DNA from: Amia ocellicauda
Lineage: Eukaryota > Chordata > Actinopteri > Amiiformes > Amiidae
Assembly (NCBI RefSeq): GCF_036373705.1
Contig: NC_089854.1
Location: 23,414,339 to 23,478,338, forward strand
Length of the DNA: 64,000 nucleotides
Direction: 5' to 3'
Every line of letters starts with the position of its first letter. Within the stretch, counting starts at the first letter, position 1. Positions 1 through 64,000 of this stretch are shown here, piece after piece. The notes under the pieces were generated by a model, which did no database searches, was not told where the DNA came from, and saw only the letters and a program-made list of their open reading frames with translations. The position numbers and the translations under genes were made by a program.

Positions 1-3000
1 TTCATCCAAATTCTGCTTCCCATTGTATCTCTTCAAGTACTGATAGGATCTCTGTACGCCTTCACTGGCAAACTCCAATTCATCCATTAGTGGTTCCAGA
101 GAACTCCTGTTTCGTCTCAAAACCTCCAGCTCTCTGACCTCCTTGGGTGGTCGGCAGTGGATTGTGGGAAGGATGTCAAGAAGGCTTTGTTTTGGCTAGC
201 AAAAACAAGAAAAAAAGTTGTGAAAACACTGTAACACAACCTGAATTTAGAATGAACTTCGAACAAAGAAAGAAATCCAACTTTGAAATTAACATGGATG
301 ACACATTAATGTGTTTATACCATAATAAGAGACCTAGGAATTACCCATTTGGATGAAAAAAGCATTCTGATATGCTTGGAAACAAAAGGTACCTACCTGC
401 TCTGTCTGAGCTTGATTTTGACTTGTTGAACGTGGTCTTAAAAGTTCAGTCAGTAAAAGGTGAGCTGGATTTCTTTTCCACAGTTTGCCCTCACTGTCAG
501 TCACACAGCCCAGAATCAGCACCTGGAACAGAAATTCTTCCAAACCACTGCGGACCTGCATGTGACAAACAATAACAACTGATCATTTACTTGACATATT
601 ACTATTTGAATTACTCCTAGTTATGACATACTGCCAGGTGGTGTGGAAAACTACTTTCAATGTATGTTTCCACAGTTATTTCAGATATACAGATATCTGT
701 AAAATACGATAAATACTATTATTACGTCAAAGAACACACTGACTAGTAGGACAAGACATCAAGGTACATACGGCAGCAGCGTCAATATGAAGAATGACGG
801 GGTCCTGCTCTCTCAGTAGCTCCATCTTCTCAAAGAGGGTCTTTACAAACCAGTCCAGGTCAATACGAGGCTCGATTAGACGGATGCGTAACAGGTGTGC
901 CCGGGGAGACACCTGCTGGAGTTTCTGAAATAGTCGGTTCACGTATAAGGACTTTCCTGAAATGAGAGGGAAATCTTTGGATCATAGATTCATATGGAGT
1001 CAGGGTTAATGTGATTTAAACACTAGTTCACAGAATTTACAGACTATCACACAGAGAGCATTCACCGATTCTTAGTTGTATTTCAAAACAATTTTGTTTA
1101 ATGACATATATGGTGGACCAAAAATATACACATAGTATTGAGTGAGCAATAATAGACTTTTACACATCAACAGACCATAGTAGCAGTGTGACCTTCATTC
1201 TCCCTTACCAACAGCTGGTCGTGTAGATGAGATGGTCCAGACAGAGATGCAGTCAGGGTAGACGTCTAAGAAACGGGTTTGTTGGTGTGTGACAGCAAAG
1301 TGGTCTTTTAAGTAGCTCCTTGCTCTGTCAGTTGGAACTCCAAGTCCAGCTTGCACCTTGTAGTTACTGAAGAAGGAGGGAACATATCTGTGCTGGTGTT
1401 TCACAGAACAGACAATAACTAGTCTATATTGAGGCCGTGAGCTTCTCTGTAGGACTTCAAACTGTTCTCCCAGTGTGACACTCACATCGTAGGCCAGAAG
1501 CCCTGGATTTATCAGTGAGAAAATCTTCCCAGTCCCACCTGGGCCCCCCCATCCCAGAGACCTCCTGAGGAAGATTTCAACCTCTTCTGATGTGGTGTCT
1601 TCCCTGCAGAGCAACATTTCATCGCTAGAGGGCAGGGGCTCATTGCGGCTTTCCACATAAAGTCCCAGAGCTGTGCTGAGGATATCAGACTCTGGGCAGA
1701 GGACGAGGTTGGGTTTACCCTCCTGCAGGAAGGGAGACAGCGTCCGTTTGGTCTCTTGCTTGTTCTTCTCTGACAGACATAAGAGAAACTGAGCCAGGGT
1801 GATAATGTCTAAATGTCCATCAAGGTACCTTGCCATATCTTCTTTGAAACGCCTCCAAAGACCTTCTACATTCTCCTTAGTGCCTTCTTCCATACAGACT
1901 TCTTCAATCTGTGAAAGATCAATAAGCATTCCTGTTTTGATTTCTACCTGTTCATCGACATACTGATACTGATCAGATCCCAGCTCTACGCCTACTTCAT
2001 CATAATCACAAAATTCAATGCTTTCACTGTCAGTGCTATCTTCTATTGACCCTTCATTTTGTGAAGCCCTTTGATTCTCATGTTCAAGGGAGACTTCATC
2101 AGCTTCACATGCACGAAGAGTGTGACGTTGTTGTTTTCTGGACAAACCAGGAGTCAGGGCCCAAGCATCCAGGATGTCCTTCGAAGTACACCCAGGTGTC
2201 AAGAAGGACAGCAAGGCCAAAACCTGTTGTGGCAGCCTTCTTGTCTGACAGTCCCGAAGCTGGCTGCACAAGTAAACAATCTGTCCCGCTGTGTAGTAAT
2301 TCAGAGTGTAAAACTTATATCGCATCTCAGTGACTAAGGTGCACCACTCTTGGTGGCACATCTCCATGGATCGACACAGGTCCTGGAGCTGTATAGTGAC
2401 TTCCCCAGTGTACTGAATGACTGCGACCCCTGGCAGCATGAAGTTGGCTTGAACGCAGGGCTGTCGGTCTGGGCTGCAGGTAATGAATGCCTCCCACTCA
2501 CGGAAGAGCATGTTGCCAGAGGAGTGCAGCTGGAGGAGGATCCCACCCAGCCTTTGAACACTTTCAAACACCTAGCAGAGATTAAAATGAAGTCAGATGA
2601 GAGGCAGAGATGACACATACATGCTGCAGAGAAATAAGCAGTCCTAAGGTAAATCTAAATAAGGCACCTGCATGAATCTGTTGACCTGCTCCTTGCCATG
2701 CTCTCCTTTTGATGATATCAGCATGAGCTTGTTCTGCAGCTCCAGCAGCTCTTCCAGGGTGTATTGTTTCTCCTGATTGTCCTTCTTCACGGTCACCTGC
2801 AGGAGGCTTTGCAAAGACCTCTAAAAAACAAGCAGGGGTTACTTTTCTCTTGCAAATAATTAAAGAACTAGCATGTACTGTTTTCTTATGCCCATCTCTA
2901 ACAATAAACTCCCTTAGGTCTAAAAGCAAAAGAAAATCACACCAGTAACAAGGATACTGAGATATGGCACCACTCATAAAACAAACAGGTATGTACCATT

Positions 3001-6000
3001 ATTTGAACTTCGACATTTTATGAATTTGCCTTAGAAAGATATTTCATTACAGATAGGGGCCAATCCAAATCTTAGAATTAGATTAGGTCCATAGAGAAAG
3101 GTTAATTAATTGGGACACTGTTTCTTTGGGTTGTGTCTATACCTTTCCCTGTTGGCTCCTGGGCTTGCCCACCCGGTAAACCCCTTGCATGTTAATGGCA
3201 GTGGCGAGAGAGAGAGAGGACTGTTCCACTGATCCGTGGGTCTCTCGTAGGCCCTTGAGCCAGTCCAGCCAGCGTGTTGAATCTCTCTGCAGACATAAAA
3301 CATCATGGGGATATTAAGACTGAGACTTTTGCTTTTTAAAGTCAAGAAACTGATCAAAGAAACAAAAATAAGATATAATAAGATATGGTCCAATATATGT
3401 TATGTTTTTAATTTATGAAAAAAACATCAAGTTCATTACAGATTTGGCTCTTGATGGAAGAGGGAACATTTAAATAGTGAAGGAAGTGCAGTGAGATTGA
3501 AGAAATAAATGCGTATTTGACATTTCAGAACAATGTGAACCCTTTTACTGACTTGGTGACATATACCTTATAGTTATACTATATAGTACTTTAAGTCTGC
3601 TACATAAAAATAAACAATGAGTCCAGTATGAACTCTGAATGTGACTCACGAGTTTTTCTGGGAGCTTTTCATCTCTTTCCAGGGCCACCCACACTCGACG
3701 TGCACAGTCCATAAACTCCACAAAACCAGCGCTGGACTTTAAATAGTACAGGAAGGGGCTGTACCCCATCACAGCGTCGTGAAAGCAGGCCACTCTGTCG
3801 ATCTCAGAGTCATTCTCACCCGCAGAAATGGAGGCCAGGTCCACAAACACCTTCAGGTCACTCATATCTGTTAGAAGAACAGGTGATGATGGAACTGGAG
3901 ATTTACTGAATATTACTTTGCTGTGAGCAGGAAGGAAAGGGGATATAGGTCACAACGATATGAACCTTGTTACCGTGAGATTCAGAAACTCAAGCCAACA
4001 CACATATGGACAAGACAGTGGACAGTAGAGGTTTCTGCTGTTAAACTATAAGCCACTGCGATTCAATACAAGAGAACTATCAAGACTGTGTCACCTTCAT
4101 TTATAAATTATTTTTTTAAATACATCCACTTCCCGATGCACCTACTTTTCAGGTTGTCCTTGACCCAATCAACCAAGGTCTTACAGTGCAGGAACTCTTC
4201 CAGACAGACTGCATGCTGCTCAGTGACTCCCGCCAGCTGTTCCCTTGCCTCGACAAGGTCTGAACTGAGGGACTCCAGAGCTCTCTGCTTGAAGGACTCC
4301 TCACCCTGAGAAAGCAGACAAGATTAACCTTCTGTGGATTGGTACATCCCATGGCACTGCATAATATAGTTGGAACTATAGTTAAAGATTCTTACCAGCT
4401 GTGTGAGGCTGTTTATGTGTGTGAAGTCCCCAGTGAGGTGCAGCTCCCGAGAGGTCCTCAGCACAGCGCTGGCAGATTTCGCAGCCAGGTGGAGCTGTTG
4501 GTACTCCCGGATCTGACACAGCCTGAGTGTAGGCCACCGCGAGTCCAGATGCTCATCTCTCTGCAGCAGACTGGCCATCAGCTCCAGCTCCATCTGCATC
4601 TCCATCCCTTTGCCCCGGTCCCCCGCCCTTTGTAGAGCTCTGTCCAGCTCCTCGAATGTCACTGAACCATTCAGGATTTGCAAGCCCAGCTGAAGGTAAC
4701 GGAGCCGCCCTGGTGCCCAGATGAGAGCCTGGACTTGTCTCAGGGTCATGGGGAAAGGGATGACGCTGGTTTGGGAGGATGCTGTCAGGTTGGCTCTCTC
4801 CACCCACAGGCTGAGGACCAGGGTGCTATCTCGGAGCTCGTGCATTTCCCAAGCCATGTTTCGGACCCCATCACACACACTGTACCACTGTACGGCCCTT
4901 GTAGCATCGGTCTGCTTTGCCTGGCCATAGACCTGTACCTCAACAAGCTTGTTCAGGCTGACAGACTGGAGGTCCGCCTTGTGCTGCTGCTCGAGAGTGG
5001 TGAGCTCGTCCACTGAGGGAAGAACAGCAGCATGTCAGTGACCCAGAATGAGCAGAATATATGACCAAACAGTACTGTATGTCTCACAATGGAAATCCAC
5101 TTTAGGGTCACAAGTGCAATGTCTCGTCTACTTGATTTTAAATTAATGTAAAAAGCAGGACTCACCTTTGAAAGATTCACTGATCTTGCTGACCATCTTT
5201 ATCAGGGTGTCCATGTACTCCTTCTGTTGATTAAAGACTTGCAGATCCTTCTCTCTCTGAGTCAGCATCTTCTCCACATCGGCCTTGAAGATATCCTGTT
5301 TGGAGATATTTTGCTCTGCCGAGGACAACATCCATATAAGTTACCAATAGATGGAATAAAAAAGCTCTTGCATTGCAATCCTTCCCGTCATTTAAAATAT
5401 ACCTCCCATACCACACAAACAGAGAGGAAATTATTTTCATTCTTACAGAACTTGCATAGGAAGACGTAAGTGTGCCAGGTTGATAAACTCACAAACCGTA
5501 TAAACCTCAAAAGCACTTACGCTGGCGGTACAGCTTAATGAACTGGTCTTTGTGCTCCAGAGTGATCTGAAGATGGCCGACAGGGATGCTACCCAGGTAC
5601 AAGCCCTTCACCAGGGACGCCAGGGCAGCCTGGGCCTTACCGAGGGCCTGCCGGGCCTCGTCCACTACCTGCAGCTCCTGCCAGCCACCTGACAACATGA
5701 CAGAGAGGATGGGGAGAAAATGGCAATTGAAAAAGAAGGGAGGGTGAAAAAAGTGAGTATACTTAAAATTGTATATAGGAAGTATGTTGTCATTATATCA
5801 TGCCCCACCACGTACTCTGAGAGAGGAGGAAGTAGACCGCTGACTGCTGTCTGAGAAGCTGTGCCACCATCTCCCCCCCAGCCCTGGCTGTGGACTCCAG
5901 GATGATTTGGGACAGAATGGGAGGCAGGATGTCTTTAGAGCATGCTGAGAGGACAGCCAGGAGCTCCCCTTCCCTTTCAGTCTGAACACAAAGCAGAGTT

Positions 6001-7792
6001 TAGATGAATCTACTACAGTAAACACACAGAGCGTGGCATCCTCTGTACCTTCCTTCAACAGATTGCTGGATTTTAAAGAAGCAAAACAAAAAAGACACTT
6101 AAACTGGAATACCCTTGTCATTCATGAGAAAAAGTGCATCTCTGCCCTCATATGCCCTGATGTTGTTTGGACATTGTTATGTTAGCTAGTTAACAAAACA
6201 TTTTAACATGTTTAACTGTTTATACCTATAGAACATGATGGATACAGGGATCAATGGCTCAGGTCCATTTTGCTGCTGAGTGTGACAGCTTTGCACTGAC
6301 CTGGCAGACTTCTGTGATGGCTTCCTGACAGAGCTCCCTGAAACACATCTGCACAGTGGAGCTGGTCGAGGCCAGAGCCAGCTGCTCAGCGCAGCACACG
6401 GCAACCCTGTCAGACGGACTGGCCTGCAGAGCAAATAACACTAAAACTGTCACTCAACACACACATTCATCCTCTCACTGTAGAGCATGTTATTGTTATA
6501 GGAGTCACACTGTAGTGCCAGAGGTATACTTGTTAGATATGGATTCACTCTTTTGTCAACGTCTTGAATGTAGTAGGAGCTGCTGTAGCTGCACCTTAAG
6601 CTGATGTAGATGTTGTACCACAGCTTTAGTTCTACTGCTGCAGAGGTTTTGCTATGACTGAAGGAAATGCTCCAGTTCTTTGCAGCGCCAGTGAAGACTG
6701 ACCCCCGGGGGCTTCCATACATACCTGTCTGAGCCTTTTCCTCAGGTCCTCCTCCACATTGTGTCTCCACTGCTCTGATAAAGGCTGCCCGGCACACTCC
6801 ACGCCCAGCAAACTGTCCCAGAGCTGGAAACAAGGGCAAGAGGGGGAGCAGGACTGTCATGGAAACTGGGCCACTTCCTTACAGTTTAGTGAACTGAGCT
6901 ACTGCAGTTACTCCTATGTAGGACATGACATTTCTCATGCAATTCGTCATTGTGGAGATCTGATGATGAATCACACCTTTATTACCAATGCCTTTCCATT
7001 TAAATTGCAGTTTAATGAGCCCCTCCTTAATGGAAATGAGTTCATAATGAACATGGCATCAGATCTCTGTGATTTAATTGATAAATGGATGTGGATCAAC
7101 AAAGCTTATTCTGCTTACCTCTATTTCTTTAGGGTAGCTGAGAGACTTTCTTTGTTTTGACCATAGTGGTTGTTGTAGGAGGTTACCCCTCCACTGCACA
7201 AACTCACTCTGAACTCCCTCCAGTTGGGCAGTGAGACGAGTCCTTTCAGCACAGTCCCCCTCACAGTCCTGGGGGAGGAAGGTTATATAAAAATTATGGC
7301 TACTACGGTGAAAGTATTAATTCAGTATTTCAGTTGAATGTAAGTATGAACGGTCTCAAACATTCTGTGCTAGATGTACATATTTTAAATAAGGGAAAGA
7401 GAGGGAATCTAAGATGATGACTTGGCACAATACCTTTTCCAGGAATGACAGCTGAATTTCAGCCACTTTTTGGACCAGCTGGAAGGATACTATTGTGACT
7501 CTGTAGCGTTGGACCAGTATGGCCATTTTACAGATGCTCCTGTGACTGCTGACACACAATCGCAAGACGCTATCCAGGAGCCCAGAGTACAGTATCCTAC
7601 AAAATAAAGGACGTGTTTTAATACAAAACTATACATAAACATTTATTTTTTTTGTAATGTATGTTGTTATTTTTTAAAATACCGTTCTTTATCTTCTTGA
7701 AGTTTCTTCAAGATATACATTATGACTTCCTCAGTTGCCTGTTAGAGATAAAAGGATAAAGTTGATGTCACATGGTCATTCCAAAGAAACCA

Positions 7793-7827
<35 letters not shown>

Positions 7828-10800
7828 ATAAAAAACTAAAAGTCAGGAGTCCATACCTGTAGGTCTTTCTGAACATGATTATTATCTTGTGTTCTTTTCT
7901 CGTACTCCTGTAACCTGTAGTCCAGGTTCTGGATCACATGTTCTAGAACAGTCCCCATCTGCTTAGAGTATTCCGGAATGTCCTCTGTGGCCACCAGACA
8001 GAGCCAGTTGTGCAATACCAGGGGGCTCACCCCTGCCTGAGATCTGTGCTCTTCCATCAAGTTAAGCATTTTTCTACAGGTAAATAAAAAGAGAAATGTA
8101 TGATCACTTACAGTGAGGGAAAAAAGTATTTGATCCCCTGCAGATTGTGTACGTTTGCCCACTGACAAAGAAATGATCAGTCTATAATTTTTATGGTAGG
8201 TGTATTTTAACAGTGAGAGACAGAATAACAACAAAAAAATCCAGAAACAAAAGTTATAAATTGATTTGCATGTTAATGAGGGAAATAAGTATTTGATCCC
8301 CTATCAATCAGCAAGATTTCTGGCTCCCAGGTATCTTTTATACAGGTAACAAGCTGAGATTAGGAGCACTCTCTTAAAGGGACTGCTACTAATCTCAGCT
8401 CGTTACCTGTATAAAAAACACCTGTCCACAGAAGCAATCAATCAATTAGATTCCAAACTCTCCACCATGGCCAAGACCAAAGAGCTGTCCAAGAATGTCA
8501 GGGACAAGATTGTAGACCTACACAAGGCTGAAATGGGCTATAAGACCATCGCCAAGCAGCTTGGTGAGAAGGTGACAACAGTTGGTGCGATTATTCGGTC
8601 TGGGGCTCCATGCAAGATCTCACCTCGTGGAGTTTCAATGATGATGAGAACGGTGAGGAATTAGCCCAGAACTACATGGGAGGATCTTGTTAATGATCTC
8701 AAGGCAGCTGGGACCATAGTCACCAAGAAAACAATTGGTAACACACTACGCCGTGAAGGACTGAAATCCTGCAGCGCCCGCAAGGTCCCCCTGCTCAAGA
8801 AAGCACATGTACAGGCCCGTCTGAAGTTTGCCAATGAACATCTGAATGATTCAGGGGAGAACTGGGTGAAAGTGTTGTGGTCAGATGAGACCAAATTCAA
8901 GCTCTTTGGCATCAACTCAACTCGCCGTGTTTGGAGGAGGAGGAATGACCCCAAGAACACCATCCCCACCGTCAAACATGGAGGTGGAAACATTATGCTT
9001 TGGGCGTGTTTTTCTGCTAAGGGGACAGGACAACTGAACCGCATCAAAGGGACGATGGACGGGGCCATGTACCGTCAAATCTTGGGTGAGAACCTCCTTC
9101 CCTCAGCCAGGGCATTGAAAATGGGTCGTGGATGGGTATTCCAGCATGACAATGACCCAAAACACACAGCCAAGGCAACAAAGGAGTGGCTCAAGAAGAA
9201 GCACATTAAGGTCCTGGAGTGGCCTAGCCAGTCTCCAGACCTTAATCCCATAGAAAATCTGTGGAGGGAGCTGAAGGTTCGAGTTGCCAAACGTCGGCCT
9301 CGAAACCTTAATGACTTGGAGAGGATCTGCAAAGAGGAGTGGGACAAAATCCCTCCTGAGATGTGTGCAAACCTGGGGGAAAACTACAAGAATCGTCTGA
9401 CCTCTGTGATTGCCAACAAGGGTTTTGCCACCAAGTAATAAGTCGAAGGGGTCAAATACTTATTTCCCTCATTAACATGCAAATCAATTTATAAGTTTTT
9501 TTAAATGCATTTTTCTGGATTTGTTTGTTGTTATTCTGTCTCTCACTGTTAAAATACACCTACCATTAAAATTATAGACTGATCATTTCTTTGTCAGTGG
9601 GCAAACGTACAAAATCAGCAGGGGATCAAATACTTTTTTCCCCCACTGTATGTATACCATATTTGATAGTTTACACTCCGGTTACAGAAACCTTGTGGTT
9701 TCAAGGGCCCTGCCAGAGCCTCAGAGTAAAATCACAACATCAAAAACAAAATAAAACAAAAACAAAGTGCAGATGGAAAAAACACACCTCCTCTTGTCTG
9801 GAAGACATCTGATCCTCTCTCTGAAAGTAGAGAAGTTGACCCCCTCCAGTCCTGCCCGGTGCCACTTCTCCACAGCTCGGCCCAGGTCTGTCCTGGCACC
9901 AGCCTCGCCAGGCCCTCTGAGCATGTGCAGAAGAGGAAGGAGCAGGGGCAGCTCGACAAGGGCGTCCTGGGCACAGCGGTTCAGCAGGTTGATCACTGTA
10001 CTGGACACAGAGTAGCAGCCAGTCTGTGAGTTCCCAGAATGCAGTGTGTCACATTGAATCAGAGTGATGTCATGGACACATAAGTCAAACTACAAAAGCT
10101 ACCCAGGAAACCCTGCAAAGTAATTTTTTCAGCTTATGTGACTGAATCACTTCCTTCACCTTTCAAATCAGGGCCCAAAGCCAATTCATTATACATTTAA
10201 CATATAACTTTTGAAATACGTTTATTAAGTAGCTTGAAACTAGGTTTCTTTGTTTCCAATAAAAAAAAAAGCAATAGAAAACAAAAATAACTCCTCTGAC
10301 ACATACCATTGTGGATTCTGAAAGAGGACTTTTAGCTCTTCCAGGTTTTCCGTGTTTTGTGCGGCAGGGCTGGAGGACAGCAGGCGACACACTGCAGCAT
10401 AGCCCTGGACGCCCAGCTGCAGACTGCAGGCGATGCTGGCCTGGAACACTACAAAGCCCAGCACCAGGGGGTTGTGTCCAGATGACTTCTTCTGCAGAGG
10501 CCCCTGAGGGCCAGTCTGCAAGAACTGGAGCAAGCGCTCCACAATCACCTGGGACACCTGCTCACGAGACAAAAGGGAAGGTCCTTCATGTTTTTCATTT
10601 AGTACGTTTTAGTAGGTTGGTGAAATAATATACTAAAAACTATAATTTTATGTTTGTCCTGATGTATTACAACACAAGGTTTTTGCAGAGAGTATAGTCA
10701 GATTTTTTCACACAGAGGAAATTCTGAAAAAATCAAGTAACCAGTAACTCACATCCATGGACGGAAGGAAATTGCCTGGGAAAACCACACACTGATCAGA

Positions 10801-12844
10801 CTTCTGAAGGCACATCTGAAAGTGTCGTAAATGCTGAATGAACTGTCCAATACTGTCCTTATTTGAAGTTTCGAGTTTTTGGAAGATTCTGTCCAGCAGT
10901 GTTTTGCTAGAAGTTTGTCTTGCTTGTAGAATTTCATTATCTCTTGAGCGGGTGAAGCTGTACACCCATTCTGTTAACCTCGAGTACGCCTGATGATGTA
11001 TAAAACCTTCATAGAGGTGCAACTCTGTAAAATACAGCAGTGAGAATGAATCTCCTCAACACATTAATACATACGTGCATACATAACAAAAGCTCAGAAA
11101 AAGACACTTTGAAAACCAGGTACACAATAAATAATTCTGGAATAACTTTTTTGTCTACCTTTTACTTGGGGGTCAGTGGGTATATTCACTTTTCTTTCAG
11201 CCATTTCTACGATCTGTTTCTGTGTTTGCTGTACAGCATATTGGTAGGACATAACTCCTCCTCTGAATAAAAATCTCTCTTCCACAGAGACGTGAGCTTC
11301 AACCAGATAGCCTTGCAAACCCAACCCTCTGAAAGACAAAGAGTGCAATGGAAATTATGCTAAACAAGCACATATGATGCACAAGGTCTGTTTCAGAGAT
11401 CAGCCAGGAAACAACACTCACCTGAAATGGGTCATTTGAAGAATGTTATAACCCCCTGAATACAGCAGGACCAGTTGGTGCAGCTTTGTGTTGAACCGAA
11501 ACTTTTTATCAAGGACGGCATAAATATAAATGGTGAACATTGGTGGACCAGTGGGGCTTCTCACTGGGGACGACTTCCTGAAACAGGGAGACACAGACCA
11601 GACACCGCAATAAATTAATCCTGGCCGGCTGCCTTCAGTTCATCATAGTTAACTGATCAGTCACCAACAGCAACCATTTGCCCTGTAACTCAAGTAATCT
11701 GAATATGACTTTAAAGATATATATTTACATAATTGTTTTCAAATTAGAACAGATTATCACTTCGCAAACAATCATAAAAATATAGTTCTATCATATAGAT
11801 TTCATACATTTTTATTTAACAAGATCAATCAGATTAAGGGAAAATATACATTAGCCATGACTCACCGGTTTCCCTTCACCTGGGATTGGCTTCCTTCAGC
11901 CGGTGAATCCGAGGGCTTCTCTGGACTCTTCACGCCGTCCTTCGCCTCTTCACTCTTGTTGACACTGTCTTTCACGGTCTGTTTGACCTCTGTTGATGAT
12001 GCAGACTCAGCTTGTTGTGTTGCCAATGTTTCTACAACTCCACTCCCGAGATCCTCAGACCCTGACTGTCCATCCTTCGATTCGGTGTCCTTCTCTGTTT
12101 TAGTCCTCTTCAGTTTAGATTCCTCTGGTCCTTGAGCTGGGGTGGTAGTGTCTGCCTGTGATTGCTCCTGCTCCATCTTTTCCGGCACAACATCAGTGTT
12201 TTCTTTCATGGGGTCCGTCTGTGTGTGCTGTGTCTTGTGTTTTGTTTGCTTTGTCTGTGTTTCCTTGTTCTTCGTCCTCAGATTTCTGTTCCCAGCCTGT
12301 GTCTTGGTTTTCTCTGACTTGTCTTCCTGGTCCTCTGTCTGTGTTCCCTTGCTGTTCCCAGTGAGTGTGTCAGTCCCCATCTCTCCCACCCCACTCCCCT
12401 CCTCACTCTTTCTCTGTACACTCTCCGATCCACCAGAAGCTGTCTTCACACTTTCTCCTCCAACGTCTGCCTTCTCTGTCTTTTTCTTTTTCCTTTTTCT
12501 GCTTCTCTTTGAGGTTTTTCCTTGTTCACATGGCTGGAAAACAAAACCAAAAGTATTCAAATCCATTCAACAGAAAAATGTTACAGGAAATAAAAAAAAG
12601 AGCAAACATTGTCTTCAGCTTTTGGAGAATATCTACCTTGTTAGTAGAATCACCTTTTGACAGGGTTCTAATGTTATCTCACCTGCTCTGTACCGGACTT
12701 GCTGGCCGTAGTGTCCTCTTGGGCAGCAACTGCCTCCTCCACCGCTGGGTTCCCATTGTCTTCAGTCGTGGTGGCATTTCCTGCCGTCTCAAGATTTATC
12801 TTCACACCTCCTTCTGTGGACACCTCCTTTAATTGGGGGTCCAT
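1..12844 (-). CDS. rnf213: RNF213 (mysterin), N-terminal half; 3' end beyond window
   Basis: This is the giant AAA+ ATPase/RING E3 ubiquitin ligase, which acts in the cytosol and on lipid droplets and in antimicrobial and vascular biology. Coding exons: 1-195, 397-555, 772-956, 1209-2571, 2668-2820, 3143-3286, 3650-3867, 4146-4305, 4396-5012, 5166-5315, 5521-5688, 5816-5981, 6301-6423, 6725-6823, 7119-7268, 7434-7596, 7683-7738, 7857-8073, 9788-10000, 10307-10557, 10753-11024, 11159-11328, 11422-11577, 11866-12533, 12683-12844. All have GT/AG borders and their phases join without a stop, giving about 2,126 residues. This matches the first ~2,150 residues of human RNF213, including near-identity at [13 protein letters not shown], the VGKSLYV P-loop-like motif split between 1209-2571 and 772-956, and CRPPKEV in the last exon. 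The catalytic AAA modules, RING and RZ finger are off-window. The gene appears intact. The start is the first in-frame ATG of exon 12683-12870; upstream exons look non-coding but could extend the N-terminus. Confidence 0.95.
1209..2571 (-). CDS. rnf213: RNF213 largest exon in the window, with an acidic insert
   Basis: A single 1,363-bp exon encodes about 454 residues. It opens with [20 protein letters not shown], comparable to human CSVQRLSQAFIDLHSAGN. It continues through [12 protein letters not shown] and ends just before the P-loop-like VGKS. Its middle (about 1900-2100) encodes a D/E/S-rich stretch containing [15 protein letters not shown], which has no counterpart in the human protein as I remember it. 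The second half ([20 protein letters not shown]) realigns well with human EGKPNLVVCGHSEVLPAALA. It belongs to the RNF213 coding frame and is listed separately for its length and insertion. Confidence 0.9.
7793..7829. repeat. (CA)n(TA)n microsatellite
   Basis: A compound dinucleotide tract in an RNF213 intron, 27 bp from the donor of exon 7857-8073. Confidence 0.9.
8111..8304 (+). repeat. Tc1 left inverted repeat (IR/DR)
   Basis: The repeat begins CAGTGAGGGAAAAAAGTATT next to TA and ends with the inner direct repeat AAATAAGTATTTGATCCCCT. It pairs with the right repeat at 9446-9648. Confidence 0.9.
8467..9438 (+). pseudogene. Tc1-like transposase, one nonsense codon and an internal deletion
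   Basis: The reading frame runs from ATG 8467 to TAA 9438 (323 codons), broken only by TAG at 8662-8664. In relatives this position is a Gln (RNQPRTT), so a single C-to-T change explains it. It starts [20 protein letters not shown] and has an N-terminal helix-turn-helix. The DD34E catalytic triad is intact: Asp140 (WSDETKF), Asp228 (QHDNDPKH) and Glu263 (NPIENLW), with 34 residues between the last two. Between GAIIR and SGAP roughly 15 residues usual in the family are missing, without a frameshift. The usual length is about 340. The gap lies between the two DNA-binding subdomains, so this copy is expected to be inactive. Confidence 0.93.
9446..9648 (-). repeat. Tc1 right inverted repeat (IR/DR)
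   Basis: This is the reverse complement of the left repeat with small differences: GGGGG for GAGGG near the tip, and ACCCC for ATCCC in the inner direct repeat. The outer end is CACTG followed by TA. Confidence 0.9.
11159..11577 (-). CDS. rnf213: RNF213 CBM20-like exon pair
   Basis: Exons 11422-11577 and 11159-11328 encode a beta-rich segment ([20 protein letters not shown], then [20 protein letters not shown]). It occupies the position of the human segment beginning [20 protein letters not shown] and ending YIPYKYVIYNG. That region is described as a CBM20-type carbohydrate-binding fold near the RNF213 N-terminus. The family assignment follows from position and pattern similarity, not from a search. 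Phases join correctly (2 then 1). Confidence 0.7.
11866..12533 (-). CDS. rnf213: RNF213 low-complexity N-terminal exon
   Basis: This 668-bp exon encodes a disordered, Lys/Glu/Thr/Ser-rich segment. It begins [20 protein letters not shown], and human RNF213 has a similar ESKKKKRKKKKKGNK patch near its N-terminus. Many KTQT/TQTE-like steps follow, then an acidic tail ending SQSQVKGN. No fold is expected; the basic patch could be a nuclear or membrane-targeting or binding element (inference). The opposite strand also stays open over this interval because of the biased composition; I regard that as a shadow. Confidence 0.85.
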
Positions 12845-12870
12845 TCCTCCTCGACCACTCCCTTCACAGC

Positions 12871-14469
12871 CTATATGGGAATTGGGGGGACGGGGACAGG
12901 GGACAACTCCTCACTCTCTCCTGTGAAAATAAAGTATCATATAATTTTGCACATGGCTGAGAGCAATGCTACCTTGCTAAGCGACTATCAAAAGTACAGC
13001 CAAATAAAAGACATTTGTCTTTTACCTACTTATCTTTTTCAATGTAACCTACTTATCTTTTTATCATTACCTATCTCTTGTCTTCATGTTTTTTTTATGT
13101 TCCCATGAGAAAAATACATGCAGGGGAAAATATCGTTATATTCCATATAGAATTTCATTTTTTTTAACCTTAATGGGACAGAAAGGATAGGGTCATGATT
13201 TAATCAGTCCACTTTCTCTACTCATTCTGTGGAACCAACATATTCATGCTCTTGTGGTGATAAAGGGATTCAGTCTAGGATTTAATGCAATTATATATCT
13301 TACAGAGAGACGGTCAAGTTTTCAGATACAGCTGCCTGGAGCCACAGAGACGGCAGTGAAACACAGCCCTTACCTGTGGATGTGTCCTGCCAGTCACAGC
13401 CTTCTTTCCCACTGGGAAATCCTGGGATAACTTCACAGGCAGAAAGGGAATATCTCAACTGGAAATAATACCAATCCTGTCTGCATCATGAACTATTCAC
13501 CATAACAGTCTTTATTTTACATTGCCTCAATACAGTTTGCGCTATCTAATAAAAGAAAAGTAGGTGGAGAGAATACTTGCTGGAATTGGTCCAGGAATGT
13601 TTAAATTAATAAGCCATTAAGATACAGTTTGCTTTATCATGAGCACATACACATATTCACATTTCCAGAAATCTGGATAATACACAATAAATGTACACAT
13701 TGTTTTTAATTGTGCATCAAAACAACAGTAGAAGTACGTTATTTCAAATGCAAATAATGGATTATACAATTCCACAACAATTATTTTCTAATGCATGATG
13801 TAACTTGTTGTATGCGCAGCTCTGTTGATCAAGGGTTGGTTAAGACATTCTTGAAAGAACAAGTAGGCTACATTGTTGCACTTATATTATGATTTTTGCA
13901 AATAGCTATATTATTCAATATAGATTGCAAACAATAAGGGAATCAAATATCAATGATGCTGATCAAGTTCAGTACTATCCTAATGCGACCCATTCTACCT
14001 TTTTATGCGGCAATTGAAAGTTTGGAAGAAAAAGTAAGATAAAGAAGACAATATTAAAAGGTCCACACGTACCTACAAATGTTGTCATTAAGTGGTCTAT
14101 CAATTTGCACTCGTTTTAATCCGTCAAAACTTTGTTGTCATGCTCCTAGAAAGACTCAGGGTTTATGTGCAAACCCATCGCAGGCTCAGGAAACCTGCCA
14201 AGACCCACCTACTGCAAGATTAAGGGACCATCTGCAGTATTGTGACTCTATGCAGTTTAAAGCATTTGTAATGTAATGTATTTTTCATGTAAAACGCATA
14301 GTAATCTGTGGATTGCTACAATGTTCAGACCACCATAGACAGCTGCGTTTACTGTAGACGTTACTTTAAGTGCTTTGCATGGGTTTTACATTATTACAGT
14401 TGTAGCACAACATGAATGGTCCCTTACATACAGCTGGCAATCCCGCCCATGACGGGTCTGAAACATTTC
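12871..14469 (-). other. rnf213: RNF213 5' untranslated region and first introns
   Basis: There is no convincing protein-coding exon here. Splice-compatible pieces on the minus strand are a possible exon 13374-13458 (TTTCCAG acceptor, GTAAGG donor) and a donor (GTACGT) at about 14073. The intron before the ATG exon ends in a long pyrimidine tract and CCCATATAG at 12871-12875. Joined to that exon, 13374-13458 would be open in the RNF213 frame but has no ATG, so it is most likely untranslated. Most of 13460-14070 is A+T-rich with nothing recognisable. Confidence 0.45.
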
Positions 14470-14481
14470 AGTTTCGTTTCT
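14470..14481 (+). promoter_or_regulatory. Interferon-stimulated response element upstream of RNF213
   Basis: The 12-mer AGTTTCGTTTCT matches the ISRE consensus AGTTTCNNTTTC exactly. It sits about 400 bp upstream of the putative first 5' exon of the minus-strand RNF213 gene. A further GAAAC lies at 14460-14464. RNF213 is known to be interferon-inducible in mammals. Assignment to this promoter is inferred from position, and the element works in either orientation. Confidence 0.6.
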
Positions 14482-14845
14482 GGCTGCCATTGATGAGGAA
14501 ACGGACAGGGTGGGGGAGTGAACTGATACCCAGCGTGATCACATATCGTTCCCGCATTCGTGTTGTTGTGACCTTTAAAAAGTAATGCTATACAATACAC
14601 TTAAATGTTTAATATTTCAATTTTGGAAGAAAAAAAATCCTACTTTTATTCTGTGCATCAGTTTATAGTAATGTTGCTCTTTTGCCCCTATTACATCCAC
14701 TTAGACAACAGTTTTGGGATGCATTATTGAGGGGAGTTTTGTTGGCAGCGGCTTTAAGACATAATAGTTCAATTTATTGAAGTAGAATAAGTAAGATCCC
14801 GACCCCGGAGGAAGAGAAACACAAGTCAAACACTGTGCATTACTG

Positions 14846-14851
14846 TTTATT
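14846..14851 (-). terminator. Poly(A) signal, secreted coiled-coil gene
   Basis: AATAAA on the minus strand lies about 1 kb after the stop codon at 15871 and is followed by a T/GT-rich stretch. The implied 3'UTR (14.83-15.87 kb) holds no other recognisable feature. The site is only about 0.35 kb from the RNF213 ISRE, so the two genes would be closely packed head to tail. Confidence 0.45.
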
Positions 14852-15870
14852 ATGTGTTAATATATATATAACACTGAAATCGTTTTCCTTCCCTGATAAC
14901 AACAACACAAAAATCTGTGGAGCTGGAGACAATATAGAAAGTAAAGAGACATAAACATTTGTGTTGCATATGAGATTGCATTGGTGTTCATGAACAGCTG
15001 TTTGCAGAAGTATAGTATAGCAAGTATAGTGGATTTTCAACAAGCAAACCAATCAAGTAAAGTGACACTTTTAATGAATGGCTACTCTGAATGATACATT
15101 GATACCCATAGCTTTGCATTGAAGGCACAGAACAAGGATCACTCGGGACACAGCGATGGAAACAGGAAATCACGCATCACTTTCAATCCATTGCCTTAAA
15201 GACAGGCAGAAGGACACCAATTCCACGTGAAGGAGCCCAGGCTGTCTGTCTCAGCATGCTTTTCAACAGGAGTGTCCTGATACCACACATCCTCACCGCA
15301 GATCTGCTTCTGAAGCTTGGCAGACCACTTTGTTATAACATTTTATTGAACACAGTAGAAACATCTGCAAGATGTTGTCAATACACAGAAAATACAGAAA
15401 TATCTATATTCGTCAAATACAAGTCCATATTCATCACAATCAGCTATCGTGCCAATTTAAGCACTCTCTTGAAATCCTTTCTGTAAAAAATAATTGATTT
15501 AATTTGCAATTCTAATATACATAGCTTGTCTGCTTGATTAACTTTCTCATTGCTATGATATAGCTTTTTGCTGCCACCTAGTGACACTCCATTCTCTGAA
15601 CCCACCACCAGGATGGTGCTCAGTGATAATTTTGAATTTAAAACAGCCAAAAAGAAAGAAGAAAGTAATAATCTATAGAAAACTAAAAGAAACTAGATCA
15701 GCTCAGCGAATCACAGAAGACAGAAGTCAGAACAGGGGTTGTTTCTTTAAATTTTCTACAGATATACATTTTTGCGTTTCTCACATTAACCTTCCTAAGA
15801 TTTGAGCGGTTCGGTGTCAAGCCATGTAGGAAGTCTTGGGGGCTGGTTGTTTCTGTGGGATCTGCCCCTC

Positions 15871-17149
15871 TCAGGCCTCAGGTATCCTAGGTTTCTTGAC
15901 TCTCCGGAGCACAATCCTGGTCCTGGGGGCTCTCTCTGGACTGGTCTGTGGGGCGGTGGGCTCCCGTCGGGGAGTTGAAGGGCCCCTGCCGGCCTGCATG
16001 TCATCCACAAAGGCCTCAACCCCATCAAACTTGTTGGTGAGCTCCCCCAGACGCTCCTTCAAGACGTTGAACTCCTTGTAGAGGTCTCCCAAAGCGTCAG
16101 ACAGGGACTGGATTCTGGGTGGGAAGCAAGCACAGTGAGCAATGACAGACAAGGGAGCAGGCAGATGAGACAACTCAAGGAATTAATAATGTAAAATCAC
16201 AGGTGGAGGAAGAACGAAAATGCTGTGGGTTTGTATCAGGACATTCATATGTAGATATTCTATTATAATTGTCTCCAGATCCAAGAAAGAGGGTTAAAAA
16301 CTGTGAAACATGTGCCAAGTTCATAACCATAACTTTCGTTATGCATTCCTTATTTTAGCCTTCATTGTGAAAATTGTTCATATATTTGTTTTAGTTCATT
16401 TGCATTGTATTGATACCGTGGGCTTAGAAGCAAACCCTTCTGTCGGTGTGTTGTATCCTGCACTCAGCAGCTTTCCAAATTCCCTATGCTGTCCTTATCC
16501 ACATTCACTGCTAGATAACACAAACAAACAAACCAGGGTCTGCAACATATTCCTGTCCAAATAAACACAGAGACACACAGAGGTCCTCTTTCCAGCAGAG
16601 ACACTTACCTCCCGTAATCCGGGAGCACAGTATTGTGGTCGTTTAACAGCAGGTCCTTCACTTGAGTCATTATGGCAAACTTCCAGTTGTCCAGCACCGT
16701 GGTGAGGTTGGCACAGCTCCTCGTGTTCACTTTGTCCACTGCAGGGTGACACCCAACCCACACACAGTTACAGACACCTCAGCAGAGACACACACAGCTC
16801 ACTCTGAATTACTGACCAGTTTCTGCAGAGGATCAAACATGCTTCATGAAATCAGAGTGACTAAAGGCTGGTCAAACAGCAGCAACTGGTATATTGGACA
16901 CCAGAAATTTAATTTCCTTGATAGGGAGATTAATACTTGATCCCCATATTGATTGCCTAATCTTGTGCAAAGGCTGAACCCTTAGTGTAGGACTGTCTGC
17001 GAGAGCGACGCATGGCAGGGGTTGGCATACAGAGAGGAGGTCCAGGCAGACTCACTGTCAGTTCGGTCATCCCAGTCCGAGTGTTGCCTCCTCTTCTTGC
17101 TGGCAGTGCACAGCGCAGCTAGACACAGCAGGGCCAAGGTTGCCCTCAT
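15871..17149 (-). CDS. Small secreted coiled-coil protein, unrecognised
   Basis: Three coding exons (17056-17149, 16619 region i.e. 16609-16738, and 15871-16114) join in phase to give 155 residues. Residues 1-17 ([17 protein letters not shown]) form a signal peptide, followed by the dibasic run KKRRQ, a likely processing site. The mature part has one cysteine (Cys40) next to an N-glycosylation sequon (Asn42-Leu-Thr). Residues 76-114 form a coiled coil with an uninterrupted 3-4 hydrophobic spacing: I76, L79, L83, L86, F90, L93, L97, L100, F104, V107, V111, M114. The tail (117-155) is Pro/Arg-rich and ends KKPRIPEA. A secreted, possibly disulphide-linked oligomer is inferred. PLAC9-like small secreted proteins share this architecture, but I see no clear sequence match. 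Function unknown. Confidence 0.82.
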
Positions 17150-18195
17150 CGTCACTCAAACACCAGGACAGCTCTCAGGACCCGCCACACCACGCCACAC
17201 CACAGACGACTAGAGCACTGCCGAGACACACACAGCAGACACTGACAAAACTGGTCAACTTGTTTACACTAGTATTCACCTCAATTCAACAGCACTGACA
17301 TCCTGCATGAGTAGAATCGGTCTGAATTGTGAAAAATCTGAAGCTTTTTTTTGTACCAAGTGGGCTGTAAATCTGTGGTCAATATGAATGCAGGTATGGA
17401 TCTGCAAACTGGAGACACATGTGGTATAAGTTAGAGCTGGGAGACCTGGCATTGCAGTGTTATCAGGCTAACACTCCCTGCTGTGAGACAGTCCAGCTCC
17501 CCGAACAAAGCTTACTAATGCTAAAAGCTTACTTTGTGACCTTTCGACAGGGCAGCATGCTCGTCTATGTCAAATGTACAGGAGATATTCAAAAGCAAAT
17601 GCATCTTTAAAACCCCATGCAACACATGCTTCATAAAGGATATTTGCAAATGCAAGCTAACTAAAGCAACCTCCCCACCCCTCCAAAAACAAAAAGCATG
17701 GCCATTGCCACTTTCACAACAGCTTTACCTTGGCTATTATTGTGATGACAGATGTTATTGTGTCTTGTCTTTTCTGGTCTGATAGTAAAATCACTTTGCA
17801 TACACAACACTGAGCATTATTTCTACTGATGGATCCAGCAATATAAATCATTTCAACTAACTGACTGGATAGCTTCTTCTTTAATAAATGCAGAGAAAAC
17901 CTAACTAAAAAAGCATTATCCATTGTATTTTATATTTTAACAAATGTAGATGTTTCAGGATATTTTGCACATAAAAGGCTAACCACATTTATCAATCAGC
18001 TTTTCTTAGCAGGTTCAATTAGCGTGTAAAACAATGCATGGTATAATAAACAATGATATACCTGAGAGGGAAGCAGGAGTGCGGGGCTGAGTTTCCGGTA
18101 TCCCAGTCAGACTATTCCTATTAACAGGAGCTCCCAATCCTTGCAATACCAGAAAGCCAAGTGCGGTGAGTGAGAGTGAGGCAGCTCCCTTAAAT
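17150..18195 (-). promoter_or_regulatory. 5' untranslated exons and probable promoter of the secreted coiled-coil gene
   Basis: Upstream of the ATG, a pyrimidine/GT tract ends in CTCGGCAG (acceptor, 17218). A minus-strand donor CTCTCAG|GTATAT lies at 18061, so a 5'UTR intron of about 0.84 kb is likely. A TATA-like TTTAAG (minus, 18189-18194) sits 25-30 bp upstream of a plausible start near 18160. All assignments are by signal only. The rest of the intron shows nothing recognisable. Confidence 0.4.
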
Positions 18196-18199
18196 CCTA

Positions 18200-21100
18200 C
18201 CCCCCCAACCCCTTTCCCAGCCTGCCTATCTCATACTGAAGCCGTTATATTCCAGGAGGGAGTCTCCCAGACCTCTTTCCACTCCTGTAGCTCCATGTGA
18301 TGCAAACTTTCTAAACAGGTCCCCATCCCCCCCAGCCATTTTACAACATAAAGTGCTTTGGAAAATTACAGGCATCCATCAACAGTGTGTGGTTCTCCAC
18401 ACTGGGCACCTCGAATGCCAGAATTGCATCATGTTCGACATGTAACGTTTTGTAAGTTGTTTCCTTGGGTTAAGATTCATTCATCCATTTGGAGAGAGTG
18501 TTTTCTGGGGTTGAAAATGCTGGTGTCATTAATCTCTGTGGTTTTATTGGTGCTATAGGGAAATCAGACTCTTGCCTGCTCTTAATTCTACTGGGGGTTA
18601 CTCTTGTTCTGACCGCTGATCTGATTTAAATTAAGGACTACTTACAATTCAGCTCTCCGATTTAACCTTCAAACCACCAAGCGACACATAACCGCACATA
18701 TGGCATTAGCTCATCAGCTCAGATCACTGCTGTGTGTGTGGATATAACGTGGCCACCACACCATCAATCTTCCTCTGCTCCTGCTGAAGTCATGTGTCCT
18801 TCTCTCCTGCAGTGAGAAAAAATGCTCAACAGAATAATGCCATCTCATGCCACACCGCCCTCGCCCGCCTGTAGGTTTCCAGTTACGAGATCATTCCCAA
18901 AGGAGTACATTTATCAAGACCAATCACTCCAGAGAGCCCGGACACTGTGGAAGCCTATAAACTGGCTCAAGTTACCAGAGGGCTCACTCCAGTGTGTCCG
19001 TTTGATGTGGCCATGCTCCCTCCACACCGCATTCCTCCACACAGACGTAATAATTCGCACACATCTGTGGCCCACAAGGGAGAGTTCTTGTTTAGGGGAA
19101 GCTGTACGTGTAGTTAATAACCCCGACAGATGAAAGTGTCGTATGCTGTGCATGCAAAGTACTGGGATTGTGTGCGAGTGACATGCAGCTGCACTGTTGG
19201 ACAACATGTGTGGATAAGGAGGCTTGGCTCACAATCCGGGTTGAAAATGAAATCTGAGCACAGTTAGCCTTCATTGAAAAGGCAGAACATCGTGATCCTT
19301 CAGTGGTTATTGAACGCTGCGTCACAGGCAGGGCGTTTTTACTACGAGTTCAGGTTCATAAGCAGGTTATAACCTCTGTTTAGCACATAGGGGAGCTGTG
19401 TGGTTTATCTTTGGCAGGACAAAGTTGGAGTGGTGTCTTAATTACACAAACAGAACACGCTGCCGTCCAGATAAAATGGGCTGTCGATAAAAATATTATG
19501 GAGAAACAAAGTTTACAATTCAACCAAGTTAATTTGGCAGTTTCGACTCCCAACTTAAAATTGGAAAGTTACAGATCCTCCTGGAAATCAACGTAGGAGT
19601 AAATTCACAAGGCGGGGGTCGGTGTAGGTTAACCAGTCTGCAGGCATCTGGGTTGGCAAAAGCACGCTCTTTGGGGAATGCAGATAAGGATTTTAGGAGT
19701 ACTTAGAGGCACTGAATTGCACACCTAATCAACTGCCTCCTTGGCTGGGGGACAAGATATATTCCACACAGAATATAAAATGATGATTTATCGCCTTCAC
19801 ACTTCAGCTGTACAGTATGTAATCTTCCCTTGCAGCATTATCTTGTAAGGATGGAAATATAATTATCTTCTAAATATGAAGAGTAATGAAAAGTAGAAAA
19901 GGGGTTTACACAATCACTTTAAAATATTAAACCTATTGTGCCTTGTTGTCAGTGATTCACACATTAAGACAAGACTCAAAACACATGGGTGCACATTTAT
20001 ACTGCTAAAATCTCAACAAAAACTTATTTTCTATGGGAAATATCAAATGGAGCTTTCTGCTGCTCAGACTATTTTTCAAACAAAATCTATCACAATAAGA
20101 TCAGCTTTAATAAAATGTAAGCTGACATGGCCGACACTCATAGATATAGATAGAACAGAAAATGTACTTTTCTTTGAGACTCTCCAAATGTAACAGGCAA
20201 ATGGTGACCTGGTTTTTACACAGTCACAGTAGTAACAAGATAATAGAACAAAAAAAAAAAAAAAATACAATTAATGCGAAGTATAGGAAAAAGTCCAATA
20301 TTAAGTACATGCTTAAACAGACCATAAAATACCATACACGCTTGATCAATCAGAAATCTGATTTCAGGAAATTAAGCTGTATTCCAAATCTCGTTTTCCT
20401 GATCAATCTGAAGGGGAGTCCTGTCATGAGCAAACATGATCGATCAAAATGGGGAAAAGAAGGAGGCAGACAAGACATCGTTCCTTTGATTTTATTTAGA
20501 GTTTTCACTGGCAGGGCTGTAATTAAAACTTCAAACCCAACAACATACTGCGCGCTGGCAAGCCAGAGAATGAGATGGTTACAGTCATTTCAGGGACACC
20601 TCACAAGCCCCAGGATCTCAATCCGCCACAGTGAAAGAAGTTCAATCTTGACTTGTCATTCACCAGCGGTTACCCAATGTACAAATCATTCCCACTCACG
20701 TACAGAAAGCATAAGGATCTAGATAACAGAACACGGAAAAGGAAACCTCTTTTTTGTTGTTACTTTTTTCCATCAATCGTTCTCATCTTATTTTAACTTC
20801 TTTCTTCTATTCTCATAAAGATACTCATAGTGCATTCACACAGCTCCCTGTGCTTGTTTCTGAACCAACACACACACAAAGCATTAAGAATATTAAGTAT
20901 AAAAACAAAACAAACTTTATAGATACTAAGAAGCTTTGTTTCTTGGGGATAAAAAAAATAATAATAACACACCACAAAATCTGCAGCCCACCCCTGATCT
21001 TCTCCACTACTTTCATTTTCATTTTCAATGAGGCAGAGTTAACAATTTGTAGTGAAACTGTAACTTGCCAATGAGCGGTTGTACACGTACAAAGTACAAA

Positions 21101-23349
21101 GTACTATACTAAACTGAAATGAATCCCATTAACAAGAGGAAGGATTCAGATAAAATCCAAAGGTAAAGATCTGCCGTCAATTAAACTCAGAATGCTTTCG
21201 GTATTAGTCTGAGGGGCAATGTTGCCGAAACGCTATTGCCTTCAAATTGCTTGACTAGAAGCTCCATGCCTATCCAGTACATAAACACAGGTCCTGCTAG
21301 TGCCAATGATAAATTAATTCTTTCTAGTGCTGCAATTGCATGACAAACTCTTAAATAAAATAAATTTAAAAAAACCTGGTGGGACTGAGAAAACAAATCA
21401 ATACAGGTTGTTCACTTTTAAATATATAGGAGGGAATACAAAGCTTGGTGGCAGTTGGTTCTGCACTTAGGAATAAAGGTCTGGATGACCCTGGTTCAGT
21501 TATTTGCCAGTCGCCTGTCCAACCATATGGGCTGAACAACATGGTTTGCAAAATAAGCATACTGGCCTTCAGAGGGCCTTCCCATGAACCATTCAGATTA
21601 ACTGTTTGCGACCCTTCTAACCATTAACCTCCAACTCTTTGAACACGTAGAAAGTTCAACTCCTCATTAAGATCAATAGGAAGCAGGAAAACTTTTCACC
21701 ATGTTTGTTTCGCTCTGGAGAGCCGCCAGTCGAGTGTATTTAGCTCTCTTGGTAATAGACACCATTATGGAGTGACAGCATGTGTGCGGACAAAAAACAC
21801 AACCCTGCTTTTCTGCAAGGCAGCCAACGGTGAGGTGATGCAGATTACAACACATTTTTGAAAAAGGGAATGTGGAAAGAATTAGGTAATCTGGTAATAT
21901 TACCTCTAACACCAAATCAAATCTGATGAGTTTGCAGGTCAGTTAGGTCTGTAAAAGCTAAAAACAGATCACTCTCATCTGGACATAAAAGGAGGGCAAA
22001 ATTAGAAAAATAGCTCAAACTAGCAACAATAATCCAAGCTTGACACTCTAAGCTTAATATCTTTTTGTATCTCAGATCAAAAGACCAATATGAAGGCAAC
22101 CAAGTGCTGGAAATCATTGGAAGTGGTTGTAAGCATGACAATTACATTGAAGGAGGGGTTGAAAAATCAAGTGCCTTTAATTTCTTCATAAATCAGATTA
22201 ACAGTTGCGTTTCATCCATAAAAAGTTACGTTTTTTTTCGGGGGGTGGGGGGGGGGGGGTGTAGTTTAGTCAAAAAGTCATTCACACCCACCAAAATTGG
22301 ATTACCCCCCAAATGCAAGAGCTGACCCTTAGAGACCCCCCCACCCCCCAAAAGAAAAATAAACTGAAGATGAATTTAGGGAAATTCAGTCCGGGATTGA
22401 AGAAGCAAGGATTTATACTGAGTAGTGAAATAAATGAGGAAAGTCCACACTAGCCAAGTCCACATAAACCATAAGCAGAGCCCGTTTCAAAATCGTACGG
22501 ACTGTGTCAAGGGCAGCTGTCAGTTGTTAAGTGGAGTAAACCGTGTGTAAAGTATTGGGTTACGCATAAAGCCCAATAAACATCCAAAGGCAAAGCTACC
22601 TGCCATCAACCAGAGAAGACAAAGTCGAGTCAGAGGACAACCCGTCTGGAGTCGGGGGGGTGCCTCACAATCTCATCACCTCTCGCTCAAAGCTTGGTCT
22701 TGTACCTGAATCTGAACTCTTACCTGAAGAAACGGAACAAAAATAGAATGGTTTCACTTCCATAAATAGAATTATAACAAAAAAAAAAAAAAAAAAAAAA
22801 AAGCTTAATTTGCAATTAAATAACAGCATCATTCCTTATAAGTGTATTTACACAAATCTCCAAATTGAAAACTGCCAAACCGAGAGTGGGGAGTGAAGAG
22901 TGGGGGTGGGGGGGCGCGGATCGGTCGGACCTCGGAACAGGTTTGACCAAAGTGCTTCTCCAACATTTCAGGGGAGCAATCCTTAGCCAAACACATCCCG
23001 ACCGGCAAAGAGTTGGCACCCCCGGGACCGTGTGGGGGGGCTCAGGAACCAGTCCAATGGACATGATCAGAAAGTTCTGTTAAGGGCCTCCTGCTGCGGT
23101 GATCAAATAGCACAGTGACATCAATTTAGGACAAGAGAGCCGACATCAGATGCATTTTGTTTCCTCTGCGAGGCAGGAAGGGCAGAAGAGAACGTGCCGG
23201 GGGGAGAGGGTGATTTATTATTATTTTATTTTTTGGAGAATTCGAGAGGGAGACCTGGGGTCTTGAAGCCGATCCAAGCACAAGTGACGCAGCTGCCGAT
23301 CTGAGTCCTCCGCCCTACTGTTCCCATCCCCGACCTGGCCGGGCAGGCA
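18200..23349. other. Intergenic region plus NPLOC4 3' untranslated region
   Basis: No gene is supported. The right part (roughly 21-23.35 kb) is probably NPLOC4 3'UTR: minus-strand AATAAA motifs occur close to the stop at 23225-23230 and 23214-23219, and longer forms are possible. It contains poly(A) runs at 20250-20265 and 22779-22802 and the G-run/C-run pair at 22240-22349. Short ORFs throughout lack codon structure or family resemblance. Confidence 0.5.
22240..22349. repeat. Paired G-run and C-run
   Basis: A G-run with a single T (22240-22259) and a complementary C-run with a single A (22336-22349) are separated by about 76 bp. They could pair as a hairpin stem or form G-quadruplexes, and lie within the probable NPLOC4 3'UTR. 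Confidence 0.8.
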
Positions 23350-26300
23350 CTAACTGCGGGGCAGGCTGCACATCTCGCAGAGCTCGGTGCCGGGCTGGTT
23401 CATGAAGGTGCAGTGGCGGCAGGACCACATGGAGGAGGTGGAGGCGGGCGCTGAGGGGCCTCCGATGGCCCCATAGTCATGGAGACCCGTGGGCTGCCCA
23501 CCCACTGTACCTGTAACGGGACACAGAAATGCTACTCAACATATGCATGGCAAAGGCACAGGACCGTTCTACTAAAATCACTGCGCACACGCGCACACTG
23601 ACCCATGAGTTTCAGCTTCATAAACACAATACAAGGTGTAGTCGAGGACCCCCTGCCCTGCTGGGTTTTGTTCCAGCTGAGCTCTTAATTATAGAATTGT
23701 GCTTTATATTGCATTGTTAGTTCAATTAAGCAATTAAGATTTCAGTTGGAACAAAAACCAGCAGGACAGGGCCTCCTGCAGGACCAGTTTGGGATTCCCT
23801 GGTGTAGTGAATAATCATGCGTCCCTTTTTAAACATACACATCGGTTTTGTAGCAAGGAAAGTCAATCTGTTTAAAAAAGTACAGGACAATTACCCCTGA
23901 TATTAACAAATTAATTACCCAGCTTCTCAGAATCAGACAGGCCATTCCCCAGGCGATGACTAAATGTTTTAACACAGACCCAGACATAATTACACCACTG
24001 CAGGGGATGAACTTTTACCCGACAGCCTTCCAGAAGCAGTCCAGCAACACCTCCTCACTGGGAATCAACATTGGCCAATTCAGCGCCTAATCTGTATTTC
24101 ATTCCAAGGCAAACAGTCACATTTTCCTCCAGTGAGCTGTGACTCTTGGCATTGACCATCCTGCAGTGAAGTCCACTGTCTTTTCACTGCGGACCACAAG
24201 GTCCTCACCCAGCCACCTCGACACCACCACCACTTACTGCAGAGCTGCTCGATCGTTGCCCACTGCTCCGATTTCTTCCAGGTCTGTGCCAGCTCCTCAT
24301 TGGAGGTCTTCACTGCATCTAACAGGAGCCCGATACTGTCCTGTGTGCACAGAGACAAACACATCCTATAGATAACAGATAGCAACACAAAAAAAGATGC
24401 TCCTCGATTTAATTTTAAGGATTGTTACCCAGATGAAGAAGGAATTTTTGCAAAACTGAGATTGGACAGACTGAGTGTATTAAACGTAGGAGCACTACAG
24501 CTGCGACACACATTTCACCTTTGATGGTAATTGGGCGAATGCTGTGGAAAGTCAGGAGTGGAGGACTTTAGCATGTGTCGTGAGGGAGCAGGGTGACATC
24601 ATCGGAGAGTGTGATTGGTTTTGTTTATGCACATTAATGTTTTCACTTTGCTCTACAAGACCTCAGCAAACGTTAAAAACATTCGACATGGCTGGCCCAA
24701 TCATTCTGCCCTCTTCTGAATACGGGTGCCATCTCAGCCTGCTCCCCAGGCCAACACTGTCCTCCAGGCACGCCGGCCGTTCGCCTGGGAGACATTCAGA
24801 CCAGTTCCCGAGCTCGGATCCTTCCCATGAGCACTGGCGCTAATCAGTTCCAGAGCCTGGGGTTCAGCCAGGGCCCGAAACCCAGTCCAGTTAAAGTCCA
24901 GAGAAACTCAACAGGAAAAAATGACGGAACTGATCCAGATTGGCCAGCTGGGAGGAAATCATTCTCAGGCTGTTTATACTGTAGCTTATATTTATCAAAG
25001 TCGCCTGGAGGGTTTTCTTTTGTAGAATGCAGGCCGGCTTTGCTAGCTAAACACCACAAACCTCAGATCTTCATGTTAAGTGATCAGGTCTTTACAAGGA
25101 TACTTGTGTGTAGAATCAAGACGAGCCAAGACTGACAGAATGAAAAATCGTACTCAGGAGGAAGAGGAGATTAAGAACTGAATATATTCAAGGAGGACGT
25201 GAGGGAGTATGTGAATGGGTTAGAAAACACAGATGATAGGAAAAACACATGGACCTGTGTGTCCGGCACAGAGTCACACAGAAAGCAGAGAGACCCCGAG
25301 CCGAGACCCACCCTCCAGTTCCCCGTCACGACCCCACTATTCTCACCCTGAGGGGCATGACCTCGTTGGTGACCAGGAAGAGCAGGAGATGGAAATCAGA
25401 CACGATGTTGAGGAACACAGTGGAGGTGCACTGGGAGAGATACGTTGCTAGACTGTGGAAATCCTAAATCCAGAGAGAGGAGAGAAAATCACACCATCAG
25501 ACACATTCAGAGGAAATATACAAAAATTGAAAAAACTTTCTGGCATTTCAAGATGGAAGTTTGTACTCATTAAAACTCTCTTCCTCCTGTAGACATCCAT
25601 CGGGCACATGATGGTGTCACTTGTTAAGACAATTTATAGATGTTTAGTTGTGCTCAAATGCAGTAAATATTGTGCAGAACGTCAACCGTGATGTAAAATG
25701 TTGAAGTGTGGTATTGATAGCAAGAATATATGGCACACAAAACAAAAACAGAGCAGGATACAAAAATGTCCTCTCTACTGTTGCAGACCCACCTGTGTCT
25801 CTCCTAGCACGTCACGGTTCTCGATCGGGAAGCGGTGCGTCGATGTGAATGTGTAAACTGGGTCCTTAGGGAAGGTGGTGGTGATCTTTAAGGGAACACA
25901 GTGTAAGACAGTAACTCCTCTGCTCACACATTAAGTACAATAAAGAAATCTTACTATAGCAAACAACCCTGTGATGCACAAACCATACCATGTAAACGCA
26001 ATATGTGTGTGATATTTAAACTGAACCTTTTGTGGTTAGATCTGCAGCAAAAACTGCAGTTTTAAAATGATCTCATATTCCTGTTGTTCCGTCTCCCATC
26101 TGTTAATTTTCTTAGGCACCTCCATAAATAACTCAAGTTGGGATGCTGATTTATGCTGGCCTGGCCGTCTGCTATTCCTTGGATGCCAAATTCCACAGGG
26201 AGTTTATCTTTCCCTTTCATTAAAAGTTTCAAAATCTGCTTAAGATCTGATCAAAAATGATCGAGTAATCCTTGCAGGACCTCAACATATTCTGCGGATT

Positions 26301-29300
26301 TAAATGTGTCCCTTTATAATTAGAACAGGCATGTGCATTCAGAGAAAAATCTCAGTTTAACTTTTCTATTTTGTGTTGCATTCACAAAGAAGGGAAATTC
26401 ATCATAATCTGGAGCTTCTGAAAGTTTGTTGCTGTGAGGTTTCATTAATTTGTTTTGCTTAACTCCCTCACTTGTGCATCAAGCATTCTACTATACACAA
26501 CGTTTAATGCAACAGGTTGCTGAATGCCTTTTCTGTAGTGATGCAGTAACCCCTTGCATTGTGAATTTGTAGCACATTGATTTAACTCAGTCGTGTTGTG
26601 GTAGCCCTTCAAACTCAGAAGCTATAACCTTGTAACCCTCAGGGAACACACAGTGAGTGCGTCAGAGGAGAATCTCTGGATTTTATAACTTGGATTGTTT
26701 TGGAAAGATTAAAATTATGTCATAAACAGACATAAGAGAAGTCTGGAGCAGCTCCATCAGGAACATTTTCAGCTAAACGAGTAGAAGAGCTGCTGTTTCA
26801 GGAATCTGACAGTGCCGAGGATGTTGTCATCAGACCAGAAGCATCCACCAAAGAGATGACCCTCAGTTGGATTCTTAAGTAGATTACTTTCATAATAATC
26901 TATGAATCATGAAATATATACAGACTTCTCTTTTTTGATAAGTGAACCTCTCCATGCAGAGTTGAAAGGGTTAACCGTGTTCTCTTGTTCTAGAACATTA
27001 CATTCACACTTTGATGTATTCCATCTCTTGCAATATTCCTAAACATGCCGTTGCCTGGTTACATAATTGACTGAAACACTGCAACGCCTGAACCTCACTA
27101 GAAGAGATCAAAGCAGCCGACCAATAGCCAGTTTTGATACTCACATCGATGATCAGGTACTCCACAGGTAACGGCCGTGCTAAATACGTAATGTCGTTGC
27201 CAAATTTATCTTTGTCCTGTTGAGGAAAGAAAGCAACAGAATTTTGAACCCAACCACATTTGCATATGGAACAGTACAAATGCAATAACAAAAGCAGAAG
27301 TTACACAAAGGGAAAAAAACAGCAGCTTGGAGGAAACTATGAAAATAAACCTAGCAAAAAGCCTGGATCACTGTTTTTGATTTTTACAGCCAAGGGAAAT
27401 TAAATGTTTTGGCCCCTCAGCTGCAATTAGCTCACTTCTCACTGCGAATAATTTCTCAAACCCGTATTGCACACCCACACACCCCCTAATTAGTCTTCAT
27501 TAGATCAGCTTATCTGCACCTTGAAACAAACTGATCAGACTTGGATAACTATTTAGATTTTTACTCCCATATAAAAGGCTAATTACAGTAGTCGTGATCC
27601 AAAACATGTTGCAATTTACGGCTGGCAAAGCCCCAGAATTTGCTGGCCCTGGTTCCTGATTGGCTCAGGCAACAAAGATCCAGGCTGGCTCTGCCCCCAG
27701 AGGCCACCCTAGACTCTAGAGAAAGACTTCCCACCAGGAAAGTGACACTTTGCTTAATTCTAAAGTTCTTGAGATCTACATAGCTTTTTAATATTCACAG
27801 TTACATTACTGTGGCATTCTAACATAGATTTACAATGGAGGGAGGGAGGGACAAAATAAATGGGCCTACGTTTGTGAATTAGGGTTTGAGTTAGGATTAT
27901 GCTCATGGTTCAGAGCATATTTGTGAGGCACTACTTTAAAAATAAATCAATCTTAGAAAGAAAGTGCATTATGTCTCTATAACAATGTCAAACTTTATTT
28001 AATTTAATAAAACATGCAAAATAATAATAATTTAGCCCTCACTCAGGGCTGGGTGCCACATGTGTCATAAGAAGACAGCACCCTGTGTATGTGTGTGCGT
28101 GCGTGCATGCGTGTGCGCAGAGCCCCGTTCCCCAGCCGGTACCTTGTAGAAGACGTCCGGTACGTACTGCTCGGTGCTGGACTCCTTGGCGTAGCCCAGC
28201 TCTGGGGCGTCGCGGCACGGCAAGAGACACTCGTCTCGTACCAACGCCATGCACTGATTGGACACCTGGTACCCCTCAAAGTGGACTTGGTTATCAGGGC
28301 CACCTGCAGGGAAACCGAGAGAGAGAGGAGAGAGATTCATAGAAACAGCTATTGGACACAGAGATGAAGGGGTTGACTACATGTTTGTGGGGGTTAGATC
28401 TTCACATCTGTATTAATGATGACTACTGTGCCAAGTCATGGTTACATACAGTGAAGTTCAGTGCCTTTAACTGGCTGTAAGACCAAGCTTGCCCGCATCC
28501 TGACACTGCATCCTCAGGCAAGCAGTCAGGAAGATGCCTGCATACCATCAAGTGTGACAAAGGACTTGCTCAGAGTTAAATAATGAACAGCTCAAGGTTC
28601 GGTGTACACAGAGACCCTAATTGAACCAGTCTCCCAAATCGTACCTGTTGCCAGCACGGTGACATACTTGGAGCCGAAATGGCCGTCGGGAGAAAGGCGG
28701 CAGGAGTTCGGGTGTCTGTTCTGGAAATCTCCGGCCGTGATGCACTCCTCCGCACTCAGGAAATAGGAGTCCTACAATTCAAGGGCCACAACTTAATAGC
28801 ACTCACACACCAAGAGACATAAGCCTTAGTACATCACACATTGCTCTCTGGGTTATATAAAGGTTATACTAGAGTAACTATACCCATCTGGGTATTGGTG
28901 AACATGAGTTGAGCGGTTTTAAGCTTGCATCTTGAAATCTAATGCTCAAACAGTTTATCTAGTCACTGTTCTGTCAAAATCAGCACTTCCAATTATGAAA
29001 CGAGAGAAACTTCCTAGACTTTAGGTTGTCAAAAGAAACTTAAGTATACCAATATATTCAAACTCCGACGGTTGAAAATCAGAGACATCTGGATTGTGAG
29101 CCAAGCCATAATAAAACAGATCGGTGTCCTCCAGAAACACATTACTTATACATTGTCTGTACCGTCTTCAAAACCAGAGTTAAATAGATTCTGCTGTCCT
29201 ACAATCCTCACCTTGTGTCTGCCGTACCGGACAGTACCTATTCTGGTGTCCTCGGACATTAAGTCTGTGAATATCCACCCCACCTGAAACAAGGGTCAGA

Positions 29301-32300
29301 AAGGGAGAACAGCCATCAAGTTCAGGCACTCCCCTAATTAGATTTCACAATTAAAATACCTAGCTCTGGGGGACTAGATTTTGTTTCCCATACCCTGGAA
29401 TTACATATTCTGTTGTCATGAGCAACTAGAAAGCTTTACATGTATATTATCACCACCTTCTTATATTAAAACAGAGTATATTGTCCTTAAAGCTGGTGGC
29501 GTATGGAGACAATTAAGAAACATTTACCTCAAGCCACTTCTATTTAAAAATAAATCACAACTAACCCAAAACACACACAAAACCAAATCAGCATCAGCAA
29601 GTCACCCTACCACTGTAACGTTAACAGATTCCCAAAAGGGTTGAAAAAACACATCCACTATGTCTCGATAGCATATGGAAGCCATTCATCAACTGATGCT
29701 AAGGAATTCCTTGCATGCCCTTCAGTGATAACTTCCAAATGGGATTCCAGCACATTAGGCTCTTTCCTAAAGGGAGAACGTGCCAGATGCCGCCAGGTAC
29801 GGGACCTGGGATGGAATCTAATGTATGAGAGACTTCCTGGAGGACTCCTCTGGCTTTATTCAAAGAAAGTATGCACGGACGTACCTTACAAAGGCCCAGT
29901 TTAGCGGCAATCTCTTCCACCGTGGCAGCTTTCGGGTCATCCAGCAGTTCTAGGCTGTTCTGAGTACCGATCTGAAAGCAGGCAAACACCCCATCATCAT
30001 TCAAGAGCCATACCTGAAACAACTACTTACACTGATGGAGGAAAAAAAAAGTCAATTGCTAACACACTGAGCACAATAATTAAGATGATTATCACTTCAT
30101 TACACTCACATGTAAGTCTGTTAAAGATTTATTTGTATACAACAACATTAGAGAACCATTTAATCCCGTGACTGAAAACAATCTGGGCATAACCCAAGGT
30201 GGCTGCTGGGACCGTTTAGCCGTGGTCTAATGACACCCACGCCCAAGTGGAGACACTGCCCCCTTGAGGAAGACTCTGCACAGTGCGCCCATTTAACACA
30301 AAAATAAAATTACCAATGAATAAAAGAAGGGATTTAAATGAGACATCACCGACAGTTACAGGACAATTCCTGTGCGTCAAACAGTAAAATCATTAACCTA
30401 ACATCGAAATCATAATAACAGAATTGTAAATATGATACAGCTGGTCTTTCACAGGATGTAGACCTTGTTTTGAAGTGTATTATGGGGTGAGTAGACCGGA
30501 GGGGGTTGACAGGGCTGGGACACAGATACAGGCCATCTCTCTCTCTCTCTACCGGTGTCATGCTCACCTGTGGGGGCTCATAGATGGCAGCCACCTCGGC
30601 TCGAATGCCCAGCGGGATGTCTTTGTGCTCGGTGTAGCGCCCGTAGAGATAGCCCATCCGCTGGTTGCCCGTCTTCCTCCAGAAGTCCAGGAAGCGGTCT
30701 GCGATGGTGTGATTCTCAAACATGATGTTATCCACATGTCTGTATTTCTGAGAGAGAACACAAGAATATCCTTCCTCAGGGCTGCTGGGATAAGGGCATG
30801 GGTTCGGTTTAGATTCCTGCTTTTCAAAATCAACTGGTGAATATTCTCTCGCCATTGCCTGGCTATGCGGGAGCACAGGACTGAAATGTGAATACCGTAA
30901 CTGTTTATAAGGTTTATTCCGCTATAGAACTAAAAATGCTCAAGCAAGACCTAATGAAAAACTGCTCCTCTCTCACAGATATGACCATAAATAAAAAGAA
31001 CATTCAGCACTTAATTTGTCCCATTTTACATGGGTTCAATATTCAGTTAAACAGCCTTGTTAAAAGGACAGAACAGCGGGAAACAAAGCAGCAGCATCAC
31101 AACACTACATAGAGTGTAACTGGCCACTGGAGGTCATACCTGTCTGTTTAGTGTGATGGCACTGGGCTGACATTTGGTACAGATGCCCTCCGGCCAGGGC
31201 GGATGCCCCTCACAGCCTGATTTAATCTTACAGCTGATGTTCTCCAAGGCCGCGAATTTCCCTCTGAGAAAGAAGAGGCATAAACATGACTCCAGCAGGC
31301 GGGTACTGTAGATCTCAAAGCCTTCTATATAGGAAGCCAAAGAGCATCAAGATACCAAAGCCTAGGAAGACTTGAAGGTGCAACGATACCTTTTTATTCA
31401 CAATATCACAATCGCAGCATGTCAGTTTATCTTTTTGTTAGTTTTGTCACATTGGTACATTTTTTTTTCTTTCAGCCACTCACTTGTCGGCGCCTCCGGT
31501 GAGCTTGCGAATGTAGGCGTGGAATGACATGTGTTTGACTGGGGGGTCGAGGTGGTTCAGGTAATCCTCATCAAAGGGCTGTCAAAAAAATAAAATAAAG
31601 CCACAAGTAACACAAGAAGATCTTTATAACTGTCCGAATCCAGTCGTGTCTTGGGAGTCAGAGAGCTCAAGAGTATACGCATTTGAAGATGAGATAAGCT
31701 GCACACAGTAAAAACAAAATACAATTTAAAACTCACCTCTAAGGGGACACAGTGCACACACTTCCCCATGACCCCATGCCGACACCTAAATAAAGCGGAG
31801 AAAAGCAGGAGGGGTAAAATCCAGCAGTGCTTGATGTAAAAGAATGAAAGACCGCTCATCTAGAGACTTTTGGAGAGAGAGAGGAAAATAAAGAAACCCT
31901 GTTTTTGTAGCTTGGTCACATGATTGACTGTTAGCTACCCCTGCCTTTTTTCCAACAAGTGCTTAAAGGTGATCATGGAAATGTCAAGAGAAGCTGACAT
32001 TTAACATTGGCAGACTATCAAAAATGAATTAGATTCTCTCCAAGGTATAAAGATGGATCGTTTACATGGCAAAGGTGCAATCAGTGCTTACAACTGGGGA
32101 TCTCGGTTTCTGTAGATCTTGCCATCCTGCTTGGCCAGGTACTGGTCGATCTCATCTTCCACGACTTGCGGACCACTCTGACCTCGTGACAGCGATGATG
32201 AGGATGATGATGATGAAGATGATGATGATGATGCCAGAGGAGCCACCACATCCATAACTTCACCAGAGGGTCCAGGGACTCCGGAGGGGAACAGATACAG

Positions 32301-35300
32301 CATGTCTCCATGCCTGCAGGGCAATAACGCACAGGCGTGACTCAGAGATCAGTGGTGGAGAACTACCATTATCGGCTAAGTATGTCCATAAAGATTTACA
32401 TTTTAGTAAAAACAAATCAAAAGCTTAAGCGTAGGACCACTCATTGTAAAGAGGGCAGGAAATATAAATCAGTGTGACAAGTATTAATCTCCTCATGTTA
32501 ATGAATATCAGGTGTCTTACATTTCTACAGAGAAAAACATTTATGCAGAGTACAAACATAGTATTGACTGCATTTCTCAGAAATATTTCTTAAAAAAACG
32601 ATTAAGAATTAAAATTGACAGACAATTTCCTGTGGGTCAGCAGCTCATTACATAGTCTCATAATGTTTTGATATGAAGTCAATTACTGTCTGAGGTAATA
32701 CTCACTTGATCTTGAGGAGACTGAGTGATTTGTTCTGGGAGACAATCTCTCCAGTCTTGTTTCTGTTCAGGTAAATGGAGAAGCCGTTGGTACTGAAGCC
32801 AAACTCCTTGGCGACCTGGAGGGAAGCAGCACACAGATCAGAGTACAGCACCATGAGGAAAGATCAAGTCAATTCAGTATGGCATCAGTATGCAATGGCT
32901 TCCAAGCTGCCTCCTCTCTGCATGTTAAACTTCTGCACTGGATGTAAATCTGACATGCAGGATGCTTCTTCACTAGAGATAATATCATATTATGTCATTG
33001 GGAGCAAAAGTAGGTTGCACTGCTTGGATTGTGTGTTCTGCAGCAATACTTAATAAGAGACAGGATGATAAAGATTGATAAAGCTTATATTCAATCAAAT
33101 GGACCAATTTCTTCAGCTAAATACCTGGAATGGTACTTTTTGCAGACAAGTTCCTGGCAGCATGCCATCAGCAGGCAGCTGCACTGCGCTCAAATCAACA
33201 TCGAGTCTTTGTATGCATTTCAACCGAACTCTGGATTACAAAGCTTTCTTGGCACAAACCAGGGAGCATACCTTGATTACTTCCCATGAACCTGGTGTCA
33301 TTAGAAACTAATTCCCCATATTATATTTCAGCAGCATCCCCAAAAGCAATCGGCATCGGAGTGGACTGTTGTATGTAATTGCAGGATAACTGTCTTTGCA
33401 CTGAGACACTGAACAAATGGATATTAAATATTCTGCAAAAAGATTAAGCACCTCTTGTTTTTGTCCTATTCTGTTTCATTTTTTGAGATCAGGTGGCCCC
33501 ATCAGATAAATGAAAGAAAGACAAGAGTCCCAGAGCTACGTTAAGTAGATGTGTTACTGTAACTCATAAGAGCTTTCATAGAAACACTTAATCATATGAA
33601 ATTAAACATTATGTAGTCGAAAATGTACATCTACATATGGATTGAGAGCATTAAAGCTTAATGCTGTGCTCTAGCCTATCTTACTCTTACACTGGGAACT
33701 GCAAACTTTTTTTTTCATCCAAGAATGAGATTAATCTGAATACCACCAAGGAACTGCAGAGGTTGAAATCATTTCCCAGACTAAAACAGGAGTTCCTAAC
33801 TGGGTTTAAACAGTGATCTAATCTACACCATTAAAGAGAACTGGGAAATGTACTCTCTTTAAATGCAGCAAGATCTAGCAAAATTGTGAGTTTAGTCAGC
33901 AATAAATGTTAAAATCTTCCATTTCTACCCCCACAATTCAAATTTTTAGGAAAGTAAATAAGTGAAATCTACAAAACCAGTTAAAAAACATTTTTTTGGT
34001 GTGCCCTCTCTCCTCCCCTCCCAAAAAAGAAATGTATTTATATTGGATCTGCACTACAGGGCTGCACTGTGGAACTGTCATATTTTATGTCTCTGTACAG
34101 TTTAGAAGTAAATGGCAGCAAAAAACTGTATCCATTGCAGAGCTATGTTCTACTTTCTGCAGAGCTTATAAATAAATTAACACGTGGTGCAGTGCATTCC
34201 TGAGCCTTGAGGGAAAGCGATTCCTTCTTTGCTTTTTTTGTGGCATGATGACAAAAAAATGCAGTAAAGAATGATTTTCAGCAAGGTATGGTAATATTTG
34301 AAATAGACTTCTTGTTATTTATTTCTAGGGTTTGGTTGCCTCAGGATGACTATTTTGTTGTGCAGTGTCTGCAGTTCATTAAAGACACTAACATAACAAA
34401 TACACTTCCCTTTCCATTGAACGATCTCCCAAACCATCGATCAAACAATTCCACGTTGCCATGCAGCTTTCAAGATGACAGCAGCAACAGATTACAACCG
34501 AAGATCGATTTTGAAAATAATTGAGTAACAGGATTGGTGTACCTTCTTTAAAAACAGTGCAGCCGTTTCTCGCTTAGTTGCAAATATTTTTTTCATCCCA
34601 TCAGGGGACTGTACTCGAATGACCTGTAAAAAAAGTCAGAGAAATCATGATCATGAACATTAGACTGCAGGTGATGACATTAGTATATTGCTGAGATGAA
34701 TATTGAGTATGTGAATGCCAAAAGGAAAATCTTCCAATAAAGTCATCCACCAAAACACTGGAATATTATTATAGAAACTAACCATAAACGAATTTGTATT
34801 TCTGACTTAATTAGTGACTACATGTATTTGCAGGCGAGTTTGCAGCATTGTCCCTGTGGTGGAAAGGGGGGTAGTTAGAAATATCCATAAATATATAGAG
34901 ATGCATTTACAATTAGAATTGGCAGGTTTTATATATGTTTCAGGTACACAAACTTGTTAAAGTAAACGTTTAGCTGAAGCCAGCCGGGCAGTGACTTAGC
35001 AAAAAAAAAAAAAAGCAATGGGGGAGGGGGTATCTGGTGGCTGTCCTCCATCTTTCAGAGGATTCATACAGTTGTAAACACTGGCCGTCATTCTATCATT
35101 GCGCGATTGGGGTGACACTAACACTGCATTTAAAGGAGCATTTTTTCATTCGGGTTTATTAAAATATTATCTTGTCACGGTATCTAATCGTGTCATTTTA
35201 AAACGATCACACAGTAACAAAACACACACATCTACAAAGTTTACAACCAGGGCAATGCGTATCGTTATGGATAAACTGAACAGCAGATACAAAGTTACGC

Positions 35301-35760
35301 GGATTAGTTTGATTGACACGTCAAAGATCACCGAACGCTCCATCACTAGTTTGCACCCAAAATGAAGGATGAGGGTGTCGGAAAAAACACATCCAAAGAG
35401 GGATTTATTGATTTAGATCTTAAATGTGTTTAAAAAAACGGCATTTGCTGATACAAACACAAATCCACCAATGCTCCTTCATTGGGGAATAGTTTTGATA
35501 AATGCCAAGTTTATTAACAATAATATGCCGTTTATTTGCCACCCACGTCATCCGGACACCCGGCCTGTCCCCGGGATGAACTCGGGTCTCTCTCCGGGAG
35601 GCGGAGGGGTTGTTGTTGTGGCCGGGTTTGGTCTCCGGCTCCTCGGAGGCCCGGAGCGGTTCCTGCTAATTCTGCTGCCTCATCACTCCGGACAGTCCCT
35701 CCGTCCCGCAGAACTCCCCGCCCGGCCCCTCGCTCCGGTACTTACGATGCTCTCGGCCAT
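23350..35760 (-). CDS. nploc4: NPLOC4 / NPL4, p97-UFD1 ubiquitin-recognition cofactor
   Basis: Seventeen coding exons: 35746-35760, 34543-34623, 32706-32815, 32092-32313, 31737-31785, 31484-31578, 31140-31263, 30568-30747, 29885-29971, 29212-29283, 28645-28771, 28143-28303, 27145-27216, 25793-25885, 25347-25463, 24238-24340, 23350-23510. They sum to 1,869 bp (622 aa; human 608), all in phase. The protein starts [14 protein letters not shown] (UBX-like domain, ~1-80), then a 13-Ser run, the zinc-finger region (CRHG...CVHC, CEGH...CTKC), the MPN-like NPL4 domain ([16 protein letters not shown] through LGYAKESS), and a C-terminal NZF finger ([13 protein letters not shown]...CEMC). Thr-Phe after the second NZF cysteine is the ubiquitin-contact pair. 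With UFD1 it delivers polyubiquitinated substrates to p97/VCP in ERAD and chromatin extraction. Exons 1 and 2 are separated by a 1.1-kb intron; the gene diverges from TSPAN10. Confidence 0.98.
23643..23806. repeat. Foldback / MITE-like repeat
   Basis: An imperfect inverted repeat: CCCTGCTGGGTTTTGTTCCA on the left arm (about 23643-23690) matches the reverse complement of the right arm (about 23731-23790, with GGAACAAAAACCAGCAGGAC). The centre is A+T-rich. I recognise this pattern as a dispersed fish repeat but cannot name the family. It lies in the last NPLOC4 intron. Confidence 0.7.
28085..28119. repeat. Alternating purine-pyrimidine tract
   Basis: An imperfect GT/GC alternation of about 35 bp, 23 bp inside the intron from the donor of NPLOC4 exon 28143-28303. 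It is of the Z-DNA-prone type. Confidence 0.8.
32195..32235 (-). repeat. nploc4: Coding (TCA)n trinucleotide repeat in NPLOC4
   Basis: A TCN repeat encodes thirteen consecutive serines (about residues 97-109) in the linker between the UBX-like domain and the VEDEIDQYL motif. Two interruptions (TCT, TCC) break the pure TCA run. Human NPL4 has no serine homopolymer here as I recall. Confidence 0.9.
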
Positions 35761-35990
35761 GCTTCCCGGATCCACTCTCCCTCCCGATGTGCGTTATCTC
35801 GATCAACTACCACCCGCAGGATTTTCGTCTGTTATTTTTGCAATTGTCGGAGTCACCGAAACTCCATCCCACAGCTCAGGCACCGGGTGTCACACGCTAA
35901 CACGTCCGACAGGGCTCGCCGCCAATAGCCGAGCTGGCTGCAACATGGGAGAGGGACGCACGGTTCCGGGATGACGTTGGTTCCGCCCCT
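35560..35990 (-). promoter_or_regulatory. nploc4: CpG-rich NPLOC4 promoter
   Basis: A GC- and CpG-rich stretch surrounds the first coding exon, with no TATA box. Upstream of the ATG on the minus strand are a CCAAT box (CCAAT at 35922-35926 on the plus strand), a TGACG CRE-like half-site at 35972-35976 and a GC box CCGCCCC at 35983-35989. This is the profile of a housekeeping promoter. Confidence 0.65.
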
Positions 35991-36556
35991 TCAAACACTG
36001 CGATAAAGCGCAACGTTGAAAGTTATATATATATACAATTTTAACAATCATGCATTGTTCTACTTTCACATTTGATTTGTGATTTCTCTCCATTCTTTCT
36101 GTTTTGTTTTATAACATTTAACCTGTCAGTTTACACACACTGAAAATATGTAAATTATGCTAGTGCATTAAACGTCTCAAATTTCAAGAGCCATTTGTAT
36201 GTGAAATTATTCCAGTTCAGTGAAGGATACAAACACAAAATGCATGACAAAACATTACAAACCATTATAATTCTGTACTGGTACAAAGGATATTGCACTC
36301 TATATAGTATTTCAACAATCATCCCAGTATGCACACACATACAACACTGCCAGTACCCCAGACACAGTGAGAGCTTTTTAATCTGTGTGCTGTGACTCTC
36401 ACATGATGTGGGAATGCATGACTTGGCAGCCCTGGGCTACAAACTTGTACAGCCCTTACTCCTACTCCGAGAGGAACGGTCTCATTCTCCCATCTACAAC
36501 TACAGAGACATCCTCCACCTTGGGATTTTACTGGTGGCAGTTCTGAGTCTTACAGT

Positions 36557-38758
36557 ATGGGGTGGTACCTGGAAGGAAGACGTTTTCCATTCTTCTGGAT
36601 GAAGAGGAGTGCAAGTCAGAGTGATGAGACAAGTCTTCTGATACCAAAGGTAAAAATAAACTGTATTTATGATTATAATTATTTTTGTATCTGCCAACAA
36701 CAATATGTGATTTCAATGTCCACTGTGAAAACACAGCAAAGGCATAAGAGGAGCTACTGTACTTAGACAAACCAGTAATATATGAAAATAATATTTATTT
36801 GTTGAGTATTTTACTCTAGTTTTCTTTAGTTACAGAGAAAATCTCAGTGGAAGAAACCAAAATGTCTGTTGCCTGTAATAGTCAGGTGTTAAACTGGGGA
36901 CCTGGAGGCCATTACATTTGCTTCTGAAATGAAGGGTGACTCTTTAAAGCTTTTCAGGGTTGTTCCTTCCATGTGTTTCACTGGATTTCTCCTTTTCTTG
37001 AAGGGTAACAGGTATAAGGAGTTGTTAGCACCGATTGCATACGCAGACTCTGGAGACAGGTATTATTATTTTTTTTTTATTTCTTGGCAGACGCCCTTAT
37101 CCAGGGCGACTTACAACATAAATGCAAAAATACAGAGAAGTACAAGGCATCAATCATTACAAATTCAACTTAGCTAAAACATAGCAATTCAAAATAATAC
37201 ATTTTACAAATTCCAATTTACAATTTACACAAAGGTATGAAGTATCCCCTAAAGAGACGAAGATACAGCAAGAGCAACCAAATCCCCCTGGATTTGATAG
37301 ACATGGAGGAAATACAGCTGTCACCTCACTGCTGTCCAGGCTGATGGGGAGAATGCGACCCAGGAAAGAAGTGTTCTGGAAGAGGACAGCACCGAAGGCA
37401 GAATTGGATCACCGCTTTGGACCACGGCAGGAGTGGAAACCCAAGAGCATGGCCAACTGCTGTCTGAAATACCTGCTGTTTTTTAGCAATCTTACCTTCA
37501 CTGTACTGGGTTTGTTGACACTGGCCATCGGGCTGTGGGGCCTGGTGGACAAGGAGTCTTTTGCCCAGGAGAAAATTGGGCACATCGGCTCTGACCCCAT
37601 GTTGCTCTTCATGACCCTAGGGCTCATCCTCTCAGTGCTGTGCCTCTCGGGCTGTGTCGGCGCCCTTCGGGAGAACCAGTGCCTACTCAAGGTCTTCTCT
37701 GTGGGAGTGTTGGTCCTATTGACCCTGCAGATACTGTCTGCCATCGTGGCATACTCTCTCCGGGATCAGATTGAGGGATACCTGCGTGACGGCATGATTA
37801 TTGCCTTGAGACGCTACCAGGATGACTTGGATCTGCGCTTCATCATGGATGAAATCCAGACTGGCCTGCGGTGCTGCGGGGCGGACAGCTATCGTGACTG
37901 GGAGCTCAACGTGTGAGTGATTTCACCGCCACTGCATTCCATACAACTGGAAACATTCAGCAATGAATAGCAGGCTGCAGCTTACACAGAATATGAAAGG
38001 AACATGAGTTAGGAAATGCAATATGTTTTTAGCTTCCCCTCTCAAGTGTTAATGTTAGTTCTTTGTAGTTTTATAAAGATTGTAAAATGTAGGTGCTCAC
38101 TGTTACAGGTGAAAAACAGCCTCAGAAGAAATAGTATAATACTGTAAAATATAATAAAATACATCGGTAAACCTATTAGCCATTAAATTAGATACACCAT
38201 AACAGCATGGGTAGCTAACATTGCAACACTGTCTGGTTTAGATTCTACTTTAACCAGCAGAATTTAATGGATTTTACTTAACTGGTGGAAATTACTATTT
38301 TACCGCTGGTCATTTAACCATTGTTAACTTGTTAAGATATAAACCTGCAGGTCCGTTGCTCTCAAAGGCCCAGTGTTACAGTTATGCAGTAGGTCACAGT
38401 GCCCAATTGAGAATGATTTTGATGTCCCTCACTTCACAGTTACTTTAACTGCACCGCTCCCGGTATCCAGGCGTGTGGCGTGCCCCCCTCCTGCTGTGTC
38501 AACCCCCTGGAAAACGGCACGGTGTGGAACTCGCAGTGCGGACTGGGGGCCCAGCGGCTGGACGAGTTCTCGGCCCAGAGCGAAGTCTACCTGGGCGGGT
38601 GCTTGGGTGGCATCTCACGCTGGATTGGGCAACATACGGGCACTGTGGGTGCAGTGGGCATTGTGCTCCTGGGTGTTCAAGTCGTGAGCCTGTTCATTAC
38701 CACCCACATGGTGGACAACATTCAGCAGAGCAAAGCATACTGGCAGGGTGACATGTGA
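36557..38758 (+). CDS. tspan10: TSPAN10 (oculospanin), TspanC8 tetraspanin
   Basis: Four exons (36557-36649, 37004-37059, 37340-37912, 38440-38758) join in phase to 346 residues. Four membrane helices are visible: FFSNLTFTVLGLLTLAIGLW (TM1), LLFMTLGLILSVLCLSGCVG (TM2), FSVGVLVLLTLQILSAIVAY (TM3) and AVGIVLLGVQVVSLFITT (TM4). The large loop has CCG, NC, AC, SCC, QC and GC, eight cysteines in all, the TspanC8 signature. That subgroup escorts ADAM10 to the cell surface. TSPAN10 is expressed in RPE/melanocytes in mammals. The basic N-terminus contains SDETSLLIPK, like the short acidic/dileucine tails of relatives. ATG 36599 is an alternative start. Exon 2 (18 codons) is the least certain. The NPLOC4-TSPAN10-PDE6G order matches human. 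Confidence 0.93.
37061..37238 (+). repeat. Dispersed fish repeat (SINE-like tail) in TSPAN10 intron 2
   Basis: The core GGCAGACGCCCTTATCCAGG, then GCGACTTACAAC, is a widespread repeat core in ray-finned fish genomes. A T-rich tract precedes it and an A-rich tail follows. It begins within a few bases of the exon 2 donor at 37060-37061. The family name is not assigned. Confidence 0.7.
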
Positions 38759-38809
38759 TTGCTCTCTAGCAGTCACTTACACAGTACTAAGAAAGGCAAT
38801 GTTCTATTT

Positions 38810-38815
38810 ATTAAA
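38810..38815 (+). terminator. tspan10: Possible TSPAN10 poly(A) signal
   Basis: ATTAAA lies 52 bp after the stop codon, with some T/GT content downstream. A stronger AATAAA occurs near 39570, so a longer 3'UTR is also possible. Confidence 0.35.
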
Positions 38816-41800
38816 ACACTTCAAGGTTTGTGAACACAAATAATATGTCATGGAAAGATATTTTATTGAAAACTCATCTTGCAATATAGAATCAGAAGGT
38901 GTTGGGACTCAGAAACCTGATTATACAGCCCAGCATTTAAAATAACACCAAAGAATCAAACTTAATCTGAGGGCTTTCTTCCTCACAGACACAATCAGAG
39001 CTGATTTCATGGAGCCAGATTAGTACTTGTCTTCGACTCAATGTAAGTTTAGGTAGGGTAGTCCAGGACTGGTGTCAGTCCTCGTCTGTGAAACCAACTG
39101 GCACCCATCATGGAAAGCTTAGTATTGTTTTAAATACGTACTCCAGCCAGTAGAGGGAGAGTCTTGACTATTCCACACATGAAGAATACCAGTTTAACTA
39201 GCTAAACCTAGCTGTTGTGGTGCAGTGCTAGATAGTATCCTAGAAACACATTGCAGAAATATCATTAAATGTTTAATAGGTTATAAATAGCAAACTCTTT
39301 TGAACAAGTAATAAGAAATAGCTCTTCATTGGGATATGTTGTGGGTTTGATAAGATTAAAACAGGGAAGTAAGGATCAGTAAGGGTCATCAGTTTTCAGG
39401 CACTGCAGATAAAACGAAAGGTTGAGGACTAGACTATATCAGTTTCTTCTGTGTAGTACACATTCATGTAAAAGAGTAATTCAATTATCTTTGGCAAGTT
39501 GTATTTTGTAAAGAATATAATCACAATGTGTTTTATGTATACTAAAATTACTTTCTAAAGAACACTGAAATAAACACACAGAAAATGAAGCAAGTTTAAT
39601 TTTTCCCTCTTTTTTTCAAGCTTTATTTTCACTGGGTCCTGTAGAGAGGACATTAGTTCACTTTGGTTTCTGATGACATGGGACCACTGCCTTTGCTGAA
39701 TCAAGGTCTGCATTGCCAGATCATTCTGACGTTTACCCACAATGCACTGATTTAAAGGTGTGCCTCTATTGTCAGCGGCAGCACACAAAACACACTGGAT
39801 GCCAAACCAAACTAATCTCATTTTGGTATTCAGTGGCCTGAACCCACACATGAGAATAGGAGAAAATAAAAGAAAAAAGGACAGATAAAGATTGAAAGGT
39901 TGGAGAGAAAATGTGCCCAAAAATACATTCAGTATTTCAGTACAAACTCATATGAAGAAAAGAAGCAAGCAGGGAAGCAAGTAGTGCAAAAAGGTGCCAT
40001 CACTTTGCATAATTATTTTTTTATATCTCCTTATAATTCAAGCTGTATATCACAAATTCAGCTTAAGCTCAACAGAAGGTGATATATGGGTGATGCAGGA
40101 ATATTTAGCTTTTCTTGAATTGGAAAAGGGCAAAATATAATTATGTAAAGGGATGGTGCAAAGTAAAGACAGATGTATTTAATGAAACAATATGTCATAA
40201 TAAAATAAAAAAAGCACAGAAAAATGAAGAATCTAACATGGAAAAAGAGAAAGATAATGAAAGAGACACCCTACAATACAATACAACACAATGTTAAATG
40301 AAATGTACAGGAAAGAATGACCATGCAATGGTAAAAGGAATGAGATGCAAATAAGCATGCAAGAAAACAAAGGCATGCAACACAATGATAACATGCACAT
40401 GACAGTGAAATGAGATGAATGAAAATGCAAGCTTGAACACATAGTAACATGCAAGATAACCGTGCAATAAAAAGGAAGCCTGCCACATGAGAAAAAAAAC
40501 AACACTTAAAATGAGCATGCAATGACAATAAGCTACAGAGCTACTCAATAGCTTGTGTAAACATGCAGACAACAGGAAAACAAGTCATGACGATGGGGCT
40601 ACAGATGAATTCACAATGGAACAGAAAAGTATGTCAAAAAGAAAGGGTTGAAAACACTGAAACAGAGAGAAAATTATGAACACCGGGTTGACAAGGACTG
40701 TGCTTCTAATATAATAGCATGGAAAAGAAATGTAAACAGGTGAGCTCAAGAAAAAGAAACACAAAACAAATGCAACAAAGATGAACTCAGCTTTATCAGC
40801 ATCAGAAAATGTGAAACAAGACACGCTGCTTAACAGGCAAAAGCTACTCAGCCACTGAGTGACCTTGATAAAGACAGGTTTCATCAGGTTGTGTTACAGT
40901 ACCAGGCTGGAGTGTTTACAAGCACCTGGTTGAAGCATGTCTGTCCACCTCTGTGTGTCTGGGAACACATTGCATTTTCACAAACAAGGATGTAAACATG
41001 GAGGTGCCCCATGTCACTTAGGGCACAATTTATTTAATAGAAATAAAAGATCACAAGAAAGACTATAGAAGCTTGGTAAATGCTGCTGTGACTGCCGCAC
41101 ATAGAGAAAGAAAGCATTTATCCCTGAGTGTATGTTTTTTTCTGTATTTTATAATAAAAATCAATAAACGAAGAGATAATAAAAATAATAATACATTGAT
41201 ACAAAAGACAGAAGTAAGAAATTGAAACAGAAAAAATTAATAGAAGATACAAGGAGGAGGAGAAAGAGAAGGGTTCAGTTTGAGTTTTCCGGGTGAAGAA
41301 ATGGAACCCAGCACGGGGGTGTCTGCAGTGACTGAAGTGAAAGTTATGCTCTGCGATGGTCAGCAAATGTCCCAGATCTTAGTCCCACCTCTACAGGTCC
41401 CAGATATTTTTTTTTTTCTAGCTTGGGTGGGTTTTCAAGATGTTGGTGAAAACACTCGGCTCATGAAACAAATGCAAGATGTTTCATGGGTTTGTCTGCT
41501 TGTATTCTCACATGAGGCTGCGTCGCTTGCGTAAGTTTCACGTTTTGTTCCAAGAGATAAGAAGGGTGAAGAGAAGAGAAGAGATAAGATAAAAAGGGTG
41601 AAGAAGAGACGAGAAGAGAAGAGATAAGAAGGGTGAAGAGAAGAGAAGAGAAAGTTTAGGGCAGAGAGGATAGACTAAGATATGGATGTTGGCTGCTAGG
41701 CTGTACAAAAACAAGAGAAGTAGGCAGAAGTAGACTGCAGGTGACAGATGCCATTTATGTACAGAGATGCTAAGAGAATACTAGACTTGAGCAGAAATAA

Positions 41801-42027
41801 AGATTAATTCTGGCAGAAAAAAAAAGGCAGAAACAATATAGGAAAGAGAGTTCTTAGAATAGAAATATATATTTTTTTGTAAGAAATGTTCTGTTTTCAA
41901 TTTTTTTGCTCTTTTTTTTATAGTTTTGTAGAATATATGTTTCTGTCCAGAAAGGACTAGGTGGGGTGTTGAACAGGGAAGAGGTGAGGAGTGAAATGTA
42001 CAGAGGATTGTGGGCCAGCTGGAGGTC
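38816..42027. other. Convergent intergenic region between TSPAN10 and PDE6G
   Basis: No gene is supported. The plus strand is strikingly A-rich from about 39.85 to 41.7 kb. Within it are an ATGCAA-motif cluster (about 40320-40570) and a purine minisatellite (41553-41653). The part next to 42028 is presumably PDE6G 3'UTR; a minus-strand AATAAA is at 41028-41033. The minus-strand ORFs at 40.2-40.9 kb are a by-product of the base skew. Confidence 0.55.
41553..41653. repeat. Purine-rich minisatellite
   Basis: About three copies of a 28-40-bp unit containing GAGATAAGA(A/T), AAGGGTGAAGA and GAAGAGAA, all purine on the plus strand apart from T. Confidence 0.8.
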
Positions 42028-42794
42028 TCAGATGATGCCATACTGTGCCAGTTCATGGAGCTCCAGGTGACTGAAGGCCTCCCAGGGGCAGATGACAGTG
42101 ATGTCTGCAAAGCAAAGCAACAGCTGTCAGCACAACTAACAACACTTTCTGAAGACTAGGGACTAAATCAAAATGTACCCACAAAATTACACCTCTGTAC
42201 CCTATTGTGTTTTATTTATAAATGGCAAAAAGTGGCTTCTGACAATAAATTTGATCATGATAGGTTGCATGTTTGTTATTTGCAATCTGTGGGTAGGTCA
42301 AAGTTTTGATCTGGGCTACGCATAGGCTATCTGAAAAGCATAGGCCAGTGCAGGCTGAACTTGTCTACCGTGGGTGTGTTTCTATGAGTCAAAGTTTGCT
42401 GTACAATGGCATGAATTTGGTCACATCACACTGAATCAGCCGAAAGAAACTCACCTGTGCCCAAACCTTCCATTCCAGGAATGTCATCTCCGAATCTATA
42501 AAAGGAAAAGGAAATATGGTTCTCAAACTTCCACATTCCACATGACAGAAATATTGTGTGTGTGCCCTGCATTCTAACCTTTCCTATGATTCCACCAAAG
42601 CCTAAGGAATATTGCCAAAGAATGAGCTGGACAGATGGTGATGCTTACCCCTGAACACCTTTCTTTGGGGGCTTGCTTTTGAATTGGCGGGTCTGCCTCT
42701 GCTTGAACTTGGGGGGTCCCTTGCGGGGTGTGGCTGGTCCACCAGTCACTCGGGTGGCTGACTTGACCTCGGACTTGGGGGGCTCCAGGTTCAT
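42028..42794 (-). CDS. pde6g: PDE6G, rod cGMP phosphodiesterase inhibitory gamma subunit
   Basis: Three coding exons (42649-42794, 42455-42495, 42028-42104) give 87 residues, exactly the family length. The N-terminus [20 protein letters not shown], the central Pro/Lys/Arg-rich region ([20 protein letters not shown]) and the C-terminal helix HELAQYGII are nearly unchanged from mammals. The central part binds PDE6 GAF domains and transducin-alpha, and the last residues plug the catalytic pocket. The protein sits on disk membranes of rod outer segments and is relieved by transducin-GTP in phototransduction. A 5'UTR acceptor is likely near 42941 and the first non-coding exon near 45633-45725. It lies beside TSPAN10, as in human. 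Confidence 0.98.
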
Positions 42795-42949
42795 TGTGGG
42801 GGCCGACGGTGGCTTTGCGGATGATGAGAGGGTGCGTTGAGGATGCCGTGCGCTTGCCGGCGTGGGTTTTGTTACGGTGGTGCCGAGTCACGTTCCTTGG
42901 ATGTTATGGAGAGTTGCTGGTGTTTTTAAGTTGCTGGAACTGCAGAGAG

Positions 42950-45632
42950 GAGATGGAAGGGGGTGGGGGACACAGAGTGAGTCGATGTTCTCATCTCGTC
43001 TCACAATCAAGGTCCTCTTGGTTTCACTTGAGGTGACCCAGTGCACCACAAACATCACACTGAGCTCGGTAGAGACACGTTATTCCTGTTTTGAGGAGTA
43101 CCGAGCAGGATTAAAAATATATCAATAAGAAGAAATCCCAAGGAGGATTTTCTTTTGCAGTGTGATTGGCTGTGGCTTTTCCAAGGTGCCATGTATGACT
43201 GCGGTGGCGATGACCCACTTTATTTAATCCCCTCCAACAACCTTGCTCGATTTAATTAGCATCCCTCTGCTGTGCTATTGAGTGGGGATCAGTCGTAATC
43301 CCATTAGAACAAGGACACTGTGGAATATGCTGAACATACAGAAAAGATTTTAAAATCCTTCTAAAACTTGTAAACATATGCCCTCCATATTGATACACAG
43401 CGCACCAGAGTCAGAAAACAAACCTGCAAAACCTTATCTTTGAATATGTTGGTGAATGTATTATATGTTTTCTGTGTATCATTAGTAATAAAAAGATACT
43501 ACAAACTAATTGATCATTTAGAAAAATAGATTTAGATTATCATCATCATTACTAGTGTTAGTAATAGCAGTACTGGCACATTTATTGATTGGTAATGCTT
43601 TTATGAAATTACTTTTAAGTTTGTTAATTGTTGTTTTAGTATCTTTTGTGCACAAATAACTGTGGTGCTACACTTGACAACTGAAGCTGGTTGATCATAG
43701 ATATTGGGAGTTTTACTGCCATTCTGCAAGACATAACACAGTCCTTTAAGCATATGTAGGAAGTTTAGTATTTCATAACCTTCAATTGAGATTTTGCTTT
43801 AACCTGTTGATTTAATGCAACCTGATCACAAAAAAACTGCAAAAAACAACAACAGCTGGAAAAGTGTGGACTTATGCTTTGCTTCACCTGGACCCCATTT
43901 GAAGCTTTTAACAGTACAATGCAACATTTCAGGTAATTCACTGAAAACAACTGCCCATTAATTTCAGTCCAAAGCATCATTGCCTAACAGAAGACAAAAT
44001 AAACGTCTTGAAAACAAACATCCTGAACAATATCATGTTCAACAATTGCAGACATTCGTGACTGAGGAAGATATAAGAAACCAGAAAAGATGTACGTTAA
44101 ACAGTGATTATAAGTCAGTGGATTTAAGAGTAAAATGAATGACTATAAATCTTGTTAAGACCAGCTTTCTGGTTACGCTTACCTCAGATGCAGGTTAGAT
44201 TTAGTTTCTGTCTCCCCCTCCTCTATGGCTCAGAGAGCTAGAGTCTCCCAGTTTGAATAAATGCTGCAGGCGAGATGTGCTGATGTGACAGAGCCACCTC
44301 TCTAAATCAGCTTAAGCCTCGTACCTGCTCCTCCTTCACAGCTGTGTGCCGACGGTAATCCAAACAGCACAGTATTTGAGAATTAAGTGTGCATCACTGC
44401 ACTAACCTCAGGAGATATTAACCCCTATCTGCAGGGTCCGTCTGACTCAAATCTGCTGACATGGAAACATGTTGTCCCCACATATGATCCTTGAACATTA
44501 TGGATTTCTGTGCCATTATGTCTTAGGTGACCACTTCCATTTAGTTCATATTGTTCCATCTCTATCCACTTATTAAGTTATCTATTTCCTTGCATATTCA
44601 CTACGTTTAAATGACAGTCAAGAACTTCACAAATTGTCCAGAAAAATACCAGAAGATAATGCATCAGGAAAGCAACCAGATCGTTCCCTGATTTTTTCTA
44701 GTATCCTCTTATGTCATCTAGAGTCTACTTACAACCCATGTAATTTTATACAAGGGATTTGAATGGATTATGTCATTCAATTATTATCATTGTTTTGTAC
44801 AAGACAGAAACATCCACAAAACCTGCTCTAACAATTGTATCCGCTTAATGGAACATCAACATTATCATTTAATACATTGTTATTATGTATTATTACAGTG
44901 TCCTGACAGATGCACAAGTCACAGTGTAACTTTCCTGTAACCCTTTCTCAATACTAAACTTACTACATATTTCTTTTAACTGGAAAATGGACACCTTGTG
45001 CCAAGAAGAGTTCATGGTTTCCTTCATAATGTGCTTGAGAAATAATGTTACAGACCTACAGCCATTGAAACATCAGAAGCATAAGGTACATAGCAAGGAA
45101 CATACATTCAGTTTAATAAACTTCCAAAAGAAGAGGAAACACATCAGTATCTCCATTTAATTTAACCTAAGACAGTCTAACAGACTCCCTATACTTCAAT
45201 TTCCTGCACATTTCCCTGACATCAGTATCCCCATCTCTCTGTGGGACACTTCTCAGCAGTGTCACACACACTGACAGTGGTAACTTGCAGAACAACTATA
45301 GATTCAACAGGAGATCTTAAATATGATCTAATTCAATACGGTTCAATAGTTTAATAGTGACTATGTTAATATTAATTCTCACTGATCACCCAAAATTTGT
45401 TCAAGGAAGAAAGACACAAAGCAGTAAGTAAAACGACTGCTTATAGTCCTTTCTATATACTCAATCTGCAATGAATAATTAAAAAATCAGAGCAGTATGA
45501 AAAAACTAAATCCAAACTATTTATGCCTTGTATTCAAATATTTAAGATACCAAAAGTACAACACAGTTCCTTTCTGAAACCAACTGCCTCCTCTCTCTCA
45601 GCACCATCGTGCCCCCGTGTCTCCTCACTTAC
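42950..45632 (-). other. pde6g: PDE6G first intron
   Basis: No coding sequence. It lies between the ATG-containing exon and the non-coding first exon. It contains a cluster of CRX/homeobox-type motifs at 43223-43307 and a TAATCC at 44356-44361. A second donor-like site (CTGAG|GTAAGC, about 44182) could mark an alternative untranslated exon. Confidence 0.5.
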
Positions 45633-45810
45633 CGGTTATGTGGCGGTGACCATTTGCCAGACAAAGGCGAGAGCGTACCACGGCTCTCTCTGGCCGAGGC
45701 TTGTCTCTCTAAGCCAGGGTTGCTCTGAGTGTGGAGCCCAGCCTGGGTGCCTCTTATACCCGCTGCCACAGAGGGGATTAGGGCAAGAAGCCGTCAGTGC
45801 TGATCCACTG
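45633..45810 (-). promoter_or_regulatory. pde6g: PDE6G photoreceptor promoter and first non-coding exon
   Basis: Reading on the minus strand there is a MAF/NRL half-site (TCAGCA, 45798-45803), a CRX site CTAATCCC (45774-45781) and a TATA box TATAAG (45753-45758). About 25-30 bp further a transcription start near 45725 is expected. The transcript then runs to a good donor, CATAACCG|GTAAGTGAGG, at 45632. NRL, CRX and TATA in this order is the usual makeup of rod gene promoters. No other gene nearby fits this start. Confidence 0.6.
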
Positions 45811-45829
45811 TCATCACTACTGATAACAA

Positions 45830-48800
45830 CAATAGGGAACAGTTGGAGGGGTGGGGGGTGGAAGTAGGGGGGGTTGGGTTGAAGGACACCATCCAGGGAT
45901 TTAGTGTGGGGCTGAAAGCAAGGAACTCAGTCATGAATGGAAAGATTCAATCATGATTACATCAAATCAATATCACTTGAATATGGACAATATGTTTTCA
46001 AATGTGTGGATATAACATCAGTTGTTCAAAGAGAAAACCTAGATATTGCAAATGCGCATTATCTTATACTAAAGACTATGACAGGAAAAATAGTAATTTG
46101 GAAAATGTAATTTCAATGAATACTTGGTTGGTACTGTGAAGGAAGTATTATTATAATTGTTTTTCCCTCTATAAATCAGATTACCAATTTAAACAAAGGA
46201 TGTCACCTTTTGAGAAAACACTGCTTTAAACTATTCTTTCTATGAAATCATACATGTCTATAGTTTATCCAGGAACAATTGGTTAAAGTCACAATGTTCT
46301 GGTTGAAGTCGTGAAAAATGACAATAACATGGAAATCAAAAACCATGAGATGAGTTCTGATCTGTTTGAAGCATAATAAGTCAGTTCACGAACAGAGAAT
46401 GAGTCTTTTTCATCTTAGTTACTTTTTGTAAAGATGGATGATATTCTTTTTTCAGAACAATCCATCTCAAGGGATAACAATGTAATATCTAAATGAATGT
46501 TATAAATGTATAGAAAAGTGGCTAAGTAAAGGCAAAAGTAGCATTTTACTGGTCCCTTGAAGTCAGTATAAACATTTTGGATTTCCAATTGGCTGCAAGA
46601 ACATTTACCAATATTATGAACAGGTGTGGTAGATACTGTCAGCGTTGTTATGTAATAAAGAGTCTTCTATAGTGTCACATCAGGAGTGCTTTTTTATTGT
46701 CCTAATAATAATGAACTAGAATCTGTATAAGTCAGCAATCTTGAAGATTTAATTAATTAGACCTTCCAGGTAATCCTTTTCAGGCATAGTAAGTAAACCT
46801 CCATTCAACCAACGGATTACACTCTGTAATATTCTTATCTCAAGGCTGTACTAAAAACAAGTGCCATACCCTAATCAGAAAAATAATTAGTCCTGAGGTA
46901 TATAATCTATTTTTTTTTTTTATTAGTCAGGGACAGGCAATTACTTTTTCAGAGACTCTGACCCGGATTATTGTGCCTCATTGAACACTCAAGTCATCTG
47001 TCAATGGGTACAAAATTAACCCCTGGGGGACCACGAAACAGCTGATGACATAAAATTGATAGTGTAAGGATTAAAATGTAGAAATTAAGCAAAATGTTTG
47101 GCACCAGTAGCATTGCTTGACTAAAAGGCAAGCAAAGAAATGTCATCAACATCAACATGAAAATCTTATGGGGTTTTACATGAATTTCAGGGCTGTGAGA
47201 CTGCAATGAGGTGCATGAAATGTATTAAGTACTAAAATACATTAATCCTATACAGAGATGTTTTCTGTGAATGCATGTACAAATGCCTATTATTAATTCA
47301 ATGGGTCTGTAATTGTAATTCCAGAATGAATGATAGTATGACCACACACATATAATAAGGCAACATGTACCAGAGCCCCAGGAACATTATAATAAATTAG
47401 CTTCCTCGTGCTTTGCTACAGCTACAGAACTGTCTTTATATGATCTTCAGTTGCTGCTCTGCTTTGATGGACTCCCTTCAGCCTTGAAAAGGAGTTATAT
47501 TGTTTACATAGGTATCGTATTAAAGGCGTGCATGGATGGACGTTTAATGTACAAATTAGACCACTTAACTGGTCTTTAACACATTATCTATCATACCTGA
47601 GTATTGATCATACTCGCCAGGGCTAAATAAATAAAAATGGCATGAGGATTTTGGGTACATTTACAGGATATGTCAGTGTGTGGAGATCACTTGTGTTTCA
47701 CTTGAAAACTGGCTTGGTGCTTGTTTGTGGGTGTGGACTTTGTCAAGGACAACACAGATGCAACAGTTAGACTGCAGTAAATCTGAGTTCTGTCCCAAAG
47801 TTACTGTTAATATTACTGGCGTTGAATATGCAGTCAGTGAATTAATATTCTATTTGAAAAGTTAAAGACCCTTCTTCATGTTGCAAATCATGTATCTGAA
47901 GGTGCAGGAGTCACATGTTATGTAAGCTTATTTTCCAGCCAATCACAAATTCCCACCACCACACAATACAGAAAGACCTTACCTTTAATTCCAGTAGGAC
48001 AGATCAGATAATGTCAGACTGGTATAATGCAAAGGACACCTAATCACTGTTGATATCATGACGCAGGCTTTAATTTTCCATGCTGACTCACCACACTTCA
48101 TGTCAGGGTTACTGTCAAGGGAAAGCATATTCTTGAAAGGAGCATTTCACAGCGTCTCCTTTTGTCTGGTTCTCCGAGTTACATTCACGTGGCAATTAAA
48201 GTCTCACCTTTTTTTGTTTATGGGCATTTTACTCATTAAGGAAATAAGATTGATTGATAGTAACAGGAAAAACATTGATTTTCCTTTACAGCAAGAGGAT
48301 CTTCCTCACAGTGAGTATTGAATTATAGCTTCCTCTGCTTTAAAGTAAACAGTATTAAAAAGTGTCCCGAATTCCCACCCCCTTTTCAAAGACTTTACTT
48401 CTTAAAAAAACACTGACAATATTATGATCTCTTAATACCCGATTCTCTGTGATATGTGGCTAAAAGATGTAAACCTTACAGAAAAAAGTTTTCCTTGAGA
48501 GCAAAAACCCTTTTAACTTGAATCAAAATGTGGAAACGTAATGCAACACGTCTAAATTAAGTGATGGAGGAGAGATATCATGAGTTATCTTTCTTCTGTA
48601 TAGATAGTTTAATAGGATTATAGGATTGACATTATTCTGAAGGCTATAATTAATACTGAACAGACATCCAATGAACAGCTTTGTGACAGATGCTCTTCAG
48701 AATCACTGCACAATGGACAAAGGCACAAAATGATTATAAAATATGCCTGATAATCCATCAATTATTTCTTGACCTTATTTCTGGTTGCTAGACAAAAAAA

Positions 48801-49686
48801 TGCAGCAAAGTAAAGGTGAAGATAGATTCACTATTTAGTCACACCTCCATCCCTTCAATTGTATTGGTATATTATTACAAATTGATTATTGTAGAGATGA
48901 CTATAGAATATTGTTCTTTCCTAACACACTAGGTTACAGTACTCAAGAGTGATTAGTCTGTATTTTACTGATAGATCCAGTTATTTCTACAGATTATTTA
49001 CTCAGTTAAGTAAAGGGAATTATTAATTCAATTTACAAGCTAAAACCCCACCTAGTGGTAAGACACATAATTAAAAAACATGGTACAAAATGGTACTGAG
49101 AATTCATGACCAGTGAGTGCAGAAACCTTCCTTATAGTTTCTATTTTATATTTCTGCATTTTGCCATTGCAGATGGACTGCTAATCCATTTTAAATGTGA
49201 TGGAACTCTTTAATTTAAATCACATACAATGTTTACAACACAATGCAGTTCAAAATACAATACTGCACATAGACTTAAATAAATACTGTAAAAACTGCAA
49301 AATATTTTGGATTATATGGTTTAAATTCACACTCCCAGTGTTTGTGTGGTGAAACAGAAAATGGAAAAAACTGTTTTACACCTATGAAAAAATATTAAGT
49401 GGTATTATAATATAATCTAATCAGGGTGTCGTTGCGACGTCTGTGCGTGATTAAAGGAATCCCAAGTCTCGACTTGTACATAAAATGACGGAAAGAAAGA
49501 AGGTGTGTAGGGTCCATGCCCTGGAACGTTACCCCACTCTAGGTGTAACATCTCATCATGTTCACAATTAATAATGACCTGTACTAAGGGTTTACTGGTT
49601 TCTGGATTTAGGGTGAAAGAGCTACATTGAGCTGCAGTGAATCCAGAACACGACCACACAAGAGACACCGTGCATGTCACACATCA
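45830..49686. other. Intergenic region between PDE6G and OXLD1
   Basis: A+T-rich sequence without ORFs of gene-like character, spliced-exon series, RNA genes or a recognised transposon. The end nearest 49686 is presumably OXLD1 3'UTR. Confidence 0.5.
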
Positions 49687-50597
49687 TTATGTTTTTTTCA
49701 TTAGTCGGATTTCCATCTTTAGAAAGGTCTTCATGTTCTCATCCTGAATGTGTTCTTCGATGGCTGCCAGGGCCTTTTCCCCTCCATCCTTGTAGTACTG
49801 CAACAGTTCCTCGGCATAAGCGATCCACACGCAACTTGGGCAGCCGCTCATGCAGCAGTATGTGGGTGGAGGGGGCGGGGAGCCCAGAGAGGCCAGGTCC
49901 TCTCGCTCCGGACCCCCTAGCGCCTCCACACGGGCCTGGCTGTGATCTGTGGCCGTGCTGTGTGGGGTGGGTTGGGGGTGCGTGGTGGGCTGGGGGTGGG
50001 GGTCGCTGCAGAGGCCCCTGTGGGTCTGATAGTGGAGGGCCAGGGCTGCTGCACTCTGCTGCCACAGTGGAGACACTACCAGCCTCTGTCTCAGCTCTCC
50101 CAGCGAGAAGAGGCACAGCTACAAGGCATGGAAAATAAAGACAGAAGAAATAGATGCATTGAACAGAAAGGCTAATAAATGATCATTTTAATTGGCTTCT
50201 TAATAGACTGTAACAATAGTTTTGCTAGGCTCTGTCCACTTTACTCCAGTTTAAAAACAATATAACAACAGTTACAAAGTTGTTTGAATCTGAAATCAAT
50301 TGCTCTCTAATCATGAACAGGGAGGGCACATTTTAATTTAGGATTAAGATTCACCTGGTCTGATTAAACTCGATCTGTTAAGACTAAGTTTTAAATACTT
50401 AATTTGTGTCAAATGCTGGTCAGCTGCTGAAATACTTTAACAGCCCCACAGTAACTAACAATACTACTCTGAAATCAGAAGAAGGGATTGTTTGACTAAA
50501 GGGATGTTTAGTGTCATGATAACAGATTTAACCCCCGACTCAATTAACCTGATATTGTTAATTATCTTACCTTCTGAAGACCAGACGCCACTCCCAT
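49687..50597 (-). CDS. oxld1: OXLD1, oxidoreductase-like domain protein
   Basis: Two exons (50571-50597, 49687-50118) give 152 residues. The first encodes only MGVASGLQK. The C-terminal half has the oxidoreductase-like domain: [20 protein letters not shown], then [20 protein letters not shown] and [13 protein letters not shown], closely matching human OXLD1 (NCCMSGCPNCVWVEYAD). The clustered cysteines may bind metal. Biochemical function is not established; human OXLD1 is reported as mitochondrial. The middle is Pro/His/Thr-rich and disordered. The gene is head-to-head with CCDC137, as in human. Confidence 0.95.
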
Positions 50598-51029
50598 GTT
50601 CCTTAAAGTTAAACAGTGCATTCTAATATGAACCTGATGTTATGTACATGTTTTGCCCTGTGGGTTAGGTTAAGAGCGTGATATTAGAACATGTCCGGTA
50701 AGATACAGTGTTAATACTTTCTCCTCTGTCTTCCATGTTTACGTCCTCACAGCTGTCAAATGACTGCGCAGGCGCGACCCTTACATCAGCGGCTCTGTTA
50801 ATTCAACCAATAAGAATCCACATAGCGTTACGTATACCAGCTCAACCAATAGGAATCCACATAGCCTGTTTCTTGGCCCAATCGGAAACTCGCATTAAGG
50901 CACAGCAGTCCAGGGTTAGAGGTCGGGGGTCAAAGACTGTTGGTTTCCTGTTTGAAGCCATGTGGTTTGTTTTCCATTAGGGGTGAAGATTAAAAATATT
51001 GAACCTACCAAATCAAACTACCTGAGAAT
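50598..51029. promoter_or_regulatory. Bidirectional OXLD1-CCDC137 promoter
   Basis: Only 432 bp separate the two start codons, and there is no TATA box. Elements seen are an NRF1-type TGCGCAGGCGCG (50765-50776), CCAAT boxes at 50807-50811, 50846-50850 and 50878-50882, and a 24-bp direct repeat (50803-50826 and 50842-50865, one mismatch) that carries the first two CCAAT boxes. This is typical of CpG-type divergent promoters driven by NRF1 and NF-Y. Confidence 0.75.
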
Positions 51030-52985
51030 ATGGGCAAACATAGAAACATTAAGAAAGTCGATCCCTTTAAGAAAGGGTCCAAAAAAGATCAACCGCAAAG
51101 GTATGTTAGGAATTGTAATGCAAATTGATAATAACATGAGCTAAATCGCACTGTTAAAAATGATTAAATTCCACTAGGGACGTACAACTGAGTTTGAACG
51201 GCTCCTTTATATCTATCGAAACTTTTGTTTTGTTGGTGACGTCAGTTCTTGTGAATTAGTACGATCTGTATTGGTCACGTCGTTTTGAATCGTTATATTA
51301 TGCTTCCCAAACTGATCTTTGAATTGTTCTGCAGTAAAGCGCCGAAGAAAGATGCTAAACCCAATCTCGGAGAAGATCTGGACCACATCCCCTACCGGCT
51401 TCGAGAGATCATGAAGAGCAAGGAAAGGATGAAAAGACAAGTGGGCAAGAGCAAGAAAAAAGGTAGAAATAAGAATAATTCAGCAGGCAATGAAATATTG
51501 TGGACGTGATGCATCTGAATGATCTTTTAGCATTATTTAAGTAAATGTATTGTGATATATCATTGTAGTAAAGCGAAATGAAGGCATATTGAACCTTTGC
51601 AAGTTCAACAAAACCTATTTCCCTACTCTGTATCCTTCCTCCCCTGAAATATGTTTCTCATTTAAACCCTGGTGTGTTGTTGAACAGAATCTGAGAGAAG
51701 GGGTTAGATTTTCTTCTTCATTGTTTATTTTATGTTGCTTTATTTTAGTTTATGCGAATGGTGCTATACAAATACAAATTGGTTGGTTGGTTGATTGATG
51801 TGCTCAGACTGCCACTAACCAGGATTGCGGTCTGCTTGTGTTTTGCAGACTCCAAGCGGCTCCAGGCCGAGGCCTTCCAGCTGCAGACCGATATCCCCGT
51901 GCCCAAGTTCCACAGAGGCAAGAGGGAGTCGGAGAAAGCATACTTCAGGCGCATGAACCAGGAGACTCAGCACGTCCTCTTCCTCACAAACAACCAGCTG
52001 GAGAACCAACCAGAGAAGGAGGCGCCCCAGGAGAAGGCCAAGTCAGAGAAGAAGAAAGAGTATGTCTTGGGGGAAGCTTGTGTTATAATCCCTGTCTCAT
52101 TGAGAGGTTTCCCATTTGTCATTAGCTAATATTGTTAATTGTGTACCCGGAGAAAATTGCCATTCATCATTTGCAAATAACCCTTAATCTTTATATGAAT
52201 AAATCCTGAATATCTTTCCCCTGAATGTAGCTTCGACAAGACCAGACTCAACAGGCTGCTGAAGAAGAAGGTGGAAAGGAAAGAGCAGAGAAAAGAGAAG
52301 GAGATGTTCACAGGTATGTAAAGAATGCGTGTTGGTCTGTGTGTGTGACATTGTGGATGCTTTTGAAAGATGTGCTTTGGGGGTAGAAACCTGGTGTAAC
52401 ATTTTGTTTTTTGTTTTATTTTTTGCAGACACTGTGAAATTTGGTGAGGTTGCCATGGCACCCCCATCCCTCACCGCGAAGCCCAGGAAAGCGCCGATCA
52501 AGGCAAAGGTGAGGTTTGAGAAACATAGGCAGGGATATAAATTATTTTTCTTGTCTTACTTTTGCGAGTAGCTGGGTAAAAAACTGCTCATATCAAACAC
52601 TTATATAGTGCCTTCTGTCTTTAAATAGACCTAATGATCAGTGAAATAAAACTATTCTGTGGGAGCATTCTTCCATCTGTCTAGGAGATAAAACACCGTC
52701 TCCTGTGTCTGCTGATTGGTCAGCAGCAGTGCTCTTGGTTGGCAGAGGGGTGTATGTACAGTGCCGTGTCTTGTGTTGCAGGGTGGATGCAAGAACCTGC
52801 TGCTGAGTCCCCTGCTCGGCTCGGCCCTGGTCTCCGCCGTCAAACCTTCCATGGCCCGGCAGAGGATAATGGAGGAGGAGAGGCAACGCGTGGTGCTGGC
52901 CTACCGCCGTCTCAAAGCAGCAAAGCAGGAGAAGCGGGACTCCGCCGCAGCCAGGCCAGACAGACGGAACAAAAAGCTGCAGTAA
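51030..52985 (+). CDS. ccdc137: CCDC137, nucleolar coiled-coil protein
   Basis: Six exons (51030-51100, 51335-51462, 51849-52059, 52231-52313, 52429-52508, 52782-52985) join in phase to 258 residues. The protein begins MGKHRNIKKVDPFKKGSKKD and continues with IPYRLREIMKSKERMKR, FQLQTDIPVPKFHRGKRESE and AYFRRMNQETQHVLFL, all CCDC137 hallmarks. It ends in a basic helix (RQRIMEEERQRVVLAYRRLK). It is Lys/Arg-rich throughout, in keeping with a nucleolar RNA-associated protein; human CCDC137 is also known as RaRF, which affects retinoic acid receptor location. Molecular role is otherwise poorly defined. The gene shares its promoter with OXLD1. Confidence 0.97.
51735..51800 (+). repeat. ccdc137: Possible SINE/LINE tail in CCDC137 intron 2
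   Basis: The string GTGCTATACAAATACAAATT followed by (GGTT)n/GATTGATG resembles the 3' tail of common fish retroposons (usually gcgctatataaataaa...ttgattga). It is short and degenerate. Confidence 0.4.
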
Positions 52986-54760
52986 AAAGGAAGGAATAAG
53001 TCCTCTGTCCTTCTCGGAGTGTGCCTCCCCCGGCGAAGTGCTTGGCCACATGGGTTAGCGTCGGCGTGCGAGGCACTGAGAGACCACACAACTGACTTCT
53101 CAGGGGCTTCTGGCCAATGACAGGCTGGAAACAGGGCCTTTAGGGGTGCAGAAAAAATGACAGTGGCAGATAATCACATTAGCAGCCTCTCGGGTGCTTT
53201 TGTAACTTTTCTCCCGTAGCTCGGATGCTTCGGAAACCAACTTTGAGCAGTTTAAACTGGAAATCGTATTATCAACAGAAATCCATATAGGGGGGATTTT
53301 ATATAACGCCGTATTTTTTTTTTCTTTCTTTCTGATGGCTGTGTCTGACAGTGAAGTGAGGTTAAGGTTGTATAGTGCAAGGTACTGTCTGGATTTAAAG
53401 ATACGATAAGTGATAAGGAGGCCACTGGTACATTTCTTCTGTTCTTATTTCACCAACTCACGTGTGCCTTTTTTCAACATAACATCATTTTGTACAAATG
53501 CTAAGTGATTATAATAACAGCCTAGAGTGAGCAGAAAGGAGCAATTTTCAGTGGAAAGGGTGGTTTGGGGACATGGCCATGCATCCTCACTGCCACTAGG
53601 TGGGAGTAGCTGCCTGGCTGAAGTGACTGATTTTGATACTTGATCACACGGTGCCTTTCCCCTCGACTCAGATGAGCTTAAGCATCATAAGAATAATGAA
53701 AATATAGACCAATACAGTTATTAAATCTACTTCATTTGTATTCCTTTGAACATCTTTAGTTTTTTTTTTTAAATAATTAGTGCTGTGCATATTTACTCTA
53801 TACAAACAAGTAAGTAAAATGCAGTAATTATCCGGCTTTAATAAATGTTTGTCATGAGTGGCTTCTGGGCCCAGCTGAACTGGAAATGGTGTGCAACAGG
53901 TTTGCATAATACTGCTAGGAAATGCCAGAGAGCTGCAGCATTTGAATTTCATAACCATAAAGAAGAAGCACCTGTGTGAGGGTGGGACTGTGTAGAGGGG
54001 TCAGCAAACTGACAGAAGTTTTTCTTATCTCTCTTCCTTATGTTCAGAATTAAGCTCATCTATTCAGCTTTACATAGTTGTCTTCCTGAATTTTGCTTGC
54101 TGATTGCTGTGGCCATGGTGATGGAACATGAAGCAGCAAATTCATTGTGAAGGCTCTCCTGGTACGTCTTCGAGAAGCTTTGAAAACCTGTTTGTTCCTT
54201 CTCTACAAAGACACTCATGATGACTGATACCCTAAATCATCAAATTAATATTGTTATGACTTTTTTGTTTAGTTGAGTCTTGATTGTCACAGTCTGTGAT
54301 TTCTCGGCAAGATGGTTCCTTTATTCATGATTTTCTCTCCGTTCTCGCAATGATATTTAACTTCCCCTCCCCCGACCCCAACCTTTTTTCCCCTCAGTCT
54401 AGTGCAAAGTAACATGGTGTCTGGGATACCCGAGTGGAGAACAGCACTGCCAAGAATAAGATAACAACAGCACCCGGCCGTTCAGGCCTTTGTGCTGTTT
54501 TGTGCAAAATGGCGTTAAAAATACCATTGTCTTTCCATGCATACTTCCCCGTCACACTACCTTGTTCCTGGGTTGAGCTACACTTCCCTAAACCTGTACC
54601 TGTGTACAGATGACACATGACACTGACCTTCAGCTATATTTAACCACCGTGCGGCAGAATCTAGTTCATGTAAAGCGATTTCAGCCTGTCTCATAAACTG
54701 AGCAGTCTGAAATATTGTCTTTGAGCATGATTATATAACTGCTATTTCAGCAAAAAGTGA

Positions 54761-54766
54761 AATAAA
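54761..54766 (+). terminator. ccdc137: Candidate distal poly(A) signal of CCDC137
   Basis: AATAAA is followed within 20 bp by a T/GT-rich element. It would give a 3'UTR of about 1.8 kb. Nearer variant signals cannot be excluded. Confidence 0.4.
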
Positions 54767-54799
54767 ATTTGTTACGCAGTTTTTTTGTTGTATTGGTTA

Positions 54800-57700
54800 T
54801 TTGTACAACGGTGCAGTAGGCTGTTTAATGAGTTCTTGGTGAAATTATGGATAACTGGTGGTGCACGTTTAGGATTATCCGTATAGGACACTTACACATT
54901 CGTTTGGTATTCAATTATGTATGCTAACATAACCAATCAACCAGTAAAGTGACTTTCTGACCCCTTTTTATGGTTCACAAAGTGTCGTATAGTAGATCAC
55001 CAAAACCCACTCCGTTTACACGCCGCCTCCATGGTAACAGCACAGGTTTCACTGAACCAAAACACTGGTAACCCTGGGGCAGGATAAATGTTGTATAATG
55101 AAAATGTATATGTGTAGTGTGGCGCCTGGGAAAGGGAAAAACATTACAGCAGGGATCATTTTAATTGTTTAATTAAGTTAGGAATGTTAAGTAGTTCTTA
55201 GCGCTTGTGTTTCAAACATAACATAAACCTTCATTCAATGTTAATTATTTGTAAGTAGAATTGCCAACAGAATGTCGTCCAAAGGGTTTTAACAGAAAAC
55301 AATACCTTTTGGGACCGCCTCTAGCAATCGAAAACTATTTTACAGGGGCCTACTGAATATATATATATATATATATATAATTATTTGTTTTCTTCTATTA
55401 TTTATTTAATGTAAGTATTATTTAGAAAAAGGTTTTAAACATCAAAATTGACAGGAAAATAACATTTTAAATCTTTATTCAAACGGTTATACTGAATTAA
55501 AATGTCAATAGAGAAGACTAGTGATCCAAATAGTCAGGGGATGGTAATGCATTGGGTTTGAGATTAGATTTCCTATAAGGAAGATCTTGAGATTAAGGTG
55601 GTAAAGTAAAAGGAGCAAGCTTTGTATATACTTGTCTTTGGAGAGAGGGATAAATTGGGCTGATGGTTATAAGATACCCACCCCCTTTGTGCCCTAACCA
55701 TAACCAGAGCCCCCAATCAAACCGACACCAACATCTGCAGCTACAGCACGTCCACGACTGAATCTCTCTTGGTTAATCCAGTAGAAACGGAACATGAATA
55801 GAAGTCTACATTTCCAGGGAAATCTAACCTGAACCCAAATCACAAAGCTACATGCTATTGGGCAGGTGCAGGTAAAAGTTTTTCTTTCAAACACCAATGT
55901 ATGAAACTACCAATAAGTTAAGATACAATAAAAGTATATTAATTTAGTATTTAAATAATATAAATATATCAATGTGTCACTGGCTTTTTTGTAATACATC
56001 TACCATATATATACTACAGGATTGGCTCATGCAAATTAATTTCATAAACTAGCAAGAGCACATGCCCACTTTTCAATGTCTGAATGCAGAATCACATGAA
56101 AAATATTTGGCTATTTTTTAATTCTTTCTGAGTTGAAACAGTGAAACGGGATGAGAATCAACACAGTGCCAGTGACATTTACATCCCCTTTACATACAAA
56201 TCCTGTGTGCTTTATGTATACACACTCGTATGTAGCAATGGAACACAGAGTACCGGTACTATAAATACATGATGTCAGTTGATAAATACGGTGGCCTTTT
56301 GTACATCTGTTTGCTTTACGTTTGTGTATATTTACTTACCTATTGGGATGTCTGCAGCTAGGTGTGGAGGGCAGGGAAAGGAGGATTGCGATTGTGATAT
56401 TGTACATCTGCGCCCAACTATAGAAGGAATATAAATCACTGATATTTCACAAGGCAGGCCTAATCACACAAGGGATGGGCTGGCTGGGCCTCCTGACAAT
56501 TTGCTGCTGTTTGCTGATCCCAGGTTAGGTTTCTAGTGAATGGCTGTGGAGTTGGTCAGATAGGTTGCAAAATCGATGTGTTGCTCATACATGTTAGGTA
56601 TTGTGATGTTGTGCAAAGGAAGGGCCAAAACGTCTTTATTGATTCTTGGTTTTGTCAGGTGTTATATATAGGTTTTCTTGCGTAATGATAGACTCTTTGC
56701 ATGCCATGTTGATCTTTGCCAGGTTGATTCTTCAAAGGGTACCTTTGGGTCTTTCTGTGGTATCTATAGGAATGTCAGGCTTTTGGAGTTGAAAGTATTT
56801 CATAAGAGCCTGCATGAAGACAAATAAGCGATTGCTTATTCATAGGTCAAATATGTTGTAGGTACATTTCTATTAATCTGTTATGCTAGCCTGGTTCTGG
56901 TATTTGCTTGTGTACTGTGTGAAATGTGTGAATAACATGCTTGTTTTAATATTCCAATGTACACTGAGATATGTCATATTTTCTTATTAGCAACACTAGG
57001 TAACTTTTGCCAGAAACTGATAACTAAACCCTGCTTGCCTGACATAATTTGGTTACAAAGCACAAACAGCGATACTATCTTTTCTATTGCAACTGGAATT
57101 AACCAAACACAACACAAACAGAAGAAAAATTAATGTCAACAATGTCTTAAATGGCTTATCATCACATGATGAGGTATTGATAGTTGCTTTTGCTCTCCAG
57201 CAGGAAAGAGGGCAAATCTATTAACAGCTGATTATTATGTGTATTATTAGTAAAAGTGAAACTGTATTTGCGACAGAGGGGAGACACAAAGAGACTATTT
57301 CCTCAAGGGAGTTTTCACCTTCTTTAGTAATATGTTTAGACAATGTTTTAAAACAGACTGCTAGTTTTCCAGTGAGAATATGCAGGGACACGGCCTGCCT
57401 TGTACGGTAAACAGAAGCAAAGACAGTACACTTTCTACAGTAGACTCTTTTTCAGCTGCAACAGCTCATGTTTCTTGCTCTGCTCTTTTAGCCTGGCTTG
57501 TTTCCTTGGTAACTAAAGACCTTATTTTACCTCAAGCCACGGCTATTTCCACAAGGTGGCTTTTGGGGATTTCACAATATACTTTCCCTGTTAATGTCCC
57601 CGTTGTTACGTTTGTTTCTGAAGCATATACGGTGACAGTTTAGTAACAAGACTACCGAACAGGCCACACTGGTAAAGAAGGATGCTTGCAGCTGTCTCTC

Positions 57701-60700
57701 CGTGAACTCAGGAAAGCAAGTGTTAAACTGTGAAACTGCTGTTCACTTCACCCCTCTCTGAAATACTCTCTCCGTGTGACAAAGCTTTTTAATCGTGTTT
57801 CCATTTGGCCTCACTGCAAAATGACTTTCTATACGAATTGCGAGTGCCTGCACATTCCTAAATCTGTACACAAAGTTTTGTGTAGCAAATCTCATTACAG
57901 TGGTGATATGATGATACAAATTGAATTGTAGGTTGGAACACAATGGAACAGCTTCAGGGCTCCTTTAAGTCACACTGGTTGACATACAGTTTTGCCCAAT
58001 GTTTTATAGGAAACAGGACGTTCATTATTCAGATAAGCAATTTTTTCCTTTTCTATTGCCTCTGCGCTGCTGGTAAATCAAAATCCTAAAGACAGGAGCA
58101 CACATGGTACCTGCCAAACTAAACCCAGGAAAGAAAACAGCTCATATTCACGGTTAAAGTTATAGATTTGCATTTGATTACTAAAACACATTTTATATTA
58201 AGCAAATGACTGCTCTTCAGTAGGGAAACCTCTCTTTTGAATATCTAAGGCCACTTCCATTGGGAGAGTGTGTTATTCCATTGTGTTATTATCTTGCCTG
58301 TGTCCAACTCACACACATTGGCTGTTACTCACACAGAGACCCTTGATTTCACCAGGAAAATGAGTACTGCAAGACTGCAGGAGATTTTTCCAGACGTTCT
58401 GGACAGACTGCACAACTGAAAGATATAAAGGCGAAACCAAAGGGTTTAAATAAAACAAACAAATAAAAACAAAAGCAGACTTTTTTCCAACTGGTAGTCC
58501 AAAGAAAACATGTCTCCCTGTCTGCCCCTTGTTGTTGTGGTTTTCCCTCATTCCCTTTCACTGTTCCTCCAGCCTGCGTAACAGGTTACAATTGCTATCA
58601 ATGCCTGCCTGTGCCTCTGTGGTCTGATTGGGTTGTTTTTCTCTCCCCGCTGCCGGTCGTGTGCAAGGTGCACTGTGTCTGTGCAGAGCTGCCTGTCTGT
58701 GGTCCAACCTGACAATTTAAGTCTGTGGTCCTGGGTGTGAGGCTCTTTCGCAGGTTCCCGACACAGCTGTGTCAATAGACTGAATAAACACATTTAGCCC
58801 TCAGTGCCTCCTGAACCGTAAGCAGTTCTGTCCCAAGGTGGGTCACTATTAAATTTTTTTACAGCCTTTAAACAGTTTATAGATCAGTTACTTCTTCCAA
58901 CTGCAAATTCATTACTAGATCTCACTTTTGAAACTTGATGTACAGAAACAAACCTTTGTGTCAAATCCAACTTTTTATAGTCAAATAATTTAGATATGTT
59001 GTCTCAATCTTTTCTTGATCTTATTTTCCCCAATATATGTTTTTAACACCTACATAAGCTCATATTTTTGAGACCATTTCTGATTATGAAAAAGGGCATT
59101 GACAGAATGACATCTTGTCATCACCACTGTGAAACCAATGGAAATTTGCATTGGAAATCAAAATACCTTTTGCACCCAGGTGATCACACATATGCATACA
59201 TACACAATGAGTGTAGAGCTGGCCAGGACTGATCTATGTACAGTGAGTAGTGTGGCTTTAACACCAGAGGTCAGGTCAGCTGTTTCGCCCTTTCTGACAT
59301 GAGAGGAAACCATCCTTAGGTTCCTCTTCGTCCATAGCGTTTCTCTCCTTGCACAGGAAAGATGAAGTGAGAAGCGTGTGTCCTCAATTGTAAGGAAGGA
59401 GAACAGATTGTCCTTCCCTGTTGTCTGAGGTTAGTACCGTCCACTTCCTGGCTTGTGATTTATCAGTGTGCTTCAATCTACACCGGTCTTGCTTTGTCCC
59501 CAAATGACAAAAGAACTCTGTTCATCTCGTTGGCTGTTGAACCTTCTGACAAAGCCCCCGACACCGTGGCAACACTCCTGCTCTGTGTGCGATAACGAGC
59601 AGCAATCCCAAATGGATTGACTCTGCGTGTGTGTGCCGTGTGCTGTGTGCTGGGTGAAGACTGGCAGAATATAGGCCCACAGGAAGCCCCTCGTGGTATA
59701 AAAGCCTCATTAAAACAGGGCACAAGGCTCCCTGCTGGCACAGTAGAGACAATCATTAAGAACATTGTGTACAGCAGTTCTGTGGAATAAAATTCAATAA
59801 ATACCATAACTCACGGATTTGAAAAAGTATTTGAACAGTACAAAAATAGTTTAAAATGTATTATCACATGAGGATGATAATAATAACCACCTCTGCGTTC
59901 TTAACACACTGTTTTACGATTTCAGTTGAACGGACTGATACACCTGATAGAAGCAGAAATGCTCCAGGATGTTTTATTATCTGATAACAGCATTAACATA
60001 AAACCATGATGAAAGAAAGGTAAAGACTGATTCTAGCTGATCGCTGACCATGTTTAATTTCAAACATGTTCATTCAAATGTGCTGGGTGGCTGGCAGACC
60101 CACGTGGTGATTGTTAGCTGGTTAATTGTACACAGGATTGTTGTGCGTAATCATAAATCACTGAGTACAACAAACACAGTCCCTGAGGAAGAGCATGACT
60201 GGTAATGAGACAAACAAAGGTTCAATTATACCGCCCCAGTTCAACTAAACGAAGCCCAGTTGATGATCCCTTACTGATATAAGACTGATATAAGCCCTTG
60301 AAGAACACTAATATATTGAATCAACAAGTACCTTGAGCAGAGAGGAAAAAATTTAAGAAATGGAGATTCAAAAGGAAAGAGAACATGTAAATGTATTTAA
60401 TTCTAGTGTGATTTGATGTTGTGCATTTTTGTGCTGACTTTTACCTACTTTGTTTAAAGAATGTAAAACACAAGGAAAGTTCTGTGCACAATTCAAATGA
60501 CAGACTTCAACTTGAACATTTGTGGTTCTTGTTATCTCCAGTCAGGGTTTCCCTGTTGGCTTTGAATTTGTGCTTGAAAATGCAAATAATCCTTGGTATT
60601 GCATCTGTCAGCTGAGCTTTAATATGATGTTGTTGTCCACACTTGTATCACCAAAGGTCATTACTCATATCAAAAGATGCAGCTCTTCATATATCTATAT

Positions 60701-62830
60701 TTAAATCGAAATGCCACTCCAAAACTCCCTTTGATCTCTCATCCTCTGTGGATTCTGGATCATTTGCATATGAAATAAATGACACATCAGTAAATGCCCC
60801 AAACTTACGTGATTATCCAATTATGCTATATTTGTCCTTTTATATATTTTGACAGGTTATAAACCTACAGGTTATAGGTTTTTAACACAGGTGGGGGGGA
60901 GTTGTCCTGAAATGGATATTAGCATCAACAATACATATCCATTCAGAGATAACTCATCCCCAGCTAGCACGACGGACCCTCCCCAGACACCACCATCGGC
61001 AAGTTCTTGAACCAGGATGTGGGCTAAGACTGGGCATTAATGGGGCTCTGGAGACGAGTCACAAGGCACTACAATGTTCCACAGTTGCTATAAAAAACAA
61101 ACCACAAGGTTAAATTTAAAAGTTAACTATCAGACAACACCATGCACTGCTGGAAAGCATATTTTATAAGCATTGTGATTTAAGCAACAGTACTAACTGT
61201 TCATTAATACAACTTTGCTGTTGATTATCTACTAAACAGGTCTGGGTAAATGTGTGGGGAATGGGCATGGGCATGCAGGGACATGTAAAAAATGCTAAGA
61301 GAAGGGAAATTTGAAACCAAGGAAGTAGCTGTAACTGGACTGGGGAGATTCTGTTCTACATAGTACCAGTCTGTGGGACAAACGGGAGTAAAAAAGGATG
61401 TTGGATGCACTTTTTTATTTAGTTGAAACTCTGGAAAGTACATACACATCCTTCTAATGATGATTTGTCCATTTTTGTAATTGTTACAATAGCAGTGTAG
61501 GTTTTGTTTGTCCATGTATGCCAAATTATAGGCACTTTCTAAGACATGGTTGACATATAGAAAAAAACAAAAGTTTTAAAAACTTGGTACAAATACAATA
61601 GCAAAGATCCTTCATCTGAAATTAAACACTAATGATTTTATCCGTATCAACGAAGAATCAGTCCAAGCTCAGTCAGCTAAGTAAAGTAAGTATAAGTAAA
61701 TAACAGTTCATACTCAACAGAATACTCGGGAGCCACTTCTTCTTACGGCCTGTACAGTATAAATGATTTTCTTCTAAAAGCTTCAAAATTAAACTGCCGT
61801 AATGATACAGGATGTATTTTACATCCCAGGTGACCTTGTTTCAGGTTGGTTTTACATACCCTGTGCTGAAAAGCAGCTCTGAGAGCAACAGTGGAAGCCG
61901 AACCCTGAGATATTTATAAGGCCAAGAGACTTGCCACTGTAGACTCATCGATTTTAACAGCAAGCTTTCACTGTGGTGCTTTTTAGTTTACTGAGGGGCC
62001 CGAAGGCACAAAGTTTGGGATTATTTTAGTGCTGCACGGGAGCTTTGACAGGGCTGCTCTGTGTAAATGCTGGATGGAGGCCAGGTAAGAGTAATCCACA
62101 GGGAATCGGGCTGGGTTTATCAGTGGCCAGTCAGCCTGGGTAAACACAATCCACGTCAGCACACAAGGGTCATCCGGAGGGTCACAAAAACAGACTGAAC
62201 CAACGGGCAAACCGACAGGCTCTTTGCACATCACAAAAAAAAGCTTCTGTGTGGGGCTTAATAATGCCATTATTTAACTTTGAATTTTATTTGGCACATG
62301 CCATTCTTAATAGTAGCTTTGTTTAATCTGTGCAAAATAATTACACAAACATTTCCTTGACCACTATAATGAGCTTTAGATTAAACCTTTATGTGTTGGT
62401 ATAGTTTAGAATTTGCCACACATAATCTGCACATAAGGGAGATTGCAATCATGAAGGTAATAACTGGTCATGGTTTTATCTATTGTCTTTTTTGTGGTAC
62501 TGCATTTGTTATTGATAAATCAGCAGCAGACTCAAGTGGTTTGCATCAGGCTGCTGCTGCTGCAAAAAAATGCTGGCTGTCTCTTTAAACCCCTCTTTGT
62601 CCTCACTCACCCCCCACCCCCCACCCCCCATATCCTTCCTCGCCGATGTTGATAGGTAGTTTTGAACCAGTGTCCCGAGCTGTGGTTGGTAGAACTACCG
62701 GTAACGGATTACATGGCCCTGTAATCTGATTACTGAGCACCATTGCGTAGAGGAAATGCACTGCAGGCGCTCAGCCCCCTGCTGCTCTGTGCAAACCCAG
62801 TGTTTTGAGCAGCTCTCCGGAAGTGGTGCA
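54800..62830. other. Gene-poor interval
   Basis: About 8 kb with no supported gene. It contains an (AT)n run at about 55356-55379 and a C-run tract at 62610-62629. ORFs of 60-110 codons on both strands show no splice context or family similarity. In human, ARL16 and HGS follow CCDC137; neither is seen here. Confidence 0.5.
62610..62629 (-). repeat. G-quadruplex-type tract (C-run on plus strand)
   Basis: Three C-runs of six separated by single A residues, about 470 bp upstream of the BED-gene start codon. The minus strand could form a quadruplex. Confidence 0.7.
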
Positions 62831-63097
62831 TAAACAACGTGTGTTTGCAAGTTTTCACGTCCACGTTACTTTGGGAGGATTACATCAAGCAACAAGGAGG
62901 AAAAAAAAACAAAAAACGAAAAACTGCACAGTGTAGGGTAGTGCAGTCTGCCCAGGTACGCGATTGCAAAGGGGAACCGCTGCCCGTGAAACACTGCCAC
63001 CCACTAGTTGATCACTTTGTCTCTTGTCCTGGCAAAAATAACTGTTTATTAGCACTAACACCTGCACATTTCTGTGAGCTGCCCGCACTCCCTGGAG

Positions 63098-63295
63098 ATG
63101 GAGGACACGGGTGCCAGGGGCGGCATGAACCCACACGAGATCATTGCCTTCTCCTCCTGGAAGTTTGCGCCTTTGTTCATCTTCAAGCAGGAGAAGGGCA
63201 AGAACGTGACGGTGCAGTGCAAGCTGTGCAAACCCCTGGAGAAGTTCCTGTCCACCTCCAAGAGCTCCACCTCCAACCTGAAGAAGCACCTGGAG
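63098..63295 (+). CDS. BED-type zinc finger gene, first coding exon (partial)
   Basis: The exon runs from ATG 63098 to a donor CTGGAG|GTAAGG at 63295, encoding 66 residues. After MEDTGARGGMNPHEIIAFSS comes a BED finger: WKFAPLFIFKQEKGKNVTVQ with conserved aromatics, the CKLC zinc pair, then LSTSKSSTSNLKKHLE, which supplies the first histidine. The last ligand should be in the next exon, beyond or near the window edge. BED fingers of this STSKSSTSNLKKHL form occur in hAT-transposase-derived ZBED genes and ZNF618-like proteins. DNA binding is inferred, and the gene cannot be named from one exon. G+C-rich codon use contrasts with the surrounding sequence, as expected for a first exon in a CpG-rich promoter. 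Confidence 0.8.
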
Positions 63296-64000
63296 GTAAG
63301 GGCTCGTTTATTTATTCTGAATGTTGCTAAATACCGCTTTACCTTAAAAGAGGTCACGCTACAAACTTTCTAAAATAAGCGATAAGCAAAGAAAGTGCCA
63401 TGAAATGGTGCATTGACTGACTACCGAGTATGTTTACATACAATTCATGAATCACGTCTCATTTCTGCATTTTTTCACGTTTCTCTGTAATAGTTGTAAA
63501 GCCCGTTTCAGCCGGAGCTGGAAAGCTGCTGTCGCTTCAGGGCCAGAATGCTCTGCTTCCGAATGTTTACAGGGCTTCACGCTGACGTCACATGCCCCTT
63601 ACACGTCACCCCTCCCCCAAGTCCACTGCTGAAGATGCCCACTCAATTTGTAGACACCAGGGGGACTTGGAAATACATCAGATCGGTCCCAAAGCAAGAC
63701 AGTAGCCACATTTACACCTTTGCAGTTTTCTTAATCTATATTAAAAACTGTGTATTTGCTGTGTATGTTTAGTCACAGCTGTAATCCAAATGGTGCACAA
63801 ACAAGTAATGTACAGTTAAAACCTCTGCAAAATGAGAAAATACAATTTAATGGCGAAACATATACATTTTTCAGCTATGTTGTAAATAACAATAAAACAA
63901 TACAAAAAAACATGTTAAGACCACTTACAGTAATGATTTAAACACAGCAAAAATGTGACAATGTATTTGGAGTATTATAAAAGAACCCTTTCATCACACA
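63296..64000 (+). other. Intron 1 of the BED zinc finger gene
   Basis: No further exon was found before the window ends. A full palindromic CRE, TGACGTCA, is at 63583-63590, with a CGTCA half-site about 15 bp on (63605-63609). Confidence 0.5.

Follow-up and report, generated by a model that had tools for sequence, protein, structure and literature searches.

The interval between the RNF213 and NPLOC4 genes of Amia ocellicauda raises the question of whether a short run of open frames found there is a gene and, if so, what kind of protein it encodes and to what family this protein belongs. The original prediction, made from the window alone (the whole stretch of 64,000 nucleotides analyzed here, C5:23414339-23478338 of a 988 Mb genome), was of a small secreted coiled-coil protein with no named ortholog; the whole genome was now searched at both the DNA and the protein level.

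A three-exon gene between RNF213 and NPLOC4

Splicing of three exons on the minus strand of the window gives an open frame of 155 aa without an internal stop. Both introns are of the GT-AG type, intron 1 in phase 1 and intron 2 in phase 2; coordinates, frame, phases and product are all those originally predicted. An in-frame stop lies upstream of the start codon, whose -3 position is an A. The neighbors are also those predicted: RNF213, recognized by its match to a PDB sequence (E 1e-57), is on one side of the gene and NPL4/NPLOC4 lies on the other (Pfam match), followed by a tetraspanin gene. The parts of the gene are given below, where C23 and C6 stand for the contigs carrying two paralogs, and for these copies themselves.

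17056..17149, minus strand: coding exon 1 (94 nt), with start codon, signal peptide, KKRR and an acidic W-D-D-R stretch; phase 1 end at a GTGAGT donor; counterparts of 97 nt in C23 and 109 nt in C6
16739..17055, minus strand: intron 1 (317 nt), GTGAGT...GCAG, phase 1, the same phase in both paralogs
16609..16738, minus strand: coding exon 2 (130 nt, the same length in all three copies), with Cys40, the sequon, helix 1 and a conserved VLPDYxR turn
16115..16608, minus strand: intron 2 (494 nt), GTAAGT...CCAG, phase 2, the same phase in both paralogs
15871..16114, minus strand: coding exon 3 (244 nt), with heptad helix, basic tail and TGA stop codon
15342..15347, minus strand: AATAAA, candidate polyadenylation signal, the nearest downstream, about 520 nt past the stop codon

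Two paralogs with the same exon plan

In a DNA search of the genome, counterparts of exon 2 and of part of exon 3 turned up on C23, at 73% and 76% identity, and a protein search added a third copy on C6. In each of two protein searches, all seven of the seven matches fall at the three loci on C5, C23 and C6; since scoring was limited to the top candidates of an initial pass, a fourth, more distant copy may exist. Within the window itself, tblastn with the 155-aa protein returned its own exons and three chance matches only (E 7.7 to 9.8). The two paralogs are as follows.

C23, 8164302-8164206, 8163114-8162985 and 8161356-8161140, minus strand: three exons, 147 aa
C6, 47520057-47519949, 47519808-47519679 and 47510746-47510467, minus strand: three exons, 172 aa

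All three copies have the same exon plan, with intron 1 in phase 1, an exon 2 of 130 nt and intron 2 in phase 2. Exon 1 of the C23 and C6 copies was chosen among stretches having both a leader and a donor (2 and 10 candidates, respectively), because both read W-x-Y-R-D-G; the other exon ends of the paralogs were set by alignment and AG/GT. Pairwise BLASTP comparison of the three proteins gives E-values of 1e-44, 1e-26 and 2e-31.

Purifying selection is acting on the core of the protein. Over a core of 81 codons the window and C23 copies are identical at 57 of 81 residues, and their differences number 15, 14 and 37 at codon positions 1, 2 and 3; for this one pair of copies dN is 0.19 and dS 1.48 (dN/dS 0.127), a dS of 1.4-1.5 being near saturation. 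The 66 DNA differences in the 243 bases of the core change 24 codons, and none of 5000 random placements changed so few (mean 40.8, minimum 31). For the same two copies the tail has a dN/dS of 0.98, and the N-terminal part one of 0.80. Core identity to the C6 copy is 36/82 for the window copy and 39/82 for the C23 copy. Invariant in all three copies are W26 and R29 near the N-terminus, the pattern T-x-VLD-x-W-x-x-x-I-x-T-x-VK-x-LL, the turn VLPDY-x-R, and L-S-x-x-L-x-DL-x-x-E-x-x-x-L-x-x-RL-x-x-L; among these conserved elements the exon 2 helix, the VLPDY-x-R turn, W26 and R29 had been absent from the original description. Because there are two paralogs with the same exon plan, and because selection has preserved the protein, we regard it as virtually certain that the gene is real and conserved, and that it encodes a small protein that is one of three paralogs, rather than being a series of chance frames.

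Origin of the three copies

The contigs carrying the gene also carry GRIN2 matches. The GRIN2 C-terminal model (PF10565) gives five hits in the genome, all on C5, C6 and C23, at a distance from the respective gene copy of about 12 kb on C6, 1.7 Mb on C23 and 8.3 Mb on C5, where the match is weak (E 7.7e-6). The surroundings of the C6 paralog include the following.

C6:47496027-47498507: GRIN2 match (PF10565)
L032 (C6 surroundings) 6815-7387, minus strand: flanking gene with an fn3_4 domain

The fn3_4 gene is presumably of the ATF7IP type, and in human terms we take the site of the C6 paralog to lie between ATF7IP and GRIN2B, at 12p13; this human interval is the place to look for a lost or missed ortholog. 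Next to the C23 paralog is a gene for a WAP-Kunitz-Ig-NTR protein (Pfam named one of eight C23 open frames), which we take to be of the WFIKKN type. A RAB40-like gene is also near the C23 copy; of seven marker peptides, RAB40 alone turned up on C23, and the window contained none of the seven. A TPR gene also lies beside the C23 paralog (L006 6597-7001 and 8125-8358, plus strand); its first stretch matches IFT70, and the gene may have introns, its two stretches being separate open frames.

Comparison of window frames of at least 35 aa with 180 kb around the C23 copy found no flanking gene common to both. The matches between the window and this region are the gene itself, transposase frames, and window positions 37018-37408 and 42167-42322, the last of which is interrupted by stops in its C23 counterpart and matches nothing in Pfam or the PDB, while the other looks like a repeat; both stretches are probably repeats, and neither was taken as a shared gene.

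The GRIN2 quartet is described as the outcome of two rounds of genome duplication (PMC2954789), and the same account has the C-terminal domain lost from GRIN2D and partial in GRIN2C (PMC2954789). On that account GRIN2D would be invisible to the PF10565 model because it has no C-terminal domain (PMC2954789), and such loss and reduction fit the weak match on C5 and the absence of a fourth match. Three PDI/RhoGDI pairs are placed at human 17q25.3, 16p13.3 and 12p12.3 (PMC5722932), and we infer that these regions correspond to C5, C23 and C6, respectively. Since the copies sit on three contigs with GRIN2 matches, the best reading is that they are 2R ohnologs, which we consider probable. A single GRIN2 match per contig may also point to a ray-finned fish that did not undergo the teleost duplication, such as gar or bowfin. 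Counter-evidence comes from the order of branching: the window and C23 copies are closer to each other than either is to C6, but GRIN2 is described as splitting first into AB and CD (PMC2954789), and this difference in order counts against a 2R origin. The weak and distant GRIN2 match on C5, the 1.7 Mb between GRIN2 and the gene on C23, the lack of a common flanking gene between the window and the 180 kb around C23, and the yield of one marker in seven also count against it. The C6 copy may evolve faster. The duplication is likely to be old.

Searches for a described family

None of the three members reaches the cut-off of any Pfam family, the best E-values being 0.053, 0.048 and 0.3 for the window, C23 and C6 proteins. 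NCBIfam, which consists mainly of prokaryote models, gives only weak matches, the best of them 0.003 in one of the three members. Sequence and profile searches of the PDB gave no convincing match, and the matches look like chance coiled-coil or repeat resemblance. Their best is a profile match (E 1.2e-4) to the neck repeat of CLEC4M (PDB 3jqh), a helical oligomerizing neck; its score is a sum over weak repeats of which no single stretch passes, and this is coiled-coil resemblance, not homology. Eleven peptide strings from the three members are absent from the literature searched, nor was any title about the gene found there, most subscription journals lying outside the coverage. A comparison of viral contigs with the window protein gave 13 pattern matches and no relative.

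Two leads came from likeness in architecture. PLAC9, judged by its human sequence, is likewise small, with a signal peptide and a cysteine shortly before a helical stretch, but at 97 aa it is shorter than the 155 aa of the window protein. The PLAC9 model (PF15205) gave no match to the window protein (E up to 10), the C23 protein (up to 1) or the C6 protein (up to 10), and BLASTP of the window protein against PLAC9 gave no match; in a positive control human PLAC9 scores 157.9 bits against PF15205. PLAC9 was rejected as the family. Olfactomedins and long pentraxins, the other lead, are likewise secreted and have N-terminal heptad helices that multimerize, but theirs is a large globular C-terminal domain, whereas in the window protein the heptad is followed by a short, basic, disordered tail.

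The gene might still be an ortholog of a protein already named in other vertebrates. Three conserved copies on contigs with GRIN2 matches imply an old gene, which should be expected in other vertebrates; set against this are the lack of any member above the Pfam cut-off, the weak matches in the mainly prokaryotic NCBIfam, the chance-like PDB matches, and the eleven peptide strings found in no paper searched. We consider a named ortholog a realistic possibility, though not a probable one; in that event the gene would be an ordinary ortholog. Of comparable and equally tentative standing is the proposal of an undescribed family of secreted coiled-coil proteins, a single gene before 2R, now with three copies here and reduced or lost in mammals; its product would be an ancient extracellular factor, acting in signaling or in the matrix, whose helix-turn-helix core is conserved and for which there is no known homolog. 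If a gene that was single before 2R was then lost in mammals, it would represent vertebrate extracellular biology that human-centered annotation would miss. What had been a single predicted gene is now a defined three-member family with a conserved core, and its function is testable by gene removal.

Architecture of the protein and a proposed mechanism

The features of the window protein, numbered by residue, are given below; cleavage of the signal peptide was placed by the -3/-1 rule.

17099..17149, minus strand: predicted signal peptide of residues 1-17, with A16 or S17 last before the cut; hydrophobic core with a mean Kyte-Doolittle value of 2.99 over 9 residues
17087..17098, minus strand: polybasic stretch K18-K-R-R, following immediately on the signal peptide; its counterpart in C23 is RKR, and C6 has none
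16713..16715, minus strand: Cys40, the sole cysteine outside the signal peptide; in neither paralog
16701..16709, minus strand: N42-L43-T44, an N-glycosylation sequon shared with C23 but not with C6
16644..16709, minus strand: helix 1, taken as residues 42-63; 18/22 identical to the C23 copy
15997..16113, minus strand: helix 2, which carries the heptad and spans residues 76-114; its 12 a/d positions read I L L L F L L L F V V M
15874..15996, minus strand: disordered Pro/Arg-rich basic tail, residues 115-155; 11 K/R and 3 D/E

The signal peptide described originally is there as a hydrophobic leader, as judged by sequence only, and beyond it the best 19-residue hydrophobic stretch of the window copy reaches only 0.55, so that by hydropathy there is no second transmembrane stretch; the protein is very probably secreted. 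Also as described, there is a Pro/Arg-rich tail; it occupies residues 115-155, with 11 K/R against 3 D/E; its sequence is free but its positive charge is kept, the last 40 residues having 11, 8 and 12 K/R in the three copies. The perfect 3-4 heptad claimed over 39 residues was borne out: a run of 12 positions extends from I76 to M114 in the spliced protein (13 in the unspliced open frame), and no other run of at least 9 hydrophobic 3-4 positions occurs in any of the six frames of the window. When the window was shuffled sixty times with its dinucleotides preserved, one run of at least 12 appeared in total, and shuffling residues 32-155 of the protein 20000 times never gave 12. A COILS-type score is 1.464 (P about 0.89), against a maximum of 1.450 in 500 shuffles.

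Conservation had been proposed as a check on both the heptad and Cys40. Across the two paralogs of the same genome the heptad passes, with hydrophobic residues at 12, 12 and 11 of its 12 a/d positions in the three copies versus 3, 3 and 2 of 27 elsewhere in the helix, and Cys40 fails, being found in neither paralog; the C23 copy has no cysteine outside its leader and the C6 copy none at all. The single mature cysteine beside a sequon is thus there to be seen in the window copy, but as a family trait it does not hold, Cys40 being private to this copy and the sequon present in two of the three. The dibasic site is likewise present, as K18-K-R-R, and is unsupported as a functional feature, since it is found in two of three copies and frames no peptide. 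The description of a secreted coiled-coil gene outside any family survives comparison with Pfam, NCBIfam and PDB sequences, with the cysteine, the glycan site and the dibasic site removed from it as functional features. In short, the gross architecture is right, and these three features, on which the original reading as an oligomer or peptide precursor had leaned, are not family traits.

AlphaFold2 was run on separate exons, and its models are single-sequence monomers that are uninformative on oligomers and leave the turn between the helices outside. For the exon 3 piece it gives one helix over residues 77-115 followed by a disordered tail (mean pLDDT 73.7), and for the exon 2 piece one helix over piece residues 2-37, or residues 34-69 of the protein, confident to about residue 62 (mean pLDDT 81.2). 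Helix 2 is amphipathic, being equaled in 5 and 8 of 2000 shuffles; for helix 1 as many as 331 of 2000 shuffles did as well in the window copy, which is not clearly amphipathic, and 42 of 2000 in the C23 copy.

These features suggest the following mechanism. The predicted signal peptide would send the protein out of the cell. Exon 2 would contribute one helix and then the conserved VLPDYxR turn, and exon 3 the 39-residue leucine-heptad helix, through which copies may come together as an oligomeric coiled coil. The free basic tail could bind heparan sulfate or another acidic surface, and helix 1 with the turn, the most conserved stretch, would be the likely partner contact. Taken whole, as a secreted helical oligomer whose basic tail binds glycans and whose helix 1 plus turn contacts a partner, this mechanism is a working proposal to which we give nearly, but not quite, an even chance. 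We infer the oligomer from the heptad, because the models are single-sequence monomers of separate pieces, and think it somewhat favored; what we take to be the trimer motif, R-h-x-x-h-E, is by eye absent from the protein. Glycan binding by the tail is possible and somewhat less likely than not, basic charge being no proof of it.

The heptad face might instead be buried within one chain. In a secreted monomer, helices 1 and 2 would fold into a hairpin about VLPDYxR, with the heptad face packed inside or on lipid in the manner of an apolipoprotein; a helix is predicted for each exon piece, the proline-bearing stretch between them is conserved (8/12 identical to C23), and the amphipathic helix 2 would suit such packing. 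Helix 2 is, however, longer than helix 1 and keeps strictly to the 3-4 spacing of a coiled coil, and helix 1 of the window copy lacks clear amphipathicity, all of which make the hairpin monomer unlikely. Less likely again is a disulfide-linked dimer through Cys40 as the core mechanism: the mature protein does have one unpaired cysteine, but with neither paralog sharing it such a dimer would at best be a private trait of the window copy.

The original prediction had also entertained a peptide precursor, and a peptide hormone cut out at dibasic sites could draw on KKRR at residues 18-21, RR at 124 and 145, and KK at 148. This reading was not borne out, as no conserved dibasic sites frame a conserved peptide. 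Since KKRR stands directly behind the signal peptide, cleavage there would trim off 4-5 residues without freeing a peptide of any size, and the C6 copy has no KKRR; the other dibasic pairs of the window copy are in the unconstrained tail (dN/dS about 1), and none is in the conserved core. We give a hormone precursor very little credence, and return to the secreted oligomer as the preferred reading.

Splice signals and coding potential in the window

Splice sites were scored with consensus tables and ranked among all GT or all AG of the window. Donor 2 is in the top 0.05% of GTs and donor 1 in the top 2.4%; acceptor 3 is in the top 2.6% of AGs. Acceptor 2 is weak, 29% of all AG in the window scoring as well; in both paralogs an AG likewise precedes the aligned exon 2, which again measures 130 nt, with boundaries set by us. 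Coding scores were compared with those of non-coding open stretches matched in length; these overlap and hence are not independent, and the training set consisted of whole open frames, which may extend beyond the true exon ends. None of 130 such stretches scores as well as exon 3, 15 of 1023 score as well as exon 2, and 13 of 1799 as well as exon 1, so that the codon scores of exons 1 and 2 taken alone are modest. That the whole is a chance chain of open frames, as the weak acceptor 2 and the unexceptional scores of exons 1 and 2 might allow, is contradicted by two paralogs with the same exon plan and by purifying selection, and we give it almost no weight.

Upstream of the gene, window positions 18062-18250 on the minus strand hold a possible promoter and non-coding first exon, with a TTTAAGG element and a donor CAG/GTATAT at 18062. 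The start codon at 17149 has no strong acceptor shortly before it; among acceptors for such an exon, the AG near 17213 scores below 5, and stronger AGs are farther off, at 17302-17401. On the N-terminal side of the RNF213 stretches is a Lys/Glu/Thr-rich frame of 234 codons with a Met start (window 11862-12566, minus strand) and without a Pfam match. Between RNF213 coding stretches, on the opposite strand, lies a Tc1-type transposase frame of 257 codons (window 8665-9438, plus strand; HTH_Tnp_Tc3_2 and DDE_3).
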